Assembly (NCBI RefSeq): GCF_032854445.1
Contig: NC_088303.1
Location: 29,769,501 to 29,833,500, forward strand
Direction: 5' to 3'
DNA from: Liolophura sinensis
Taxonomy: Eukaryota > Mollusca > Polyplacophora > Chitonida > Chitonidae
Length of the DNA stretch: 64,000 nucleotides
A program made the position numbers and the translations under genes. The notes below the pieces were generated by a model, which saw only the letters and a program-made list of their open reading frames with translations, was not told the origin of the DNA and ran no database searches. Below are positions 1 to 64,000 of this stretch, piece by piece. The stretch's first letter is position 1. Each line of letters opens with the position of its first letter.

Positions 1-587
1 CATCTTACTCATTCCCTGTTTTAAACTCCTATTTTATCCTAGCCATTCTCTCCCTTTTATATTTCATCCAGCTCACCTTCCCTACATCATCAGAAACATT
101 CCCTATTTCCTTCCAACATAATCCTTCCCAACACCATCATCAACAGTCGTCTTACTCAATCCACATACCATAGTATACTGGTATGTTCGCAAGGCTTTAA
201 TCAGATCTCAAGGGTAGCCATTCATAGGCCATACATACACACATCATTACAAACAGGAAGCAGAAAAAAATTAACAGAAAGCTTGAAATGTGCAAAAGTA
301 ACATTAGATCAGTGAATGGGAACAGGTTGAAGTATCTCCCAGGTACCCTAGCTGTCTCTCCCTCAGTCTTTAACACATTCCTTTGTTGCCTGTGGTGTGG
401 TATGTCCTAATACCTCAACTGTCTCGTAGATTTACTTGTTATTACTTACTTGTGCAATTTGCCAGCTAAGAAGATGTGTAAATTACTAAAGTCACGCTTC
501 TTTAAACATATACCTGGAGTTCATATACGTGTAGGTTCTCCAGATAAAAATATGTGACTACTTGTACGGCTTAACACAAATGCCACA
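1..587. other. Left edge, no recognisable feature
   Basis: AT-rich sequence without a convincing exon, RNA gene or repeat on either strand. It may be intron or upstream region of the kinase gene, whose first exons were not found. Confidence 0.5.
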
Positions 588-912
588 AATTAGAACGCCC
601 GCCTTGAAGTCGGGAGGCCTGGGATCAAACCTGGGCTGGGTCATACCAAGAATTTCACGATGTTGGTTGTTGCTATCTCATGTGGGGCTCAGCGTTGAAA
701 GGTTAGAGCAAAGAAACAGGACATGGTTTGCCTGTTGTATATAATATGACTGGAGTGTCATGTCAAGTGTGGAAAGTTTGGCATGGTACTTCTGTGGCGG
801 CAGCACTTTGGCGGCATGTACCACAAGAAGACAAAGTATGCATATACATTCACCTAATGACTCCTTGTCATTTGGCTGGAAAATCGTTAAGTGCTAAGTT
901 TCACAATCATCA
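588..912 (+). mobile_element. SINE-2 copy, old and diverged
   Basis: Shows the B-box side 'gggatcaaacctgggctggg', the 'gttcagc'-like middle and the 3' signature 'tgactccttgtcatttggctgaaaa' with changes. About 325 bp; the A-box side is decayed. Confidence 0.6.
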
Positions 913-1947
913 GATCAGTTGAAAAGTTAGTCCATAATAACAACATTCAGATCAAAATATTAAGCTCTTAAGATTCATGTACAGTGTACATCTATGATCA
1001 ACACCACCTTTGAAGTAAGTTTGTCACTCAAAATTTATGCATTTTAATCTAGTAAGTACATTTCACCTATGAAAAACCCTTTAGTTCATATTTGTGCCAG
1101 ACAGTTATGTAACACACCACGAAAGTAATTTTGCTTGTTGCCTTATGGAAATATTACAAGCCCGAAATGTCCTTCAGGTGGTTATAAACTTGTCTTAGCC
1201 TTAGTATGACTTGGTCATCTCATTCTCAACATCCCCTCAAGATCTGAGGTTGTTCAGCAGTGTTGTAAGGTTTCAGTCACCTAAAAACCGACTGATTAAG
1301 TTTTTCTCCATGGTTATTGATATTCTTGTGTTTGGAGACAGGATCGATGAAGAAGAATCATTGGCTTAATTTGTCAGTCTGAGACATTACATAAATGTAG
1401 ATCAACTGTACATCTTATCAGTGAACTAGCTGAATTTGAAACAAAAGTCCATCCATGACCTTTTTATATAGGGCACTGTTTATCTTGAGTTCTATTGATC
1501 CAGGAAAGATGCTTTGAAGTTTGTTAAAAAAGTGTGATTATATTCTTCTGGAAAAATGATAGTTTCAACACCATTAGTAATGTTTTGCACCCTTTATTTG
1601 CTTCTAAAATGCACTGTTTTGGGCAAACTTTCAGGATCTGAAAGAGCAAAATGCTTAGTTTTGCCGATCCTTAAAGTTAAAATTACCGTCCAACAGGTAT
1701 CATATCACAAATATCATATTTGAAAGCTAGGGACATTCTGATTACTTTTCCAGAAAGAATTTCTTACATAAGAGCTATAATTTTCCATTTTTTTTTATGT
1801 GGTAAAGTCTTATTCAAGGCGTAGCGGTAAATGTTGCTCAACTGGGTGTAATAGATTTGTTTTGTTTTGCCCCCATACAGTACTCTAGTCACATGACATG
1901 CTTTGGCATAACTGCAAAACTGTAAATACTAACAATATCTCATGCAG

Positions 1948-2117
1948 ACTGCTCCGGCCGTAAGTGGGAAGGTCTGGCAGCAACCTGCGGATGGTCGTGC
2001 GTTTCCCCCAGGATGTGCCCCGTTTCCACCCACCATAATGCTGGCTGCTGTCGTATAAGTGAAATATTCTTGAGTACGGCATAAAAACACCAGTCAAATA
2101 AAATAAATAAATAAATC
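1948..2117 (+). mobile_element. SINE-1 copy, 5'-truncated
   Basis: SINE-1 tail domain from 'tccggccgtaagtgggaaggtctgg' through 'cctgcggatggtcgt' and 'ccaccataatgctggc' to an A-rich (AAATA)n end. The tRNA head is missing. Confidence 0.9.
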
Positions 2118-4339
2118 ATGCAGACTGACTGTTCTGCTTGTCTGTGAAGCTATAGATTTAGCCAGCATTTAATGGAAATGTTTTTTTAAAGGTTCGTACC
2201 ATTTTGCCTGCTCTAGTGCTTCAAATCTGTGGGCCAAACAAAATCTTGACAAAATTCAGGTTATACATGCAAATATATAAATATATATATGTTCATGCAG
2301 CCGTGGGCAGTTCATGCTGTCACAGTGTTATCCAGGTTAATAACGTTGTTTTTTGATGTTTGTTTTTATGACGTGACAGTTAGGTTACATAACATTCTGT
2401 GTGGCAGGTGTGATCATTTTTTCCTTGCAGATGAAGGGTCCCTGTAGATGATATATATTTGTGCACGAGCACAGGAGGGTGGATAATCCTGTTTATGGTT
2501 TCGTGATAATAAACCATTGGGCATGCCTCAGAATCTGATCTCCGGATAATCAACTGAAGCTCAGCAAGGACACATTTTCCAGTGGCTGATCGTGACATTT
2601 TTTCAATATACAAAGTTGCCACTATACTGTTGTCTCTCCGGTAGCTGTTTTTAAGTGAGTGTAGAGAAGATGTGTCAAAATAATTTAAATCTAATCACAC
2701 AAATAATATTCACATTGGCAGCATGAGTGGCACTTCTGAAAGATTCAACAATGACCATTTCTTCTTTCCGCAGATATACTATTAAATGATTGTATTTCAC
2801 ATTAAATTAGATTAAATTGTATTTCAGTATGTTTTCATGTTTGAAGGACATGCGTACTATAAATATTGCTCCTTGCAGACTGTTGTGTAACTAAAATGTT
2901 GATGTGAAACTGTCTGACCCGGGTATTTGGGATTTTCATTGGACCGTGTAGCCTACAATGCGTGCTCACTTTCAGTCTGTGTGCAAATGATCTTGACAGG
3001 TAAAATTCACAGGCTTCAGAGTTTCCGGGATAAGTTAAAAGATCAGCGTACACAACAGACAAGAATAATACAATTTGGCCACCTGGATGTACTTGTATTG
3101 CATTGTAAAGGTGAATTTCACCTTGGGCATTTCATACTCAATGCATAACATGTACATGATATCCAGGTTAATTAGCTGAATCTTTTGTGACATAAAGATT
3201 TTTGTTACACAGGCTTATGTAACGTGTACTTTTGCAAGTATCAGTCGTTCCGTCTGGGACTAATATGTTCCTTTGCCTGTGTGTACAAAGGGTTTTCGTG
3301 GGGGATATATATGTTTTGTGCAAGTTCTGCTGTTGTTCTGTGAGATGTCAAAAATTCTGGGTGGCTAACAGTACCAATTTAGTGAAAGGCATGCATACAT
3401 TGCATGAGTACCTAGACTACATATACATGTTTTGAATCAGTTTTAGCCAATCAAGAGCTCTCTATACAGAACCCAGACAATCACATTTTCAGGCGATCGA
3501 GTGTACATAGTGCAGACTAATAACATGATGCTTCATGCTACTGTATTTGTGCACAAGGGTCTACCTGAAACGTGACGAATAAAGCATTAAAAGTGACAAT
3601 AAAGCATTCTGTACGTGTCATCAGCTACATGTATGCTAGCTCTGAGACCAGTGAGACATTTTCCCGTCTGAGCGTCCACATTAACAGCTTTAAACCATTA
3701 CATTCACAAACCTAGAATTTGGTCCAGTTGCCTGCCCTGTCCATGAAGTGTCAAAGTTGTAGGTGTCAAAAACAGATTTACTGTGTTCTTAAATTCTTTG
3801 AATGTATATCCATATGTTATGCAGGAATAAAAAGACTTGATAATGTTGCAGTTAACACAAATAGGGCTAATGTATCCACTCGGACAGCATCTGAACTTTG
3901 CAAAATGTCAATTTCAAATCTTGTGTCTCCGTTAGCAGTGTGGTTGCTATGGCCAAAGCTAAGATCATCTTCCTTTTTCACATTAAGTAGTTATAGAATG
4001 AAACATTTTTAAGGAGTTCTGCTTATTGTATTATACGAGAAGTAACAATATTCCTACACAGAAGAAAGCCCATATAGCAACAAATATGGAAATCTCACTC
4101 CCACCACCCGCTCTCCTGGCCGCTTGTCTGATCCTTCCTGTATCACCAAAGTATTGTTAGCTCGAGGGTAAGTACATGTACATGACACGTTTTAGACTCT
4201 CTAACAATTATTGTCCGTGTTTGAGAGTAAGTAGCAGAGGATTGCTAGAAGTATAAAGGTACACCATGTCGTACATTGTAATCAGCATTTGTGGATTATC
4301 TTGAAGACTTTCCAATTTTTTTTTTTTCAACAAGGTGCT
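2118..4339. other. Non-coding stretch, nothing assigned
   Basis: Open frames of up to 97 codons exist on both strands but have no splice-site support, no codon-use bias visible by eye and no familiar motif. A short segment with acceptor and donor at about 2974-2999 (CANDLD) was considered as a tiny exon and not accepted. Confidence 0.5.
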
Positions 4340-4566
4340 ATATTTTGATTTATTTGATCGGTGTTTTTATGCCATACTCAAGAATATTTCACTTATACGA
4401 TTGCGGCCGGCATTATGGTGGGAGCAAACTGGGCATTGCCCGGGGGAAACCCTTGACCATCCGCAGGTTGCTGGCAGACCTTCCCACTTATGGCCGGAGA
4501 GGAAGCCAGCATGAGGTGGACTTGAACTCACAACGACTGCATTGATGAGAGACTCCTGGGTCAAGG
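4340..4566 (-). mobile_element. SINE-1 copy, nearly full length
   Basis: Minus orientation: A-rich tail side at 4340, 'tactcaagaatatttcacttatacga', the central 'attatggtggg' domain and the B-box side at about 4520-4545. Most of the A-box head is lost. Confidence 0.9.
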
Positions 4567-4605
4567 TGCCATATTAAAAATGTATTAGATACATGTAACA
4601 TACAT

Positions 4606-4635
4606 GCATATGTATATATATATATATTTATATAT
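4606..4635 (+). repeat. Short (TA)n tract
   Basis: 'gtatatatatatatatttat' next to a SINE-1 copy. Confidence 0.85.
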
Positions 4636-5094
4636 AACTGATGCATACATGTAGGTTTGATAAGAAATAAATGTCATTACCTGTTTTGGACCAGTACCTC
4701 TCAAACTGAACTGTACGATGATACACCCAAACTCCCAAGCATCATGTAGGGGGATACTGATTAACTAATGTGTGTTAATCCATTGTTAACAAGAGTGTGT
4801 GTGAAGACCGTGTTAGACCTCCAAAGTGTTCTAATCTCATTTGACTATATAAACAAGGTGCACAGCTAGGGAGAAGGGGGTTGACTCAGTTTCATGCGAC
4901 AGGAATAAGTGATGGAGTCCTGTGTCATGAGTGTAAACTGCATTATTCATTTTACTTGTTGTGAGCAGGTACTTTTTTCTGTGCACGGATGGCTGATTAT
5001 ACATGCTTTCTACCCATGCACTTATAAAGTGTGCCCTATATATATTCATGGACACTTTCCTCACACCAGTTGGCCAACACAGTGGTAGAGATAA

Positions 5095-5145
5095 CAGTTA
5101 ATTACATACACCTTAAAGATTCCCTCGTGTCGTCATAGCTACATG
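5095..5145 (+). repeat. SINE-2 fragment
   Basis: A 50-bp piece, 'acatacaccttaaagattcc' and 'ctcgtgtcgtcatagct', matching the 3' part of the SINE-2 at 7046. Confidence 0.65.
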
Positions 5146-5861
5146 TAGTGATCATTGCTGAAGCACTGGCACGGAGTTGTTGTAATCAGTTAAGCCTGTC
5201 ATAATCATAGGCTTAGTTGCAGCTATTTTATTTTATGATAGGCATGGAATTGTGATCATAAGTTTGTCACCAGTGTTTATAACTTCACAATAGTTTTGCT
5301 TATTGAAGTGTACGTGTAATATATCATATGTGGGAAATATAGACATGGCAAAAATGTGCCTACAGGAATATAGTGCAGGTAAAGTGCGCAAAGTCAAAGA
5401 TTTACCTGTACTGACAAAAATTCCATACCTGTCCGTTGCCAGATACATGCCACTTAAATAATTAAGGTATTAATAATGTATTACTGTATTTCACCAAAAG
5501 TTTTTTTTCTTTTTTTTAACTTTTTGCTTGATTCTGATAGATTCGTGTATATTTAGTGTCACTTAAATACTGTTTTTTGGATGAAGTTTTATTGATTTCT
5601 TATCAGGAGAACTTGGGTTTTGACATCAGAAGCACAATCTTTATGTGCTTCTGAAAGTGCATTTTTACATGGCAAACTTTAGGTGAAATTCAGGGGTCCT
5701 TGTACAGGGAACTGCCTTAACAGCTTGTCTCCTCTGATCACCTAGTACACCTGGTGTAGGTTATCGTACTGGAGAGGTTTAGTTTCTGATTTTAACACAA
5801 CAGCAGCCCACTCTCCCCTCCCCTGCCTCACCTACCCCACCTACTGTAATTTCATCCACCT

Positions 5862-6112
5862 TTTTGGCATGCTTGTGGGGAGAAACCTTGTACTGGCTAC
5901 ATGTACTGTAATTCTTCAAATTTTTCTCATCTTTACAAGGTGTTTGTTCAAGCAAATTCTGAGGGCATTGCTCAGTGTAGTCTAATAAAAGTTATACTTT
6001 TTGTGAAAGCTTGAGTTTGGCCAATCCAAAAATATGTAGTTTGTTTCCAAAATCACATGCATAAATTGCCCTTTTTCTCTTCAGGTGCTAAAAGGTTGAA
6101 TTAGGTTACTCC
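5862..6112 (+). repeat. Interspersed repeat R1, copy 1
   Basis: Shares with 56710-56970, in the same orientation, the run 'gagaaaccttgtactggcta', 'ctgtaattcttcaa', 'caaggtgtttgttcaag', 'atactttttgtgaa' and 'ttgccctttt'. Non-coding and not recognised as a known family. Confidence 0.7.
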
Positions 6113-7045
6113 AGATCCATCAGGTGAAGTCTCTGTCTGTCTAATAGTGCATATAGTACATAGTTCTGCTTAAGAAATACATAAATTGTAGGCCTACACT
6201 TAATTTGTTGGTAGCATTTTAATCAGATTTACTCACATGTAAGGTGTCCACCATACCTACATCTGTACATGCATGTAATAGTATTGGGTAAATTTATTCA
6301 GCAGTGTAAGAGGGCAAGTTGTGATGTAATTTATTATCCTAACTTTGGGGGTTGTTCAGAAATATTATAAAATGTTGTAAGAAGTGTAACCGTTCTCCAT
6401 TTTACATTTCATCACAATTTTTTGGAGATATTTTGAAAATATCGTTATTTGATTTCAGACTCTCTCAACTATAGGGGACGTTCTGCCCAGCCATACTTAT
6501 TTAACTGAACAAATCAAAGTATATATATATAAATGTGTTTTGTCCGTGTTTGTTGTTCATTCTGGATGAGATATTAGTCCGAGAATTCAATACTATTCCT
6601 ACTGAGAGATGTAGATATAATCTTGTTTTACAGTGTGTATAAATTCTCGTGTACAAATTCATGAGCATATGATTCCTGAAGTGTTAATAAGGTTTGATGA
6701 AAGCAAGTTGCACTTCCTGTTTCATGTACACGTTTTACGCCGGACCCTTAAAAGTATTTGTTGGTTGATTTAAAAGCCTTCAGTTTGTTCTCTTTTGATT
6801 TTTGCTGTCTATGGATTTCTACTTTAATATAAAAATTTTTGATAAGGGATATACATGTAATGCAACAACAGTCTGTGTTGGTTTAATGGGTACCATCTAG
6901 CCTTGGTAGTTGATGGGGAATGTCTGGTTCCATTCATGCATTGGACTGTGCCCATTTTCTCATCACATTCGGTCTGGAATGCCGTTTTATAAAACCAGGC
7001 CCCTATGAAGCTAACCTGCTTTAATAGTCATTGTCAAATCAATTA

Positions 7046-7385
7046 CGTCCTCTTCGGTAGATCCAGGATCAATCCTGGGTCGAGTCACACCTAAGACTTT
7101 AGAAGAGGAAGTTGTAACTTACTCGCTAGGCGTTCAGCATGAAGGGGATAGTGCAAGGACTGGTTGACCCCTATCGGTATAATGGCTCAGGTAGGGCAGC
7201 TTACTTACCTTCGGTAGCAGCACTAGATTCCAGCATTAGATTCCAGACCGAATGTGAAAAGAGTGGTGGAAATCCGTCTTGCAACAAGGAGGCACATTAC
7301 ATACACCTTAAGGATTCCCTCGTGTCGTCATATGACTGAAAAATTTTTGAGCATGACGTTAAACCCTAACTCACTCACTCACTCA
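7046..7385 (+). mobile_element. SINE-2 copy, 5'-truncated
   Basis: Starts within the tRNA-like head ('cggtagatccaggatcaatcc'), continues through 'ggcgttcagcatgaagggga' and 'gtggaaatccgtcttgcaac', and ends 'actcactcactcactc' after 'cgacgttaaac'-like sequence. Closest to the copies at 18941 and 22432. Confidence 0.85.
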
Positions 7386-7557
7386 AATCAATTAAAGAGG
7401 GATGAAAGAGGCAAAACATAGTGGAAACTTTCTATCTTTTGCACTGGTCTTGTGCGCTGGTCTTGTTGGCGTTGTGGCTCCAACTGAGAACAGGTTGTTA
7501 CATCTACAGAACTCGTGTACAGGTTCGACCCCGGCGTTATTAGCCAGGGTTTATCCC

Positions 7558-8100
7558 TGTCACTCGCGACAGTGAGAAGAATGAACAGACGCTGATATTT
7601 CCACCAATAGCTCCTTTATTGATAGCTGGCAGTTGGTTTGCACCGGGAACACTCAAGGTACATGCAAGCCCTCGCCGAGGATAGACAGCAGTCCAGCTCT
7701 CTCCCCAGACTCTTTCACAATGTGACTTATATCTATCCCGTCCGCCGTGACAGAATTTTTGAATGTTCCCGGTGCGGCCAATCTTACCTTCTAGAGATTA
7801 AAACAAATTACACAATGTTTCCGATACATGTAATACCAATCCCTTGTCATCTGAGCCACCTAGCTAAAACAGTACGACTCTTGCCATAAACTAATTGCCC
7901 ATGTATAAATCATTGTTTGACTTTAGGCATGCAGCTCGAGAGCGAGTGGTATTAACAGAACTGACAACAAACAGCGCAGCAAACGTTTGTATACTTTACA
8001 CACAAAGTGAGGCATGCACCCAACGTCATGCAGGAACAACAATCACAATAGAAGATAGAACAAACAACATTGAAGTGATACGTAATCCATATATTTTACA
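7558..8100 (-). mobile_element. LTR of a retrotransposon (minus strand), element truncated
   Basis: A 543-bp block opening TGTCACTC and closing TTTTACA on the plus strand, so TG...CA on both strands. Read on minus it has LTR anatomy in order: a TATA-like GATATAAG (about 7725-7735), AATAAA (7620-7615) about 110 bp later, and an end at 7558. Eleven bases further on is TGGCTAATAACGCCGGGG, which looks like a tRNA 3'-end primer-binding site. Little internal sequence follows before unrelated DNA at about 7440. No target duplication or second LTR was found in the window. Confidence 0.5.
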
Positions 8101-8667
8101 ATAGGAGCAATAGCACTAGGTACCTAGGTTCATACTGTGTAAATATATCAGATAAAGATGTCCTAAAGAGTCCTTTAGCGATTTGTTCAGTACGGGTGTA
8201 CATCTCCCAGTAGTTAGAACAATGCCTGGTCATAAGGTTACGGGGGCATACACCTGGTGGTGACTGTATTGGACAGAGGGTCCTAGCGTTCGCAGTGTGG
8301 ACTGCCATGTTATCTAGGGGGAACGTGCTGGTTGTCTGATGTTCATCCAGTGATAACTGATCCATTGAGACTTGTGGGTGCACCAGCTGTTTGTCATCAT
8401 GGTCATGGAGGGTGGGGGAGGATATTTGGCAAGACTTTATTTTGTGTGGCTAATAGTGCATCAAGATGTGCTGTGTTAAAGATGTAATGTATGGAGGTGG
8501 GGTAAAGACATAAAGTCTTTGAGGCGGCACATACATGTACTCGTAAACTTCTAGAAAGTAAAATTGACAATTAATTTCTAGTTGTGGTTTTGTGAGTTTC
8601 TGGCATGGGTTGGGGTAATGTAGGGGATCCTGTGGGCTGATACCTGTGGTGGGGGTTGCTGATCAGG

Positions 8668-8992
8668 GTTAGCAATGTCTCTGCATGTCTCTGAGTGTTG
8701 TATCTGAATATGTCTCTGAGTAATGTTACAGAGCGGTGTCTCTGAACACATCTCTGAGTAATGTTACAGAGTGGTGTCTCTGAAAATGTCTCTGAGTAAT
8801 GTTATAGAGCGGTGTCTCTGAACACGTCTCTGAGTAATGTCTCCGAGCAATGTTACAGAGTGGTGTCTCTGAGTAATGTTACAGAGTGGTGTCTCTGAAC
8901 ATGTCTCTGAGTAATGTTACTGAGTGGTGTCTCTGAACATGTCTCTGAGTAATGTTACAGAGTGGTGTCTCTGAACATGTCTCTGAGTGGTG
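8668..8992 (+). repeat. 38-bp tandem repeat, about 8 copies
   Basis: The unit 'tctctgagtaatgttacaga' plus 'gtggtgtctctgaacatg' is 38 bp and repeats with few changes. One unit has an extra partial copy ('gtctccgagcaatg'). Confidence 0.9.
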
Positions 8993-9351
8993 CCTGGGCA
9001 CGGACATAACTTCCAGTGCAAAAAGTGCACAGAAATGTACTCATTTTTTAAATGTGCTCAGAAACCTGCATCACTCTTGCCCTTGGTCAGTCCTTGACCA
9101 GTGATATGTAGGTTGAATGTACATGAATCGGCTCCCACTGGTGACTATGGTACCTGTATGTCAGGAGGTTTGCCATGTATCTACATGTACATGTACAGTG
9201 TAGCCAGAAATCTAACTGCCGTCATATGTGAAGAACTCTTGAGTATGGAGATAAACCCTAATTGATTAAGTAATAAATACATCAAATCTGTGTAAATAGC
9301 TTTAGCGTGCCGGTGTCGCAATCTGGATACGTGGTTGGGGATATTTATCAG

Positions 9352-9379
9352 ATTTGACTTTGGATAAAATCAGTGGACA
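9352..9379 (+). CDS. Candidate kinase-gene exon: start of the MRH-like domain
   Basis: Candidate small exon. It is flanked by a 'tttatcag' acceptor and a 'gtaaaac' donor, and it encodes LTLDKISGQ with the split codon completed by the first base of the next exon. MRH domains usually begin with an acidic-Leu turn some 15-25 residues before the YxYxFNPC motif, which this matches. An alternative acceptor at 9305 would extend the same open frame by 15 codons. The donor is weak, so this is a suggestion. No signal-peptide exon was recognised upstream. Confidence 0.4.
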
Positions 9380-12300
9380 GTAAAACATGATAATAAATAA
9401 GATCTAGCAATTGAGCAATAACTCAAGACATTTGGAAATAAATTTATTGCTTTGTCACAATCTGCCGAGGACAGATTTTTGTGTCATGGTGGATTGTCGC
9501 AGAGCGTGTAATAAGCTGTAGCAGTGCTGTACCCTCTTGGTGTGGTATCATATATGTACGGTGGTGTAGTAATGCAATGTAGATCTACATACAAAATACA
9601 GTTATAATGTTAAAACATGAAACCTTATAAGGGTAAAAAGAGAAGAAAAAAAAACTGCTATTCTCCCACCTGCTTACACCACCCCCACTGCCCCCACCCC
9701 CCACATCCACCCCCACCACACACACACACACAAAAATTATTTTATTTGATTTATTTGATTGATGTTTTATGCCGTACTCAAGAATATTTCACTTATACGA
9801 CGGCGGCCAACATTATGGTGGGTGGAAACCGGGCACAGCCCTGGGGGAAACCCACGACCATAGACCTTCCCACTTACAGCCGGAGAGGAAGCCAGCATGA
9901 GCTGGACTTGAACTCACAGCGACTGTATTGGTGAGAGGCTCCTGGGTCATTACGCTGCGCTAGCGCGCTAACCAACTGAGCCACGGAGGCCCCGCACAAA
10001 AATTAAATTTTAAGATCTGTTTCATTTGAACACATTAAACCATGATAAAACAAATCAGTGAATTACAATGTAAATGCATCTGCTTCAGATTCAGTGTGGT
10101 CTACAAGTCCTATAACTACAGCTTCAACCCCTGTATGGCCTACAATGAGCCCAGGGACCCGTATGGAGGATCTAATATGTTTGGGGACATGTGCATCCAT
10201 GTTTCGGTATGTATCTACAAGTATACGTTCTCCTCGTCAGATGGTCCAAATAATTCAGTAGATCACTGGTTTTATTTTCCTGTGTACCAACACAGTTTCT
10301 CTTTGTTTGATGTATATGTCAATCTTTAATATGTTTAATGCTCACAAAATATGTTCCACAAACAAAACTTAATTATTTCACGACAAAGGCCCTTTGACTG
10401 GCTTAGAGCTCTAAATAGTTGATCTCTTTAAATTTCTTACTGTCTCCCAGTTAATAAGTTCACAGGTTCAAATCCTGCTCTTTCTAGTTCAGCTTTAAGT
10501 TAGAAGGTTTGTGTTAGGTAAAGGGGTGATTGAAGGGCAGTGTTTTAGTCCAGGTTCAAACCCACTATAGTTTAAGCCCTCATTCAGGATTTGGCTTTGA
10601 CCTCCTCCGTTTAGATATCTGCCATGAATACTAGAATTCATGCTGATAAGAATTCCACCAGTCCTGGCCATATGTTCATTGTCTTATTTGGACAGTACTT
10701 TCTCTCCTCTATCAACAGATGTGCAAATTCATCAAGGTGGATGAGCGGTACTTTTACTATAGAATTGGGTCCCAGTCATCAGCGGAGTTCACAGCTCGGA
10801 GAAATGTGGTGAAAAACTCCACTTCTGTGGAACTGACATTTAGAGGCATCAGGTAAGCAACATCACATGCTGTATTAATATACATGTAGACATGTTCTTT
10901 TTGAATCTTATTTGTTGTGGGATTCTAAAGAATACCCATTTCTGCATTTGAGTGTCTTTCATGTATTTTCATGAAGATTTATTTTTATTTGTGCAGAAAT
11001 TGCAGAGTAATGTTTACATAATCATTGTTTGTACGTTATTATAAAATATAATGTGTTTCAACGAAAATTGGGTATGTACATGTTAAAAAAATGCACTTTA
11101 GTAAAGAAAGAAAGGCCTTAAAATTATTACGTTTGATGCTAACTCCAAAAGTTTTTCTTAATTTTTCTTAATTAAGTCTGAGTGGCCCTATAAATCTATA
11201 TGAATCAATCAGAACCAAGCAAAATGTTGTCACTTGATGATGCTAAACTTTATGTCAATTACAGCAGTTTTGAAAATATTGAAAAGCAGATTGAAGGCTG
11301 TCCCTCTTTGGAATCCATTTTTGTGCTTAATATTCCATTGGGTTTATATTCTTAATAAAAATTGTTGATGCTACTTTCTTGAGGATTATTGTCTATGGTC
11401 AGGTTAAATCAAAATATTGAATTAAATTCAGACAGGAGACATACGAACGGAGAAGTCTGCTTGGATTCTGATTGATTGGTTGATTTTGACAGATCGCTAA
11501 GCCATGTGAAGACCCACATCACCCTGGTTTGTGATCTCTTCCGTATAAAACCAGAAGATGCAGAGTTCCGGATCACGGCTGACAAGATACGCGGAGATAT
11601 CGTACGTATGCTTTGTGCACAACCATTTTGGTCAGGCGTCGAGCTCAGAGCCTCAGCTCAGTATATGTTATCATCTTTACAAACATATTATGTTCATTAT
11701 TACTATTATTTTCTGGGGATACAGAATATATTATGTTTAATATTATTATTATTATTAATTTCTGAGGATACCAAAATATGTGTGTAGGATGTAGTTTCAA
11801 CTGACAAAATCTATTTATGAACATGTTGACTTTGAAACACAATGTTGTGTTAGAATCTTTGCACATGTGTACTACAGATGTCTTTCTCACATTTCTGACA
11901 TACATGCACATATAAAACCATGATACGCCCATTGTCTGTTATTAACCTTCCGGGGGCCGATCCCACAAAGTCAGTTTTGACTTGAACTGAAAAATTGAAA
12001 TATGAATTTGCAGTTTATTTTGGAGCCCTGTATATTGAAATTTGACCACCTCATCTATGTTGTCTTAAGATAAATGTGTCAAAACTTCAAATTCAGTTAA
12101 CAAAAACTAAGCATTGTTACATTATAAATTTTGACTTAAGTCAGAAATGTCTATAGGGAAACTGCCCTTACACTTTGTGAACAAGGTCATGCTTTCGTGT
12201 TTTTCTGATTCTGCCACTGTAATTGCCTGCAAGAATACAAGGATATGCTGTTATAGTCGGCATTGACCTTTCACAATTCTCATTAAGAGAGTGATAACCC

Positions 12301-15300
12301 TAGCAGACAATTACTGTTGCAAGAGAGGATATTAAGAGAGATATATCCTAGCAGTAGAGGCCTGTAGTTGATTGGCATTTTGGACATATATAATAATTAA
12401 ACAATACTGGACATTTGTGCAATTACATGTAAGTTTGTCTTTTGGTAATCTGCAAATGTTTTCACATTATTTTTAGGGATTATTCTACCACCGTTTAGTG
12501 TGAAGCGATTTCATGATATAAAACACCTCAGATGTACATACCTGATGTTGGATCAGATTGTTGTAGGTCAGCATAAGTCCTTGTGTCTGATTGCAGTTGC
12601 ATTTCTGGCCAAGCCGTGATAATCTTATCAGTGAAATGCAGTATTGGAGGATTTAGACGCAGTGTTTATGTAGGTGATGATGACGTAATGTTGTTCCTGT
12701 CAGCAAGCTGCAGATTGTCATAGGCTTCCCCCGGGGCTCTGCCTGGCTTCCACCCACCATAATGCTTGATGTCATTGTATAAGTGAACTTTTCTTGTGAA
12801 CAGCATAAAACACCAATCAAATAAATAAATATTTGTTGTCGTTCCTCCTTTTCCGCAGTATGCAGAACTTGCACATGTTTGTGCGTGTCCAGGTGCATGT
12901 GAAGGAAAACTGTCTCCTCCAGATGTTACAGAAAACCATGGCAAGAGTAAGTTTACTTTTTGCCTTTCAGATACAGCCAAATGAAATGGGTTGAGGAATA
13001 TTTGGGTACACCATATTCATTAACGCCAACGTTCGTTAATTAAGTAGTGATGAGCTGGTGACACCCTAAAACAGTGCTTCGCTTACCTCAAGCTGTTCAA
13101 ATCCACATCGTAGCATCTCCCTTTCCAATCTTCACACACAATTTTGCAATAGTAATCCAATGGTGTATCCAAATGTTCCCCATCCAGTAGTACTTGGACT
13201 ACCTTGTATGTAGTTTAGTTACTGATAATTGATGTGCCAGAAGTCTTGGAACCCATTCAGGAGATCAAACAGAATTTCATGCCACTCTCATGTATAGTGG
13301 TACACACTTAACTATTTGCTGTGAAAAAGTATTTTTTTGATTCTCAAAGGTGAAAAGTTATTTCAATGAACATATTATATTCAGACAGAAATTATAAATA
13401 TTTTACCATTGATTTGAACAAGTTCTTTACAACATGTTTTTATCAGGTGTATTTTATATTCGGACAATTTTAAGTTGTGTGGCTGGGTCATTCTAAACTG
13501 TCGGGATTTATCTTTTGTCTGCAAGTTATGTATGTTACTATGGTGACCAGGTACTGATATCTTATTACTGATGCCCTAGTTGATGGCATGTGAGAAACCA
13601 AGTTCTGGTGATCTGTTTTGCCTGGTTTCCTCCAACCGTATTGCTGGCTACCATCTTATAAGTGAAATGTTCTTGACTACGGCATAAAACACTAATCAAA
13701 TAAATAACTAAATAAATACTACTGGTCCTGTTTGTCATTACAGGTACGTACAAGATTGTCCAGGGGATGGCTGAAGACAATGCGGCCAAGGAGAAATCTT
13801 TTCCAGTCAGCAGTAATGCTCGGTCACTTCTCATTGTGTTTGGTATTAACATTGGGCTCTTGATCCTGGCTGTTTTCATTGGTGGATTATGTTACAGCAA
13901 GCGGAGTGCTTTGCGATCATACAATAAGCTTCCAGGTAAGATAACATATATTGATGGCAATTCCAAATAATTTCAATCTTTTACATTGAACATTTGCTGG
14001 GTCAGTGTGTGATGGTATGACCATCTTTGCTTAAAAAGATGAATGTGTAGAACCAAAAACCTGAAAGTTTTTGAGGATCTTGGTCATGTTTTTTGGATCG
14101 CCACGACACAAACACAGCCTAAGATTAATTTCTTGTCAGAAAAACTTAAATGATGGCATCAAAAAGGTCATCTGAAAGTGTATTTTTGCATACCAAACTT
14201 CAGGTGACAAACGGTATCATGATTCAACTGGTAGAACATAAATAAGATTTTTTGTGTTAAAATTCCAACATTTCCTGTTATGTTCCTGTGTTCCCTTATT
14301 GAAAGTGGCAGGGTCAGTTGTTAAGCTGATCATTGTTATCGTCTGTTGTCAATGTTATCATCTGCAGTCATTGTTCACATCTAGACATACCTCAGGGCTA
14401 ATCCTGTGCCCGTGGTTATTGTTCACCATAAGACTCTAATCGCCGGTGCTAATCTGTGTACTCTTTTCCATATATATCGCCATGAGAGTAGACACACAGC
14501 CTGATAAACACAGAATTTTGTCTTTAGCTCCTCTGATGAAAGCTATCTTAAGCCTCCAAGCAGACAAACATTGTTATACTGATAAGATCACAGAATGCAG
14601 AGAAGATGAGATTTAATAGATGACAGTACAGAGTAAAAAGAGATACGGAAGGGCCAGTGACCGGATTGCACCTTAAGGTTGTTGACGCTTTATTAGGATG
14701 GAAGATGTTTGCGTTGTGAATACATGTTGTTAGACTGAGTTTGAAACCACAGGTAAAACATTGATATATTTACCTGTGAAGTTTGCTCACTTATTGTGTA
14801 AAGCTTGCAGCGAATGCTACACACAGGTGTATGAATTTTGAAGCGGTAAAATATCATTTCGATGATCAATATTCCTCACCAGCATGAGTCTGGTGGGTCA
14901 TACATTATGTGATTTGTGTGCTTTGAGTGACTCATATCTACTGTACAATTGCCAAGATATGGCGTTAATTAAGTCAATCAATCATCCATGCTGCCGTACG
15001 CATAGTGCTCGGGCCTTATTTATCAAGTGTCTTAAGACTTAACACAAAAATTCAAACACCGTTACAATTAAAATGTTCTTCTCTTGGAAGTTTAAAATTT
15101 GTACACTGATTCGTTACCGTAGAACACGATCGGTGCCATGTTATAAGATAGGCAGTTAGCCCTACCATGCCGTAAAGTGGCGACGTCATTTTGCAATAGG
15201 ACGTCACTCTGTTGTCGTAATGACGTAACTCGAAAACTGAGTATTACAAGGGGAAGTCTGTCATTTGAGGAAATGTGTCAATGATGTGAACTGTCTGCCC

Positions 15301-18300
15301 TATGAGATAAAATGCAAATGAGGCAGCACAGTTATTCCCACAATGCAACGTTCGTGTGTGGATCGCACATGTTCTAGCAAAACACTATGATAGGTTGAAA
15401 TACGATCTAGCTTTCTGTTGACCAATTCCCAGTCATCTGTACAGCATGTGAAGTTACATGTCGATGACAGAGCATGTGACATGGTAGGCTGCATAATGAC
15501 GACAGAATACCGTGTGTGACATTCGAAGCTCACTGAATGCCAAGTCAGTCGAAAAAAGTCAATACTCAACCATGTTCCTCTGGCGACTTGAGCGAGCAGG
15601 TGAGTCGAAGGGAAACCCCAGATAGAACTGAACATTCAATTGTCCACTGAAGGTCAAATATTTGTAACTAATAGTCTGGAAGTCTTAACTATGAGTAGAA
15701 GCCGTAAAAAATTGGAACTGAATCTCTTTTGTTCCTGTCAGCAATAAGTCCATGTAATTGGTGTTCTGTATTTAAAGGTCTCCATGCCACCTGGGCAGGT
15801 GCTAACAAAGGGGACCTTCTTTCAATGTCGAGGAAAGCTTACCGCGATTACGAGCCACATGAAGATAAGCCACAGTTTCTACCTGTCTTGGAGGAGTGTG
15901 AAATTCCAATTGGTCATCTGGAAGTCAAACAGAGGTAGGGTGGATCTCATGAAAGCACAGGATCAGCAGAACCATTTCCATGGTGGATGCAGCTCTGGGA
16001 GGGCTAAGTACATGGTATCAGATTAAGTGTGGGTTCAGGGGTCTGCTTGTGAAAAGTGGTGCCATCTCTTGAAAATAGTGTTTATCAAATTTTTCACCTT
16101 TCAAAATCCAGAAGAAGATGCTTTTCTGATGATGATCACATTTAATTTTTCATTGGAATGTGCTTTCAATTTGAGTCAACATATAGTTACAAAAATGCAG
16201 TTGTCTGGTATTTTATTTACGTTGTAGACTCGGTGGTAATGTGTTTGGTGATACCTACAAAGGACGGTGGAAGGACAGATCAGTGGCCATCAAATGTATC
16301 ACTCATGGCATTCAGCTCAGCCAGAACAACTCAGACATTGTTAAGAAGATCAAGACAGAGGTGTCCATACTCAGGTGAGAATTGATCAGTTTGATTTATT
16401 CCTAGCAGTAGATGTGGAGTATCTCACTATACCTCATTGTGAGGTAGGATTGGATACTCCAGGATCAGTTAGAATTGGGTGAGAACCTCCTAGCAGTAGA
16501 TGTAGAGGAGATCATTATACCTGAGGCCTGTGTGTGAGGTAGGATAGGATTCTCCAGGATCAGTTGGGATCGAGTAAGAACCTTTTGGCATTAGATGTAG
16601 AGGATATCACTATACCTCAGGGTTGTGTGTGAGGTAGGATGGGATCCTCCAGGATCAGCTAGAATTGGGTGAGAACCTCCTGGCATTAGATGTAGAGGAT
16701 AGCACTATACCTCAAAGTTGTGTGTGAAGCAGAATAGGATCCTCCAGGATCAGTTGGGATTGGGTGAGGACCTCCTGGCATTAGATGTAGAAGATCTCAC
16801 TAGACCTCAGGATTGGGTGTGATGTAGGATAGGATCCTCCAGGATCAGTTGGGATTGGGTGAGGACCTCCTGGCATTAGATGTAGAAGATCTCACTAGAC
16901 CTCAGGATTGGTTGTGATGTAGGATAGGATCCTCCAGGATCAGTTGGGATTGGGTGAGGACCTCCTGGCATTAGATATAGAAGATCTCACTAGACCTCAG
17001 GATTGGGTGTGATGTAGGATAGGATCCTCCAGGATCAGGTGGGATTGGGTGAGGACCTCCTGGCATTAGATGTAGAAGATCTCACTAGACCTCAGGATTG
17101 GGTGTGATGTAGGATAGGATCCTCCAGGATCAGTTGGGATTGGGTGAGAATCTCCTGGCATTAGATGTATGGAGGATTTACTCTACCTCTGTTTTGGGTG
17201 TTTGGTAAGATTGGAAGATTGGAGAAAAGGATGTCGCATTTATTAGAATAATATAGTGTTAGGTTGTGTTGATTTTAAGAAAATGTCCACATTACACATC
17301 TTCCGAACTCTCAGATTTTTTTGTCAAAATAAATTTCACATACCTGTAATTATGTTAATTTTGTTTATTGTGATGTCACTTACAGTGCCCGTGTTTGTGG
17401 AAGTGTTTTTGCGTTTAGAGCAAAAAAGGGGCACATTCTGAAGCTTTTATTCCTCTCTTTTTGAGACTCGTATTGCAAGCTCTTTATGTCCTTGAGCTTT
17501 TTTTTGACCAGTTCCTGTTGTCTTTCAGCAAAGCCCGTCATAAAAACATAGCTGCCATGATTGGAATGTGCTTTGAGGCCAAATTTCCATACATAGTCAA
17601 TGAGATGATCAATGGAAGGTCTGTCAAAGAGTACATACTGGCTGAAGACTATGTATCATGGTCACAGAAGATCAGAATGGTAAGTAAAATAGAAGATTGG
17701 AATGGCGATATACATGTAGGTTTAGTTTAAGTTTTCCCTTTCAACTAAATGTTGATATTGTGACTCTGGCCTGGTAGTTAGCATAGCTAACACAGCATGA
17801 CCCAAGAGCCTCTCACCCAGTCATTGTTAGTCCATCTCATTCTGGCTTCTTCTCCGGTTGTACATGGGAAGGTCTTGCAGCAACCTGCGGATGGTTGTAG
17901 GTTTCTGCTGGGCTCTACCCAGTTTCCTCCCACCATAATGCTGGCCACCATCACCGGTAAGTGTTACAAAAACCTTTATAAATTAATAAATAAATATATT
18001 GTGACCAAAAACATGGAATAGTATTCACGGTCTTTGCCAGACAGTAGGGCTTCATTCAAAACATAAATTGTTTTAGCATTTCTTTAATGCATTCTGTATG
18101 CAGTGGTGTTCATCAAAGCTAACCGATTTTACTTGCCTTATATGAGTGGGTGATGTTAATGTCAATGAATGTGAAGCTTTCTGCATTCAGAAAGAACTGA
18201 TGGCAATTGGTACTTGTAAGGGAAGGCTTGAAATGGAATGTAAAAGTTGTATTTTGGGGAAAACAAGTGGAAAGAGTTTGTTGTGATGTTTGTTGTTGTT

Positions 18301-21300
18301 GCTGTTGTGACTCCAGTGTATCCAGGCTGCAGACGGAATGACCTTCCTACATTCTGTCAAACCCAACCCAATACTCCACCGAGATTTGCGCTGTGCTAAC
18401 TTGATGATCACACCAGAAGAGATCGTCATTGTAAGTATACATCTTAACTGCTGGAAAATTTTATTTTTGTCAAGTTGTACTTTTCACCAGCATAATCCAG
18501 CACACTCATCAAGGTACAAAAAATTTTAAATATTAAACATATAAATATTATATTGTAATATAAAATATTAAACCTGGATCCAAAGGTCAAGGTTTGGAAC
18601 AAATCATTCCTCTTCAGGAAAAATGGTACATGTACTTCTAATGTTATTTTTGTCAAATTATTTCTCCTTAATGATGGTGAATTATTTTCAAACAAGCCAT
18701 GACGAAATACATATTATTGCTGTTTATTATTACCCACTTCATTTTTTTTTTTTTTGACTTTAAGGTTGTTGATTTCGGAGTGACAGCCATTTTACAACCA
18801 GTACGAGAAGAGTGCCAAAGAGCCAAATGTTTCTGTAAGTCTATATCTAGTACATGCATGTGTCATGTGAAAATTTATTTATGAATATCACATTTAAGTT
18901 TGTTGTCTTTCAGATGCTATAGCATATCTATTGTGAGTTCTGGTGTTCAGCATGAAGGGGAGAGTGCAACGACTGGTTGACCTGTATCAATATAATGGCT
19001 AGGGCAGGGTGTCTTACTTGCCTTCGGTGAGCTGTCTCAGTGAAGCAGCACTAGATCAGAGAGTGGTGGAAATCCGTCATGCAACATGGAGGAACAGTAC
19101 ATGCACTCTAAGGCTTCCTTCGTCGTCATATGAAAAATTGTTAAGAACGACATTAAACCCAAAGCACTCACTCACTCACTTACTCAGTTGGGAGTTCAAT
19201 CCTGGTCTTGGACAGAGAACTTGTGGATCCCCTCTCTTTTACTGTGTGTTGGACTCACCAAGCACAGTGCATGGTCACTTGCAAAGTTCAGTGTTTATTG
19301 AATAGGGGAGTTTCGAGTTTGAACTATTTTATTGATAAAGGTATAGTCCAACTGTGTCATGTGACCAGTCAAAAATGTTAGGCAACATTTTTTTTATCAT
19401 ATTCACTATGACATGGGCATCTGAAAAAAATGTCATAAAAAGTAATTCAGAGGAGACAAATAATAGAAAACTGAGAATATGAACATTTGTCAATTTGAAA
19501 AGTTCAGAAAGGAAATAGGTGTCATTTGTGCCATTGGAAAACATTGACACAAGTGATCAATAAGTTAATGGCAACAAAGTTTGCCTAGCATTTTTCACAA
19601 GTGACATGACACAATAGAACTGTTTTTACCTTTGACCACAGAAAAGTTCCAACTCTCAACTCTCCTATTTGCAATGTGATTCCCTTGTTATAAAATGTTT
19701 TGTGGCATTATGGTCTAAACATTAAAAGATTTAAAAAAAGCTTATCTGGAACATCATAGGGTACGTGTACATACACAGCCGGGTGTGAGGATATAGTGGT
19801 ACCGGCATCTGGTCAGCAAACTTGAAAGCCTTTGGTAATATGAATGTAATTTCATAAGTCATTTCTCTGGAAACACTTTACAGACGCCTCAAACTTTTTC
19901 AATTTCTTTTCAGGCAGCTCCCCGTGAAATTGCGGGTTTGCCAATGATCTCCTCAGAATTTACGTTATCCACCCACCTTTGCTGGTGTACACTCTATGTG
20001 GATTTCCTTGAGCTTATGTCTCATGCTAGCTAATGTATGTTTAGCCTGGTAATGACCAGGCTATTCCAGAAAGACCGTGCATGAAGAAACACAAATCCGC
20101 TCATAGTTTTGTCTTTCTCTGCGAAATGAGCTGCTGTTCTCGTTGAGGTCCGCGCTCTGCCCTCATATATTCAATGACTCGCCCTCCCAGTTGTACTCAA
20201 GCCTCGCCTGTTAAGCTTATTACTGTCTACTACTTATCTCAGCATAAGCATACCCCTCACTCGAAGTTGCTCGAGTTAATCTGTGCCACTGAAGCGCACT
20301 AGCTCAGTATGAAATGCCTTCAAGAAGATTCTCTTCTAAGGCTAAACGCCACAAGGCAAAATGTACAGAACGTACTACGACAGAGAAAATTAAAATAAAA
20401 GTGAAAGCGTTGGACACTGCTAAGCAGTTTATCAGAAACCTCTCTCTTGTATCTCTTATGGAGGACAATATTCTTTTCCTATCTAAAGGTCTTAACTTTG
20501 TCCCAACTCAATAAATTGGTCCTCTAGATCTTATGTCAGATTTTAGGACTTTCGAAAAACACATGAGAACTAGGTTCCACTTACACAGTGCTAAGAGAGA
20601 TATTAAGCAAAGGGACACTCCTCTTAAACGCAAATATCCAATTGCCCAGCCTCTTGCTAATGACTCCGTGGAGAACTATCTGGATGTAACCAAATTACTC
20701 ATATCCAATGTGAGCCGTGCATTCAGTGGCGTGAACAACCTTTCGAAGGGAGCAAAGAAGTCTCTTAATAAACTATGCACGCTCGACCGTGTTATTATCA
20801 TTACGAAAGCTGATAAGAACAATACCACTGTAATACAGAATGTCTCTGATTACATTAAGGAGGCAAATAGGCAGCTCTATGATGGTATTCACTGCCAGGA
20901 AATCGGAACGATTGACCTGAATATCACGAAAGCCAAAGTATATCAGGTTGTATGTGAACTATTCAGCACAAAGCAAACTGATAAACGGTGTCTCTAAATG
21001 AATATCTCTCAGATATTTCCTGAGGGAAATAAATACTCTAAGGAAATATTTCCTCTGTGTCCTCTAATCAGCTACCATAGAGGCAAGAACCTACGTGAAA
21101 TCCTGCGTGAATCCAACTGATAGCATATGCTAACTTTATCGTTGTTGTGGACTCCTGATGAGGGTGGACCGGAGCATTAAAAGCCAGACATACCTAAAAC
21201 ACTGCAAACATAGTCATGTACAGGTTGAACCAAATCCAATGCTATGACAAACATTCACTTATATGCAGAGCTGTCCCTTTTAGTCTTGTACTATTTACAC

Positions 21301-24300
21301 AGCATGCTGTAATGGACAGTGTCGAGTCTGAGTCTACCCCAGTTAAACTTTGGGTGTGGCTTACTGGATCAGTTTTTTTCCTCTGAATTCTAGTTTATTT
21401 AATAGATTGGTATTATTTGCACCATGCGAGCTCAAGAATATTTTATCTCCAACAGTCATCTTTATGTATGGAGGAAATCAGGTGCCCAAGGTACCCCAAA
21501 AAACACTACACCTTGCCTACCTGAAAAACACCTTGGATGTTTTTGTGTTTTTTTTTAAACTAATGCCACACTGTAAAATTTTCACTTATTCTACGATGGT
21601 GACCAGTATAAATAATTGGTGTAGGGAAACAGGATACCGGTACACATTAACATTTGTCAAGATATACTGGCAAACTTTCATGTGTAACTTTTGTAATATT
21701 ACTGGAAGGCAAGTTGTCTTGAGCAAACTTCATGTAAAGCTACATGAAACAACACAATGATCATGGGGTGCTTGTTGGCACCAAGGCGATGACCTTTGGG
21801 AACTGGGGCCCATTTCACAAGTGCATGTAGCGATACATTCACGTAATTACCATGGCCATGTAATATCTACAGTACTGGTTGAAATGGAAGCTAAATGCAC
21901 GTTACATTAAGTGCAGATTTACTGAGGTTAGTGGTGTCGATGGCAAAAGCAGGTATCGTGGATTCTCCACTGATCATATGTTCTGCAGGTCAGAAGGAAC
22001 TAAGCGCATGCCCCGCCTCTATACGATGGACGGCCCCCGAAATTCTCCACCAGACCGATTCAGAGAAAAACCAGACGACCTTTACGACCAGCTGTGACGT
22101 CTACTCCTTTGGAATGATCTTGTGGGAAATGTTAAAGGGCGAGAATCCATTCTGCGAAATCCAGGCTGAGCTGGAGGTAAGAGTGGCAAGGTCTCAACAT
22201 GTACATTTATATGTGTAAATTTGCAGAGTGCTAAAATTGGGGAAATCAAATTGACTTCAGTGTTTGTACATGGTTAAGTCCTAGGCAGCTGTATACCTTT
22301 AGGCAAGAGGGCATAGTTTATGTCAACTTCATGCCTGGTGTCCTCTGCAGGGCATTACAGTTTGGCACATCATAAATATGTTCACTATAGTAACTGCTTC
22401 CTACAAGGTGACATCTTTTTAAAATAATTAACGGCCCCGATAGCTCAGTTGGTGGAGCGTCTGCTTCGGGGGCGGTAGATCCAGAGTCAATCCTGGGTCG
22501 GGTCACACCTATGACCTTAAAAAGAGGCAGCTGTAGCTTCCTGGCTTGGCGTTCAGCATTAAGGGGATAGTGCAGTGACTGGTTAACCCGTATCAGTATA
22601 ATGACTTGGGCAGGGCGCCTTACTTGCCTTTGGTAAGTTGTCTCATTGAAGCAGCTCTAGAGAAGTGGAAATCCACCCTGCAACAAGGAGACACCTTATA
22701 CTTACATAGATTCTAAGGACTCCTTCGTTGTCGTATGGCTGAAAAATTTTTAAGTACGACATTGAACCTGAATAACTCAGTCGCTCTTAAATAATTTACC
22801 TGCAGTCAAGACGACTGATATTAAAACCCTAGCAGCAGTGAAACTTCAACTAGACAGTGATCAGCTTGTGTGTTCGCATTGGTTGTGTGTTCAAATTTTA
22901 ACCAGACTTTAAACAGCTTCTTGATTTTCTTAGGTTATAAGTAAAAAAGTAAGATTCAGCACACAGGCAACTGAAAACTATGCGTAAAAAAACTTTCATT
23001 TATTTTTTCAGATTTTTTTAAGAGTGTGGAAAGTCATGGAAATATTTGAACACTATGGTAGGCTTTATGAACCACACTGACGGTATTGAGGAACAATGAC
23101 ATCACATCATCTGGCTTCGTGATGTTCGCCAGACAGAAGGAATTTTGGGAATATTATTTCAGTAATCTTTTACTCATAAGTAAAAAGATTTATTCCAACA
23201 TTCAGTGTCATGATTAGAGTGGGATAAACTTTCTGTGACGTCAGAGTTCCTAACTTCTGATAGTATGGTCCATAAAGCCCACCTTAAAAGTCAACTGTTT
23301 GAGCGCCTTGAACTATTTTTGAAAAAAATCAACAAAAAAATAAATGAGAGTACATTTATGCATAGTTTTAAGTGGTGTATTTGGTGATGCCTACTTCGAT
23401 TTTTAAAGGCTTTTTCTTTAAATTTTGACCAGACATCAATTAACTCATGGGTTCACACCAGGTTACTGCACAGTTATGACGTCATTTGCTGCGATACAGG
23501 AAAAATATCATCTCCAAGCAGCCATAGCCTGACTGTAATCATAAAACTCTCATAAAACTCTGGTCTTGGCCTTTCTTTTATAATGACATTGCTGTACCAC
23601 TGACCATCTGCTAAACAATTTGCTGGACATAAACTGAGCTCACTATGGCTATGCATTGTGCCATAAGGATAGATTACTTCTGTTTATTTGCCAAATGATA
23701 ATAGTTTGCATTGGGCAATTTGATTTCCCCTGATTATCATGTAGAGGTAAAATATTCTCGAGAACTGCATGTATGTTAAACACCATGCAGTTAATCAATC
23801 GTTCAGACATTTGATGTTCAGGTATCAGTTCCATCTAAATACTTTGCCGATCTGTAAATAGATAGCTGTCAAGGTGTCGAGTTCCCAGCTGAACCTTGTG
23901 ACTTTGGTGGTTTATTCAGTTAAGTGTCTTGCTACAATGCAGATCTGATCTTGACCAGTGAGATTGCTTGTTTTAATGCTGTAGCTCTCGCTATTTCCTT
24001 AGATGCTTTGGGTCAAGGTTTGTCAGCTACTTATGCCCAGTTTCTTCCGAACATATGTATTCTGTAGTACAGCAATAAACCACTGTGAAAAATAGCGAAA
24101 ACATCTGTTATTAGACATGGTTAATCCAATTTTAATTGTTTTACGAAAATCACTGTTCAGTGTCAGAGGAGGGTATAAAAATAAAACCTGGAAATCATGT
24201 AATTTTAAAAAATCTAAAAACCTAAAAAAATCTAGACTACCGTGGAAATTTAAATGAAATCTAGATTACCATGGTAATTTGTATAAAATCTAGACCACCG

Positions 24301-25427
24301 TGGAAATTTTTCATGCTGAAGGAGATTTTACACGACTGGAAAACATTGAAAAACAGGAAAATCGTAAAAACATTTAGAACGGACGAAATAAAATGGCATA
24401 TTTTTAGTATTGTTTTTGTTGCATTTTTGGATTTGTTAGGATCGACTTGGCTGTAAGACATGAAATGAAATTGGTATGGCCTAATTTATGAACTGCTTCT
24501 TTTTTAACGAATGGCTTGGTTACAGATCATGGAGATCGTCAAGGCTGGAGGTAGACCTGTAATTCCCCAAGACATCAGTATTCCTTCCAAGTACAAAGAT
24601 CTGATGAAGGAGTTGTGGGAAGGGGATCCACTCAGGAGGCCCACCTTCAAGCAGGTTAGCTTTGGCATAATCCAACAGATCCATTACTTATCAGTACAGG
24701 ATTTGGTTCTGCACGTGCACATTTTGTGTTTCTAGAACCAGCTGTATCAAAAAGTTTATTAAAATTTAAGCCAGGTTTTCATTTTAATACCAGCCTTTGT
24801 TCTTTTGCACAAACTAAAGTTAATACCGGGTTCAAGTGCTAACAAAGCGGCCTTGAAGTACATGATTTATGTTTCTGACATAAACACTGGTTTGCACAAT
24901 TTGTTTTTCTGGAATGCGGTTTGTTTCTGAAACATATGAGTTGTTTTCACTATTAAGATTATCTTGAAAGTCATTCTCTCTTTTATAGGTTTATATATAG
25001 CTGCCGGTAGTTCTAATCTAAAGGATTTTTGAAATTAACTTGATCAGATGGAGCATAGCATCTTGTGTTAACATTACATGACATCGTAGGAAAGAGTTCA
25101 TGTAAAAGAAGGTAGCCATTGTGACATTAAGCCATAATCATTGATTCAAGAGACGGTGATGTCATAATACAACATGTGGGCAAATATATAGGGTGTATTA
25201 ACTATGCAGTGTATATTACATTTATTTCTTTCTTTTAGGTATTTAGTTCTCCTTGGTCGTGTAACAGAAAAGTGTTAATCGTGATTTACAGGATATTTTT
25301 CGTGTTTTTTTAATAGGTTGTGTCAGCATTAAAGGAAGCCATGTCGCAGGCGAGGCATTTAGAGAAACATGGTATGTCACACACACAGACCAGTAGAAGT
25401 TCAACACCTGTCACTCAGCTGGTCTGA
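9352..25427 (+). CDS. MRH-like ectodomain receptor kinase (spliced, 13 or more exons)
   Basis: A single-pass receptor kinase, 568 residues from the exon at 10089 onward plus an N-terminus not found. Numbering starts at that exon. Residues 1-135 carry the MRH/Man-6-P receptor/Atg27-like spacing: YNYSFNPC (8-15), Cys35 and Cys41, YYRIGSQS (52-59), ITLVCD (93-98), CACPGAC (128-134), with sequons at Asn9 and Asn72. A transmembrane helix spans about 178-200, followed by a basic stop (SKR). Kinase domain about 266-545: glycine loop 268-273, VAIK Lys288, alpha-C Glu310, HRD Asp388, Asn393, DFG Asp406, APE 442-444, alpha-F Asp463, Arg527. All catalytic residues are present, so activity is predicted. 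Phases agree across every junction. DVYSFG and SIRWTAPE look TKL-like, while HRDLRxxN looks Src-like, so substrate class is open. MRH assignment is by motif spacing only (about 0.6); the kinase call is near certain. Confidence 0.88.
9740..9995 (-). mobile_element. SINE-1 copy, full length with tRNA-like head
   Basis: Contains the tail, the central conserved domain and a complete tRNA-like head ending 'aaccaactgagccacggaggcccc'. The minus strand has a pol III A box (TGGCTCAGTTGG) and B box. A short gap removes part of the 'ccgcaggttgctgg' segment. It lies in the first introns of the kinase gene, antisense to it. Confidence 0.93.
10089..10206 (+). CDS. Kinase gene exon: MRH-like domain, FNPC motif
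   Basis: Encodes residues 1-39, starting after 'ctgcttcag' and ending before 'gtatgtatc' in phase 0. It contains VVYKSYNYSFNPC and GDMC, the aromatic-x-aromatic-x-F-N-x-C pattern of MRH beta strands, and a sequon at Asn9. A shorter exon starting at the second AG (10095) is possible but would drop the residues joining it to the previous exon. Confidence 0.8.
10719..10852 (+). CDS. Kinase gene exon: MRH-like domain, middle strands
   Basis: Starts after 'ctatcaacag' in phase 0 and ends before 'gtaagc' leaving two bases. Encodes MCKF, then YYRIGSQSSAEF and VELTFRGI, which fit the 'Cys-Gln...LG.Q..A.F...L.Y..G' run of MRH domains. The usual Gln after Cys is Lys42 here. Sequon at Asn72. Confidence 0.88.
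11493..11601 (+). CDS. Kinase gene exon: MRH-like domain, LVCD strand
   Basis: Acceptor 'gattttgacag', donor 'gtacgt'. The first base completes Arg84. Encodes VKTHITLVCD and then a charged stretch ending KIRGDI. In MRH domains the residue just before this strand is normally the sugar-binding Arg; Lys90 occupies that region here. Confidence 0.88.
12690..12831 (+). mobile_element. SINE-1 3' fragment
   Basis: Diverged 3' half with 'cccccggggctctgcctgg', 'ccaccataatgct' and 'aacaccaatcaaataaataaat', 27 bp upstream of a kinase-gene exon. Confidence 0.85.
12859..12946 (+). CDS. Kinase gene exon: end of MRH-like domain, CACPGAC
   Basis: Acceptor 'cttttccgcag', donor 'gtaagt' after one base of a codon. 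Encodes YAELAHVCACPGACEG and a Pro/Glu linker. The 'Y.....C.CPG.C' ending is typical of the last strand of MRH and Atg27-like folds. A truncated SINE lies just upstream in the same intron. Confidence 0.88.
13600..13720 (+). mobile_element. SINE-1 3' fragment
   Basis: Diverged tail ('gcctggtttcctccaaccgt', 'ataagtgaaatgttcttgac', 'aacactaatcaaataaa') ending 23 bp before the transmembrane exon. Confidence 0.85.
13744..13935 (+). CDS. Kinase gene exon: linker and transmembrane helix
   Basis: Acceptor 'ttacag', donor 'gtaaga'. Encodes an extracellular stalk rich in charged residues, then an uninterrupted hydrophobic run (residues about 178-200, LLIVFGINIGLLILAVFIGG) followed by SKR, the positive-inside signature of a type I membrane protein. 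A kinase domain downstream places the C-terminus in the cytosol. Confidence 0.93.
15778..15934 (+). CDS. Kinase gene exon: juxtamembrane segment
   Basis: Acceptor 'atttaaag', donor 'gtaggg', phases fit both neighbours. Encodes residues 214-266. YRDYEPHEDK supplies two tyrosines (235 and 238) in an acidic setting that could be regulatory phosphosites (inference). The segment ends at the first kinase strand (IPIGHLEVKQR). Confidence 0.92.
16228..16374 (+). CDS. Kinase gene exon: glycine loop, VAIK, alpha-C
   Basis: Acceptor 'tacgttgtag', donor 'gtgaga'. Encodes LGGNVFGDTYKGRW, then SVAIK (Lys288, ATP anchor) and IKTEVSIL (Glu310, salt-bridge partner). The loop reads G-G-N-V-F-G where GxGxxG is expected, so the second glycine is Asn270. 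The following intron starts directly with a 95-bp tandem array. Confidence 0.96.
16385..17190 (+). repeat. 95-bp tandem repeat in a kinase-gene intron, about 8 copies
   Basis: 'aggatcctccaggatcag' recurs at about 16831, 16926, 17021 and 17116, a period of exactly 95 bp. The rightmost units are nearly identical; the left units are more diverged. The array starts within about 12 bp of the splice donor of the glycine-loop exon. Confidence 0.92.
17529..17679 (+). CDS. Kinase gene exon: hinge region
   Basis: Acceptor 'ttgtctttcag', donor 'gtaagt'. Encodes ARHKNIAAMIGMC, the 'H.NI....G.C' strand common to TK and TKL kinases, then YIVNEMINGRSVKEYI, the hinge. Aligned with Src-type 'YIVTEYMSKG', the gatekeeper is Asn339 rather than Thr. 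Confidence 0.96.
17766..17998 (+). mobile_element. SINE-1 copy with diverged tail
   Basis: Head remnant ('atgacccaagagcctctcacc'), central domain and A-rich end. The usual 'cgtataagtgaaatattcttg' is replaced by 'accggtaagtgttacaaaaa', so the tail was rearranged. Confidence 0.85.
18317..18430 (+). CDS. Kinase gene exon: catalytic loop HRD
   Basis: Acceptor 'gactccag', donor 'gtaagt', phase 0 at both ends. Encodes AADGMTFLHS and then ILHRDLRCANLMI with catalytic Asp388 and Mg-binding Asn393. HRDLRxxN is the Src-family form; most Ser/Thr kinases have HRDLKxxN. Confidence 0.97.
18765..18834 (+). CDS. Kinase gene exon: DFG and start of activation segment
   Basis: Acceptor is a long T tract followed by 'actttaag'; donor 'gtaagt' leaves one base. 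Encodes VVDFGVTAIL, then REECQRAKCF. DFG is intact (Asp406). There is no tyrosine in the encoded activation-segment part. The next intron (3.2 kb) holds a SINE, a MITE and a Penelope-like fragment. Confidence 0.95.
18941..19188 (+). mobile_element. SINE-2 copy, 5'-truncated
   Basis: From 'ggtgttcagcatgaagggga' to 'actcactcactcacttactc'. It lies in the intron after the DFG exon. Confidence 0.85.
19341..19623. mobile_element. MITE with about 40-bp terminal inverted repeats
   Basis: The left 'ctgtgtcatgtgaccagtca' and 'aaaatgttaggcaac' pair with the right 'tttgcctagcatttttcac' and 'gacatgacacaatag'. Total length is about 283 bp; it lies in the intron after the DFG exon. Confidence 0.7.
20314..21120 (+). 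pseudogene. Penelope-like retroelement, N-terminal remnant
   Basis: One frame runs from 20314 to 20997, broken by a single in-frame TAA at 20512. It carries FIRNLSLVSLMEDNILFLSKG followed by LNFVPT, and later IIITKADKNNTTVI with DYIKEANRQL. These are the 'NLS..L...E...LskGL.FvPT' and 'vi.kADKg...vi...dYi' motifs that open Penelope-type reverse transcriptases. The catalytic palm is missing. At 21052-21120 another frame gives PLISYHRGKNLREIL, a C-terminal motif of the same proteins, so the middle was deleted. The remnant lies in a kinase-gene intron, in sense orientation. Confidence 0.72.
21989..22176 (+). CDS. Kinase gene exon: APE motif and alpha-F/alpha-G
   Basis: Acceptor 'catatgttctgcag', donor 'gtaaga'. 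The split codon gives Cys427. Encodes QKELSACPASIRWTAPEIL, then SCDVYSFGMILWEML and NPFCEIQAELE. The APE motif, alpha-F Asp463 and the DVYSFG signature are all intact. An insert of polar residues (QTDSEKNQTTFTT) separates APE from alpha-F and is longer than in most kinases. Confidence 0.97.
22432..22790 (+). mobile_element. SINE-2 full-length copy with tRNA-like head
   Basis: The head 'cggccccgatagctcagttg' carries an A box (TAGCTCAGTTGG) and, 40 bp on, a B-box-like 'agatccagagtcaatcc'. The body carries 'ttggcgttcagcattaaggg' and the 3' signature 'ctgaaaaatttttaagtacgac'. It is not a functional tRNA: no cloverleaf is completed. Confidence 0.87.
23057..23283. mobile_element. MITE with imperfect inverted repeats
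   Basis: The left 'ggtaggctttatgaaccaca' and the right 'tatggtccataaagcccacc' are inverted, and the match continues inward to 'gacatcaca' against 'tgtgacgtca'. About 227 bp, in a kinase-gene intron. Confidence 0.6.
24526..24654 (+). CDS. Kinase gene exon: alpha-H and RRPTF
   Basis: Acceptor 'ggcttggttacag', donor 'gttagc', phase 0 at both ends. Encodes IMEIVKAGGRPVIP and then DLMKELWEGDPLRRPTFKQ, the conserved end of TK/TKL kinase domains with invariant Arg527. Confidence 0.97.
25317..25427 (+). CDS. Kinase gene terminal exon with stop (read-through form)
   Basis: Acceptor 'ttttttaatag'. Encodes VVSALKEAMSQARHLEKH, the last kinase helix, then a polar tail ending TPVTQLV and TGA at 25425-25427. 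A donor-like 'gtatgt' at 25372 after 18 codons plus one base could instead splice to an exon at 28017. The tandem minisatellite family begins within about 50 bp of the stop. Confidence 0.8.
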   Translation, partial: VVSALKEAMSQARHLEKHGMSHTQTSRSSTPVTQLV

Positions 25428-25439
25428 ACACTGGGCCTT

Positions 25440-27545
25440 AGCAGCATTACAGAGAGTTTGTGATGCCATTCCCTCCCACAATAACAATAGCTTGTTAGCA
25501 GTGTTCACGTCGGAGCAATCAAGGTGGGCTGGAGGACCAGCTTTTGTGCAGAGATTGCTGGTGACATCAGCAATGCAAGAGCATTTTTCATGTGGGCTGG
25601 ATGAACAGCTGTCAGTCAGAGATTGCTGGTGACATCAGCAATGCAAGAGCATTTTTCATGTGGGCTGGATGAACAGCTGTCAATCAGAGATTGCTGGTGA
25701 CATCAGCGATGTAAGCGCATTTTTCATGTGGACTGGATGAGTAGCTTTCATACAGTTTACTTGTGACATCATCACACCAGAATAACATTAGCTTGTGATC
25801 AGCAATGTAAGCGCATTTTTCATGTGGGCTGGATGAACAGCTTTCATACAGTTTACTTGTGACATCATCACACCAGAATAACATTAGCTTGTGATCAGCA
25901 ATGTAAGCGCATTTTTCATGTGGACTGGATGAACAGCTTTCATACAGTTTACTTGTGACATCATCACACTAGAATAACAGTAACTTGTGATCAGCAATGT
26001 AAGCGCATTTTTCATGTGGACTGGATGAGTAGCTTTCATACAGTTTGCTTGTGACATCATCACACCAGAATAACATTAGCTTATGATCAGCAATGTAAGA
26101 GCATTTTTCATGTGGACTGGATGAGTAGCTTTCATACAGTTTACTTGTGACATCATCACACTAGAATAACAGTAACTTGTGATCAGCAATGTAAGAGCAT
26201 TTTTCATGTGGACTGGATGAGTAGCTTTCATACAGTTTACTTGTGACATCATCACACCAGAATAACATTAGCTTATGATCAGCAATGTAAGAGCATTTTT
26301 CATGTGGGCTGGATGAACAGCTTTCATACAGTTTACTTGTGACATCATCACACCAGAATAACATTAGCTTATGATCAGCAATGTAAGAGCATTTTTCATG
26401 TGGACTGGATGAGTAGCTTTCATACAGTTTACTTGTGACATCATCACACTAGAATAACAGTAACTTGTGATCAGCAATGTAAGAGCATTTTTCATGTGGA
26501 CTGGATGAGTAGCTTTCATACAGTTTACTTGTGACATCATCACACCAGAATAACATTAGCTTATGATCAGCAATGTAAGAGCATTTTTCATGTGGACTGG
26601 ATGAGTAGCTTTCATACAGTTTACTTGTGACATCATCACACCAGAATAACATTAGCTTATGATCAGCAATGTAAGAGCATTTTTCATGTGGACTGGATGA
26701 GTAGCTTTCATACAGTTTGCTTGTGACATCATCACACTAGAATAACAGTAACTTGTGATCAGCAATGTAAGAGCATTTTTCATGTGGACTGGATGAGTAG
26801 CTTTCATACAGTTTGCTTGTGACATCATCACACCAGAATAACAGTAACTTGTGATCAGCAATGTAAGAGCATTTTTCATGTGGGCTGGATGAACAGCTTT
26901 CATACAGTTTACTTGTGACATCATCACACCAGAATAACATTAGCTTATGATCAGCAATGTAAGAGCATTTTTCATGTGGACTGGATGAGTAGCTTTCATA
27001 CAGTTTACTTGTGACATCATCACACTAGAATAACAGTAACTTGTGATCAGCAATGTAAGCGCATTTTTCATGTGGACTGGATGAGTAGCTTTCATACAGT
27101 TTACTTGTGACATCATCACACTAGAATAACAGTAACTTGTGATCAGCAATGTAAGCGCATTTTTCATGTGGACTGGATGAACAACTTTCATACAGTTTAC
27201 TTGTGACATCATCACACTAGAATAACAGTAACTTGTGATCAGCAATGTAAGAGCATTTTTCATGTGGACTGGATGAACAGCTTTCATACAGTTTGCTTGT
27301 GACATCATCACACTAGAATAACAGTAGCTTGTGATCAGCAGTGTAAGAGCATTTTTCACGAGGCTCGAGGGGCAGCTTTCCTACAGAGTTTGTTTTTGAG
27401 ATCATCATGCCAGAATAATAATAGCTAAGAGTATCCTTCAAGTGGGCTGGAGGGGCAACTTTCATACAGAGATTGCTTGTGACATCATCAACCCAGAATA
27501 ACAATAGCTTGTGATCAGCAGTGTAAAAACATTCTTCATGTGGGC
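25440..27545 (+). repeat. 96-bp minisatellite, about 20 copies, with 68-bp variants
   Basis: The main unit is 96 bp (markers 'gatcagcaatgtaag' at 25797, 25893 and 25989). Three units at about 25523-25727 are only 68 bp because a 28-bp stretch ('caccagaataacattagctt' region) is missing. A single diverged unit with that stretch precedes them at about 25440-25520. Copies differ at a few recurring positions (gactgg/gggctgg, gagtag/gaacag, cacacc/cacact). Because 96 is divisible by 3, one minus-strand frame stays open across several units (32 aa each). That is a by-product, not a gene. Confidence 0.95.
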
Positions 27546-28016
27546 TGGAATAATTCCACAATAGGAACAACTTTGTTGCCCTTGTTCAGATGGAGACCCA
27601 AACTTGTATTTCCACGGTCATGTTGTATACCCATGTTGGAAGTTCTCAGAAAGAGTAATCCCATATGCTTAGTAATTTCAAATTTAAATTGCACAATCTT
27701 GTGTTTGATTGGCCAGATCATTACACAATGACAGCTTAACCAATGAAATGGACAATTTTTAAAACAAAAAAAAAAAAAAGGTTCAACAAAGTTATATATA
27801 GGAATATCTAGCCTACAAAACTGGCTAGGAAAAAGTGTAACAAATGCCCCAGAATAGCAGCAAGCCTGACATGGTTGCCAAAAGCAGGCCAGCCAAAGAA
27901 TATTTTGGCAGAATTCATGTGCAGTGTTTGGCTGTATCAGCAAATCCACAGCAAAGGAGTTATTGAGCCAATCGGGTTAGTTGTGTTATGACTAAATGCT
28001 GTCTCTCTGGTTACAG

Positions 28017-28150
28017 CCGATCTTAAGCCTGACTCAAATACTGGGACCCAGTTAGCCCTAAAAGTTCACCCCGAAAAAGAATGTTTTTGCCAGGTCTGTA
28101 GAGGTCAGAAAATATTACTTTTGGTGCTGAAAAAAACATTTTCCAACTAG
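28017..28150 (+). CDS. Possible alternative terminal exon of the kinase gene
   Basis: Preceded by the acceptor 'ctctctggttacag'. If joined to 25371 the phase fits (G + CC = Ala). The frame stays open for 44 codons to TAG at 28148-28150, with KPDSNTGTQLALKVHPEKE near its start and three cysteines (CFCQVC). A 44-codon open frame behind a good acceptor in the right phase is suggestive, but I recognise no motif and see no clear poly(A) signal close by. Confidence 0.35.
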
Positions 28151-28239
28151 TATGATTCTAGATACCTTCCAAACAAATCTCAAAATGCCTTTTTAAGATC
28201 AAGGGCTCTCAGAATCAGGCAAAATGAGTAACTTAAAGG

Positions 28240-28545
28240 GATATCCTGGGTTAAATTCTCCAGCCTTGGTCACACTTGATTACCCTATTTCTTCTAAAAT
28301 TTGGGACACCTGGTCTGCTCATTTTAGCCAATATATATGTAATTCTAGCAGGAACATTGTGTTTCTTTTTTCTCACATGGCTAGATCATCTAATGAACAA
28401 TATACTCACATCTTCACTTTTCCAAAAGGCTGGTAAAGAAATATAATATTCTGCTTTGAACACTACCAGTATCTGTCCCAAATTTTTAGAAGAATTAGGG
28501 TAAATGTACCATATCTAAAATTCAGCTAAGGCTAGCATAGCCTGA
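28240..28545. mobile_element. Foldback/MITE-like element
   Basis: A 30-bp inverted match, 'attaccctatttcttctaaa..gggaca' (28279-28308) against 'tgtcccaaatttttagaaga..ggtaaa' (28474-28504), with weaker pairing outward. Just downstream of the possible alternative kinase exon. Confidence 0.55.
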
Positions 28546-28675
28546 ATATGCCTATCTCTTACACCAGCCAATCAGAATCGATTCTGTATCCCTTAAAGTC
28601 AAGGAAGAAGCTTTATGTTAATTACAGTAATTGCTTGAATGATTTTATCTTTGAGAAATAGTACTGTAAATAAGC

Positions 28676-28806
28676 TAATATGGCTTTTGAAAAGATCAAG
28701 CTAATATGGCTTTTAAAAATATCGAGCTAATATGGCTTTTGAAAAGATCAAGCTAATATGGCTTTTGAAAAGATCAAGCTAACATGGCTTTTGAAAAGAT
28801 CAAGCT
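28676..28806 (+). repeat. 26-bp tandem repeat, 5 copies
   Basis: The unit 'gctaatatggcttttgaaaa' plus 'gatcaa' is repeated five times with one shorter unit. Confidence 0.9.
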
Positions 28807-29787
28807 GCTGAATTTATAAATCAAAGTGTTTTTCAACATAAAGCTGTTCTTAAACTCTGCTTTATTTTTATACACTTCCGCCAAAGATGGATATGTTTTC
28901 CACATATTGTATGTTATGAAATGTACATTGAAGTTTGTAGAGTGCATTAGTCTTTTGCCGTTCTATTGTTAAGTATATGTTGAAAAAATTAGTTAATGAT
29001 ATTATGTACCCTTGTGTACAAAAAGCAAGTTCAAGAAAATTAGTTAAATGATAGTACTGTAATTAAGAATTATTACATTTTTTAAAGACATTTTATAGTT
29101 TTGTTCCATATATTACCTCATTTGAGTATTTTTCCTCTCCATTGATATTTGTAACAAACCATCAGACAATTGATGTCTCAGTATCTAACCACTGCAGGGC
29201 TGTTACGAAGGAGGGGATAACTGGATGTGCCATCATTCATATTCTGACCCGTAGAACATGTATAACCACATACGGGTATACTGCTTTATACATGCCCACA
29301 TCCTTTAGAGAATGTAGTTACTGGGACAGTTTTGTTACCTTGGACTCCTTGTCTGTGTGCCTCTTTTTCCAATCAGTAGCTGTAAGTATCTCCCATGAGT
29401 CCCAAGAGCTTTTATTTGCACAAAGTTACTTGTTCTCGGGAGGAATTGTTAATTTTGACAACTTTTATCATTATTCTTTGTAAATAAGTGTATTGCCTGA
29501 GTTTAAATGCACATGTACAGTTTGATGTGAATATGCTCATGATTAGAATATATTCAACTTTTTTTATGTGAAGGGAAATGACTGATGCCGATTTTGTACA
29601 CCAGGTGGCGCTGGCGCACAACTGAAACCTCAAGACATATTTCAGAGGTCATTTACTTTACCTCTACTTTGAACATCATGAATGAAATCCCATTTGTTAT
29701 GATTTGTTTGTTCACCGACTGTAAATTACAATATTTACACCTAATGTTAATTGTTAAGGTAAATGTAAGGAGTATGGCATGTATTGA

Positions 29788-29857
29788 TGCAGGAAGTAGT
29801 CGTATCAGTGAAATATTCTTGCATACAGCGTAAAACACCAGTCAAATAATTAAATAA
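29788..29857 (+). mobile_element. SINE-1 3' end fragment
   Basis: Only the last 70 bp remain: 'gtatcagtgaaatattcttg' and 'aaaacaccagtcaaataatt'. Confidence 0.75.
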
Positions 29858-32739
29858 GTATGTACTGAGCTGATGTTATACATTCATGTGTCTCGTACAG
29901 CAGAGCTGTTTGGTTGCCTTGCTGTCAAATTTAGCTTTGATATTTTTCAGTCAGGCAGTGGTTTATATAATTGAGCAGATTATCATGAAATCAGGAGTAT
30001 TAGAAGTAAAATGAAAATATATGTGTTTCTTATGTGTAGTATGGTTGAATTGAAAATGAATGTACGTGTATGTAATGGAAGGGCAAATTTAACGCATGTG
30101 AAGGCCTGACCTGAAGTTTTTATTCACTATTATTTGCTCTGAATAATAGTGGCCGTTATCTCATGACAATTTTTATTTCAAAATTTGTGTTTCAAGTCAG
30201 CTGTCTTAAGTGACACAGAGTTCACCAATCTTGTACCGGTATGGTTTTAATGTTTGTCATACAACCCAGATCAGAACTGACAGGGCATGATGACAACACA
30301 GGACACAGTTTCTACAAGGATATTGAGTCACATGTTGAAAATTGAACAGTATCTTACATGACAACCATATCAACCAGAAAGAACGTTACTTGTATGCATG
30401 TTGTAGGATAAGTTAATAAGAAAATAAAATTTCTGCCGTTTAGCATACCCATTGTTTACTTTGTTGACAAAGATATTGATGTTTTCAGATTCTGCTGGCT
30501 TTGTTACATCAATTAACATGGCTTTTGCTGTGAAAAGGAAATATTCTTCAGTAAATGCCTATAAACCCAAAATATATTTTGTATATAGTAATTGTTTATA
30601 AGAATAACTCATTTTTTCGATGATCTATTTTCTTATTTTTTTCTGACAATAAACTGATATGAAGAACACATTTTTGATTAATTTCTATAAATATTTCGAT
30701 TAGCTTTTTTTGCAATATGTTTTAAAATAACAAATGCATAATTAAATGGACATGTAGCTTACATATAATATAACTGTTACTCGCTGTTACTTTTGTATTG
30801 CATAATACAATGACAGACTTGAAGCCAAGGTATATACCCAAATAGTCCAAATGAAGAGTAAAAGGCATCGTTTTCTTCTGTGACATTGCAGTGCGTGTGT
30901 ACTTCATATATGTTTTATGAGCACATGTGTACACACTGATAATTGTGACATAATAAGGGAAAGGACAAATGAGTTTCTAGCTTTGGACCACCTTGATACA
31001 AAGGCGGGAAAGAGTTTTTACAAGTTCCCCATTGCTGGAAGATTTAAATCCAAGATCACATTTAAGCTCAGTTATTTCATGACAAGTGAACAGGCGTTTA
31101 ATTTCTGTCTTCACATTTTACCCCTATGAGTGTAATTTTTGTAATGTCATGTTATTCATTACACCCCTACCGTGTTTCTTTTGTACATTATTAGATTATG
31201 ATAATTTTGACACCTTGAGCTAAAATGCTGTTTGCAAAAATGTGATGAATTTAAGATTGTCACATTTGACAGGAGTTGTATGATCTATTCAACATGTACC
31301 GTAAATGCATATATACAACATCATGAGCCATGATGTGGCTGAAATAGTGCCGATGTTTTTGTTATAACGCCATAATCATTCATTCCGTACGACACAATTC
31401 ATTTGGATATGCTCTCCAATACATACACTGTACACATACATACCTCCATTACCTATATAAACAGATCATTGATAGTCTACCAGGTATCAATGGAACATAC
31501 TGTATAAATTATACCATCCTATTTAATCCAGATGTCCAAAATAAATCTGTATTTACAGTTATGAGTTGTCAAGCATGTGGTGATTTTATTGTTACTGGAA
31601 TGTGATTTTTGTATTATCGCCCCCCAAGGTTAGCCCGTATGTGAACGTGAAACTGGACGCATGGTGTTAATATTGAATGTGGCATAAGTGATTGTGTTGG
31701 GGGTTTGTTTTGTGTCTTGTTCATTGTATGCGAGGACAGAACGTATTTTGTTAATTGCTTGCCAAAAGTCGCAATAAAATTTTTCAATAAAGAATTGAAG
31801 TTTTGAGTTCTGCTTTTTTTTTACCCTAGTCTGTTCACATGACTTTAGACCTTCTACAAAGATTATCACCTTTGATACAGAATCTGAAAGAAGAACCCTT
31901 TTTGATGCGTGGACATGATTACTTGACACAACATCTTTGGTCAAGGGCTTGCAATAAGCCAGTTCTTAAATTGCCTGCACCAAAGAATGGAAACATCAAA
32001 AAACACACAAAAAAGGGACCTTCAATTGACATGTCCTAATTACCGGTGATGATGTATGTTAATTACTGCAGTATCCTGTAACATTCAGTTTGGAGACTAC
32101 TAGTTTATGTAATACGGATTTACCAGGTGTTTTTTTTGTGTTAAAAATGTTGATAAGATAATCTTGGCTGCATGCTGACAGCCCCAAAACAGTGATATAT
32201 AAGGATGAATAAACTCCAGTAGTTGTGTACAAGGTGTAACTGCAAAATTGTATTTGCAGACATATCTGTACAAACATCGCAGCTGTTTTGTGGACTTGAG
32301 CCTGAGGTACATGTATACCAAGTCAATATTGTCTCTTACTGAAGAGGAAGAGATGTTATAGTCACCTGTCAGTCTCAAACGATCATTGATTAACCTATTG
32401 GTTTTACCTGGATTGAGGAGTTGGATGTGCAAACAGAACACTGGAGAAGACATGCATTCAAGTGCAGCCATACCATACCTGCGTACCAATATATTCTAAT
32501 CTTTTGACGGAAAAACTGTTATGGTTTTTAAAATGTCTCTTAAAATAAACTGTAGATTTGCTAAGACGTAAAATCTTGCTCTATCTAATATCACATAGTC
32601 ATTATATTATTTTTCTGGGACTGCTATTTTAAAACTATTTTCTATGTAACACAGATCAAAAAATAAAATTTTTCCAGAAGATGATTACTCTACAACAGGT
32701 AATCTCTCCCAAAAGAAACAAGGTATTCGTAGAACACCG

Positions 32740-33010
32740 GTAGCTCACCTGATTGAACAGTTAGAAAAACTGCATGATATTCAAGTCATGTGATACCTTC
32801 AAATATTGACCTCTGAACCTAAATAAAGTAGAATGATTGACGCTGTCGTACACAGATATTACTCTCTAATTAGATAGTGTCAAGATCTTGCCATTAAATC
32901 AACAAGAAAGGCCATTAATTATTATTATTATTCTACCACAACTATGACTGTTTATTGTATGTGCAAGAATTGCAGAGCAGTGACTTTGTATGTTATGCAG
33001 ATATGAAACG
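32740..33010 (+). repeat. Interspersed repeat R2, copy 1
   Basis: Matches 34655-34890 in the same orientation: 'atattgacctctgaacc', 'cttgccattaaatcaacaag', 'tgcagagcagtgactt'. An outer part, 'cctgattggctacctgctta', recurs at 33715 and near 35105, so the full unit is longer and interrupted in this copy. Confidence 0.7.
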
Positions 33011-34206
33011 AGCAACAACTGCATCTTAAAATAAAGAGTTGACAAGGCGCCGAGTGACGTGTTGATTTTTTTTCCAGAATGTACTGTTCCGAGTTGTTTC
33101 TCTTACACAAACGTGTTTGTAGTAATGTAACAACTATTATTTTTCAAGAATCCTGCAGTGTCATTTCGAACAAATAACCGTTAAGACCCGTTACATTACA
33201 ATTAGCGTCAATGAATGCTCTTTTGTGCCACATTTATTCGAAGAGTTGAAAATAGTATATCACATGATTGATCTTTTAGTGACGGTGTTACATGAAGTTT
33301 CAGTGCAACAGCATGAGAGCTTTTAGCCGGTTGGAGTCCATTCAGTTGTACACTGGGTGTGTAAGATAATGGACAGTGGCCCTGACAAGGAATCAGTATT
33401 CTTAACACAATAAAGCACAACTTGTCTGTTGTTTGTCAGTGGATTTTTTATGGGTCATCATTCTACAAAAGCCGTTTATCACATGACATTAGAATTTATA
33501 CTCTTACTTTGTATACATACACCCTCCAGGACTGCCAGTCAATTCTTCATAGCAAAGCAGTTAACTGAAACACCTTTAGTTGGCGAACTGCCAGAAGTAA
33601 TGAGAAAATAGGTTGTATTTCTTTCGTAATGTGACAGCCACCGATTCTTAACTGTTTTTGATGTCACTCTGCTATTATATACAGGTTCTGTGTATGTTTG
33701 CATTGTAGGTGGTGCCTGATTGGCTACCTGCTTACCATGGGTGGCCTCTGCAATCCCATAATCAACACCACCACCGATGGCAACTGATCCCTCTCACAAT
33801 ACATCACCGTGAATACTTTGTACAGGTGAGCTAAAAATTTAGTAACTTTGACAGGTCACTATATAAGTATGCAATCTACCTACAAAGTAACAGCTTACTA
33901 CGTAAAATGTCACCGACTAAGGGCTCAATACTTGATGAATCCCATCACCATTGGCACGCAGCCAGAGTAAAAAGTCTGTGAAATTAACTTGACCGTCAAA
34001 CAGTGCAAGCCATTGAAAACGCGAGACACACTACAGATACTTCTGATACACATCACATTTTGCAGATAGAACGTCAACGGTTGGTAATCTCCTCATTTAA
34101 TGCTGCTTTCATTAATATTTTGGCCATGCTTGTGCTGAGACCCCACCCAGTTCAAAATTCTGACCAATACTTAACCTATCCCATTTCACTGGACACTACT
34201 CTTAAT

Positions 34207-34372
34207 TTTATTTGGTTGTTTGTTTGCTGTTTTATGCTGTTCTCAAGAATATTTCACTCGTGCGACAGTAGACACCATTATGGTGAGAGGAAACTGGCTT
34301 GGGGAAACCAACAACTATCTGCAGGTTGTTGCCAGACCTTCCCAAGTAGGACCATAGATGAGCCGGACTCCG
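34207..34372 (-). mobile_element. SINE-1 copy, diverged
   Basis: Minus orientation: 'ttctcaagaatatttcactc', 'accattatggtgagaggaaa', 'ctgcaggttgttgccagacc'. The head is missing. Confidence 0.85.
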
Positions 34373-34654
34373 AACGCTATTAAAAATAACAATGTTATTT
34401 CTTTTGATGTGTCTGCAGGGGTCATTTCCATTGTACACCAGGACTCCCTGGCAAAGTGGTCAACAGAGTTGTTCAAATCACTGGAATCATTTAATGCCAT
34501 TTAACTTAATCATGGTAATGTTCTGAGGCTTGACCCCAGGAAGCGAGTCAGGTGGATTTACTTTTGACACAAACTGAAACCTTCGTATTTTGCCTCTCTG
34601 AAGCATTATGATTGTGTAATACAAAATAGCAAGGCATTCAGAGAATTCTGGTAG

Positions 34655-34890
34655 CTCGTCTGATTTGTAAAACTGCATCATTTTCAAGTGATATGATCCA
34701 TCCAAATGTTGACCTCTAAACCAAAGTAGAAATGACAGACACTGTCATACACAGACATTATGCTCTAATTATATAGTGCTAAGATCTTGCCATTAAATCA
34801 ATAAGAAAGGCCAAAATTACTTTACTGCCACAACTATCACTGTTTATCGTATGCGTAAGGATTGCAGAGCAGTGACTTCATATGTTCTCG
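34655..34890 (+). repeat. Interspersed repeat R2, copy 2
   Basis: Second copy of R2 (see 32740-33010), continuing into 34890-35230 with 'gatgattggctagccctgta' sequences. Non-coding. Confidence 0.7.
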
Positions 34891-36139
34891 AGTTTGTAAA
34901 TCATTTAGCTCGAAAAAGAAACTGTGGGGAGCATCAGTCCACAATCCACAACTTAACCACAGAGGTCTTTGATATTCAAATCGTGAACTGCATCTGGCAA
35001 TCCATGTAATATGGAAAGCTACTGCAACCCTGTGAACAGCTGAACAAACTGTTGAGCTATGAGTTAAAAAGACTTCCTTGGTCTTTGATATGCAAACTGC
35101 CACTGATGATTGGCTAGCCCTGTACTATGGATGACCACTGCCACCCTATGATTGGCCAAAAACTTTAACCAAACTGGACACCGACAGCATCGGATTCCAA
35201 TCTCTCAATACCTCTCCTCACTTCATCAGGCGAGCTGACGAAGTAAGTGTTTTCATCTCAAAAACACGGCCACTGTCACACATTACGCAGTGAAATTGAA
35301 TAGGACATTTAAAAATCCCAGTCAAATTATCAAAAAAGAAAGACAATGTACGTAAAAGCAGATATAATTTAATACATGAAAATCAATTTTTTCAGCATGA
35401 AGAAAAAAAAAGTATAAACAGTTTGATATGATATGAGAATCATAATCTAATGCAATCAACCATTTAATTAGCGTAATGTCTTACATTAATTGTTATAAAA
35501 CAGAGGTTCTCCTGCCCTATAGAGCTTGACATTGTATTTCTACAAATTGGGTAAAAGTACCAAACATGGTTAAATTGTTCAAATAAAACCATCAGGAATA
35601 AAGCATCACTTTATGACAATTTAAAATGACAACAGATACAAGCTATCTGTTAAACTACTACCATTCTCCATGAGTTTGAGAGGTACTGATGCCGTTTTGC
35701 TGTCTAGTTTGAGACATCAAACATTTTATGTTGATGTTCATTGCAAATCCTGGATATACAGAAATGTCTGTAAACTCTGCCGAAACCACAGCGCACAGTT
35801 TAATAGAGGGCCCTCTTTACATCATCCTGCACCAAGTAACTCTGTCATTGATACTTTGTGGGTAAAATTTGACCACACAGCTGTGGGGCGGGATGACCAA
35901 TAAGTGTCCCCCTAACTCCATTTCCTTATGGATCTTAAACACTTTTAAAGCAGTACCATGTTTCTGGTATTCAACAGGGAGTTATATTATTTTATGGAGG
36001 ATTCAGTCATTCCTGGCAAACCACGCTGTCAAACAATGAAGGCAACACCTTGTCACTAATCAGCTGCCAATGGTCATCTTTCTGACCAATCACAATCCCT
36101 TTGACATCATAATCAGAAAACAACAACTGTTTTGATTGG

Positions 36140-36309
36140 TCATGAGTTCTCTTGCCCACCCTCCTTCTCCATGGTTGCAATGTCTATCTTCAGCTGGTTA
36201 ATATTTTCCTTACACTGCTTCAGTCGCTCATTCAGTTCTGAGATCTCATATCGTATCTTACTTTTTGCAGACAAAATGGAGTTCAGGGTTTTTTCACGCT
36301 TTTCTTCAA
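36140..36309 (-). CDS. YEATS4: YEATS4 exon 7 (coiled coil and stop)
   Basis: Acceptor 'ttttattgcag'. Encodes 55 residues from EEKREKTLN to QENS, then TGA at 36142-36140. The heptad-like [20 protein letters not shown] is the family's C-terminal coiled coil. Confidence 0.96.
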
Positions 36310-39300
36310 CTGCAATAAAAGTGAGTGTACATATCATTATACATGAGCAGGAGAAACGAGATTTTTTAAAATACAAATGTCCGAACTAAAACAATGGGCA
36401 CTTGTTGAATCCTCATCCAAAGTGAACATGATTTCCAGGTTTGTAGACAAAACATAGGATCTAAACCAAGAGTTCATGTTGGTACAGTCTGGTTTCAGGT
36501 ATCATTTTGTATTAGTCCACACCACTGGTATCCACAGGTTATCTAACTAGATTTTCAGTAGTACTTTACTATTAACTTCTATATATAAGACATTTCTCAC
36601 TTTTAATGCACAACTTTGGTAATTTGGTAACAAGGTTATCACAGAACTCACCTGTTGGAGACACATGAATGCAAAACTTCAGCTCAATATACAACGTACT
36701 GAAATCGTGAATTTGGTAACTTAAAGTAATTAAATTGCAAAGAGAGCATCAGTGATGGAACATCCTCTTGTGTCATTGTGCTTTATACGCATGTAAAACT
36801 TCAGGTCAATACATGCTGTACTTTTTGAGATACCACCCCTAACATTTGTTTAACGTAGCTTTCCCCGTTGTTGGATGCCAACGCTCAGGTTAAGACATAA
36901 ACTACTTTGTACAGGTCAGCTGATAATTCAGCGTCAAGGGCTGTAAATCTGACTTCCATATAAACAGTACTTACAGTCTGTGTCATGTTTGTGAGCTCCC
37001 AAGGTCAAAGGTCGTGGATTGGACAATAGCTGGTGAATCATGGCTGTTGGGTCCTGGAAAATCTGGGTGGATCAAGGGCAAGAACTCTTACTGGCAGAAG
37101 ACAACATGCTACCATTTTAGAGCACTTCATGTTCGTGTTTCTAAACTGCAAACAAGTTATCTAATTTCAATCTATTTATACCAGACTAGATCACTAAGTA
37201 TTTGAAAACTGGTGTTATACCATGTACAAATATCAACTGTCTGTTTTGTGATTGACAGAGAATGTTTTTTAATACGCTGTGCACTATTCCACTTGGTTAC
37301 ATATATTCAACACAACTCTTAAATGCTAAACACACATGCACTTAGACCTATCCCATTACAAATGCACATTAATTAGGCTGTATTAACCTCTGTAGAGAAT
37401 ACATCGGACTCAAAAACCATGACAATGCATAACTCCCTCCTTCTCACCCCTCATCAACCAAATGAAAAGGTTAAAATCTTATCTGATATATACACAGCAC
37501 TCTTCGTTAACACTCAAAAACATCACACGTCATTGATAAGAAGCAAGATAAAACTCACCAATTCTTCATACACCTCTGATACCAGGGATTTTTTCCCCAG
37601 CATTATGTCAGTCTCACTCTGGAACAGCTTCAGCAGATGATACAGCGTCACCTGCAAAGAGATCATGTCAAATAGTCAAATTTAACATGGCTGCCAGGAT
37701 TAACTCCAGTACACACAAAAATACGTGATACGTCTTTAGCAAAGTTTTATAAAATAGATGGAGCATAGAGAAATCAGCTCTGCCATATTAAAACATCAGA
37801 TTATGGCTCAAATCTTATTTTCCCACTTCAGGAAGTCTACATGAATTTTATTGAAAGCTGCATGTAATTAATGAAGTTAGAAAAAGTGGCATTCAAATTT
37901 AATTTACTCACTGGTCTTTCATTTGGATCATTAAAGTAGATTTTGATGATAATCTCGAATTCTCCCCATCCTGTTTCTGTAACTTCATAGGGAGGGCGAA
38001 CAACAACTGTCAAGACGAAGCAACATTTGTGGTCCATTTTTGAAGATTACAGCGGTGAAAGATGGTCACATGAAACGTTCAAGGTCATGTGACCCCAAAA
38101 AGTTGTGTCACAGCTTCCATTTTGTATGTACTCACATGACATTTCCATAGACACTGATTGGTTGATGTAGATGACAACAATCTCATAAGATCCAGATTGC
38201 CCACCAATGAGCAAAATCTTGTGCCTGGCTCATTTGTTTCTGGACTTTTTGTTGCCCAAAGTTAAACAAACTGAATCTCTGTATCAAGTGTTCCAGATTC
38301 AGGAATTATTATTGTGGTTACCCGTGCACAAATAAATTTCGTGGATTTTTGATGTTTGGATCAAGAAATCTTGTTTTCAAGAACAAATGTTGTCCGTATG
38401 CGCTGGGTTTTAGCCTAGACATTTGCAAAGGTAGTGATACAAACAATATGACTGTACCAGCTACCTACATGTATAAATGTGCAGCCAGTCCAATCTGGAC
38501 CATTATACACATCTGACAAAGGCTGTCCCCCTGTTTGTATACTAGCAAACAAGTCTAGTGATGGAGCAAGGAAGAGACCTGCTGGCCTCTTTATTTTACA
38601 AAATTTCTTTATCATATCAAACTGTTGCCTTTATACAGACATGAATGGGGTACCGGCAGATTTTGCTCTCACAAAAGGTTTACCCACTGTCCAGTATCAA
38701 TGAAATGATGTAATACGTCTCAATTCGGACTTCTGCCGAATATCCCAATATTGCAGAAGTAATAAGCACAAATAATGTACAGGTTAAATTTTCATACTAT
38801 TAGAAACATGCACTTCGACACCTGAAGAAAACCCACAAATTAATAATTATGCACGCCTTCTAATTTTAGTCAATCCATCATACTCCCAAAAATAACGCCC
38901 CTGAGACTCCTAAGTCTGGGTGCGCTAGTTAGACACATTTAACAAAAGTAAAAGTTTAGGGAGAGTGAATTTAGATGTACAAATCACTGTCCATGTCATT
39001 TGCAAGGGTGTGACACACCTGCTCAAGTTGTCAGATCAGATGATTACATTCATGGATATGAGGATGGATATTAATGTTGTTGGATATTGATGCATTAATG
39101 TTGTTTGACAAGAGAGATTCCGGGATAAACAACATTAAAGGAGAAGAAAACTTAAAAACATGACACTATAGGCTGAAAAGAGCACATTTTTTCCCCCCTC
39201 CAGTGGTGCCTGCTGTTTAATTTTGCGATTTTTCCTCGCCATACACGTAAAGCCTGAAAACGGCAAAGCTGGCATAAATCGCCAGCTCCATGGGGTCCTC

Positions 39301-41621
39301 CATCTTCAACACTCTGTAATTTATGCTGGAGGCGTTTATACTCTCAGCCAATGAGAGTCGTTAAAACTGCCGGCTTGTTCGTGTAAACTTGGAACCAACA
39401 TTCCGGCTTCCCGATCGTTACCTTCCGGGAAGAAAATTTCTACTGGAAATGTACGAACTGCACTTCTGCAGTTTCCGACGGCAATTCTCCTCATAACACA
39501 GAAGACTTCAGGACTAGTTCTGCAAAATGGAGTCGCCCACAGCGGATTTTGACTTTATTTATAATTTATCAGCTTGAGGTACATTTTAGAATTTTTTTTT
39601 ATGGCATGCACCTGTGAGGAAATACATACTCTTTTCATTGGTACTTGATTGATATTTAAATTTTCTTCTGCTTAAATGTTGTTTGACAAGAGGGATTCCA
39701 GGATGAACAACATTAAGACACAAACCAGCTGTAATCTACTCATTCTTTTGTAAGTTTACATCTTCAAACCACTAGAAAACTAGAACAAACCTCGATTTGG
39801 GTTGGCATAACTTTCATGAAGTTTGAAGTTCACTTTCTTGACATAAGCGGACATGTCCTGCAGAAATCCAAACAAAATGATGTTAGTTCAATTATGGATG
39901 TACATTATGTTAGATTAAGCAGGAAAATTCAGACAGTTTGTTGAAAGACAGGTCTAGTATCCTGCATGATCGATGTTTATCACTATATTGATAAAAAAAT
40001 AACTTTTCCCAAACTGTAGAAGTGAGTTTAATGAGCAGAACGTAAAAAAAACGTAGTGACAGTGTAACCCATTGGTCTTTGGAAATTAACTTAAAAAATT
40101 ATGCCACATGACATACAGATTCCACTGACTAGTTTAATGTAACTTATAAGTAGTGTGACTTCGACAAACAAAAGGCTCATTTTGACTCAATTTTTGTTTT
40201 TTTTTTTTTGACTGGTGTCTTACGCCGTACTCAAGAATATTTCACTTATACGACGGCGGTCAGCATTATGGTGGGTGGAACCGGGCAGAGCCCGGGGGAA
40301 CCCATGACCATCCGCAGGTTGCTCTCAGACCTTCCCACATACGGCTGGAGAGGAAGACAGCATGAGCTGGTCTTGAACTCACAGCGACCGCATTGGTGAG
40401 AGGCTTCTGGGTAAATACGCTGCGCTAGCGCGCTAACCGACTGACCCACAAAGGCCCCCATTTTGACTCACTGTTTCAGCACTGATTTACAGACTTACAG
40501 ACTTACAAATGCTTTTTGCCATTAAGATCTGACATGCAACGATTGCTCAGGGCCCTTGTCATAGGCAAACAAACATGTATGCCAGTGGTTGGGAATTGAG
40601 GACCTTACCATTGAGCCATGTGCCGCATGGAATTCCATATTAAAACGAAAGAGTACAGTAGAGTTACCTCGTTTCTGAAGGGCTTGACATAAACTGTCCA
40701 CTGGTGGGTGTGACCATCTTCCTCACGTTTCTTGCCAAAGTACCGAGCTATGTTTCCAAACACAATAGGCTTGATAATAGTCAATCCCTACAAATGTAAA
40801 ACACACAACCACTTTTCTGTATACTGACCTTATGTGAAAGAATCAAACACACACACACAAAAAACAAACAAACAAAAATTAAATTTTAAAATCAAAGATT
40901 GCCAGGAGCTTTTATGAAGTTCCAGACTGAAAAGAGGTTATTATCATGTTATACATCAGATAAAGGCCATCATTAAAACATGCTTTGTTGGGGTAAGTAG
41001 GGTAACCCCACCATTTCAGATAAAAATAGTCAGTCAGCAGAGATTTTTCTTTTCTTTTATCATTCTAGCTAATGAAAAGAATAGGGATTTTTAAGAAATT
41101 ACCGCAGGCAAAAAAAAAACAACGCACTAAATACATGAACTTTACTGAGAGGCCCTTCTTTCGAGAGTCGGTTAAGTTACAACCAATAAAGATATTTTTA
41201 ATGATGGCCCAACCTACAATTTGAAGCGACCAACACAATACTAATGCTAGAAGCCTGATCGGCGTTTCAGGGGCTTCGCGACTTCATGCAGGTATTGGCG
41301 AGACAGGTGAGGACTATCGCTCACTAATATAGATAACAGACATTATTTTATGGCAGTTGCTAGATTGATTACATTTTCGTCTGTCAACTCGAGTGTTGTT
41401 GGCACCTAACGTAAAATCACGCCTTTTAGCTGCAGTAGTTTGCCAGAACCCTCACCTTTCTCACCGATATCTGCATGAACGCCTGAGACCCTGGAAATGC
41501 AGGTTGGGCTTATTCATGAAATCTCATAACCGTTAACTGATGTCTTATGAATAACGTACAGTGTATATAAGGATCAGCCTGTTCCAGCAATTGAGCAATT
41601 GAGGCCTAGTGTAATTGAAGG

Positions 41622-41672
<51 letters not shown>

Positions 41673-43578
41673 GTATATATTGCCCGAACTGTAAAAAGAC
41701 GATGCCTAAAGACTAAAATCAATTTCTACCGGATACTTACGTAGCAATATTACAAAGCCACGAATATTAACATCCCCAATTGCAGTGGATCATCACCATT
41801 CAGTGAACGTTCCATGTGCTAGATATTTTGTTCTTGACAATCATGCATATGACTGTCAAGGTTAAATTCACAGTTTCGAACAAGTGTTCCTCGCAAGAAG
41901 CAGGAGGTGATAAATAAAATGGAGCTACTTGGACGAAATATTGATATTTTCATGAAATTCAAGCAAGGGTATAAAACTTGACCAAGTGTGGACTTAAAGT
42001 TACAACAGCTACGCAGCCCAGCATGAACCGTACATAAACATTCACCTTTGTCAAATTTCTCTGATACTCTGTAGTAAAAGACATGCTGATATGACATGCG
42101 CATTTGAATCCCGGACATCACAAGTGACATTTTGTGAGCAGAAGAATCCATGTGGTACCAATCAATCCTGCTTAACTAATACCATATGAGCCTCCGAAAC
42201 AGAAGAGTGTCAAAGACAGTTTTGGCACGTGGCTTTCAACTTTCTTATTGCGTTGAAAATTGACTTCATTTTCCTTCATATTCATTACAATAAAAACAAA
42301 AACTAGCAGGGTGGTGACAGAATTGCCTTTTGGTATTTGTTGTTTACTGGAGCTTTGAAAACTGAATTCAGCAGGTTGTCAATCACCTGTCAAGACAAAA
42401 CCGATTTGTTGCCAAGTCTCATGATCGAGAATGGCTTCACAAAATATTCACTCTTTTCAGTGAACAATTCAAATATCTGCACAATTTTCCCTCCCCTAAA
42501 GCATCGCCTGATAGACTTTAAGTGGTGGAGTACCTTGTACTGAATCCCATCCTTCTGTGTGAAGTAAAATAACACACATAGTGTGTCATTTTAGTGTAAG
42601 AATATATTCTACTATGCAAACAAATATGAAGTTCAAATTATTGCCATCTATATTGTCTGCTGTGTAGTGAACTATTGTAACCATCCTCACTGTTTATACA
42701 ATTCAACCGCAAATTGTCTGAAAAAAAAAATTATGGCCGCTAGACAGTTTCAGACTAGGGGCCAATTGGCTCCTAAGCAAATTTGCACATCCGGGAAAAT
42801 CATTCATGAGATGAAAGATAACATGGTATAGCTCTTTGAGGAAAATGAACAACTTTGGATGATATTTTGAGAACTACGAATGACACAGTTCAAGTAGACT
42901 GACTGTTGGTTGAGAAATATTCAAATACGTCATATTCATGGTTGCTCAACGATAATCAGGGTCAAGCAAGTTTGTCTCAAAGGTCTGAAACAGGTATTGG
43001 CCCAAATTACCACTTCACCTATCTCTAGCTGGTCAGATCCACATGGTAACATATCTCCTTCCAACTGCCACACGAAATCTTGCAATGAAAATCCAATAAA
43101 GTATGGCTTCACGCCTAAAATTTCTGCAGGCCATACTGTCGCCAGCTCTGATGGTGGTTGAGCAATCATGAATATGGCATATCCGAATATTTCTCAACCA
43201 AAAGTCAGCGTACTCGGACTATGGCTGATAATAACTGGAAATTATACTATGTTAGACAGCCGAACAATCTGCGGGAGATTTTAAGCTCAGGATGCTGACA
43301 TGAGGCAGAATGACGTCAACTCATTGAGGGAACAGCATTTCTGAATGAATAGTGGGAAGGCTCACTGACTAGCCAAAAGCATCAACCTACATGTAGTGTT
43401 TACAACTGCCAAAAGCTGGCTCTTCAATGAATTGACGATCCTCTAACACGTTACAGCAACCGCAACTTTAAAATTTCCAGTTACTTCACTACTTCATATG
43501 TATGCAAATACAGCAGGATGACGTAAAATCGGTCTTTACTTTCATTCTCCCGCCGGAGTCTGGTCCGAAGTCGGCCAT
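36140..43578 (-). CDS. YEATS4: YEATS4/GAS41 acetyl-histone reader (seven coding exons)
   Basis: Complete minus-strand gene of 223 residues (human is 227). The spliced protein begins [13 protein letters not shown] and follows GAS41 closely: [64 protein letters not shown] and a C-terminal coiled coil (about 170-215). The YEATS fold binds acetylated or crotonylated histone H3 lysines through an aromatic cage. The cage residues known from human GAS41 (His71, Tyr74, Trp93, Phe96) are His67, Tyr70, Trp89 and Phe92 here, all conserved. The family works in the TIP60/NuA4 and SRCAP chromatin complexes, and the coiled coil mediates dimerisation and complex binding. Every intron is GT-AG and phases match. 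A SINE and several MITE-type elements sit in its introns. It converges with the kinase gene. Confidence 0.97.
36975..37062 (-). CDS. YEATS4: YEATS4 exon 6
   Basis: Acceptor 'atccacccag', donor 'gtaagt' after one base. Encodes [13 protein letters not shown] and then [12 protein letters not shown], matching the GAS41 linker before the coiled coil. Confidence 0.96.
37559..37651 (-). CDS. YEATS4: YEATS4 exon 5
   Basis: 31 codons in phase 0, acceptor 'ctctttgcag', donor 'gtgagt'. Encodes [13 protein letters not shown], the last YEATS strand and following helix, then [13 protein letters not shown]. Confidence 0.97.
37912..38006 (-). CDS. YEATS4: YEATS4 exon 4 (GWGEF acetyl-lysine pocket)
   Basis: Acceptor 'cgtcttgacag', donor 'gtgagt'. 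Encodes [20 protein letters not shown] with Trp89 and Phe92 of the aromatic cage. Confidence 0.98.
39139..39671 (-). mobile_element. MITE copy 1, TTAA target, in a YEATS4 intron
   Basis: About 530 bp bounded by TTAA on both sides and by inverted ends 'AGGAGAAGAAAA' and 'TTTTCTTCTGCT'. The interior is a non-coding, moderately GC-rich sequence with 'ctcagccaatgagagtcgtt' and 'acgaactgcac'. The copy at 51565-52130 is the same element in opposite orientation. TTAA duplication is typical of piggyBac-type elements (inference). Confidence 0.75.
39791..39857 (-). CDS. YEATS4: YEATS4 exon 3
   Basis: Acceptor 'tttctgcag', donor 'gtttgt' after one base. Encodes [20 protein letters not shown], including the reader-pocket residues His67 and Tyr70. 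Confidence 0.96.
40206..40458 (-). mobile_element. SINE-1 full-length copy in a YEATS4 intron
   Basis: Close to the window consensus, with an intact tRNA-like head ending 'gaggcccc' and a homopolymer tail. It lies in the YEATS4 intron between exons 2 and 3, in the gene's own orientation. Confidence 0.93.
40668..40787 (-). CDS. YEATS4: YEATS4 exon 2 (N-terminal YEATS strands)
   Basis: 40 codons in phase 0, acceptor 'catttgtag', donor 'gtaact'. Encodes [12 protein letters not shown] and [16 protein letters not shown], the most conserved early YEATS strands. Confidence 0.97.
41264..41499. repeat. Imperfect inverted repeat, about 50-bp arms
   Basis: Arms 41264-41312 and 41449-41499 pair at roughly three positions in four ('cttcatgcaggtattggcga' against 'tcaccgatatctgcatgaa'). 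The spacer is about 135 bp. In YEATS4 intron 1, near an AT microsatellite. Confidence 0.5.
41623..41668 (+). repeat. (AT)n microsatellite
   Basis: About 46 bp of uninterrupted AT dinucleotide in YEATS4 intron 1. Confidence 0.97.
42906..43201. mobile_element. MITE with about 45-bp terminal inverted repeats
   Basis: The left end 'TTGGTTGAGAAATATTC' through 'ATTCATGGTTGCTCAAC' is matched by the reverse complement of the right end ('gttgagcaatcatgaat' to 'gaatatttctcaaccaa') with only a few changes. It lies in YEATS4 intron 1. Part of the interior resembles 13085-13180 in a kinase-gene intron. Overlapping open frames inside it look incidental. Confidence 0.8.
43540..43578 (-). CDS. YEATS4: YEATS4 exon 1 (start codon)
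   Basis: ATG at 43578-43576, then 13 codons ending RMK before the donor 'gtaaag'. This start was chosen because the next residues ([10 protein letters not shown]) match the GAS41 N-terminus and the upstream sequence 'ggaataaaa' fits a start context. Human GAS41 has four extra residues before this Met. Confidence 0.93.
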
Positions 43579-44016
43579 TTTTATTCCTTCGGGAACGGCT
43601 CTGAACATACTAGACGGACAAAGTCCTGAAAAGGAAACAAATAGAAGGGTAAGTCCACACAATGGTGGTCTATGAAATAGTGAACAAGCTCCGATCAGGG
43701 AAGTACGTCTGGTGACTTGAAAATCTGTGGAAATACTGATTTCTTACCGGGGGAAAATTGGCTCCCGCATGTTGTTGAACGAGCGGAAGTTGTTATCACG
43801 TGACTGTTCATTCTCCACGATTGTCTACGTGGTAGAGTCGGCTCGTGGAGAGTCGTCAATGTGGGAACAGAGGCAGGCAGATTCGATTTTCACGGTCAGC
43901 GCAAGTATTTTTTCACTTGTCGAATCATATTTCCGTCAGAGTGAGCCCAGTTTGAGATAAGAAGCGTTGGTGTAAATTTGAAAGCCGACTGTTTCCCATT
44001 GTGTTGCTGTTAAGAG
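43579..44016. promoter_or_regulatory. YEATS4 promoter, probably bidirectional
   Basis: The 440 bp upstream of the YEATS4 ATG are less AT-rich and free of recognisable repeats. They contain a palindromic TCACGTGA E-box (43797-43804). On the plus strand the block ends at a good splice donor, 'taagaggtaagttt' with GT at 44017, which looks like the end of a non-coding first exon reading away from YEATS4. No TATA box was seen, as is usual for housekeeping genes. Confidence 0.5.
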
Positions 44017-45023
44017 GTAAGTTTGTTTCTCCAAATGTGCCAGACAGCACATGTTGGGAACACTGAAAATTCAGTGTGTAGATTAAAGCAGACGAAGGCA
44101 GACAAGGGTACGACAGATCTGTCAGTATCGTGTGTAATGATAGATCAGGGTAAAGTTGCGCTAACAGTTGCAGTTTTGGCACAAAGTTTGCCTGCCAGAT
44201 TATGAAGGGTTATCTTGTTCAGGATATATTGCAGACAACTGAGGTAAGGTCATGCTATTAATTAAGTACCCGGTACACATGTTGCAGCTATTTCAGCACA
44301 GCATGTACCGTAGGTTATGTGCGTCTGACACCAGAAGTATAACAGCGCAGTGCTTGTTTTTTAAATATTTTTTTTATACAGTTGAGAGTAAAACTGCAAG
44401 TTGAATCATTGTCAGATGATGGTTAGGTCGTAAGATATTATTGTTTTGTTTCAACTGGAAAATCAGATTAAGACATATTCGACATGTCAGATTATTCTTT
44501 AATGTTGGATTGGTGACTATGATGTTAGGTGGGAGGGAGTGTTCGACGCACAGTGGAGATGCTTGTCTGTAAATTGTGGCACATACTTTTCTCATTTTTC
44601 AGTAGCAATATTAGGCTTTGATTTGGGTGATTACCTGAAGTTTGTTTGGGACACCATGTAAGTTTTCTTCCACAAATGGACAAACAGGTAGACATTTATA
44701 GGTTGTTTGCTCTTTTGGTGAAAATGTATGTGTCACATGCATGGGAAAGGCTTTTGTTTTATAAAATTGGGCACTCCTATTCCCATCATTCATGACACTG
44801 ACCGCAGTAAGTCACATTCGCAGTTCAGGATGCACGCCACTACATTCGCCACAACAGAGCAGCCGTTGTCAAATGGGGAGGCGGCATATTTTTTACTTCC
44901 ACCTCGTGGCACTAGTGGGGAACAGGACCTTAAGTCATTGTTATGTCAAACATGAATTGTAGCGTAATATCTACAGCATTACAATGTATCAGTTTATATT
45001 GTAAGGTCATGCAGGTTTTAATG

Positions 45024-45080
45024 TGACGTCATCATGGCGAGAGAGAGAAGGGAATATCTGACGTCAATGAAATGACGTCA
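45024..45080. promoter_or_regulatory. Cluster of three perfect CRE sites
   Basis: TGACGTCA occurs at 45024-45031, 45059-45066 and 45073-45080. This palindromic octamer is the binding site of CREB/ATF bZIP factors. Three exact copies in 57 bp, where chance gives about one per 65 kb, suggest an enhancer or alternative promoter for the gene reading right from the YEATS4 promoter. Confidence 0.55.
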
Positions 45081-48000
45081 CTGTCCTGCAACAGTAAAAT
45101 GGCAACATTGCAAAGTAACACTTTCTACTTGACATTTTCAGTTTTCCCATTGTTTTAACTATAAGTTACTGCGAATTTAGATAAGATTTCTGTTGTAGAA
45201 TTTCAATGAAACAGGCATTTAATGTAATAATCATGCAACCACGGCGTGTATTGCATGCGAAAATGCGAAAGAGACCTATTGTGTGAGTGAAATATTCTTA
45301 AACACTAATTAGTGATCAATCTGTCTGTTAGTAAATCAGTCTTCTAATGTGTAACAATAACAATAATTCAAAAAGGAGTTTTGTCAAATTCATAAAAAGA
45401 AATTGGGCATACGATGTCATCACATATTTATGTGTCAAGATAACAGATGATAAGAAATAAAATATAACATTCAACTGTCATTGTATTTTATGCTTCAGTT
45501 TCGTAGCGGTGCCTTCTATGATGAAAACAGTGCTGATCTAGTTATTGTGGACATCAGAGAAAGCACCTCGGCTCGAACATGTGTTTCATTATTTTTACTG
45601 TATTTTATAAAAGAAAACAGAAACAGAACTAAAAAAAAAGATATCCCTTGTATGTGAGAAAGTCGGAGCAAAATTTGTATTCTTCAGTTGTAATAAATGT
45701 TAAAAAAATTATGTCATAAGATTTTTTATTAATTTTAAGCATTGTCCGGTGAGATGCCGTCTTCTTATTCCCATAAACCTTCGGCATCCCTAATGAATTT
45801 TGCACTGACCTGGATATTTGTTATTAAGAAATAAACTGACTAAACACTAAAATGAATGACAGAAAATGTATTTTGGGGAGATGTTTGCAGTTTGGCATGT
45901 GACGATATGCTACTGTGTGACATAATTTGTGATACGTTGAATATTACAAGGGATGTAAATCAACTGATTTTACGTCTGTTGTGGTCTGTAAATGATGCAG
46001 ACCTTCAACACTACAGGTAGTGAATGGCGTTTCACCTACACATAACTAAATCATTGTAAATGATTTCATGCAGAAGTTTCATGTTACCATACATCTACGT
46101 CACCTCATGGAGTGAATGGGTAAAGGTCATGTCACAGCTTAGGCAGTGCAATCTGATACAAACGTGTTTGATTGGATAAAATTCTCAAGATGACTGCTTC
46201 GACTCACGCCAGCCAGTTTTGCAGTATTGTCATTTTGTTTACGTGTTATTCAGTGAAATTTCATTAAAATAATAATATACAATACTTCCAGAAAGCCTAG
46301 GTATCCTGCTTTCAGTTGAAATATCTTTAAAGACAGGTGCTGTCTTGTCCTTAAAGAACAGGATCCAGCTGAATTTTTTCCAATAACAACAAGCAGAATC
46401 TACATTGAGCTGACAGTGGAAAATGTTTTTTATATTCCATGCTTTATTGTGTTATTTTTGTTTATTTGTCATTGATTTGTACCGTAAATGATATTATTAA
46501 CATGTGGGCAGAAAATGGAACTGGCAATTACACACTGGCTAGTGCTCAGAATGGGAGGTTGTTAGCTAGCTGTCTAAAGCCCAGGAGACAATAACTGCAA
46601 CTACAATGGATTTTTTCAGCTGCAATTTTCTCTAAACACTGCTCTTTGATCAAGTGCACACAAAACAGCACTGTGAATAGTGAAAATGAACATAGTGAAA
46701 ACTAAAAGGAACATTCTAAGCTTACATGATATGGCATTTGTTTCGTCTAGTGAAAACTGGGTATTAGCAGTGCATGAAAATTGAAACATTATCGAAATAA
46801 CCAACCGGGGGGGAGGGTTTAGTAATGCATATGCTGTGTATACAAGTCACAGAACACTTTGCATGCAGTAGTACACAGGAATATGCATGAAGTTCACATA
46901 ATTTTAAAATTATTCATGTACATGTAGATCCCTAGGCAATGAGGGTCAATTCAGGCGTAAAATAATTCATAACACTATCAGGATACCAGAGATTTAAGAA
47001 TTCTCTATTTAAGGTACTATTAATTTGTGATCATATGACATACATTTTAATTGTTGCACTATCCATATCAGGGCATTGAATTCTGAGCTGTTGGCATCAT
47101 ATCTATTGTCAGTCTATCCATATGAATGAGATGCTCACAAGGTAGAACACTGCAGTGTCAAAGAAAATTTTATACTTTATTGACATGTCACAAAGAGGTA
47201 ATCCGATTCAGTGAATGTTTTCATTAAGTTTAGAATGTTAAGCATGGATTGTTCATTTACATGTACAGTAGATATACCTTGATACACATTTGTAAAATAG
47301 TGATATACATTAGTGCAGCTCTGAGTGTTTAAGGCCAAAATTGTTCATGTACAATATATGTATGTTTAGCGTAATAAACAGCAGTAAAACTGAAAGTATC
47401 GTTTATACCATGAGTGGGATGGGCCTACATTTTTTCTGTACAGTTTGTCAAGTGTGTACACAATTATCCATGTACAGCTGTATGCCTTAAGCCAGGTGTA
47501 GATCGACCTTTCTACTGGGAACAAGTGGGTTTTTGCTGATCGGAAGCAAGTGGGAGCATCTGATTGGGCAATAGTTTTACTCAGTCTACACAGGCTTTCA
47601 ATCACAAACTGTTGCTGGAAGTTGAAAATGTTTTCTGCTGCCAGATGGATTCGGTTGTCTCCTGTTGCTTCAAGTTCTCTTTGCATGCGACCTTGTCAGT
47701 TTCTATACCTTTGAAATATTACAGCTCAATACTTGTTTGTGTGTTGTTTCCTTTTCAAGAAGTCCTAGTGTTATTCATAAGCTGTTTAATTATCAAATTA
47801 AATCCAGTTTTTGACAGCTGTGGTTCATTTATAGAGTGTTCTCTACCTTTCTTTGAATACGATATGTACAGCGTAAAGGCATACAGGCAGAAAGCCCTAA
47901 AGTTTTCTGAACTGAGTCATCCCTTTTTGTAGAGAAGACTGTATTTACTTAGGCACTGCTTTCCTGCTATGATTGTGTAGCTCATGGATTTATACAGTGA

Positions 48001-48118
48001 TGTGCACTTAGCCCTAGGACGCTGCCTATCCCATAATGTGTCAACAAGGTTAACCATCAGAGCATAATCTGCAGATTTTGGGAATGGGCCTGTGGGCTCA
48101 CAAATTATAGCATGCATA

Positions 48119-48270
48119 TTTATTTATTTATTGGTGCTCAGTGCAGTATTCAAATATATTTCGCTTAATATATGACAGCAACCAGAAATTTAGGGGGAGA
48201 AAACCAGGCAGAGCCTAGGGGAAACCCATGACTATCTGCAGGTTTCTGACAGACCTTCCGACGTAAGGCC
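48119..48270 (-). mobile_element. SINE-1 copy, old and diverged
   Basis: Recognisable by the (TTTA)n start, 'attcaaatatatttcgctta', 'ggcagagcctaggggaaacc' and 'agaccttcc'. More diverged than the neighbouring copies. Confidence 0.75.
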
Positions 48271-48446
48271 AAATTGCATATTGAAGTTAATTAAAATCAC
48301 ACCTTCATTTCTCCTATTTATTTACCAACTGTACAAACAATAAAAAGTGCATACATGAAAAGTCTGTATTTTGGGAAATTAGCCCCCAAATAGCCCCAGG
48401 TGGATCATAGGTAGGTGAGGCCCTGAGCATGTCTTATTTTGTGGTG

Positions 48447-48717
48447 AGGGGGCCTCAGTGGCTGAGGGGGTGAGCACACCGGCACGGCGCAATGACCCAA
48501 GAGCCTCCCACCAATGTGATCGCTTTGAGTTCAAGTCAAACTCATGATGACTTCCACTCTGGCCGTACATGGGAATGTCTGACAGCAACCTGCGGTTGGT
48601 CATGGGTTTCCTCTGGGCTCTGCCTGGTTTCCTCCAGCCATAATGCTGGCCGCCATGCAATAAGTGAAATATTCTTGTGTGCGGCATAAAACACCAATCA
48701 AATAAATAAATAAATAA
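48447..48717 (+). mobile_element. SINE-1 full-length copy
   Basis: Starts at 'gagggggcctcagtggctga' (head), passes the B-box region 'tgagttcaagtcaaactcat' and the 'ccataatgctggccgcc' domain, and ends in (AAAT)n. Confidence 0.92.
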
Positions 48718-48992
48718 AGAAAGAAATGTTTGATGAAGGCATCTCAAGGTACATTGTATGTCATGTTTTTGCTAGGAAAGTAGACTTTCTGGATTGTCCA
48801 GTTTAGTAGTGCACTTATCAAACTGGCTATAAATTTAAGCTCATGTGGCTTAAATTGGTGAAAATGAACAGCATGATGACATAAAACAGTAGGGCAACAA
48901 TCGGGTTCATGTACGTATTACTGTATGATATCCCAACATGTCTATGTACATGTATGTGCAATATACATGTTCCAGATGTATCAATCTATCCA

Positions 48993-49250
48993 GTTTTTTA
49001 TCTGTTTGATTGGGTTTTATGCCATTCTGAGGAATATTTCACTTATACGACGATGGCCAGCGCAATGCTGAGAGGAAACTGGGCAGGGCTCAGTGGAAAC
49101 CCATGACCATTCACAGGTTGCTGGTAGACCTTCCTTCATACAGCCGGAGAGGAAGCTAGCAAGAACTGGACTTACACAGTATTGAACCGCATTGGTGAGA
49201 TGCTCTTGGATCATTGTGCCGCACTGGCATGCTAGCTACCTTGGTCCTCA
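48993..49250 (-). mobile_element. SINE-1 full-length copy, diverged
   Basis: Antisense copy from 'gtttgattgggttttatgcc' to a decayed head 'ctagctaccttggtcctc'. It directly precedes the promoter-like block with the E-box palindrome. Confidence 0.88.
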
Positions 49251-49306
49251 AGCATCAGATGTAGACATTGGACATGTACATTCTGTAAAACAGGTTGGAA
49301 GTTAAA

Positions 49307-49318
49307 GGTCACGTGACC
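49307..49318. promoter_or_regulatory. 12-bp E-box palindrome GGTCACGTGACC (CLEAR-like)
   Basis: A perfect palindrome containing GTCACGTGAC, the core of the CLEAR element bound by TFEB/MITF-type and USF factors. A second CACGTG lies at about 49592. Between here and a splice donor at 49719 there is no recognisable repeat, so the block may be a promoter. Confidence 0.45.
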
Positions 49319-49691
49319 ACCCTTTTGTGCCAGAAACAGTGGCCGCCCACTGTTAAAGCATTGAGGAAAAGGTAACTTTTTGCCACTTCGCTAGCGACCA
49401 GTAAGGCCTAGTTGTGCAAAATAACTTCACGAAACCTTTGCAGAAAGACTCAGACTATCTGGAAAGCTGAAAATTATACAAATCCAGCAGATTCAAGATG
49501 GCTGACATCGATTCAGAAGTAGGCATTTTCCTATGCAATAACAGGAGGACCATGTTTTATTCACCCGCTCCATTTGTTACTAAGCAGATCACGTGGTCTC
49601 TAGTTTCCGATCCGTCCTACAGAATATACATGTAGAAATAGAGGGGGCTGGTGTGGAAAAGCTTCTAATTCAGAATCGTCTTACTTGAAGA

Positions 49692-49718
49692 ATGGGCCGT
49701 ATTAAGTTATCAGATCAG
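49692..49718 (+). CDS. Candidate first coding exon, MGRIKLSDQ
   Basis: An ATG at 49692 in the context 'gaagaATGG' opens nine codons ending at a strong donor, CAG|gtgagt. It lies about 380 bp downstream of the E-box palindrome. I do not recognise the peptide, and its end phase (0) does not fit the next candidate exon at 57425. Too short to stand alone. Confidence 0.2.
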
Positions 49719-50194
49719 GTGAGTAGGCAGGCAAATGGGTGGTCAGGCTAGCCGATAAAGATGTTTGAAAGCTCCATTATCCTGATAAATGTGTTAGTGG
49801 GAAATTACAATTGGGGACTCTATACTGCCTGTGGTTATAAGACATACAGTATAATGGAGAGTATAATGTGTTGAAAGGTGACTACATGTACCATGTAGTG
49901 GATTTTGATGTAGACAGTCAACAACTGGATACATTTGATATAGGATTGGGTGATGCCCATAAGTGTTGACCAAAAGTCTGGATTCTCTAAAATTCTATGT
50001 TCAGTTCCATGAATTCTAGTTTTTTTTGTACAGGATGCCGAGAGAAAATTAATGCTATTGTTTTTTAATAGTACTTCCGAAACTACAAATTTGTATGTCA
50101 GTAGCAAACATATATATGTCTATAATCATTAAGAAATATTCACTCCTGTTTTATATTTCTGCTTTCACAGTGTAAAGTGGACTCCTAGATCTAT

Positions 50195-50265
50195 GTACCT
50201 AATGACTCCTTGTCATGTCGACATATAAAAATTGTTAAGTACGATGTAAAACCTCGTATTTAATA
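50195..50265 (+). repeat. SINE-2 3' fragment
   Basis: 'cctaatgactccttgtcatg' and 'aaaattgttaagtacgatgt' match the SINE-2 3' end. Confidence 0.6.
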
Positions 50266-50559
50266 CACATCTATGTCAGTATGAAAGTTACATCCATATA
50301 CAAGGTTACTGGTGGGAGACCTTGAGAGGGATTCCTAGACTCAGAAGGCAGGTCCTAAATGAAGAGATGGCTTTCAGATATTGAAGATTTCCCTAGGTCG
50401 AACTCCAGATCAAGCACCTTTTTTTTTTCTTTGTTCGTGTAAATGTTGGCTTTAGAAAAACAAAAAACAGAAGACTCATTTTCTGTTTTTACCTGTAATG
50501 CCTAAGATGGTTATCACGTATAGAATAAAAATGCTGAGCAGTTTGATTGGAATGATGCA

Positions 50560-50940
50560 TCTGGTTTGAGAAAACTAATTATGGTTTCGCCTCCTTGACA
50601 AGTAATTGAGAAGGGTAACGCGATTACCTCGTTGTGCAAGACATGCAAGTGCTCTGATTGGAGGACCTTTAACGCGAAAACAGGTGGCAATTTAATTTGC
50701 CATTGTGATCTCAGTAAGGCTGACACTCAGAGCTGTAATCCTATTTTGTTTGGCTGTTTCCTCGACTCGGGCAGAAAAATTAAGTGGGCGTAAACTTGCC
50801 TAATTCCAAGTGAATTAGGCAACCTGTCACTTTGAGTTGCAGCTAATATTGTCAATCCATCTTCAAGGCAGTTCTTGTTCGGAAACTTTCCATTTTGTAC
50901 CAGGCCAGTAAAGGTTAGACGGATTAACATGTTCATATTT
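50560..50940. other. Repeat-free block, possible conserved regulatory DNA
   Basis: About 380 bp that lack repeats and are less AT-rich than the surroundings. The block is dense in motifs such as ACAGGTGG (E-box), CTAATT and CCTAATTCC-like homeodomain cores. Two minus-strand open frames (69 and 70 codons) abut here without splice support. Regulatory function is inference. Confidence 0.3.
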
Positions 50941-51564
50941 TAGTACAGTTCAGCTTATGTCTTTATTTTATGCTTTTAAGAGAACGTGAAAATCCCATTT
51001 GAAGGAAGTATTTACCAGGTTATTGATTTTCATAAACATGGATATGACATCAAACTAATTTTCTGCTAGAAATTTACTTGTTCATTAACTATCTTCAAAG
51101 AAGTTCAGAACTGTATATAATTTGTTTTTTGAAGAACGTGATGTTAATGTGGGTGTAATATTGAGTTTTGTTCCATGTTGGTCTTCATTATTTAGAACCG
51201 GAACATTTGAAATGAGAAGGAACAGTTGTTGCGTTTTTGTTTACCGGGCACACAAATGCTTCAAATTCAGACATAATGCCTGCGGGTGTATTGCTGTGAA
51301 CTGCTCTGCCAGTAAAACGGTCGTCAAGCTGAAGGAAATGGCTATCAACCATTCAATTACAGATCTAACTAGGCTTTGCAGACCTATCAAACGCTTGCAT
51401 TAACTGGTCTCGATCGAGCCTGTAATACCTTTATTTACACCCCATTGGGCTTTGGAAGATCAGTTATGGCTAGTCCCGTTCTTCCAGTGTCACCATAGTG
51501 TACATGTGTATGTATGTACACAACTGTAAATGTTTGAACACATGACTCTCACTGTAAGATTTAT

Positions 51565-52130
51565 GTTAAAGGAGAAGAAACTTTAAATATCAAACAGATG
51601 CCATTGAAAAGAGTATGCATTTCCTCGCAGGTGCATGCCATAAAAACAATTCTAATATGTACCTCAAGTTGATAAATTATAAATGAAAGTCAGTGCCAAA
51701 ATCCGCTGTGGGCGACTTCATTTTGCCTAAGAACTAGTCCTGAAGTCTTCTGTGTTAGGAGGAGAATTGCCGTCGGAAACCGCCGATGTGCAGTTCGTAC
51801 ATTTCAGGTAGAACTCTTCTTCCCAGAAGGTAGCGAACAGTACAGTTCATTTTTCGATCAGGAAACTGGAATGTTGGACGTAGGTTCTGGGTTTACATGA
51901 ACAAGCCAACAGTTTTAACGACTCTCATTGGCTGTTTGGCAACACACCTCTAGCATAAATTGCGAGGTGTTAAAGATGGAGGACGCGATGGACTCAGGGA
52001 TTTATGCCAGCTTTTGCCTTTTTAGGCTTTACATGTATGGCAAGAAAAAATCGCAAAGTTATGCAACAAGCACTATCAGATAGAAAAAAAGTTTTCAGCC
52101 TATTGTGTCATTGTTTTCAGTTTTCTTTCC
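51565..52130 (+). mobile_element. MITE copy 2, inverted relative to copy 1
   Basis: Bounded by 'gttaaaggagaagaaact' and 'tttctttcctttaaa'. It shares long inverted matches with copy 1, for example 'acagaagacttcaggactag' in one and 'ctagtcctgaagtcttctgt' in the other, and 'aacgactctcattggctg' against 'cagccaatgagagtcgtt'. Confidence 0.78.
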
Positions 52131-52559
52131 TTTAAATGGGTCATCTTATAGTACATTGACACACAGCTATGGAGACACTACTCTTGTACTACTGTGCATA
52201 TGTAGGTAAGTGGTGTAAAGATGTATGTGTCCAACAAACATTTACATACCAAACTGGATGTCCCAGGTAAATAATCGCAAGGCCAATTCCCAAAAGACGT
52301 TCAACACAAACCACCAGAACTAAGACAGTATACAGAAAATTTACATTTGGTTTTATTTTGATCGAAGTTTTAATATAGTACATTTACGTTGTATCATATA
52401 GGCTGTAGGTGGTTCTGCAGGAAGTTCATTTGAGATGAAATACAGGTGAAAATTTTTATACTCTGGGAGAAAATTTGTCAGATACTTGCCAAAGACTTAA
52501 AATGATTCATTCTAGATACTCCTCTTTCGATCCTACAACCATAAAACTCAGTGTGTTGG

Positions 52560-52613
52560 ATGTGCGAAACGTTCTTGGGTATTGCGTTAAACACCAATCA
52601 AATAAATAAATTA
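52560..52613 (+). mobile_element. SINE-1 3' end fragment
   Basis: Last 50 bp of the element: 'acgttcttgggtattgcgtt' and 'aacaccaatcaaataaataa'. Confidence 0.7.
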
Positions 52614-54409
52614 AATTATTTCCTTACCCCATCCTCCTCACACACACACGCAACATCCCATCCTTTTCTTTGTACTACTACATTTATGTGTAGAGGCACA
52701 TGCAGAATCAATGCAACAGTTGAGGTGGGCTGTGAACTGATGCCTGATATTGGGTTGACTTTAGATTATAGGATTGCCCCTTTGTTAATACCCAAGCAAA
52801 GTTTCAGGGGAAAATACAGTGTGGATGTTGATTTAGTAAACCCATAGCAGCCAGACTGGCACCCATTTTTCGTGATGCAATGTATTACTTTAGCTGTGTG
52901 GTATTATGTCTGTTTTGTGCATTGAATCCAGCTCCTGGTGCCATGGCTTCTCAGTAGCCTTTCTGACCCGTCCGGAAGTGACTTCATGTGCCATATTTCT
53001 GCAGCAAATGTTAGCAGACTTTGCCTCAGCAACAACATTTAAATGTGTAGTTGTATTCTAACCTTTAACTGCCATTTTCTTTGTTACTTGTTGGAGCGCT
53101 GTTGTTTTTTTTGTGTGTGTGTTTTTTAGCATATTGCATGTGTCGTTTATTTTCAGGTATCATAAATGTACAGAATTTCATGGTCACTTAGTCTTGCAAA
53201 GAAATTCCAGATATACACCTGATGGTATCTTGTTGTATCAGCTGAAAAAAAGAATAATTTAGCATTTTTAAAATGCCATTTTCACAAAGAATTTTAGAGC
53301 TGTATTAAGGATCTGAACAAATGCATTTAGAGTTCTGATTCTTCGTTTTTGAATGTAAAATTCTCTTCAGTGCCTGTAATAACAGGCTGTCTGTTCGCTA
53401 GTGATGTGTTATCACACCCTAGCTGTCTGCTTACTGGAATCCTTTGTACAGCACTGTTAATTTGCTTTTATGATGAAAAAATGTCTTCTAATTTAAAAAC
53501 AAGATTTGTAAATTTCCAAAAAGTGCACTTTTACTGCATACCATTTTTAAGGACTTATGAAGTGATTATTTATCTTTTCTGAAATGAACCATCCCCAACA
53601 TTTGACATGACTAAACGTTCACCAAGCAAAGATGTGTCACAGGTGTCTTGTTTTCTATGTCCCAGTGATGATATTGTTGATGATATTTTTGATGTGGTGT
53701 GAAGCACCTGTTGTTCTTATCAACGTATTGCTTGTATTAAAATCCATTGAAGAGTAACCAAGCCATAGTTCAGTTATTGCTGTCCTTTTCATATTTGGCT
53801 AAAAGGAGTGTTTCTCGTTGTGTAGAGTTTCAAATATTAATGATCTGGAATCTTATTTGACATTGTGTTTGAATTATTCAACAATGTTGGGAAGCAGAGG
53901 ATTATGAAAATCTCAAAACTGAAATACTACATATACACTTAAGAAAAGAAACATAAGTGAATACATGTATTTCACTAGTTTAGCACAGTGATACAAGGTT
54001 TAGTATCAGCAAAGGACACTCAGTGAAAGAACACCCTTGGCAATTAAGATGATAAATGTGTTTTGAAAATTGTTGACCCTAGGGGACATTGACATGTACG
54101 CATAATATTGCCTGGTCAGCATTATCCCAAAGGAACATTGGGGCCATTTGGACGCGGAAATTTGCATTTTATCTGTGAAAATTTAATCTACAGATTGCTT
54201 TATGCCAATATATGAGCATATTTTTTCCTAGTATGCTAGCAATCAATAAATTGCCCTGATATGTTTTGAGCAGAGGCAGATCCAAGGCTAAAGCCTTGGA
54301 TTTTAGGATGGAATGGAATTGGCTTTGGGTTAATGAAAGTAGTAAGGAAACAAAGTTTGGAGAAGGGCACATGCTATGGCAATGGGAGTTCGGTGCCCTT
54401 TGATGCCCA

Positions 54410-54920
54410 GATTGGCAGGTGCCCTCTTCAGTGATCGCTGTGGTGTAAGCACTGTATGTGTACTTGCCTTACTTAACACACTTCGCCACTCTGCCACGTT
54501 ACGATCACAGGATTGATTGACAATAGATTTGTTCTGCGTCCCTCTCAGTTACTGTCCACTACATTTAAGGTTAATGACTACAAATTATAGGCAGCCTGTA
54601 GCATTTTTTCCCCCCTCCTGCTGAAGGGGCAATTCCTGCAGATTAGATTAGTGGAAGGGGCTAGCTATGTAAAGGGTGCCAGCGAGAGCCGCTGGGAAAA
54701 TTTAGACGTGTTACTGTCATGTAAACAGTGGCTATCGCTGTGGTGTGGTGAAGGGAGTAGGGCATAGTGGTCTGTGTAATACATGGAGCTGTTATTTCCC
54801 GTGAGAGGTCAGCCTGTTACGTCTGTGCTCAGAGCAAGCCACAGCTGTCTACAAGCGCGGCAGATGCGAGCACCTATTGCTCTAATTGAACGGTAAATAT
54901 CAGCAGGGCTTGATGTATAG
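54410..54920. other. Repeat-free block, possible regulatory DNA
   Basis: Balanced-composition sequence with no open frame or repeat, for example 'gatcacaggattgattgaca', 'gtgccagcgagagccgct' and 'agcaagccacagctgtcta'. It contrasts with the AT-rich flanks. Only comparison with related genomes can tell whether it is conserved. Confidence 0.25.
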
Positions 54921-55553
54921 GTTAACACAAAATTTGCCTCCAAATCTTCAGCTGAGTAAAAGGTTGTAAATGTATTTCAGGACAACAAGTGAAAAGTAAT
55001 ACATTGTACCTGTCAAGCTGATGGTGTTTGTGAGATGGATGTTCATGTGTCTGATTGGTCATCAGACTGACAGGACCAGCGGGCACTACTGGTGACCTTT
55101 ACCCACGGCTTGATGGCATTTCTGTACACTGACCAGAGGGGCTCTGTGGCATCCTGTAATAGCCATTAAGTAATCATGCATCCAGGTCTTCCCATCAAGG
55201 TGTACTAGCTGCCATGATATTTCAGCACCTGACCTTATTCATACTGGAGGAATCAGAGAAATGATTATCATACAATATCATGTATCACCTGACCTGAGTA
55301 TCACCAAAACAGTCTGTCGCATGCAGTGGTTTATGACGGCGTGAGCCATTAGAAGGTAGGTACTGGTAGGCATTGATCATGTGGTTATAGCTACATTAAG
55401 GCCAATGCTGTTCCCTTGTTTTCTTATTTTTACATGCTCATACATTCCACAGGTGCTTTCAGAGTCATAGTTTAAACATACAAGTGCCAAGTATGTTCAC
55501 TGTCATTTAGATACTATTAGTATTATAACAAGCGGTGGTTATTTATGGTTTTT

Positions 55554-55814
55554 TTTATATTATTTTATGGCTGTATGATGCTGTACTTAAGAATCTTTCC
55601 ACATATACAAGAGTGGCTAGCGTTATAGTGAGAGGAAAGTGGTAGAGCCTGTGAAAAACCCACGACCATCCGCAGGTTGCTGTCAGACTTTCCCATGTTT
55701 GACCTGAGAGGAATCCAGCATGAACTAAACCTAAACACACAGTGACTCTGTTGGTGACAGGTTCCCGAATCATTGTACTGCAGTAGCAGGCTAACGACTT
55801 GGCCATGGATGTCC
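55554..55814 (-). mobile_element. SINE-1 full-length copy, diverged
   Basis: Antisense copy with 'tacttaagaatctttccaca', 'cacgaccatccgcaggttgc' and a decayed head. Confidence 0.87.
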
Positions 55815-56016
55815 CTGGTGTTATTGTAAATAAATAAAAAAACTCATATTAACGTGTGGTTTGCATAGTATTTGTGTATAGGTATGTGTTAAGGTGTGGT
55901 AGTTTCTTGGGAATCTGATTATGTCACCCACTTAATTCTCATCGTGTGTATATGGTGGAATTAACACCAGTTAAATAGGACATAAATATTTCATGCCCTT
56001 TTGATTACTCTTCGTC

Positions 56017-56291
56017 GGGGCCTCCGTGGCTCAGTCGGTTAAAGCGCCAGGGCAGCGTAATGACCCAGGAGTCTCTCACTAATGCGGTCGCTGTGAGTTC
56101 AAGTCCAGCTCATGCTGGCTTCCTCTCCGGCCGTACGTGGAAGGTCTGTCAGCAACGTGCGGATGGTCGTGGGTTTCCCCCGGGCTCTGCCCGGTTTCCA
56201 CCCACCATAATGCTGGCCGCCGTCGTATAAGTGAAATATTCTTGAGTACGGCATAAAACACCAATCCAAAAAAAAAAAAAAAAAAAAAAAA
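56017..56291 (+). mobile_element. SINE-1, youngest-looking full-length copy
   Basis: A near-consensus element. The tRNA-like head 'ggggcctccgtggctcagtc' has an A box (TGGCTCAGTCGG) and a B box in 'gtgagttcaagtccagct'. The central conserved domain and the 'gtaaaacacc'-type tail follow, ending in an uninterrupted A run of about 24. The intact promoter boxes and long pure tail suggest recent insertion. The tail style resembles V-SINE/RUDI elements of molluscs (family name not verified). Confidence 0.94.
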
Positions 56292-56709
56292 TGCTCTTCG
56301 TCATTGTCAGTTTGATATGCATTTCCGATCAAGGTCTTCTTGGGGTCACATGTCAGGTCTTCTATTAACTTCAGGTCACACATGTACATCTTTCTCAAGC
56401 CTGTATACAAGTACACCCGTACTGCCATGATTTATTATGCATTCATATGTAAGGTATATGTACATGTATGGCCTAGTGACTGAGTCCATGCTTTGTTCTC
56501 AACACCAAGTTATGTTCATATTGATTTCCATATGCAGTGCTTATGTAATTGCTAGGAATTAATACAATTTATGCAGTATACATAACCAAGTCTTTGCCCT
56601 GGAGTAACTGCTAGGAAGTGGAGTGCACTGACTGGCTATCTTGTAATGATGTCTGTAATAACAGGCTGTCTGCTTGGACTGAATTATTGAGTTGCCATCT
56701 GTCAGTGGT

Positions 56710-56970
56710 CTGCCAAGCTTGTGGTGAGAAACCCTGTACTGGCTACTTGTACTGTAATTCTTCAACTTTCTCTAATTTTTGCAAGGTGTTTGTTCAAGTA
56801 TATCCTGAAGGCATTTTTCTGGGTAGACTGATAAATTTATACTTTTTGTGAAGCTTTGGAATTTGCCAATTCAAGCAGTGTAGTTTGTGTAAAAAATCAA
56901 ATTAAAAATATATATAAAGTGCCCTGAAATTTGCCCTTTCACATGCAAAAAGAGTTATGAATTAGGGTAC
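56710..56970 (+). repeat. Interspersed repeat R1, copy 2
   Basis: Second copy of the repeat at 5862-6112, at about 80 percent identity by eye with small indels. A few bases upstream, 'taacaggctgtctgc' also recurs near 53383. Confidence 0.7.
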
Positions 56971-57424
56971 CTGCACATTACATATACCTGCCATCTGGTG
57001 GATCATGGTCTAGTATAAACAGTCTTATAAACTGCTAATACACTGTTGAACAAGTGGGCCCAGAAAGTCAATCTTGAGGTTAGCAGGGATTTTATTCTAG
57101 TAGGTTATGTGCATATCTGTAGTTAAATTAGGAATACACTGTCGAAGGTTAAAATACACCAATATTTACTTTTACCATTCGAATCCCGTTAATCTGTCTA
57201 AAGGTTGATATTTAGATTAGATTTTCTGTAGCATTGGCTACATGTACATTTTGAAATTTGGTTGTCTCTTTGTGGTTTGTCTCTCTTCATGCTGCCTACT
57301 TTTGTCTGGGTTCTTTGCATGACTTTTTCCCCAGGTTAAGCGGTGAACGTTTTTGCCTGTATGTGATAAATTTATGGTGTTTATATAGAACGATGTGTTT
57401 TCAGTTTTTCAATTGTTTTCACAG

Positions 57425-57497
57425 AACCAGCATCGCTGATGTCCTGCCATTCTTCTGTGTCCATTCACTTCCCTGTACAGAATTAAAGAATTGCAAG
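57425..57497 (+). CDS. Candidate internal exon, cysteine-containing, unassigned
   Basis: Acceptor 'tcaattgttttcacag' and donor 'gtaaga' bracket 73 bp. One frame is open throughout and encodes TSIADVLPFFCVHSLPCTEL followed by KNCK. The FFC...LPC spacing loosely recalls Frizzled-type cysteine-rich domains, but that is a guess. No partner exon was identified with confidence. Confidence 0.3.
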
Positions 57498-58035
57498 GTA
57501 AGATTTGACCTTTGACCCATTTGTTAATATTTGTGCGCTATGTTGTTGTATACATTTTGGTATTTTAGTATATTTCATAGGCAGTCTGATGATCTGAAAA
57601 ATCAAATGTGTACTGTGTGAAACTGCTGTATTTCATTTTTGAAAGTTTGACATTTTCGGAAGCACATGAAGGCCCAAACTTCTCTCAGGTAAAGAGTTAA
57701 TCAGAGTAATCTCGATGAATCAATCATAATCAGGCAAAATGTGTCACTTGAATAAATCTGAACTTCAGTTGAAATACTGTTAGAGTAAAGTTTCTTGTAC
57801 TGGTACTGGGACGTTGTAGTGCTCATGTTTAGCTGGATCGCTCCTGCAGCTTACAGCTGCACATGTCACTCAGTCATGTTGGTATGGATTTGCCAAGGTT
57901 GCCTTGTAGTCATTTTAATTCAACCAAACCTCAGGTACAATATTACATTCTATGGGGAATTTCACTGAATTCATGGTTTACAGTCAGGCGTGCTCAAGTA
58001 TCTGCTGGCAACTATGCCAGAAGAAATGCATGTGT

Positions 58036-58291
58036 TCTAAATGTAGAACAGTGTGATAGGAGGGTCTGCCGTGACTCATTTGGTAAGTGCACTAGCACAT
58101 CTAAATGTAGAACAGTGTGATAGGAGGGTCTGCCGTGACTCATTTGGTAAGTGCACTAGCACATCTAAATGTAGAACAGTGTGATAGGAGGGTCTGCCGT
58201 GACTCATTTGGTAAGTGCACTAGCACATCTAAATGTAGAACAGTGTGATAGGAGGGTCTGCCGTGACTCATTTGGTAAGTGCACTAGCACA
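58036..58291 (+). repeat. 64-bp tandem repeat, 4 identical copies
   Basis: The unit runs from 'ctaaatgtagaacagtgtga' to 'gtgcactagcacat' (64 bp), four times with no difference seen, so it is recent. Each unit contains 'catttggtaagtgc', a consensus splice donor. The array ends exactly where a SINE-1 copy begins. Confidence 0.95.
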
Positions 58292-58292
58292 T

Positions 58293-58530
58293 CGTAATGA
58301 CCCAGGAGCCTCTCACCAGTGCGGTCGCTGTGAGTTCAAGTCCAGCTCATTCTGGCTTCTTCTCCAGCCTTATGTGGGAAGGTCTGCCAGCAACCTGCGG
58401 ATGGGTGTGGATTTTCCCCAGGCTCTGTCCGGTTTTCTCCCACCATAATGCTGGCCGCCATTGTATAAGTAAAATATTCTTGAGTACAGCAACAAAAAAA
58501 AAAAAAAAAAAAATGAAATAAATAAATAAA
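58293..58530 (+). mobile_element. SINE-1 copy abutting a 64-bp tandem array
   Basis: Begins at 'cgtaatgacccaggagcctc', immediately after the last 64-bp repeat unit. Head missing, long A tail plus (AAATA)n. The sharp junction suggests it inserted into, or capped, the tandem array. Confidence 0.92.
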
Positions 58531-59585
58531 AGAAATAAATGTGATAGGAGGTAAATGTATTGTAAATACATGTTTCCAATATTTGAAGATGATCAAACAA
58601 TAAAAGGTTTGAAACTTGAATCTAATTAATTGTTTTTGAGAAGATACATAATCGTAGCCAGCCAAAATGTGTAGTGACAGCAGCCCAACATCATCTGTAG
58701 TGATTGAATTGTGAACAAGATCTCATTTGTAATTATGTACGTGTACAATCATGTACAGTTTTTATCCTGCAATCAGAGTCAAGTTTCATTTCCATATATG
58801 TGGTCCTGTATCAGTCATGCTGATAACAAACTGAGGAAAGTGTGTCTGCATAACCCAAAAACTTCTTTTATATATATTATTGCACTCAAGTGCATGTAGG
58901 TGCATTAATATGTTTGTACTGATGAATAAACCTGTACCAGTAAATTGTAATTTGGACTGAGAACTTTATTACCATGGTTTAAGGCTTCAGTCTGTAGGGC
59001 TTCCATGGGAAAAGGAACATGCTGTGTATGGTTGTCTATCTGCAGACCGTGAAAAGAGGATAGTGGATAGTGAAGTTTCTATGAAGTAATCCTGAATGTT
59101 GTTTCTTATACCCTTTTCCATAACAAGGCAATTCAGATTTGTGTGACATAATAACGTTTGAAGCAGAAAGATATATGTTTAGGTGAGAAGTGTGCATACA
59201 GGAACGGCTTGTGTTAAAACCTTTAATGTTGTGTATTTAATTTAATCAAGTGCATTGTATGACAAATATATGTTAACATTTGAGTTCACTCATGTCGTGT
59301 CCACATTAATAGACACAGAACAAGCAGTTTTGTGTAAACATTCACACAGAACAGGTAGCTTTGTGTCCACTTTGACACAGAACAATTTGGTATCTGCATC
59401 AACTATTTGGACCCTTGTAGTGCTAAAGTTTTGGGTTGTTCAAACTCCCAGTCACGTGCAGATAAGGTGCATGTTCTATAAGGCAGCAGCACCACCAACA
59501 TGTCATTTGTTTTACTTCGTTGATTTGTCCAAGTGCTTGCCCATATTTAAACCCACGCATTATTGTAAGGCATGATGGCTTTTTG

Positions 59586-60076
59586 TTCCAATAGCCATAT
59601 TCACATGTTTACAAGCTAGTCTAGTTCATGCTGAGTGGCACATACAATTCCAATAGCCATATCCACATGTTTACAAGCTAGTCTAGTTCATGCTGAGTGG
59701 CACATGCAATTCCAGTAGCCATATCCACATGTTTACAAGCTAGTCTAGTTCATGCTGAGTGGCACATGCAATTCCAGTAGCCATATCCACATGTTTACAA
59801 GCTAGTCTAGTTCATGCTGAGTGGCACATGCAATTCCAGTAGCCATATCCACATGTTTACAAGCTAGTCTAGTTCATGCTGAGTGGCACATGCAATTCCA
59901 GTAGCCATATCCACATGTTTACAAGCTAGTCTAGTTCATGCTGAGTGGCACATGCAATTCCAGTAGCCATATCCACATGTTTACAAGCTAGTCTAGTTCA
60001 TGCTGAGTGGCACATGCAATTCCAGTAGCCATATCCACATGTTTACAAGCTAGTCTAGTTCATGCTGAGTGGCACA
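59586..60076 (+). repeat. 62-bp tandem repeat, about 8 copies
   Basis: The unit 'ttccagtagccatatccaca' through 'tgctgagtggcacatgcaa' is 62 bp. The first unit differs at a few sites and the others are almost identical. The last is cut at 'ggcacat'. Confidence 0.95.
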
Positions 60077-63000
60077 TTTGTCAACCTTTCGTTTTCCACG
60101 GGTACAGGTGGGAATTTCAAAATAAGACAGTACATATTCATGTCACACTTACCACACAGTGTGCTGCATTTCCCTAACCTCTGGAAAGTGGATGACTCCG
60201 TGCATTTAGACCATGTTTCCGTGGCAACAGTGTCATATTTCACTGCTTTTTTCGAGACATTCTGGCACATTATTGACGGAATCTGATTGCATGTCATTAT
60301 GGGATACTTTTTTGTTGAGCTCGAGTCTGGCCATTGGCGTTAGAATTGGGTAAATGGCATTGTATTGTGAGCTGGAAGGAGATGGTGTGTGAAACCAAGT
60401 GCCGTGACATTCCTTTAGCTGGTCGAAATTGCAAATTTTTGATACCAGAAATGATCCCTGACATGTTTTGACTCAGAAAGGATATTTTATTTTTGTGAGA
60501 GATTGTATTAACCGTGGAAATATTGAACTATTTTTTTTTTTTTCATGAGGTTGCATTCACTATTAATCGCAACTTGATGAGTAGAAACATTCATGCGCCT
60601 CTCACAACTTAATGCTTTGTGTACTGAAGCTCTCTGACAAGTGTTACAAGTGTACTCAGTGTATTCCCTCAACCATAGTGTGAAGATAAATCAGGCTTGT
60701 AATTTGAAATAAAGAAAAAAAAATGAAGGCAGGAAATATTGCTTGGGTGGGAAATACGCAAAAATAGTTTCAATACAGCAGATTCATGATGTAATCTGAC
60801 TCTCAGATCACGCTGTAGCTAAGGTCCAGAGGAAAAGTGGAGCATTCCTTTGCCAGACATGCTGGGTTTTTGTAGTTTGTTTTTTCTTTTAAAAAATTAG
60901 TTGAGACAGCTGTCTCCCTGCAATCATAAAATTGTTATAAATTCATTTTTGCATGAATTTTCTTGATCAGTCTAAGAAAAAACCCACAGTGCTTATAAAA
61001 AAGACTTGTCGAAAAATACCCCCTCCCCCCCCCCCCCCAAAAAAAGAAAAAAAAAGTCACCAAAGTGAGGTAGAAAACATCTTGGCTGATGGCATTCTCC
61101 AAGTTCCCTAAAGTATACCAACGTGCAGTGCACATCTGTTGTCAACCATTTAACGGATTGATTCAATTTCCTGAGAAAAGGACAAGGCTGAAATTCATTT
61201 TATCTTCCATTTCTGAAATATGATGAGTCTTTTGTGGAGATCAAAGGTACTTTTGATTCAGTTTTGTTGTCAAAGAGATTGTATAATTTAGCCTTGGTCA
61301 TAAACCTTTTGTGACACATGGGAATTATGTGCGTGTGTATTTCCTGTATTTCTGTGATAACAGGCATGGACGATCAATCAGACATGAACATGTAGTCAGG
61401 TCTCAGGTGTGTCTTCCAGGTATAAATATGTATTCAGGCCTTAGGAGTTCAGTATTTCCAAGCTTTCAGTTAAAATATTAATGCATTCAGGATTTGAGCT
61501 TGAAAGCTGTGAAAGTTCTTAAATTTTATTCCATTTATATCTCTTCAGTTCACTTATATTAATGCAAAGAACTGTGAAAGAAGTGAAATTTACCGTCATG
61601 TCTTTTGATATTGCTTGTAACTGCTTGATTTTGGGTGTTTTGGTTTTTTTCACATGATTTTTCTAACTTTTTGGACAAATTTGGCCAAAAAAGTAAGAAA
61701 TTAATTGGGAAAGTTAACTTTTATTGTAATGTATAGAAAAATTTGGACTTTTCTCTAGGGTAATACCTTTTAAAAAGGCAGTTGAAAGCTGAGAAAAAGC
61801 CTAACCCAGCTTTGTTTCAAATGAAGAAATATCAGGTATTATTACTACAACTAATCAGGAAATTTTGAGTAAGGAATGGGTATAATGGCCTGTGATGCTC
61901 TGCAAATACGTATATCTGGTCCTGGCTTTATCTCTTTCAGAGCAGGTTGGTGAGTAATGTCAATGTAACTGGTATGTACTTGTAATCCAGACACCGCAAA
62001 ACCCCATGGGTTCCAGTTTGTAATGTTACCATGGTGTCTTTCAAGAATAAACTCTTAGAACACAGAGCATATATGCAGTAAGCAAACTTGGTATCCAAGC
62101 CTTAACAATATCCATGGATTTTTATACAAGCAGGAATAAAACAGAAGAATTACTGTGGCTGCAATTGTGTGGTATAGCATGCAGGTACCTGTGGGGTTAC
62201 ATGTAACTAGTCTTGGCAAGACATACACTACTCTGTATCTCCAATTCCCTAAGGACATGACACGGTGAAGAAACGTTAAAAGCCGACCCGACCAAAATCG
62301 TTTAGCTCAAGGAGGTTGAAATTGAGTGGAGGTGAGAATAAACGAATTACATCTCTTACTATTTTACCATGGCAACGAAGTGGAGTGTCCATTTACTAGT
62401 GTCTCTGTGGTATTAAAAATGGTAAAGATTTAGAGGATTGAAGTGGTAATAAGGTGCAGACCAGCATCTGAGTCAAATTGTGCTCTGGTATAGTCAGTCT
62501 GTCTCCTGCACCAGGAGAACGTGCCATCCCACCGTTACGGGTTTGCATGGGTCTGATGAGATGTCGTAAACAGCTGAACAATTACATCTGCCTTAATTTT
62601 TACACCCTCACCCACCTAAAATAGGGTATAAACTAGAGCATCATTCTTGTCCCACTTAAAAGAAGATCTGTTCAAGCCTGCTTGCGGTGTTACTTTTTGG
62701 AGGGAACGAGATAAAAATCAATTGGCCATGGCTACAGAATGGCTCTCAGGAGTCCAGGATTGCTCAGCTGCTGGGTGTTAAAAGCTCTCCAGCTTTATAG
62801 CCTGTATAACTTTGCCTTCTACCCCATTCTGAGCCAGATCTTCCATTCAACTGGCATATGCTTTATAATTGTCTTGGCGAGGAAGTGTATTGGAGGATAT
62901 CAAGTGGTACATGTACACATAGGTGTTTGGCCGAGTTACAGGTTATTGGGGATGAAAAATTAACTTTAACAACCAAGAAAATCACCCAATTGTTGCATTG

Positions 63001-63291
63001 AGCTCTATCCCCAAGTCAAAACCACGTAAATATCTAACATAAAGAAGCATTCTTACCTGAAGTGTTGTCTAAATTTTTCATTCAGAGTAGAATAGAGTAG
63101 AAATTTGGCCCTGTCTAGCGCAGTCCTCTGTCACCTCTTCGTTGCCCGTTTTGCATATGTAATACAACACTTTTTTTTTTTCAAATACTCTTTGGTGCCT
63201 TTCCTTGAAATCCCAGCAGTTAGAATACGCCGAGTGAAGGTGAAGTTGATTGGATTACAATTGTGGAGAAAACCAAATGTAAGATACACAT

Positions 63292-63392
63292 GGACATACA
63301 TACATACATACATACATAAACATACACACATACATACATAAACATACACACATACACATACACACATACATGTACATACATACATATGTGTA
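63292..63392 (+). repeat. (CATA)n microsatellite with ACA variants
   Basis: About 100 bp of 'catacatacata' and 'cacacatacata' sequence. Open frames across it are artefacts of the simple repeat. Confidence 0.95.
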
Positions 63393-63411
63393 CATGTATA
63401 CTCTGTGTACT

Positions 63412-63563
63412 GTGGTCATACATGAGAAGCTCTGCCAGCAGTCTGCAAATGGTCATGGATTCCGGCCAAACCCCACTTGGTTTCCTACCATAATGCTAGC
63501 CGCGTCCTATTAGTCAACTATACTTGAGTAGGCTTAAAACACCAATCAAATTAATTAATAAAT
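63412..63563 (+). mobile_element. SINE-1 3' half, diverged
   Basis: Contains 'tctgccagcagtctgcaaat', 'taccataatgctagccgc' and 'aacaccaatcaaattaatta'. It follows a CATA microsatellite. Confidence 0.83.
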
Positions 63564-64000
63564 TCACACTTCTTCAGTTGGATGTGCCAAGTATTTCTTT
63601 GACTGCCTCAAACACCAACATGGTACATGTAGCTCTTGCTTGTTATTAAATTCCATGTTATTGTTACTATTAAATCTTCTGGAAAGCTATCGATAGAAAA
63701 TAAGATGAATCGTGTATTATTGGGCTATTTATCTACAGATCAAAAACAACAATTACAATAGACTAAAATGTGATCTTTTTTTGAATTTTTTTGGCTCGTG
63801 TGCATGCCTATTGCCAAGCTGGCAGATCTTACTGGATGATTTATGGGATAGCTGCGTGAAGTTCTCCTTCCACGCAAATTCATATACACTTTACCCTGCC
63901 TCTGATGAATTGGAAGGACAAACAGCATGTGAGGCGTTTGGCGGATGAATTAATCAGCCGTCAATGCAGCCGTGATGGCAATCCAGCAGGAGGAGCTGGA

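Follow-up and report, generated by a model that had tools for sequence, protein, structure and literature searches.

The window, a stretch of 64,000 nucleotides from Liolophura sinensis, contains a spliced gene model whose product carries an MRH-type ectodomain, then one transmembrane helix and then a complete protein kinase domain. The residues at the sugar-binding site of the ectodomain were found to be changed. The product is probably a single-pass receptor kinase, whose MRH ectodomain, with key positions of the mannose site changed, would recognise a protein ligand or pair with another receptor.

Gene model and kinase domain

The spliced model consists of 13 exons on the + strand (table 1) and encodes 568 aa and a stop codon. 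GT/AG borders were found at 12 of 12 introns, the phases agree at all junctions, and no internal stop or frameshift occurs in exons 1 to 13. Eight kinase exons follow the transmembrane exon, and a TGA closes the model. The five strings on which a sequence-only reading had based its description of the ectodomain are all located on the + strand, YNYSFNPC in exon 1, MCKF and YRIGSQS in exon 2, ITLVCD in exon 3 and CACPGAC in exon 4. The single transmembrane helix and complete kinase described in the same reading were borne out by the hydropathy of exon 5 (peak of 2.67 over 21 residues) and by the Pfam search described below.

Table 1. Exons of the spliced model and a possible upstream exon (positions in the window).
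Feature	Position	Strand	Basis or remark
Possible 29-nt exon (LTLDKISGQ)	9352..9380	+	Upstream edge of MRH domain; tentative
Exon 1: MRH, FSVVYKSYNYSFNPC...MCIHVS	10089..10206	+	Splice model; ORF iE 3.2e-9, profile includes this copy
Exon 2: MRH, MCKF...YRIGSQSSAEF...LTFRGI	10719..10852	+	Splice model and profile including window copy
Exon 3: MRH, HVKTHITLVCD...	11493..11601	+	Splice model and profile including window copy
Exon 4: MRH end, YAELAHVCACPGACEG, stalk	12859..12946	+	Profile iE 0.0022, weakest of the four MRH exons
Exon 5: stalk, transmembrane helix (model residues about 178-198), juxtamembrane start	13744..13935	+	Hydropathy; phase 1 at both ends
Exon 6: juxtamembrane part and kinase domain start	15778..15934	+	Splice model, Pfam
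Exon 7: glycine loop (GGNVFG, middle Gly is Asn), VAIK, alpha-C Glu	16228..16374	+	
Exon 8: kinase N-lobe/hinge	17529..17679	+	Splice model, Pfam
Exon 9: catalytic loop HRDLRCAN	18317..18430	+	
Exon 10: DFG	18765..18834	+	
Exon 11: activation-loop end, APE, SCDVYSFGMILWEM	21989..22176	+	
Exon 12: kinase C-lobe	24526..24654	+	Splice model, Pfam
Exon 13: kinase end, C-terminal tail, TGA stop	25317..25427	+	Splice model

The possible 29-nt exon begins at 9352, where the earlier reading had placed the start of the gene. It is preceded by AG and followed by GTAAAA, and its end phase fits exon 1 in a by-eye reading; its translation is similar, again by eye, to the GxLxLxxL segment of the paralogs described below. 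For the 5' exon(s), which would encode the signal peptide and the first cysteines, the 64-kb window and the preceding 10 kb were searched by cysteine pattern and donor phase, and no convincing candidate emerged. An ATG at 7402 that resembles a signal-peptide start was set aside because its donor (phase 2, by eye) is incompatible with the possible exon at 9352.

Matching exon phases across the boundary between ectodomain and kinase, as claimed in the earlier reading, were confirmed: a strong phase-1 donor ends exon 5 and a phase-1 acceptor opens exon 6. These signals argue against two adjacent genes, one for an MRH/transmembrane protein that ends near exon 5 and the other for a kinase that begins near exon 6. 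We consider such an arrangement improbable, although the intron between these exons is 1.8 kb long, read-through beyond exon 5 runs into a stop, and an ATG at 15572 has a 9/9 consensus donor of a phase compatible with exon 6, so that a short exon could start a cytosolic kinase. A pattern scan of the same intron detected no M6PR-like aromatic-Trp tail motif. In addition, a rough estimate for a genome of 609 Mb, with the number of MRH loci set at about 15 and that of kinase genes at 100, puts the chance of same-strand neighbours within 3 kb at about 0.004, before the phase match is considered.

In the Pfam search with the spliced protein, PF07714 covered model positions 1–258 of 258 (E 1.1e-48), and the catalytic Lys (VAIK), the alpha-C Glu, HRD, DFG and APE are all kept. 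Kinase activity could be reduced because Asn takes the place of the middle Gly in the glycine loop. The solved structures most closely related over the full domain were TNNI3K (3.9e-31), B-Raf, a Src/Abl ancestor, Roco4 and TAK1. On tyrosine specificity, and on a place in the TK rather than the TKL group, the window kinase gave mixed signals: its HRDLRCAN lacks the lysine of HRDLK, yet its best full-domain matches are TKL kinases. With TKL/TK-type kinases the window protein has in common a full kinase domain with its catalytic residues; it differs from them in the added MRH ectodomain and transmembrane helix, in HRDLRCAN instead of HRDLK, and in the Asn in the glycine loop.

Relationship of the ectodomain to MRH proteins

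No significant direct match to the window ectodomain was obtained in Pfam or PDB; Pfam Methyltransf_22 (E 0.16) and, in PDB, a Mg2+ transport protein (E 0.13) and a tartrate dehydrogenase (E 0.99) were taken as noise. Neither ATG27 nor Man-6-P_recep was among the Pfam matches of the window protein (maximum E 10, with HMMER filters dropping most matches above about 0.1), and the protein was therefore not filed in these sorting families. Two loci of the same genome did match the ectodomain, L007 with E 0.001 and 37% identity over query positions 4–142, and L008 with E 0.39. L009, a weak match (E 3.9) with one stop, was dropped.

A profile of the two paralogs gave the window ectodomain 36.0 bits, compared with 7.6 and 7.9 bits for the best shuffles (500 of each of two kinds were drawn, of which 470 and 455 were scored). 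Together with the E value of the kinase, this score indicates that the locus is more than a product of chance. The same profile gave 35.4 bits for a paralog on contig 13. With its exons joined by eye, this gene scored above the Pfam cut-offs for both ATG27 (3e-12, residues 48–211) and Man-6-P_recep (2.1e-14, residues 148–208, the membrane/tail part). A homology chain thus leads from the window ectodomain through L007 and L008 to the contig 13 gene and on to ATG27, and this transitive homology through paralogs supports both the MRH-type ectodomain of the sequence-only reading and a predicted MRH fold. When the profile was built from the contig 13 gene by itself, the window ectodomain received 5.1 bits, which is under the best shuffles (7.0 and 7.3). 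When a profile including the window copy was run against 177,635 PDB sequences, two matches were obtained, both to MRH proteins (2kva, E 0.5; 7s69, E 0.62); they were weak, but in register.

A fold model was made of paralog L007 rather than of the window ectodomain, using a 13-row alignment; its mean pLDDT of 49.4 means low confidence. In a Foldseek search with this model, ranks 1–29 were all MRH proteins and unrelated chains appeared from rank 30 (E >= 1); the matches by fold include CD-MPR, CI-MPR/IGF2R, OS-9, GNPTG and glucosidase II beta. VIA-align placed MRH proteins or their complexes in 44 of the 50 rows listed, including all of the first 24, if Elapor1 rows are counted as MRH entries, as we assumed; Z did not exceed 6.4, and the tool cautions that values under 8 may mean merely a common arrangement. 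An earlier two-sequence model (pLDDT 34.3) was too poor for a structure search.

Residues of the sugar-binding site

The mannose-contacting quartet Gln-Arg-Glu-Tyr was taken to correspond to Q644/R687/E709/Y714 of CI-MPR, and a single offset brings all four into agreement with the 2kva chain. At columns 644/687/709/714, L007 has Q,R,D,Y and L008 has Q,R,S,Y, and column 708 holds E in each of them, whereas the window copy has K,V,K,I, with D at 708. The differences at the Gln, Arg and Tyr columns appeared in three alignment modes, and in the same three modes the window copy had no Glu in the Glu column or next to it. In the paralogs, too, the Glu position may be off by one column. Loss of the Tyr depends on gap placement, because a Tyr of the window copy sits one residue past column 714. 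The quartet expected of a mannose-binding MRH lectin is thus not present in the window copy, and the sugar-binding site usual for such domains has probably been lost from the kinase-linked MRH domain.

These residues bear directly on the earlier suggestion of a receptor that senses glycans or phosphoglycans, for which the data gave no support. In such a receptor an MRH domain with an altered site would bind mannose or phosphomannose and the kinase would signal. The MRH homology and the displaced Tyr of the window copy are consistent with this, and members of the family could plausibly bind sugars, since Gln, Arg and Tyr are kept in L007 and L008, together with a Glu one column off; but with Lys and Val in the Gln and Arg columns and the Glu missing, we regard sensing of glycans by the window protein as unlikely.

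The changed sugar site and the altered glycine loop would also be expected of a degenerating or unexpressed copy, with receptor parts intact by sequence but no longer used. Among the best-scoring candidates in this genome no second MRH-TM-kinase copy was seen, and the 5' exon search described above yielded no convincing exon; both observations are compatible with such decay. Nevertheless, the open reading through all 13 exons and the retention of the catalytic residues make degeneration very unlikely.

A receptor kinase with a protein ligand or partner receptor is preferred because the kinase-linked copy has lost key mannose-site residues. The MRH domain of IGF2R can bind the growth factor IGF-II, and IGF2R has no kinase of its own. 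By analogy, the window ectodomain, presumably at the cell surface, may recognise a protein ligand or pair with another receptor; ligand-driven clustering would then bring the kinase domains together and allow trans-phosphorylation. The MRH domain probably came from the MRH family in the same genome, with exon shuffling as the route.

Comparison with known receptors

MRH domains sort enzymes, recognise glycans in the ER and take part in autophagy trafficking. With known MRH proteins (CD-MPR, CI-MPR/IGF2R, OS-9, GNPTG and glucosidase II beta) the window protein has in common a predicted MRH fold, by homology through paralogs, and the pattern YxFNPC, VxxCx, ITLxCD, CACPG. It differs from them in its changed mannose-contacting residues and in having a cytoplasmic kinase, where the known members have a sorting tail or are soluble or ER proteins.

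Plant lectin receptor kinases also carry a lectin-type ectodomain on a kinase; these and the malectin-like plant kinases have other folds, occur in other organisms and resemble the window protein in plan only. No report of the MRH-TM-kinase architecture was among the literature matches listed in text searches on the architecture and on mollusc kinases. Where a search listed just a small share of its matching papers, the MRH or ATG27 term occurred 0 times in each paper listed, which is a weak test. Malectin-like plant kinases are described in PMC4444583, and the word 'mannose' occurs 0 times in the main text of an oyster kinome paper (PMC4883820).

The window protein is possibly a new type of signalling receptor. 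An MRH fold on a kinase would mean that a fold used for sorting had been converted to signalling as part of a receptor; the loss of the sugar site and the gain of signalling could then be traced in one lineage. A more speculative and rather doubtful extension is that the protein founded a class of receptor kinases in animals. The ligand-binding part of this class would be an MRH domain that came from the lysosomal/autophagy sorting family and lost its mannose site; the secreted MRH paralogs, in which most of the sugar site is retained, could then be soluble partners or decoys.

ATG27/M6PR-type sorting receptors, of which the contig 13 gene is a member in this genome, have in common with the window protein an MRH ectodomain followed by one transmembrane helix. 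Unlike these, the spliced model has a kinase after the helix and no short cytoplasmic sorting tail. ATG27 tail matches were also observed on contigs 11 and 8; in the three loci examined there (L011–L013), profile matches were weak.

Gene structure and kinase domain

Thirteen exons with GT/AG introns were read from the window (G000:C9:29769501-29833500). They leave an open frame of 568 aa, in agreement with the sequence-only reading, which had placed an ectodomain, one TM helix and a complete kinase in one spliced frame. No exon carrying the signal peptide and the first cysteines was found in the window or in the 10 kb upstream. The translation of a tentative candidate exon of 29 nt resembles, by eye, the GxLxLxxL segment that precedes YxFNPC in paralogs.

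Matching exon phases across the ectodomain/kinase boundary had also been claimed and were confirmed, exon 5 (donor CCAG/gtaaga) and exon 6 (acceptor tttaaag/G) both being in phase 1. A pattern scan of the 1.8-kb intron between them revealed no M6PR-type tail motif; the intron holds two short ATG exons with compatible donors. By a rough estimate, assuming about 15 MRH loci, 100 kinase genes and 609 Mb, only about 0.004 same-strand MRH/kinase neighbours at most 3 kb apart are expected by chance. The junction, the intron scan and this estimate favour a single gene, as predicted from the genome sequence, containing both the MRH and the kinase exons.

All 258 positions of Pfam PK_Tyr_Ser-Thr were covered by the kinase (1.1e-48), and the VAIK Lys, alpha-C helix Glu, HRD, DFG and APE are kept. 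The middle Gly of the glycine loop (GGNVFG) is replaced by Asn, and the catalytic loop, HRDLRCAN, is without the lysine typical of Ser/Thr kinases; the kinase may be specific for either Tyr or Ser/Thr. Among the best 60 of 244 solved sequences (kinase matches at E <= 1e-20), the top full-domain relatives were TNNI3K, B-Raf, an Src/Abl ancestor, Roco4 and TAK1, while an EGFR entry, first among the matches listed, owes its score to two repeats of 63 bits each. Searching the genome (G000; 609,464,459 bases, 632 contigs) gave 24 kinase matches, seven of them the window's own exons (74-98% identity) and the other 17 at 35% or less; no close kinase paralog was among the 24.

Ectodomain homology and fold

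Direct Pfam and PDB searches with the window ectodomain gave no significant match. In its own genome it matched two contig 8 paralogs, L007 (E 0.001, 37% identity, residues 4-142) and L008 (E 0.39), each a single open frame with a hydrophobic start, a similar cysteine pattern and a weak, sub-cut-off ATG27 match (E 0.023 and 0.01, respectively). Searching with L007 led to a contig 13 gene (E 8.7e-4) with MRH-like exons followed by a TM helix and a tail. With its exons joined by eye, this gene scored above the Pfam thresholds of two families, Man-6-P_recep (2.1e-14, residues 148-208) and ATG27 (3e-12, residues 48-211), and is by these matches an M6PR/ATG27-type receptor.

A profile of L007 and L008 scored 36.0 bits against the window ectodomain (best scored shuffle 7.9) and 35.4 bits against the contig 13 gene (10.1); shuffles were of two kinds, 500 each drawn per test, of which 455-497 scored in the tests with this profile. 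Adding the contig 13 gene to the profile gave 32.5 bits for the window ectodomain (shuffles 9.7). With a profile of the contig 13 gene alone, the window ectodomain reached 5.1 bits and was outscored by the best shuffles (7.0 and 7.3), so the homology link rests on L007 and L008.

A profile of four sequences, including the window copy, was searched against 177,635 PDB sequences (E <= 10) and gave two matches, both to MRH proteins, in register and each weak: one to CI-MPR domain 5 at E 0.5, the other to GNPTG at E 0.62. An AlphaFold2 model of L007, built on an alignment of 13 rows, three of them window exons, had a mean pLDDT of 49.4, with block means of 63-70 at residues 81-140 and below 50 at residues 1-79. 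Foldseek returned 192 matches at E <= 10. Within the best 50, ranks 1-29 (E 4.4e-5 to 0.19) were all MRH-protein entries (CI-MPR, CD-MPR, GNPTG, glucosidase II beta, OS-9, Yos9, XTP3B and Elapor1), where three Elapor1 rows are counted as MRH proteins and the MRH partner is assumed to be the matched chain in six complexes. The chains at ranks 30-50 were unrelated (E >= 1). VIA-align gave Z <= 6.4. The modelled MRH fold of L007 is thus well supported, and the one predicted for the window ectodomain is supported by homology. The MRH assignment of the sequence-only reading is borne out through L007 and L008, direct search having given no significant match, and the AlphaFold check that it proposed, run on the paralog L007, came out in its favour.

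Sugar site and proposed mechanism

The mannose-contacting residues of CI-MPR domain 5 are Q644, R687, E709 and Y714; these letters all fit the 2kva chain at a single offset, 577. By each of three MAFFT modes, both L007 and L008 carry Q, R and Y at columns 644, 687 and 714, where the window copy carries K, V and I. Column 709 is D in L007, S in L008 and K in the window copy, and column 708, where CI-MPR also has Glu, is E, E and D. The two paralogs thus retain three quartet residues exactly plus a Glu one column off, whereas in the window copy all four positions are changed: Glu is absent at columns 707-710, and a Tyr sits one residue past the Tyr column. In the fragment L014:4822-5016 the Arg, the Tyr and a Glu at 708 are present; the contig 13 gene retains Q and R, its other quartet columns varying with gap placement.

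Taken with the MRH homology, the TM helix and the kinase, these altered residues are best explained by a single-pass receptor kinase, whose MRH ectodomain would engage a protein ligand or partner at the cell surface, clustering of the receptors then activating the kinase. The earlier proposal, an ectodomain that reads glycans or phosphoglycans and signals through the kinase, is less likely, since Lys and Val stand in the place of the mannose-site Gln and Arg. Text searches aimed at this architecture or at mollusc kinases, some of them covering top-ranked results only, listed no MRH kinase, nor does 'mannose' occur in the main text of the oyster kinome paper (PMC4883820).

Other features of the window and genome

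Features of the window and related loci
Feature	Coordinates	Strand	Remarks
Exons 1-4			ectodomain
Exon 5			stalk and TM helix
Exons 6-13	exon 11 start 21989; TGA ends at 25427	+	juxtamembrane part and kinase
Candidate 29-nt exon	9352-9380		reads LTLDKISGQ; end phase compatible; tentative
ATG exon	15572-15599	+	9/9 consensus donor, phase suits exon 6; possible alternative first exon (kinase without ectodomain)
Tandem array	16343-17212		95-bp unit, within exon 7-8 intron
Open frames	20293-20994	+	inside exon 10-11 intron
tRNA-like stretch	~22431-22490	+
tRNA-like stretch	9952-9990	-
Tandem array	25606-27441		96-bp unit, begins ~180 bases past the stop codon
MRH-like gene cluster (L007, L008, L014)	C8:57.17-57.26 Mb		hydrophobic starts; some copies broken or partial
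ATG27 tail-region matches (L010-L013)	C13:14106638-14109709; C11; C8:48.43 Mb		several exons
L017	C5:19376507		long open frame
L018	C13:29554741		resembles L017 by eye
L021	C13:4703611		grouped with L017 and L018

The open frames between exons 10 and 11 resemble a fragment of a Penelope-like retroelement, and both tRNA-like stretches look, by eye, like tRNA-derived SINEs. Elsewhere in the genome, L017 combines a PBP_like_2 ectodomain (2.1e-18), of the phosphate-binding-protein superfamily, with a kinase-homology domain and Guanylate_cyc (5.3e-24), and is by its Pfam matches a predicted receptor guanylate cyclase carrying a bacterial-type binding domain. Pfam searches of L018 (E <= 0.001) gave kinase families alone.
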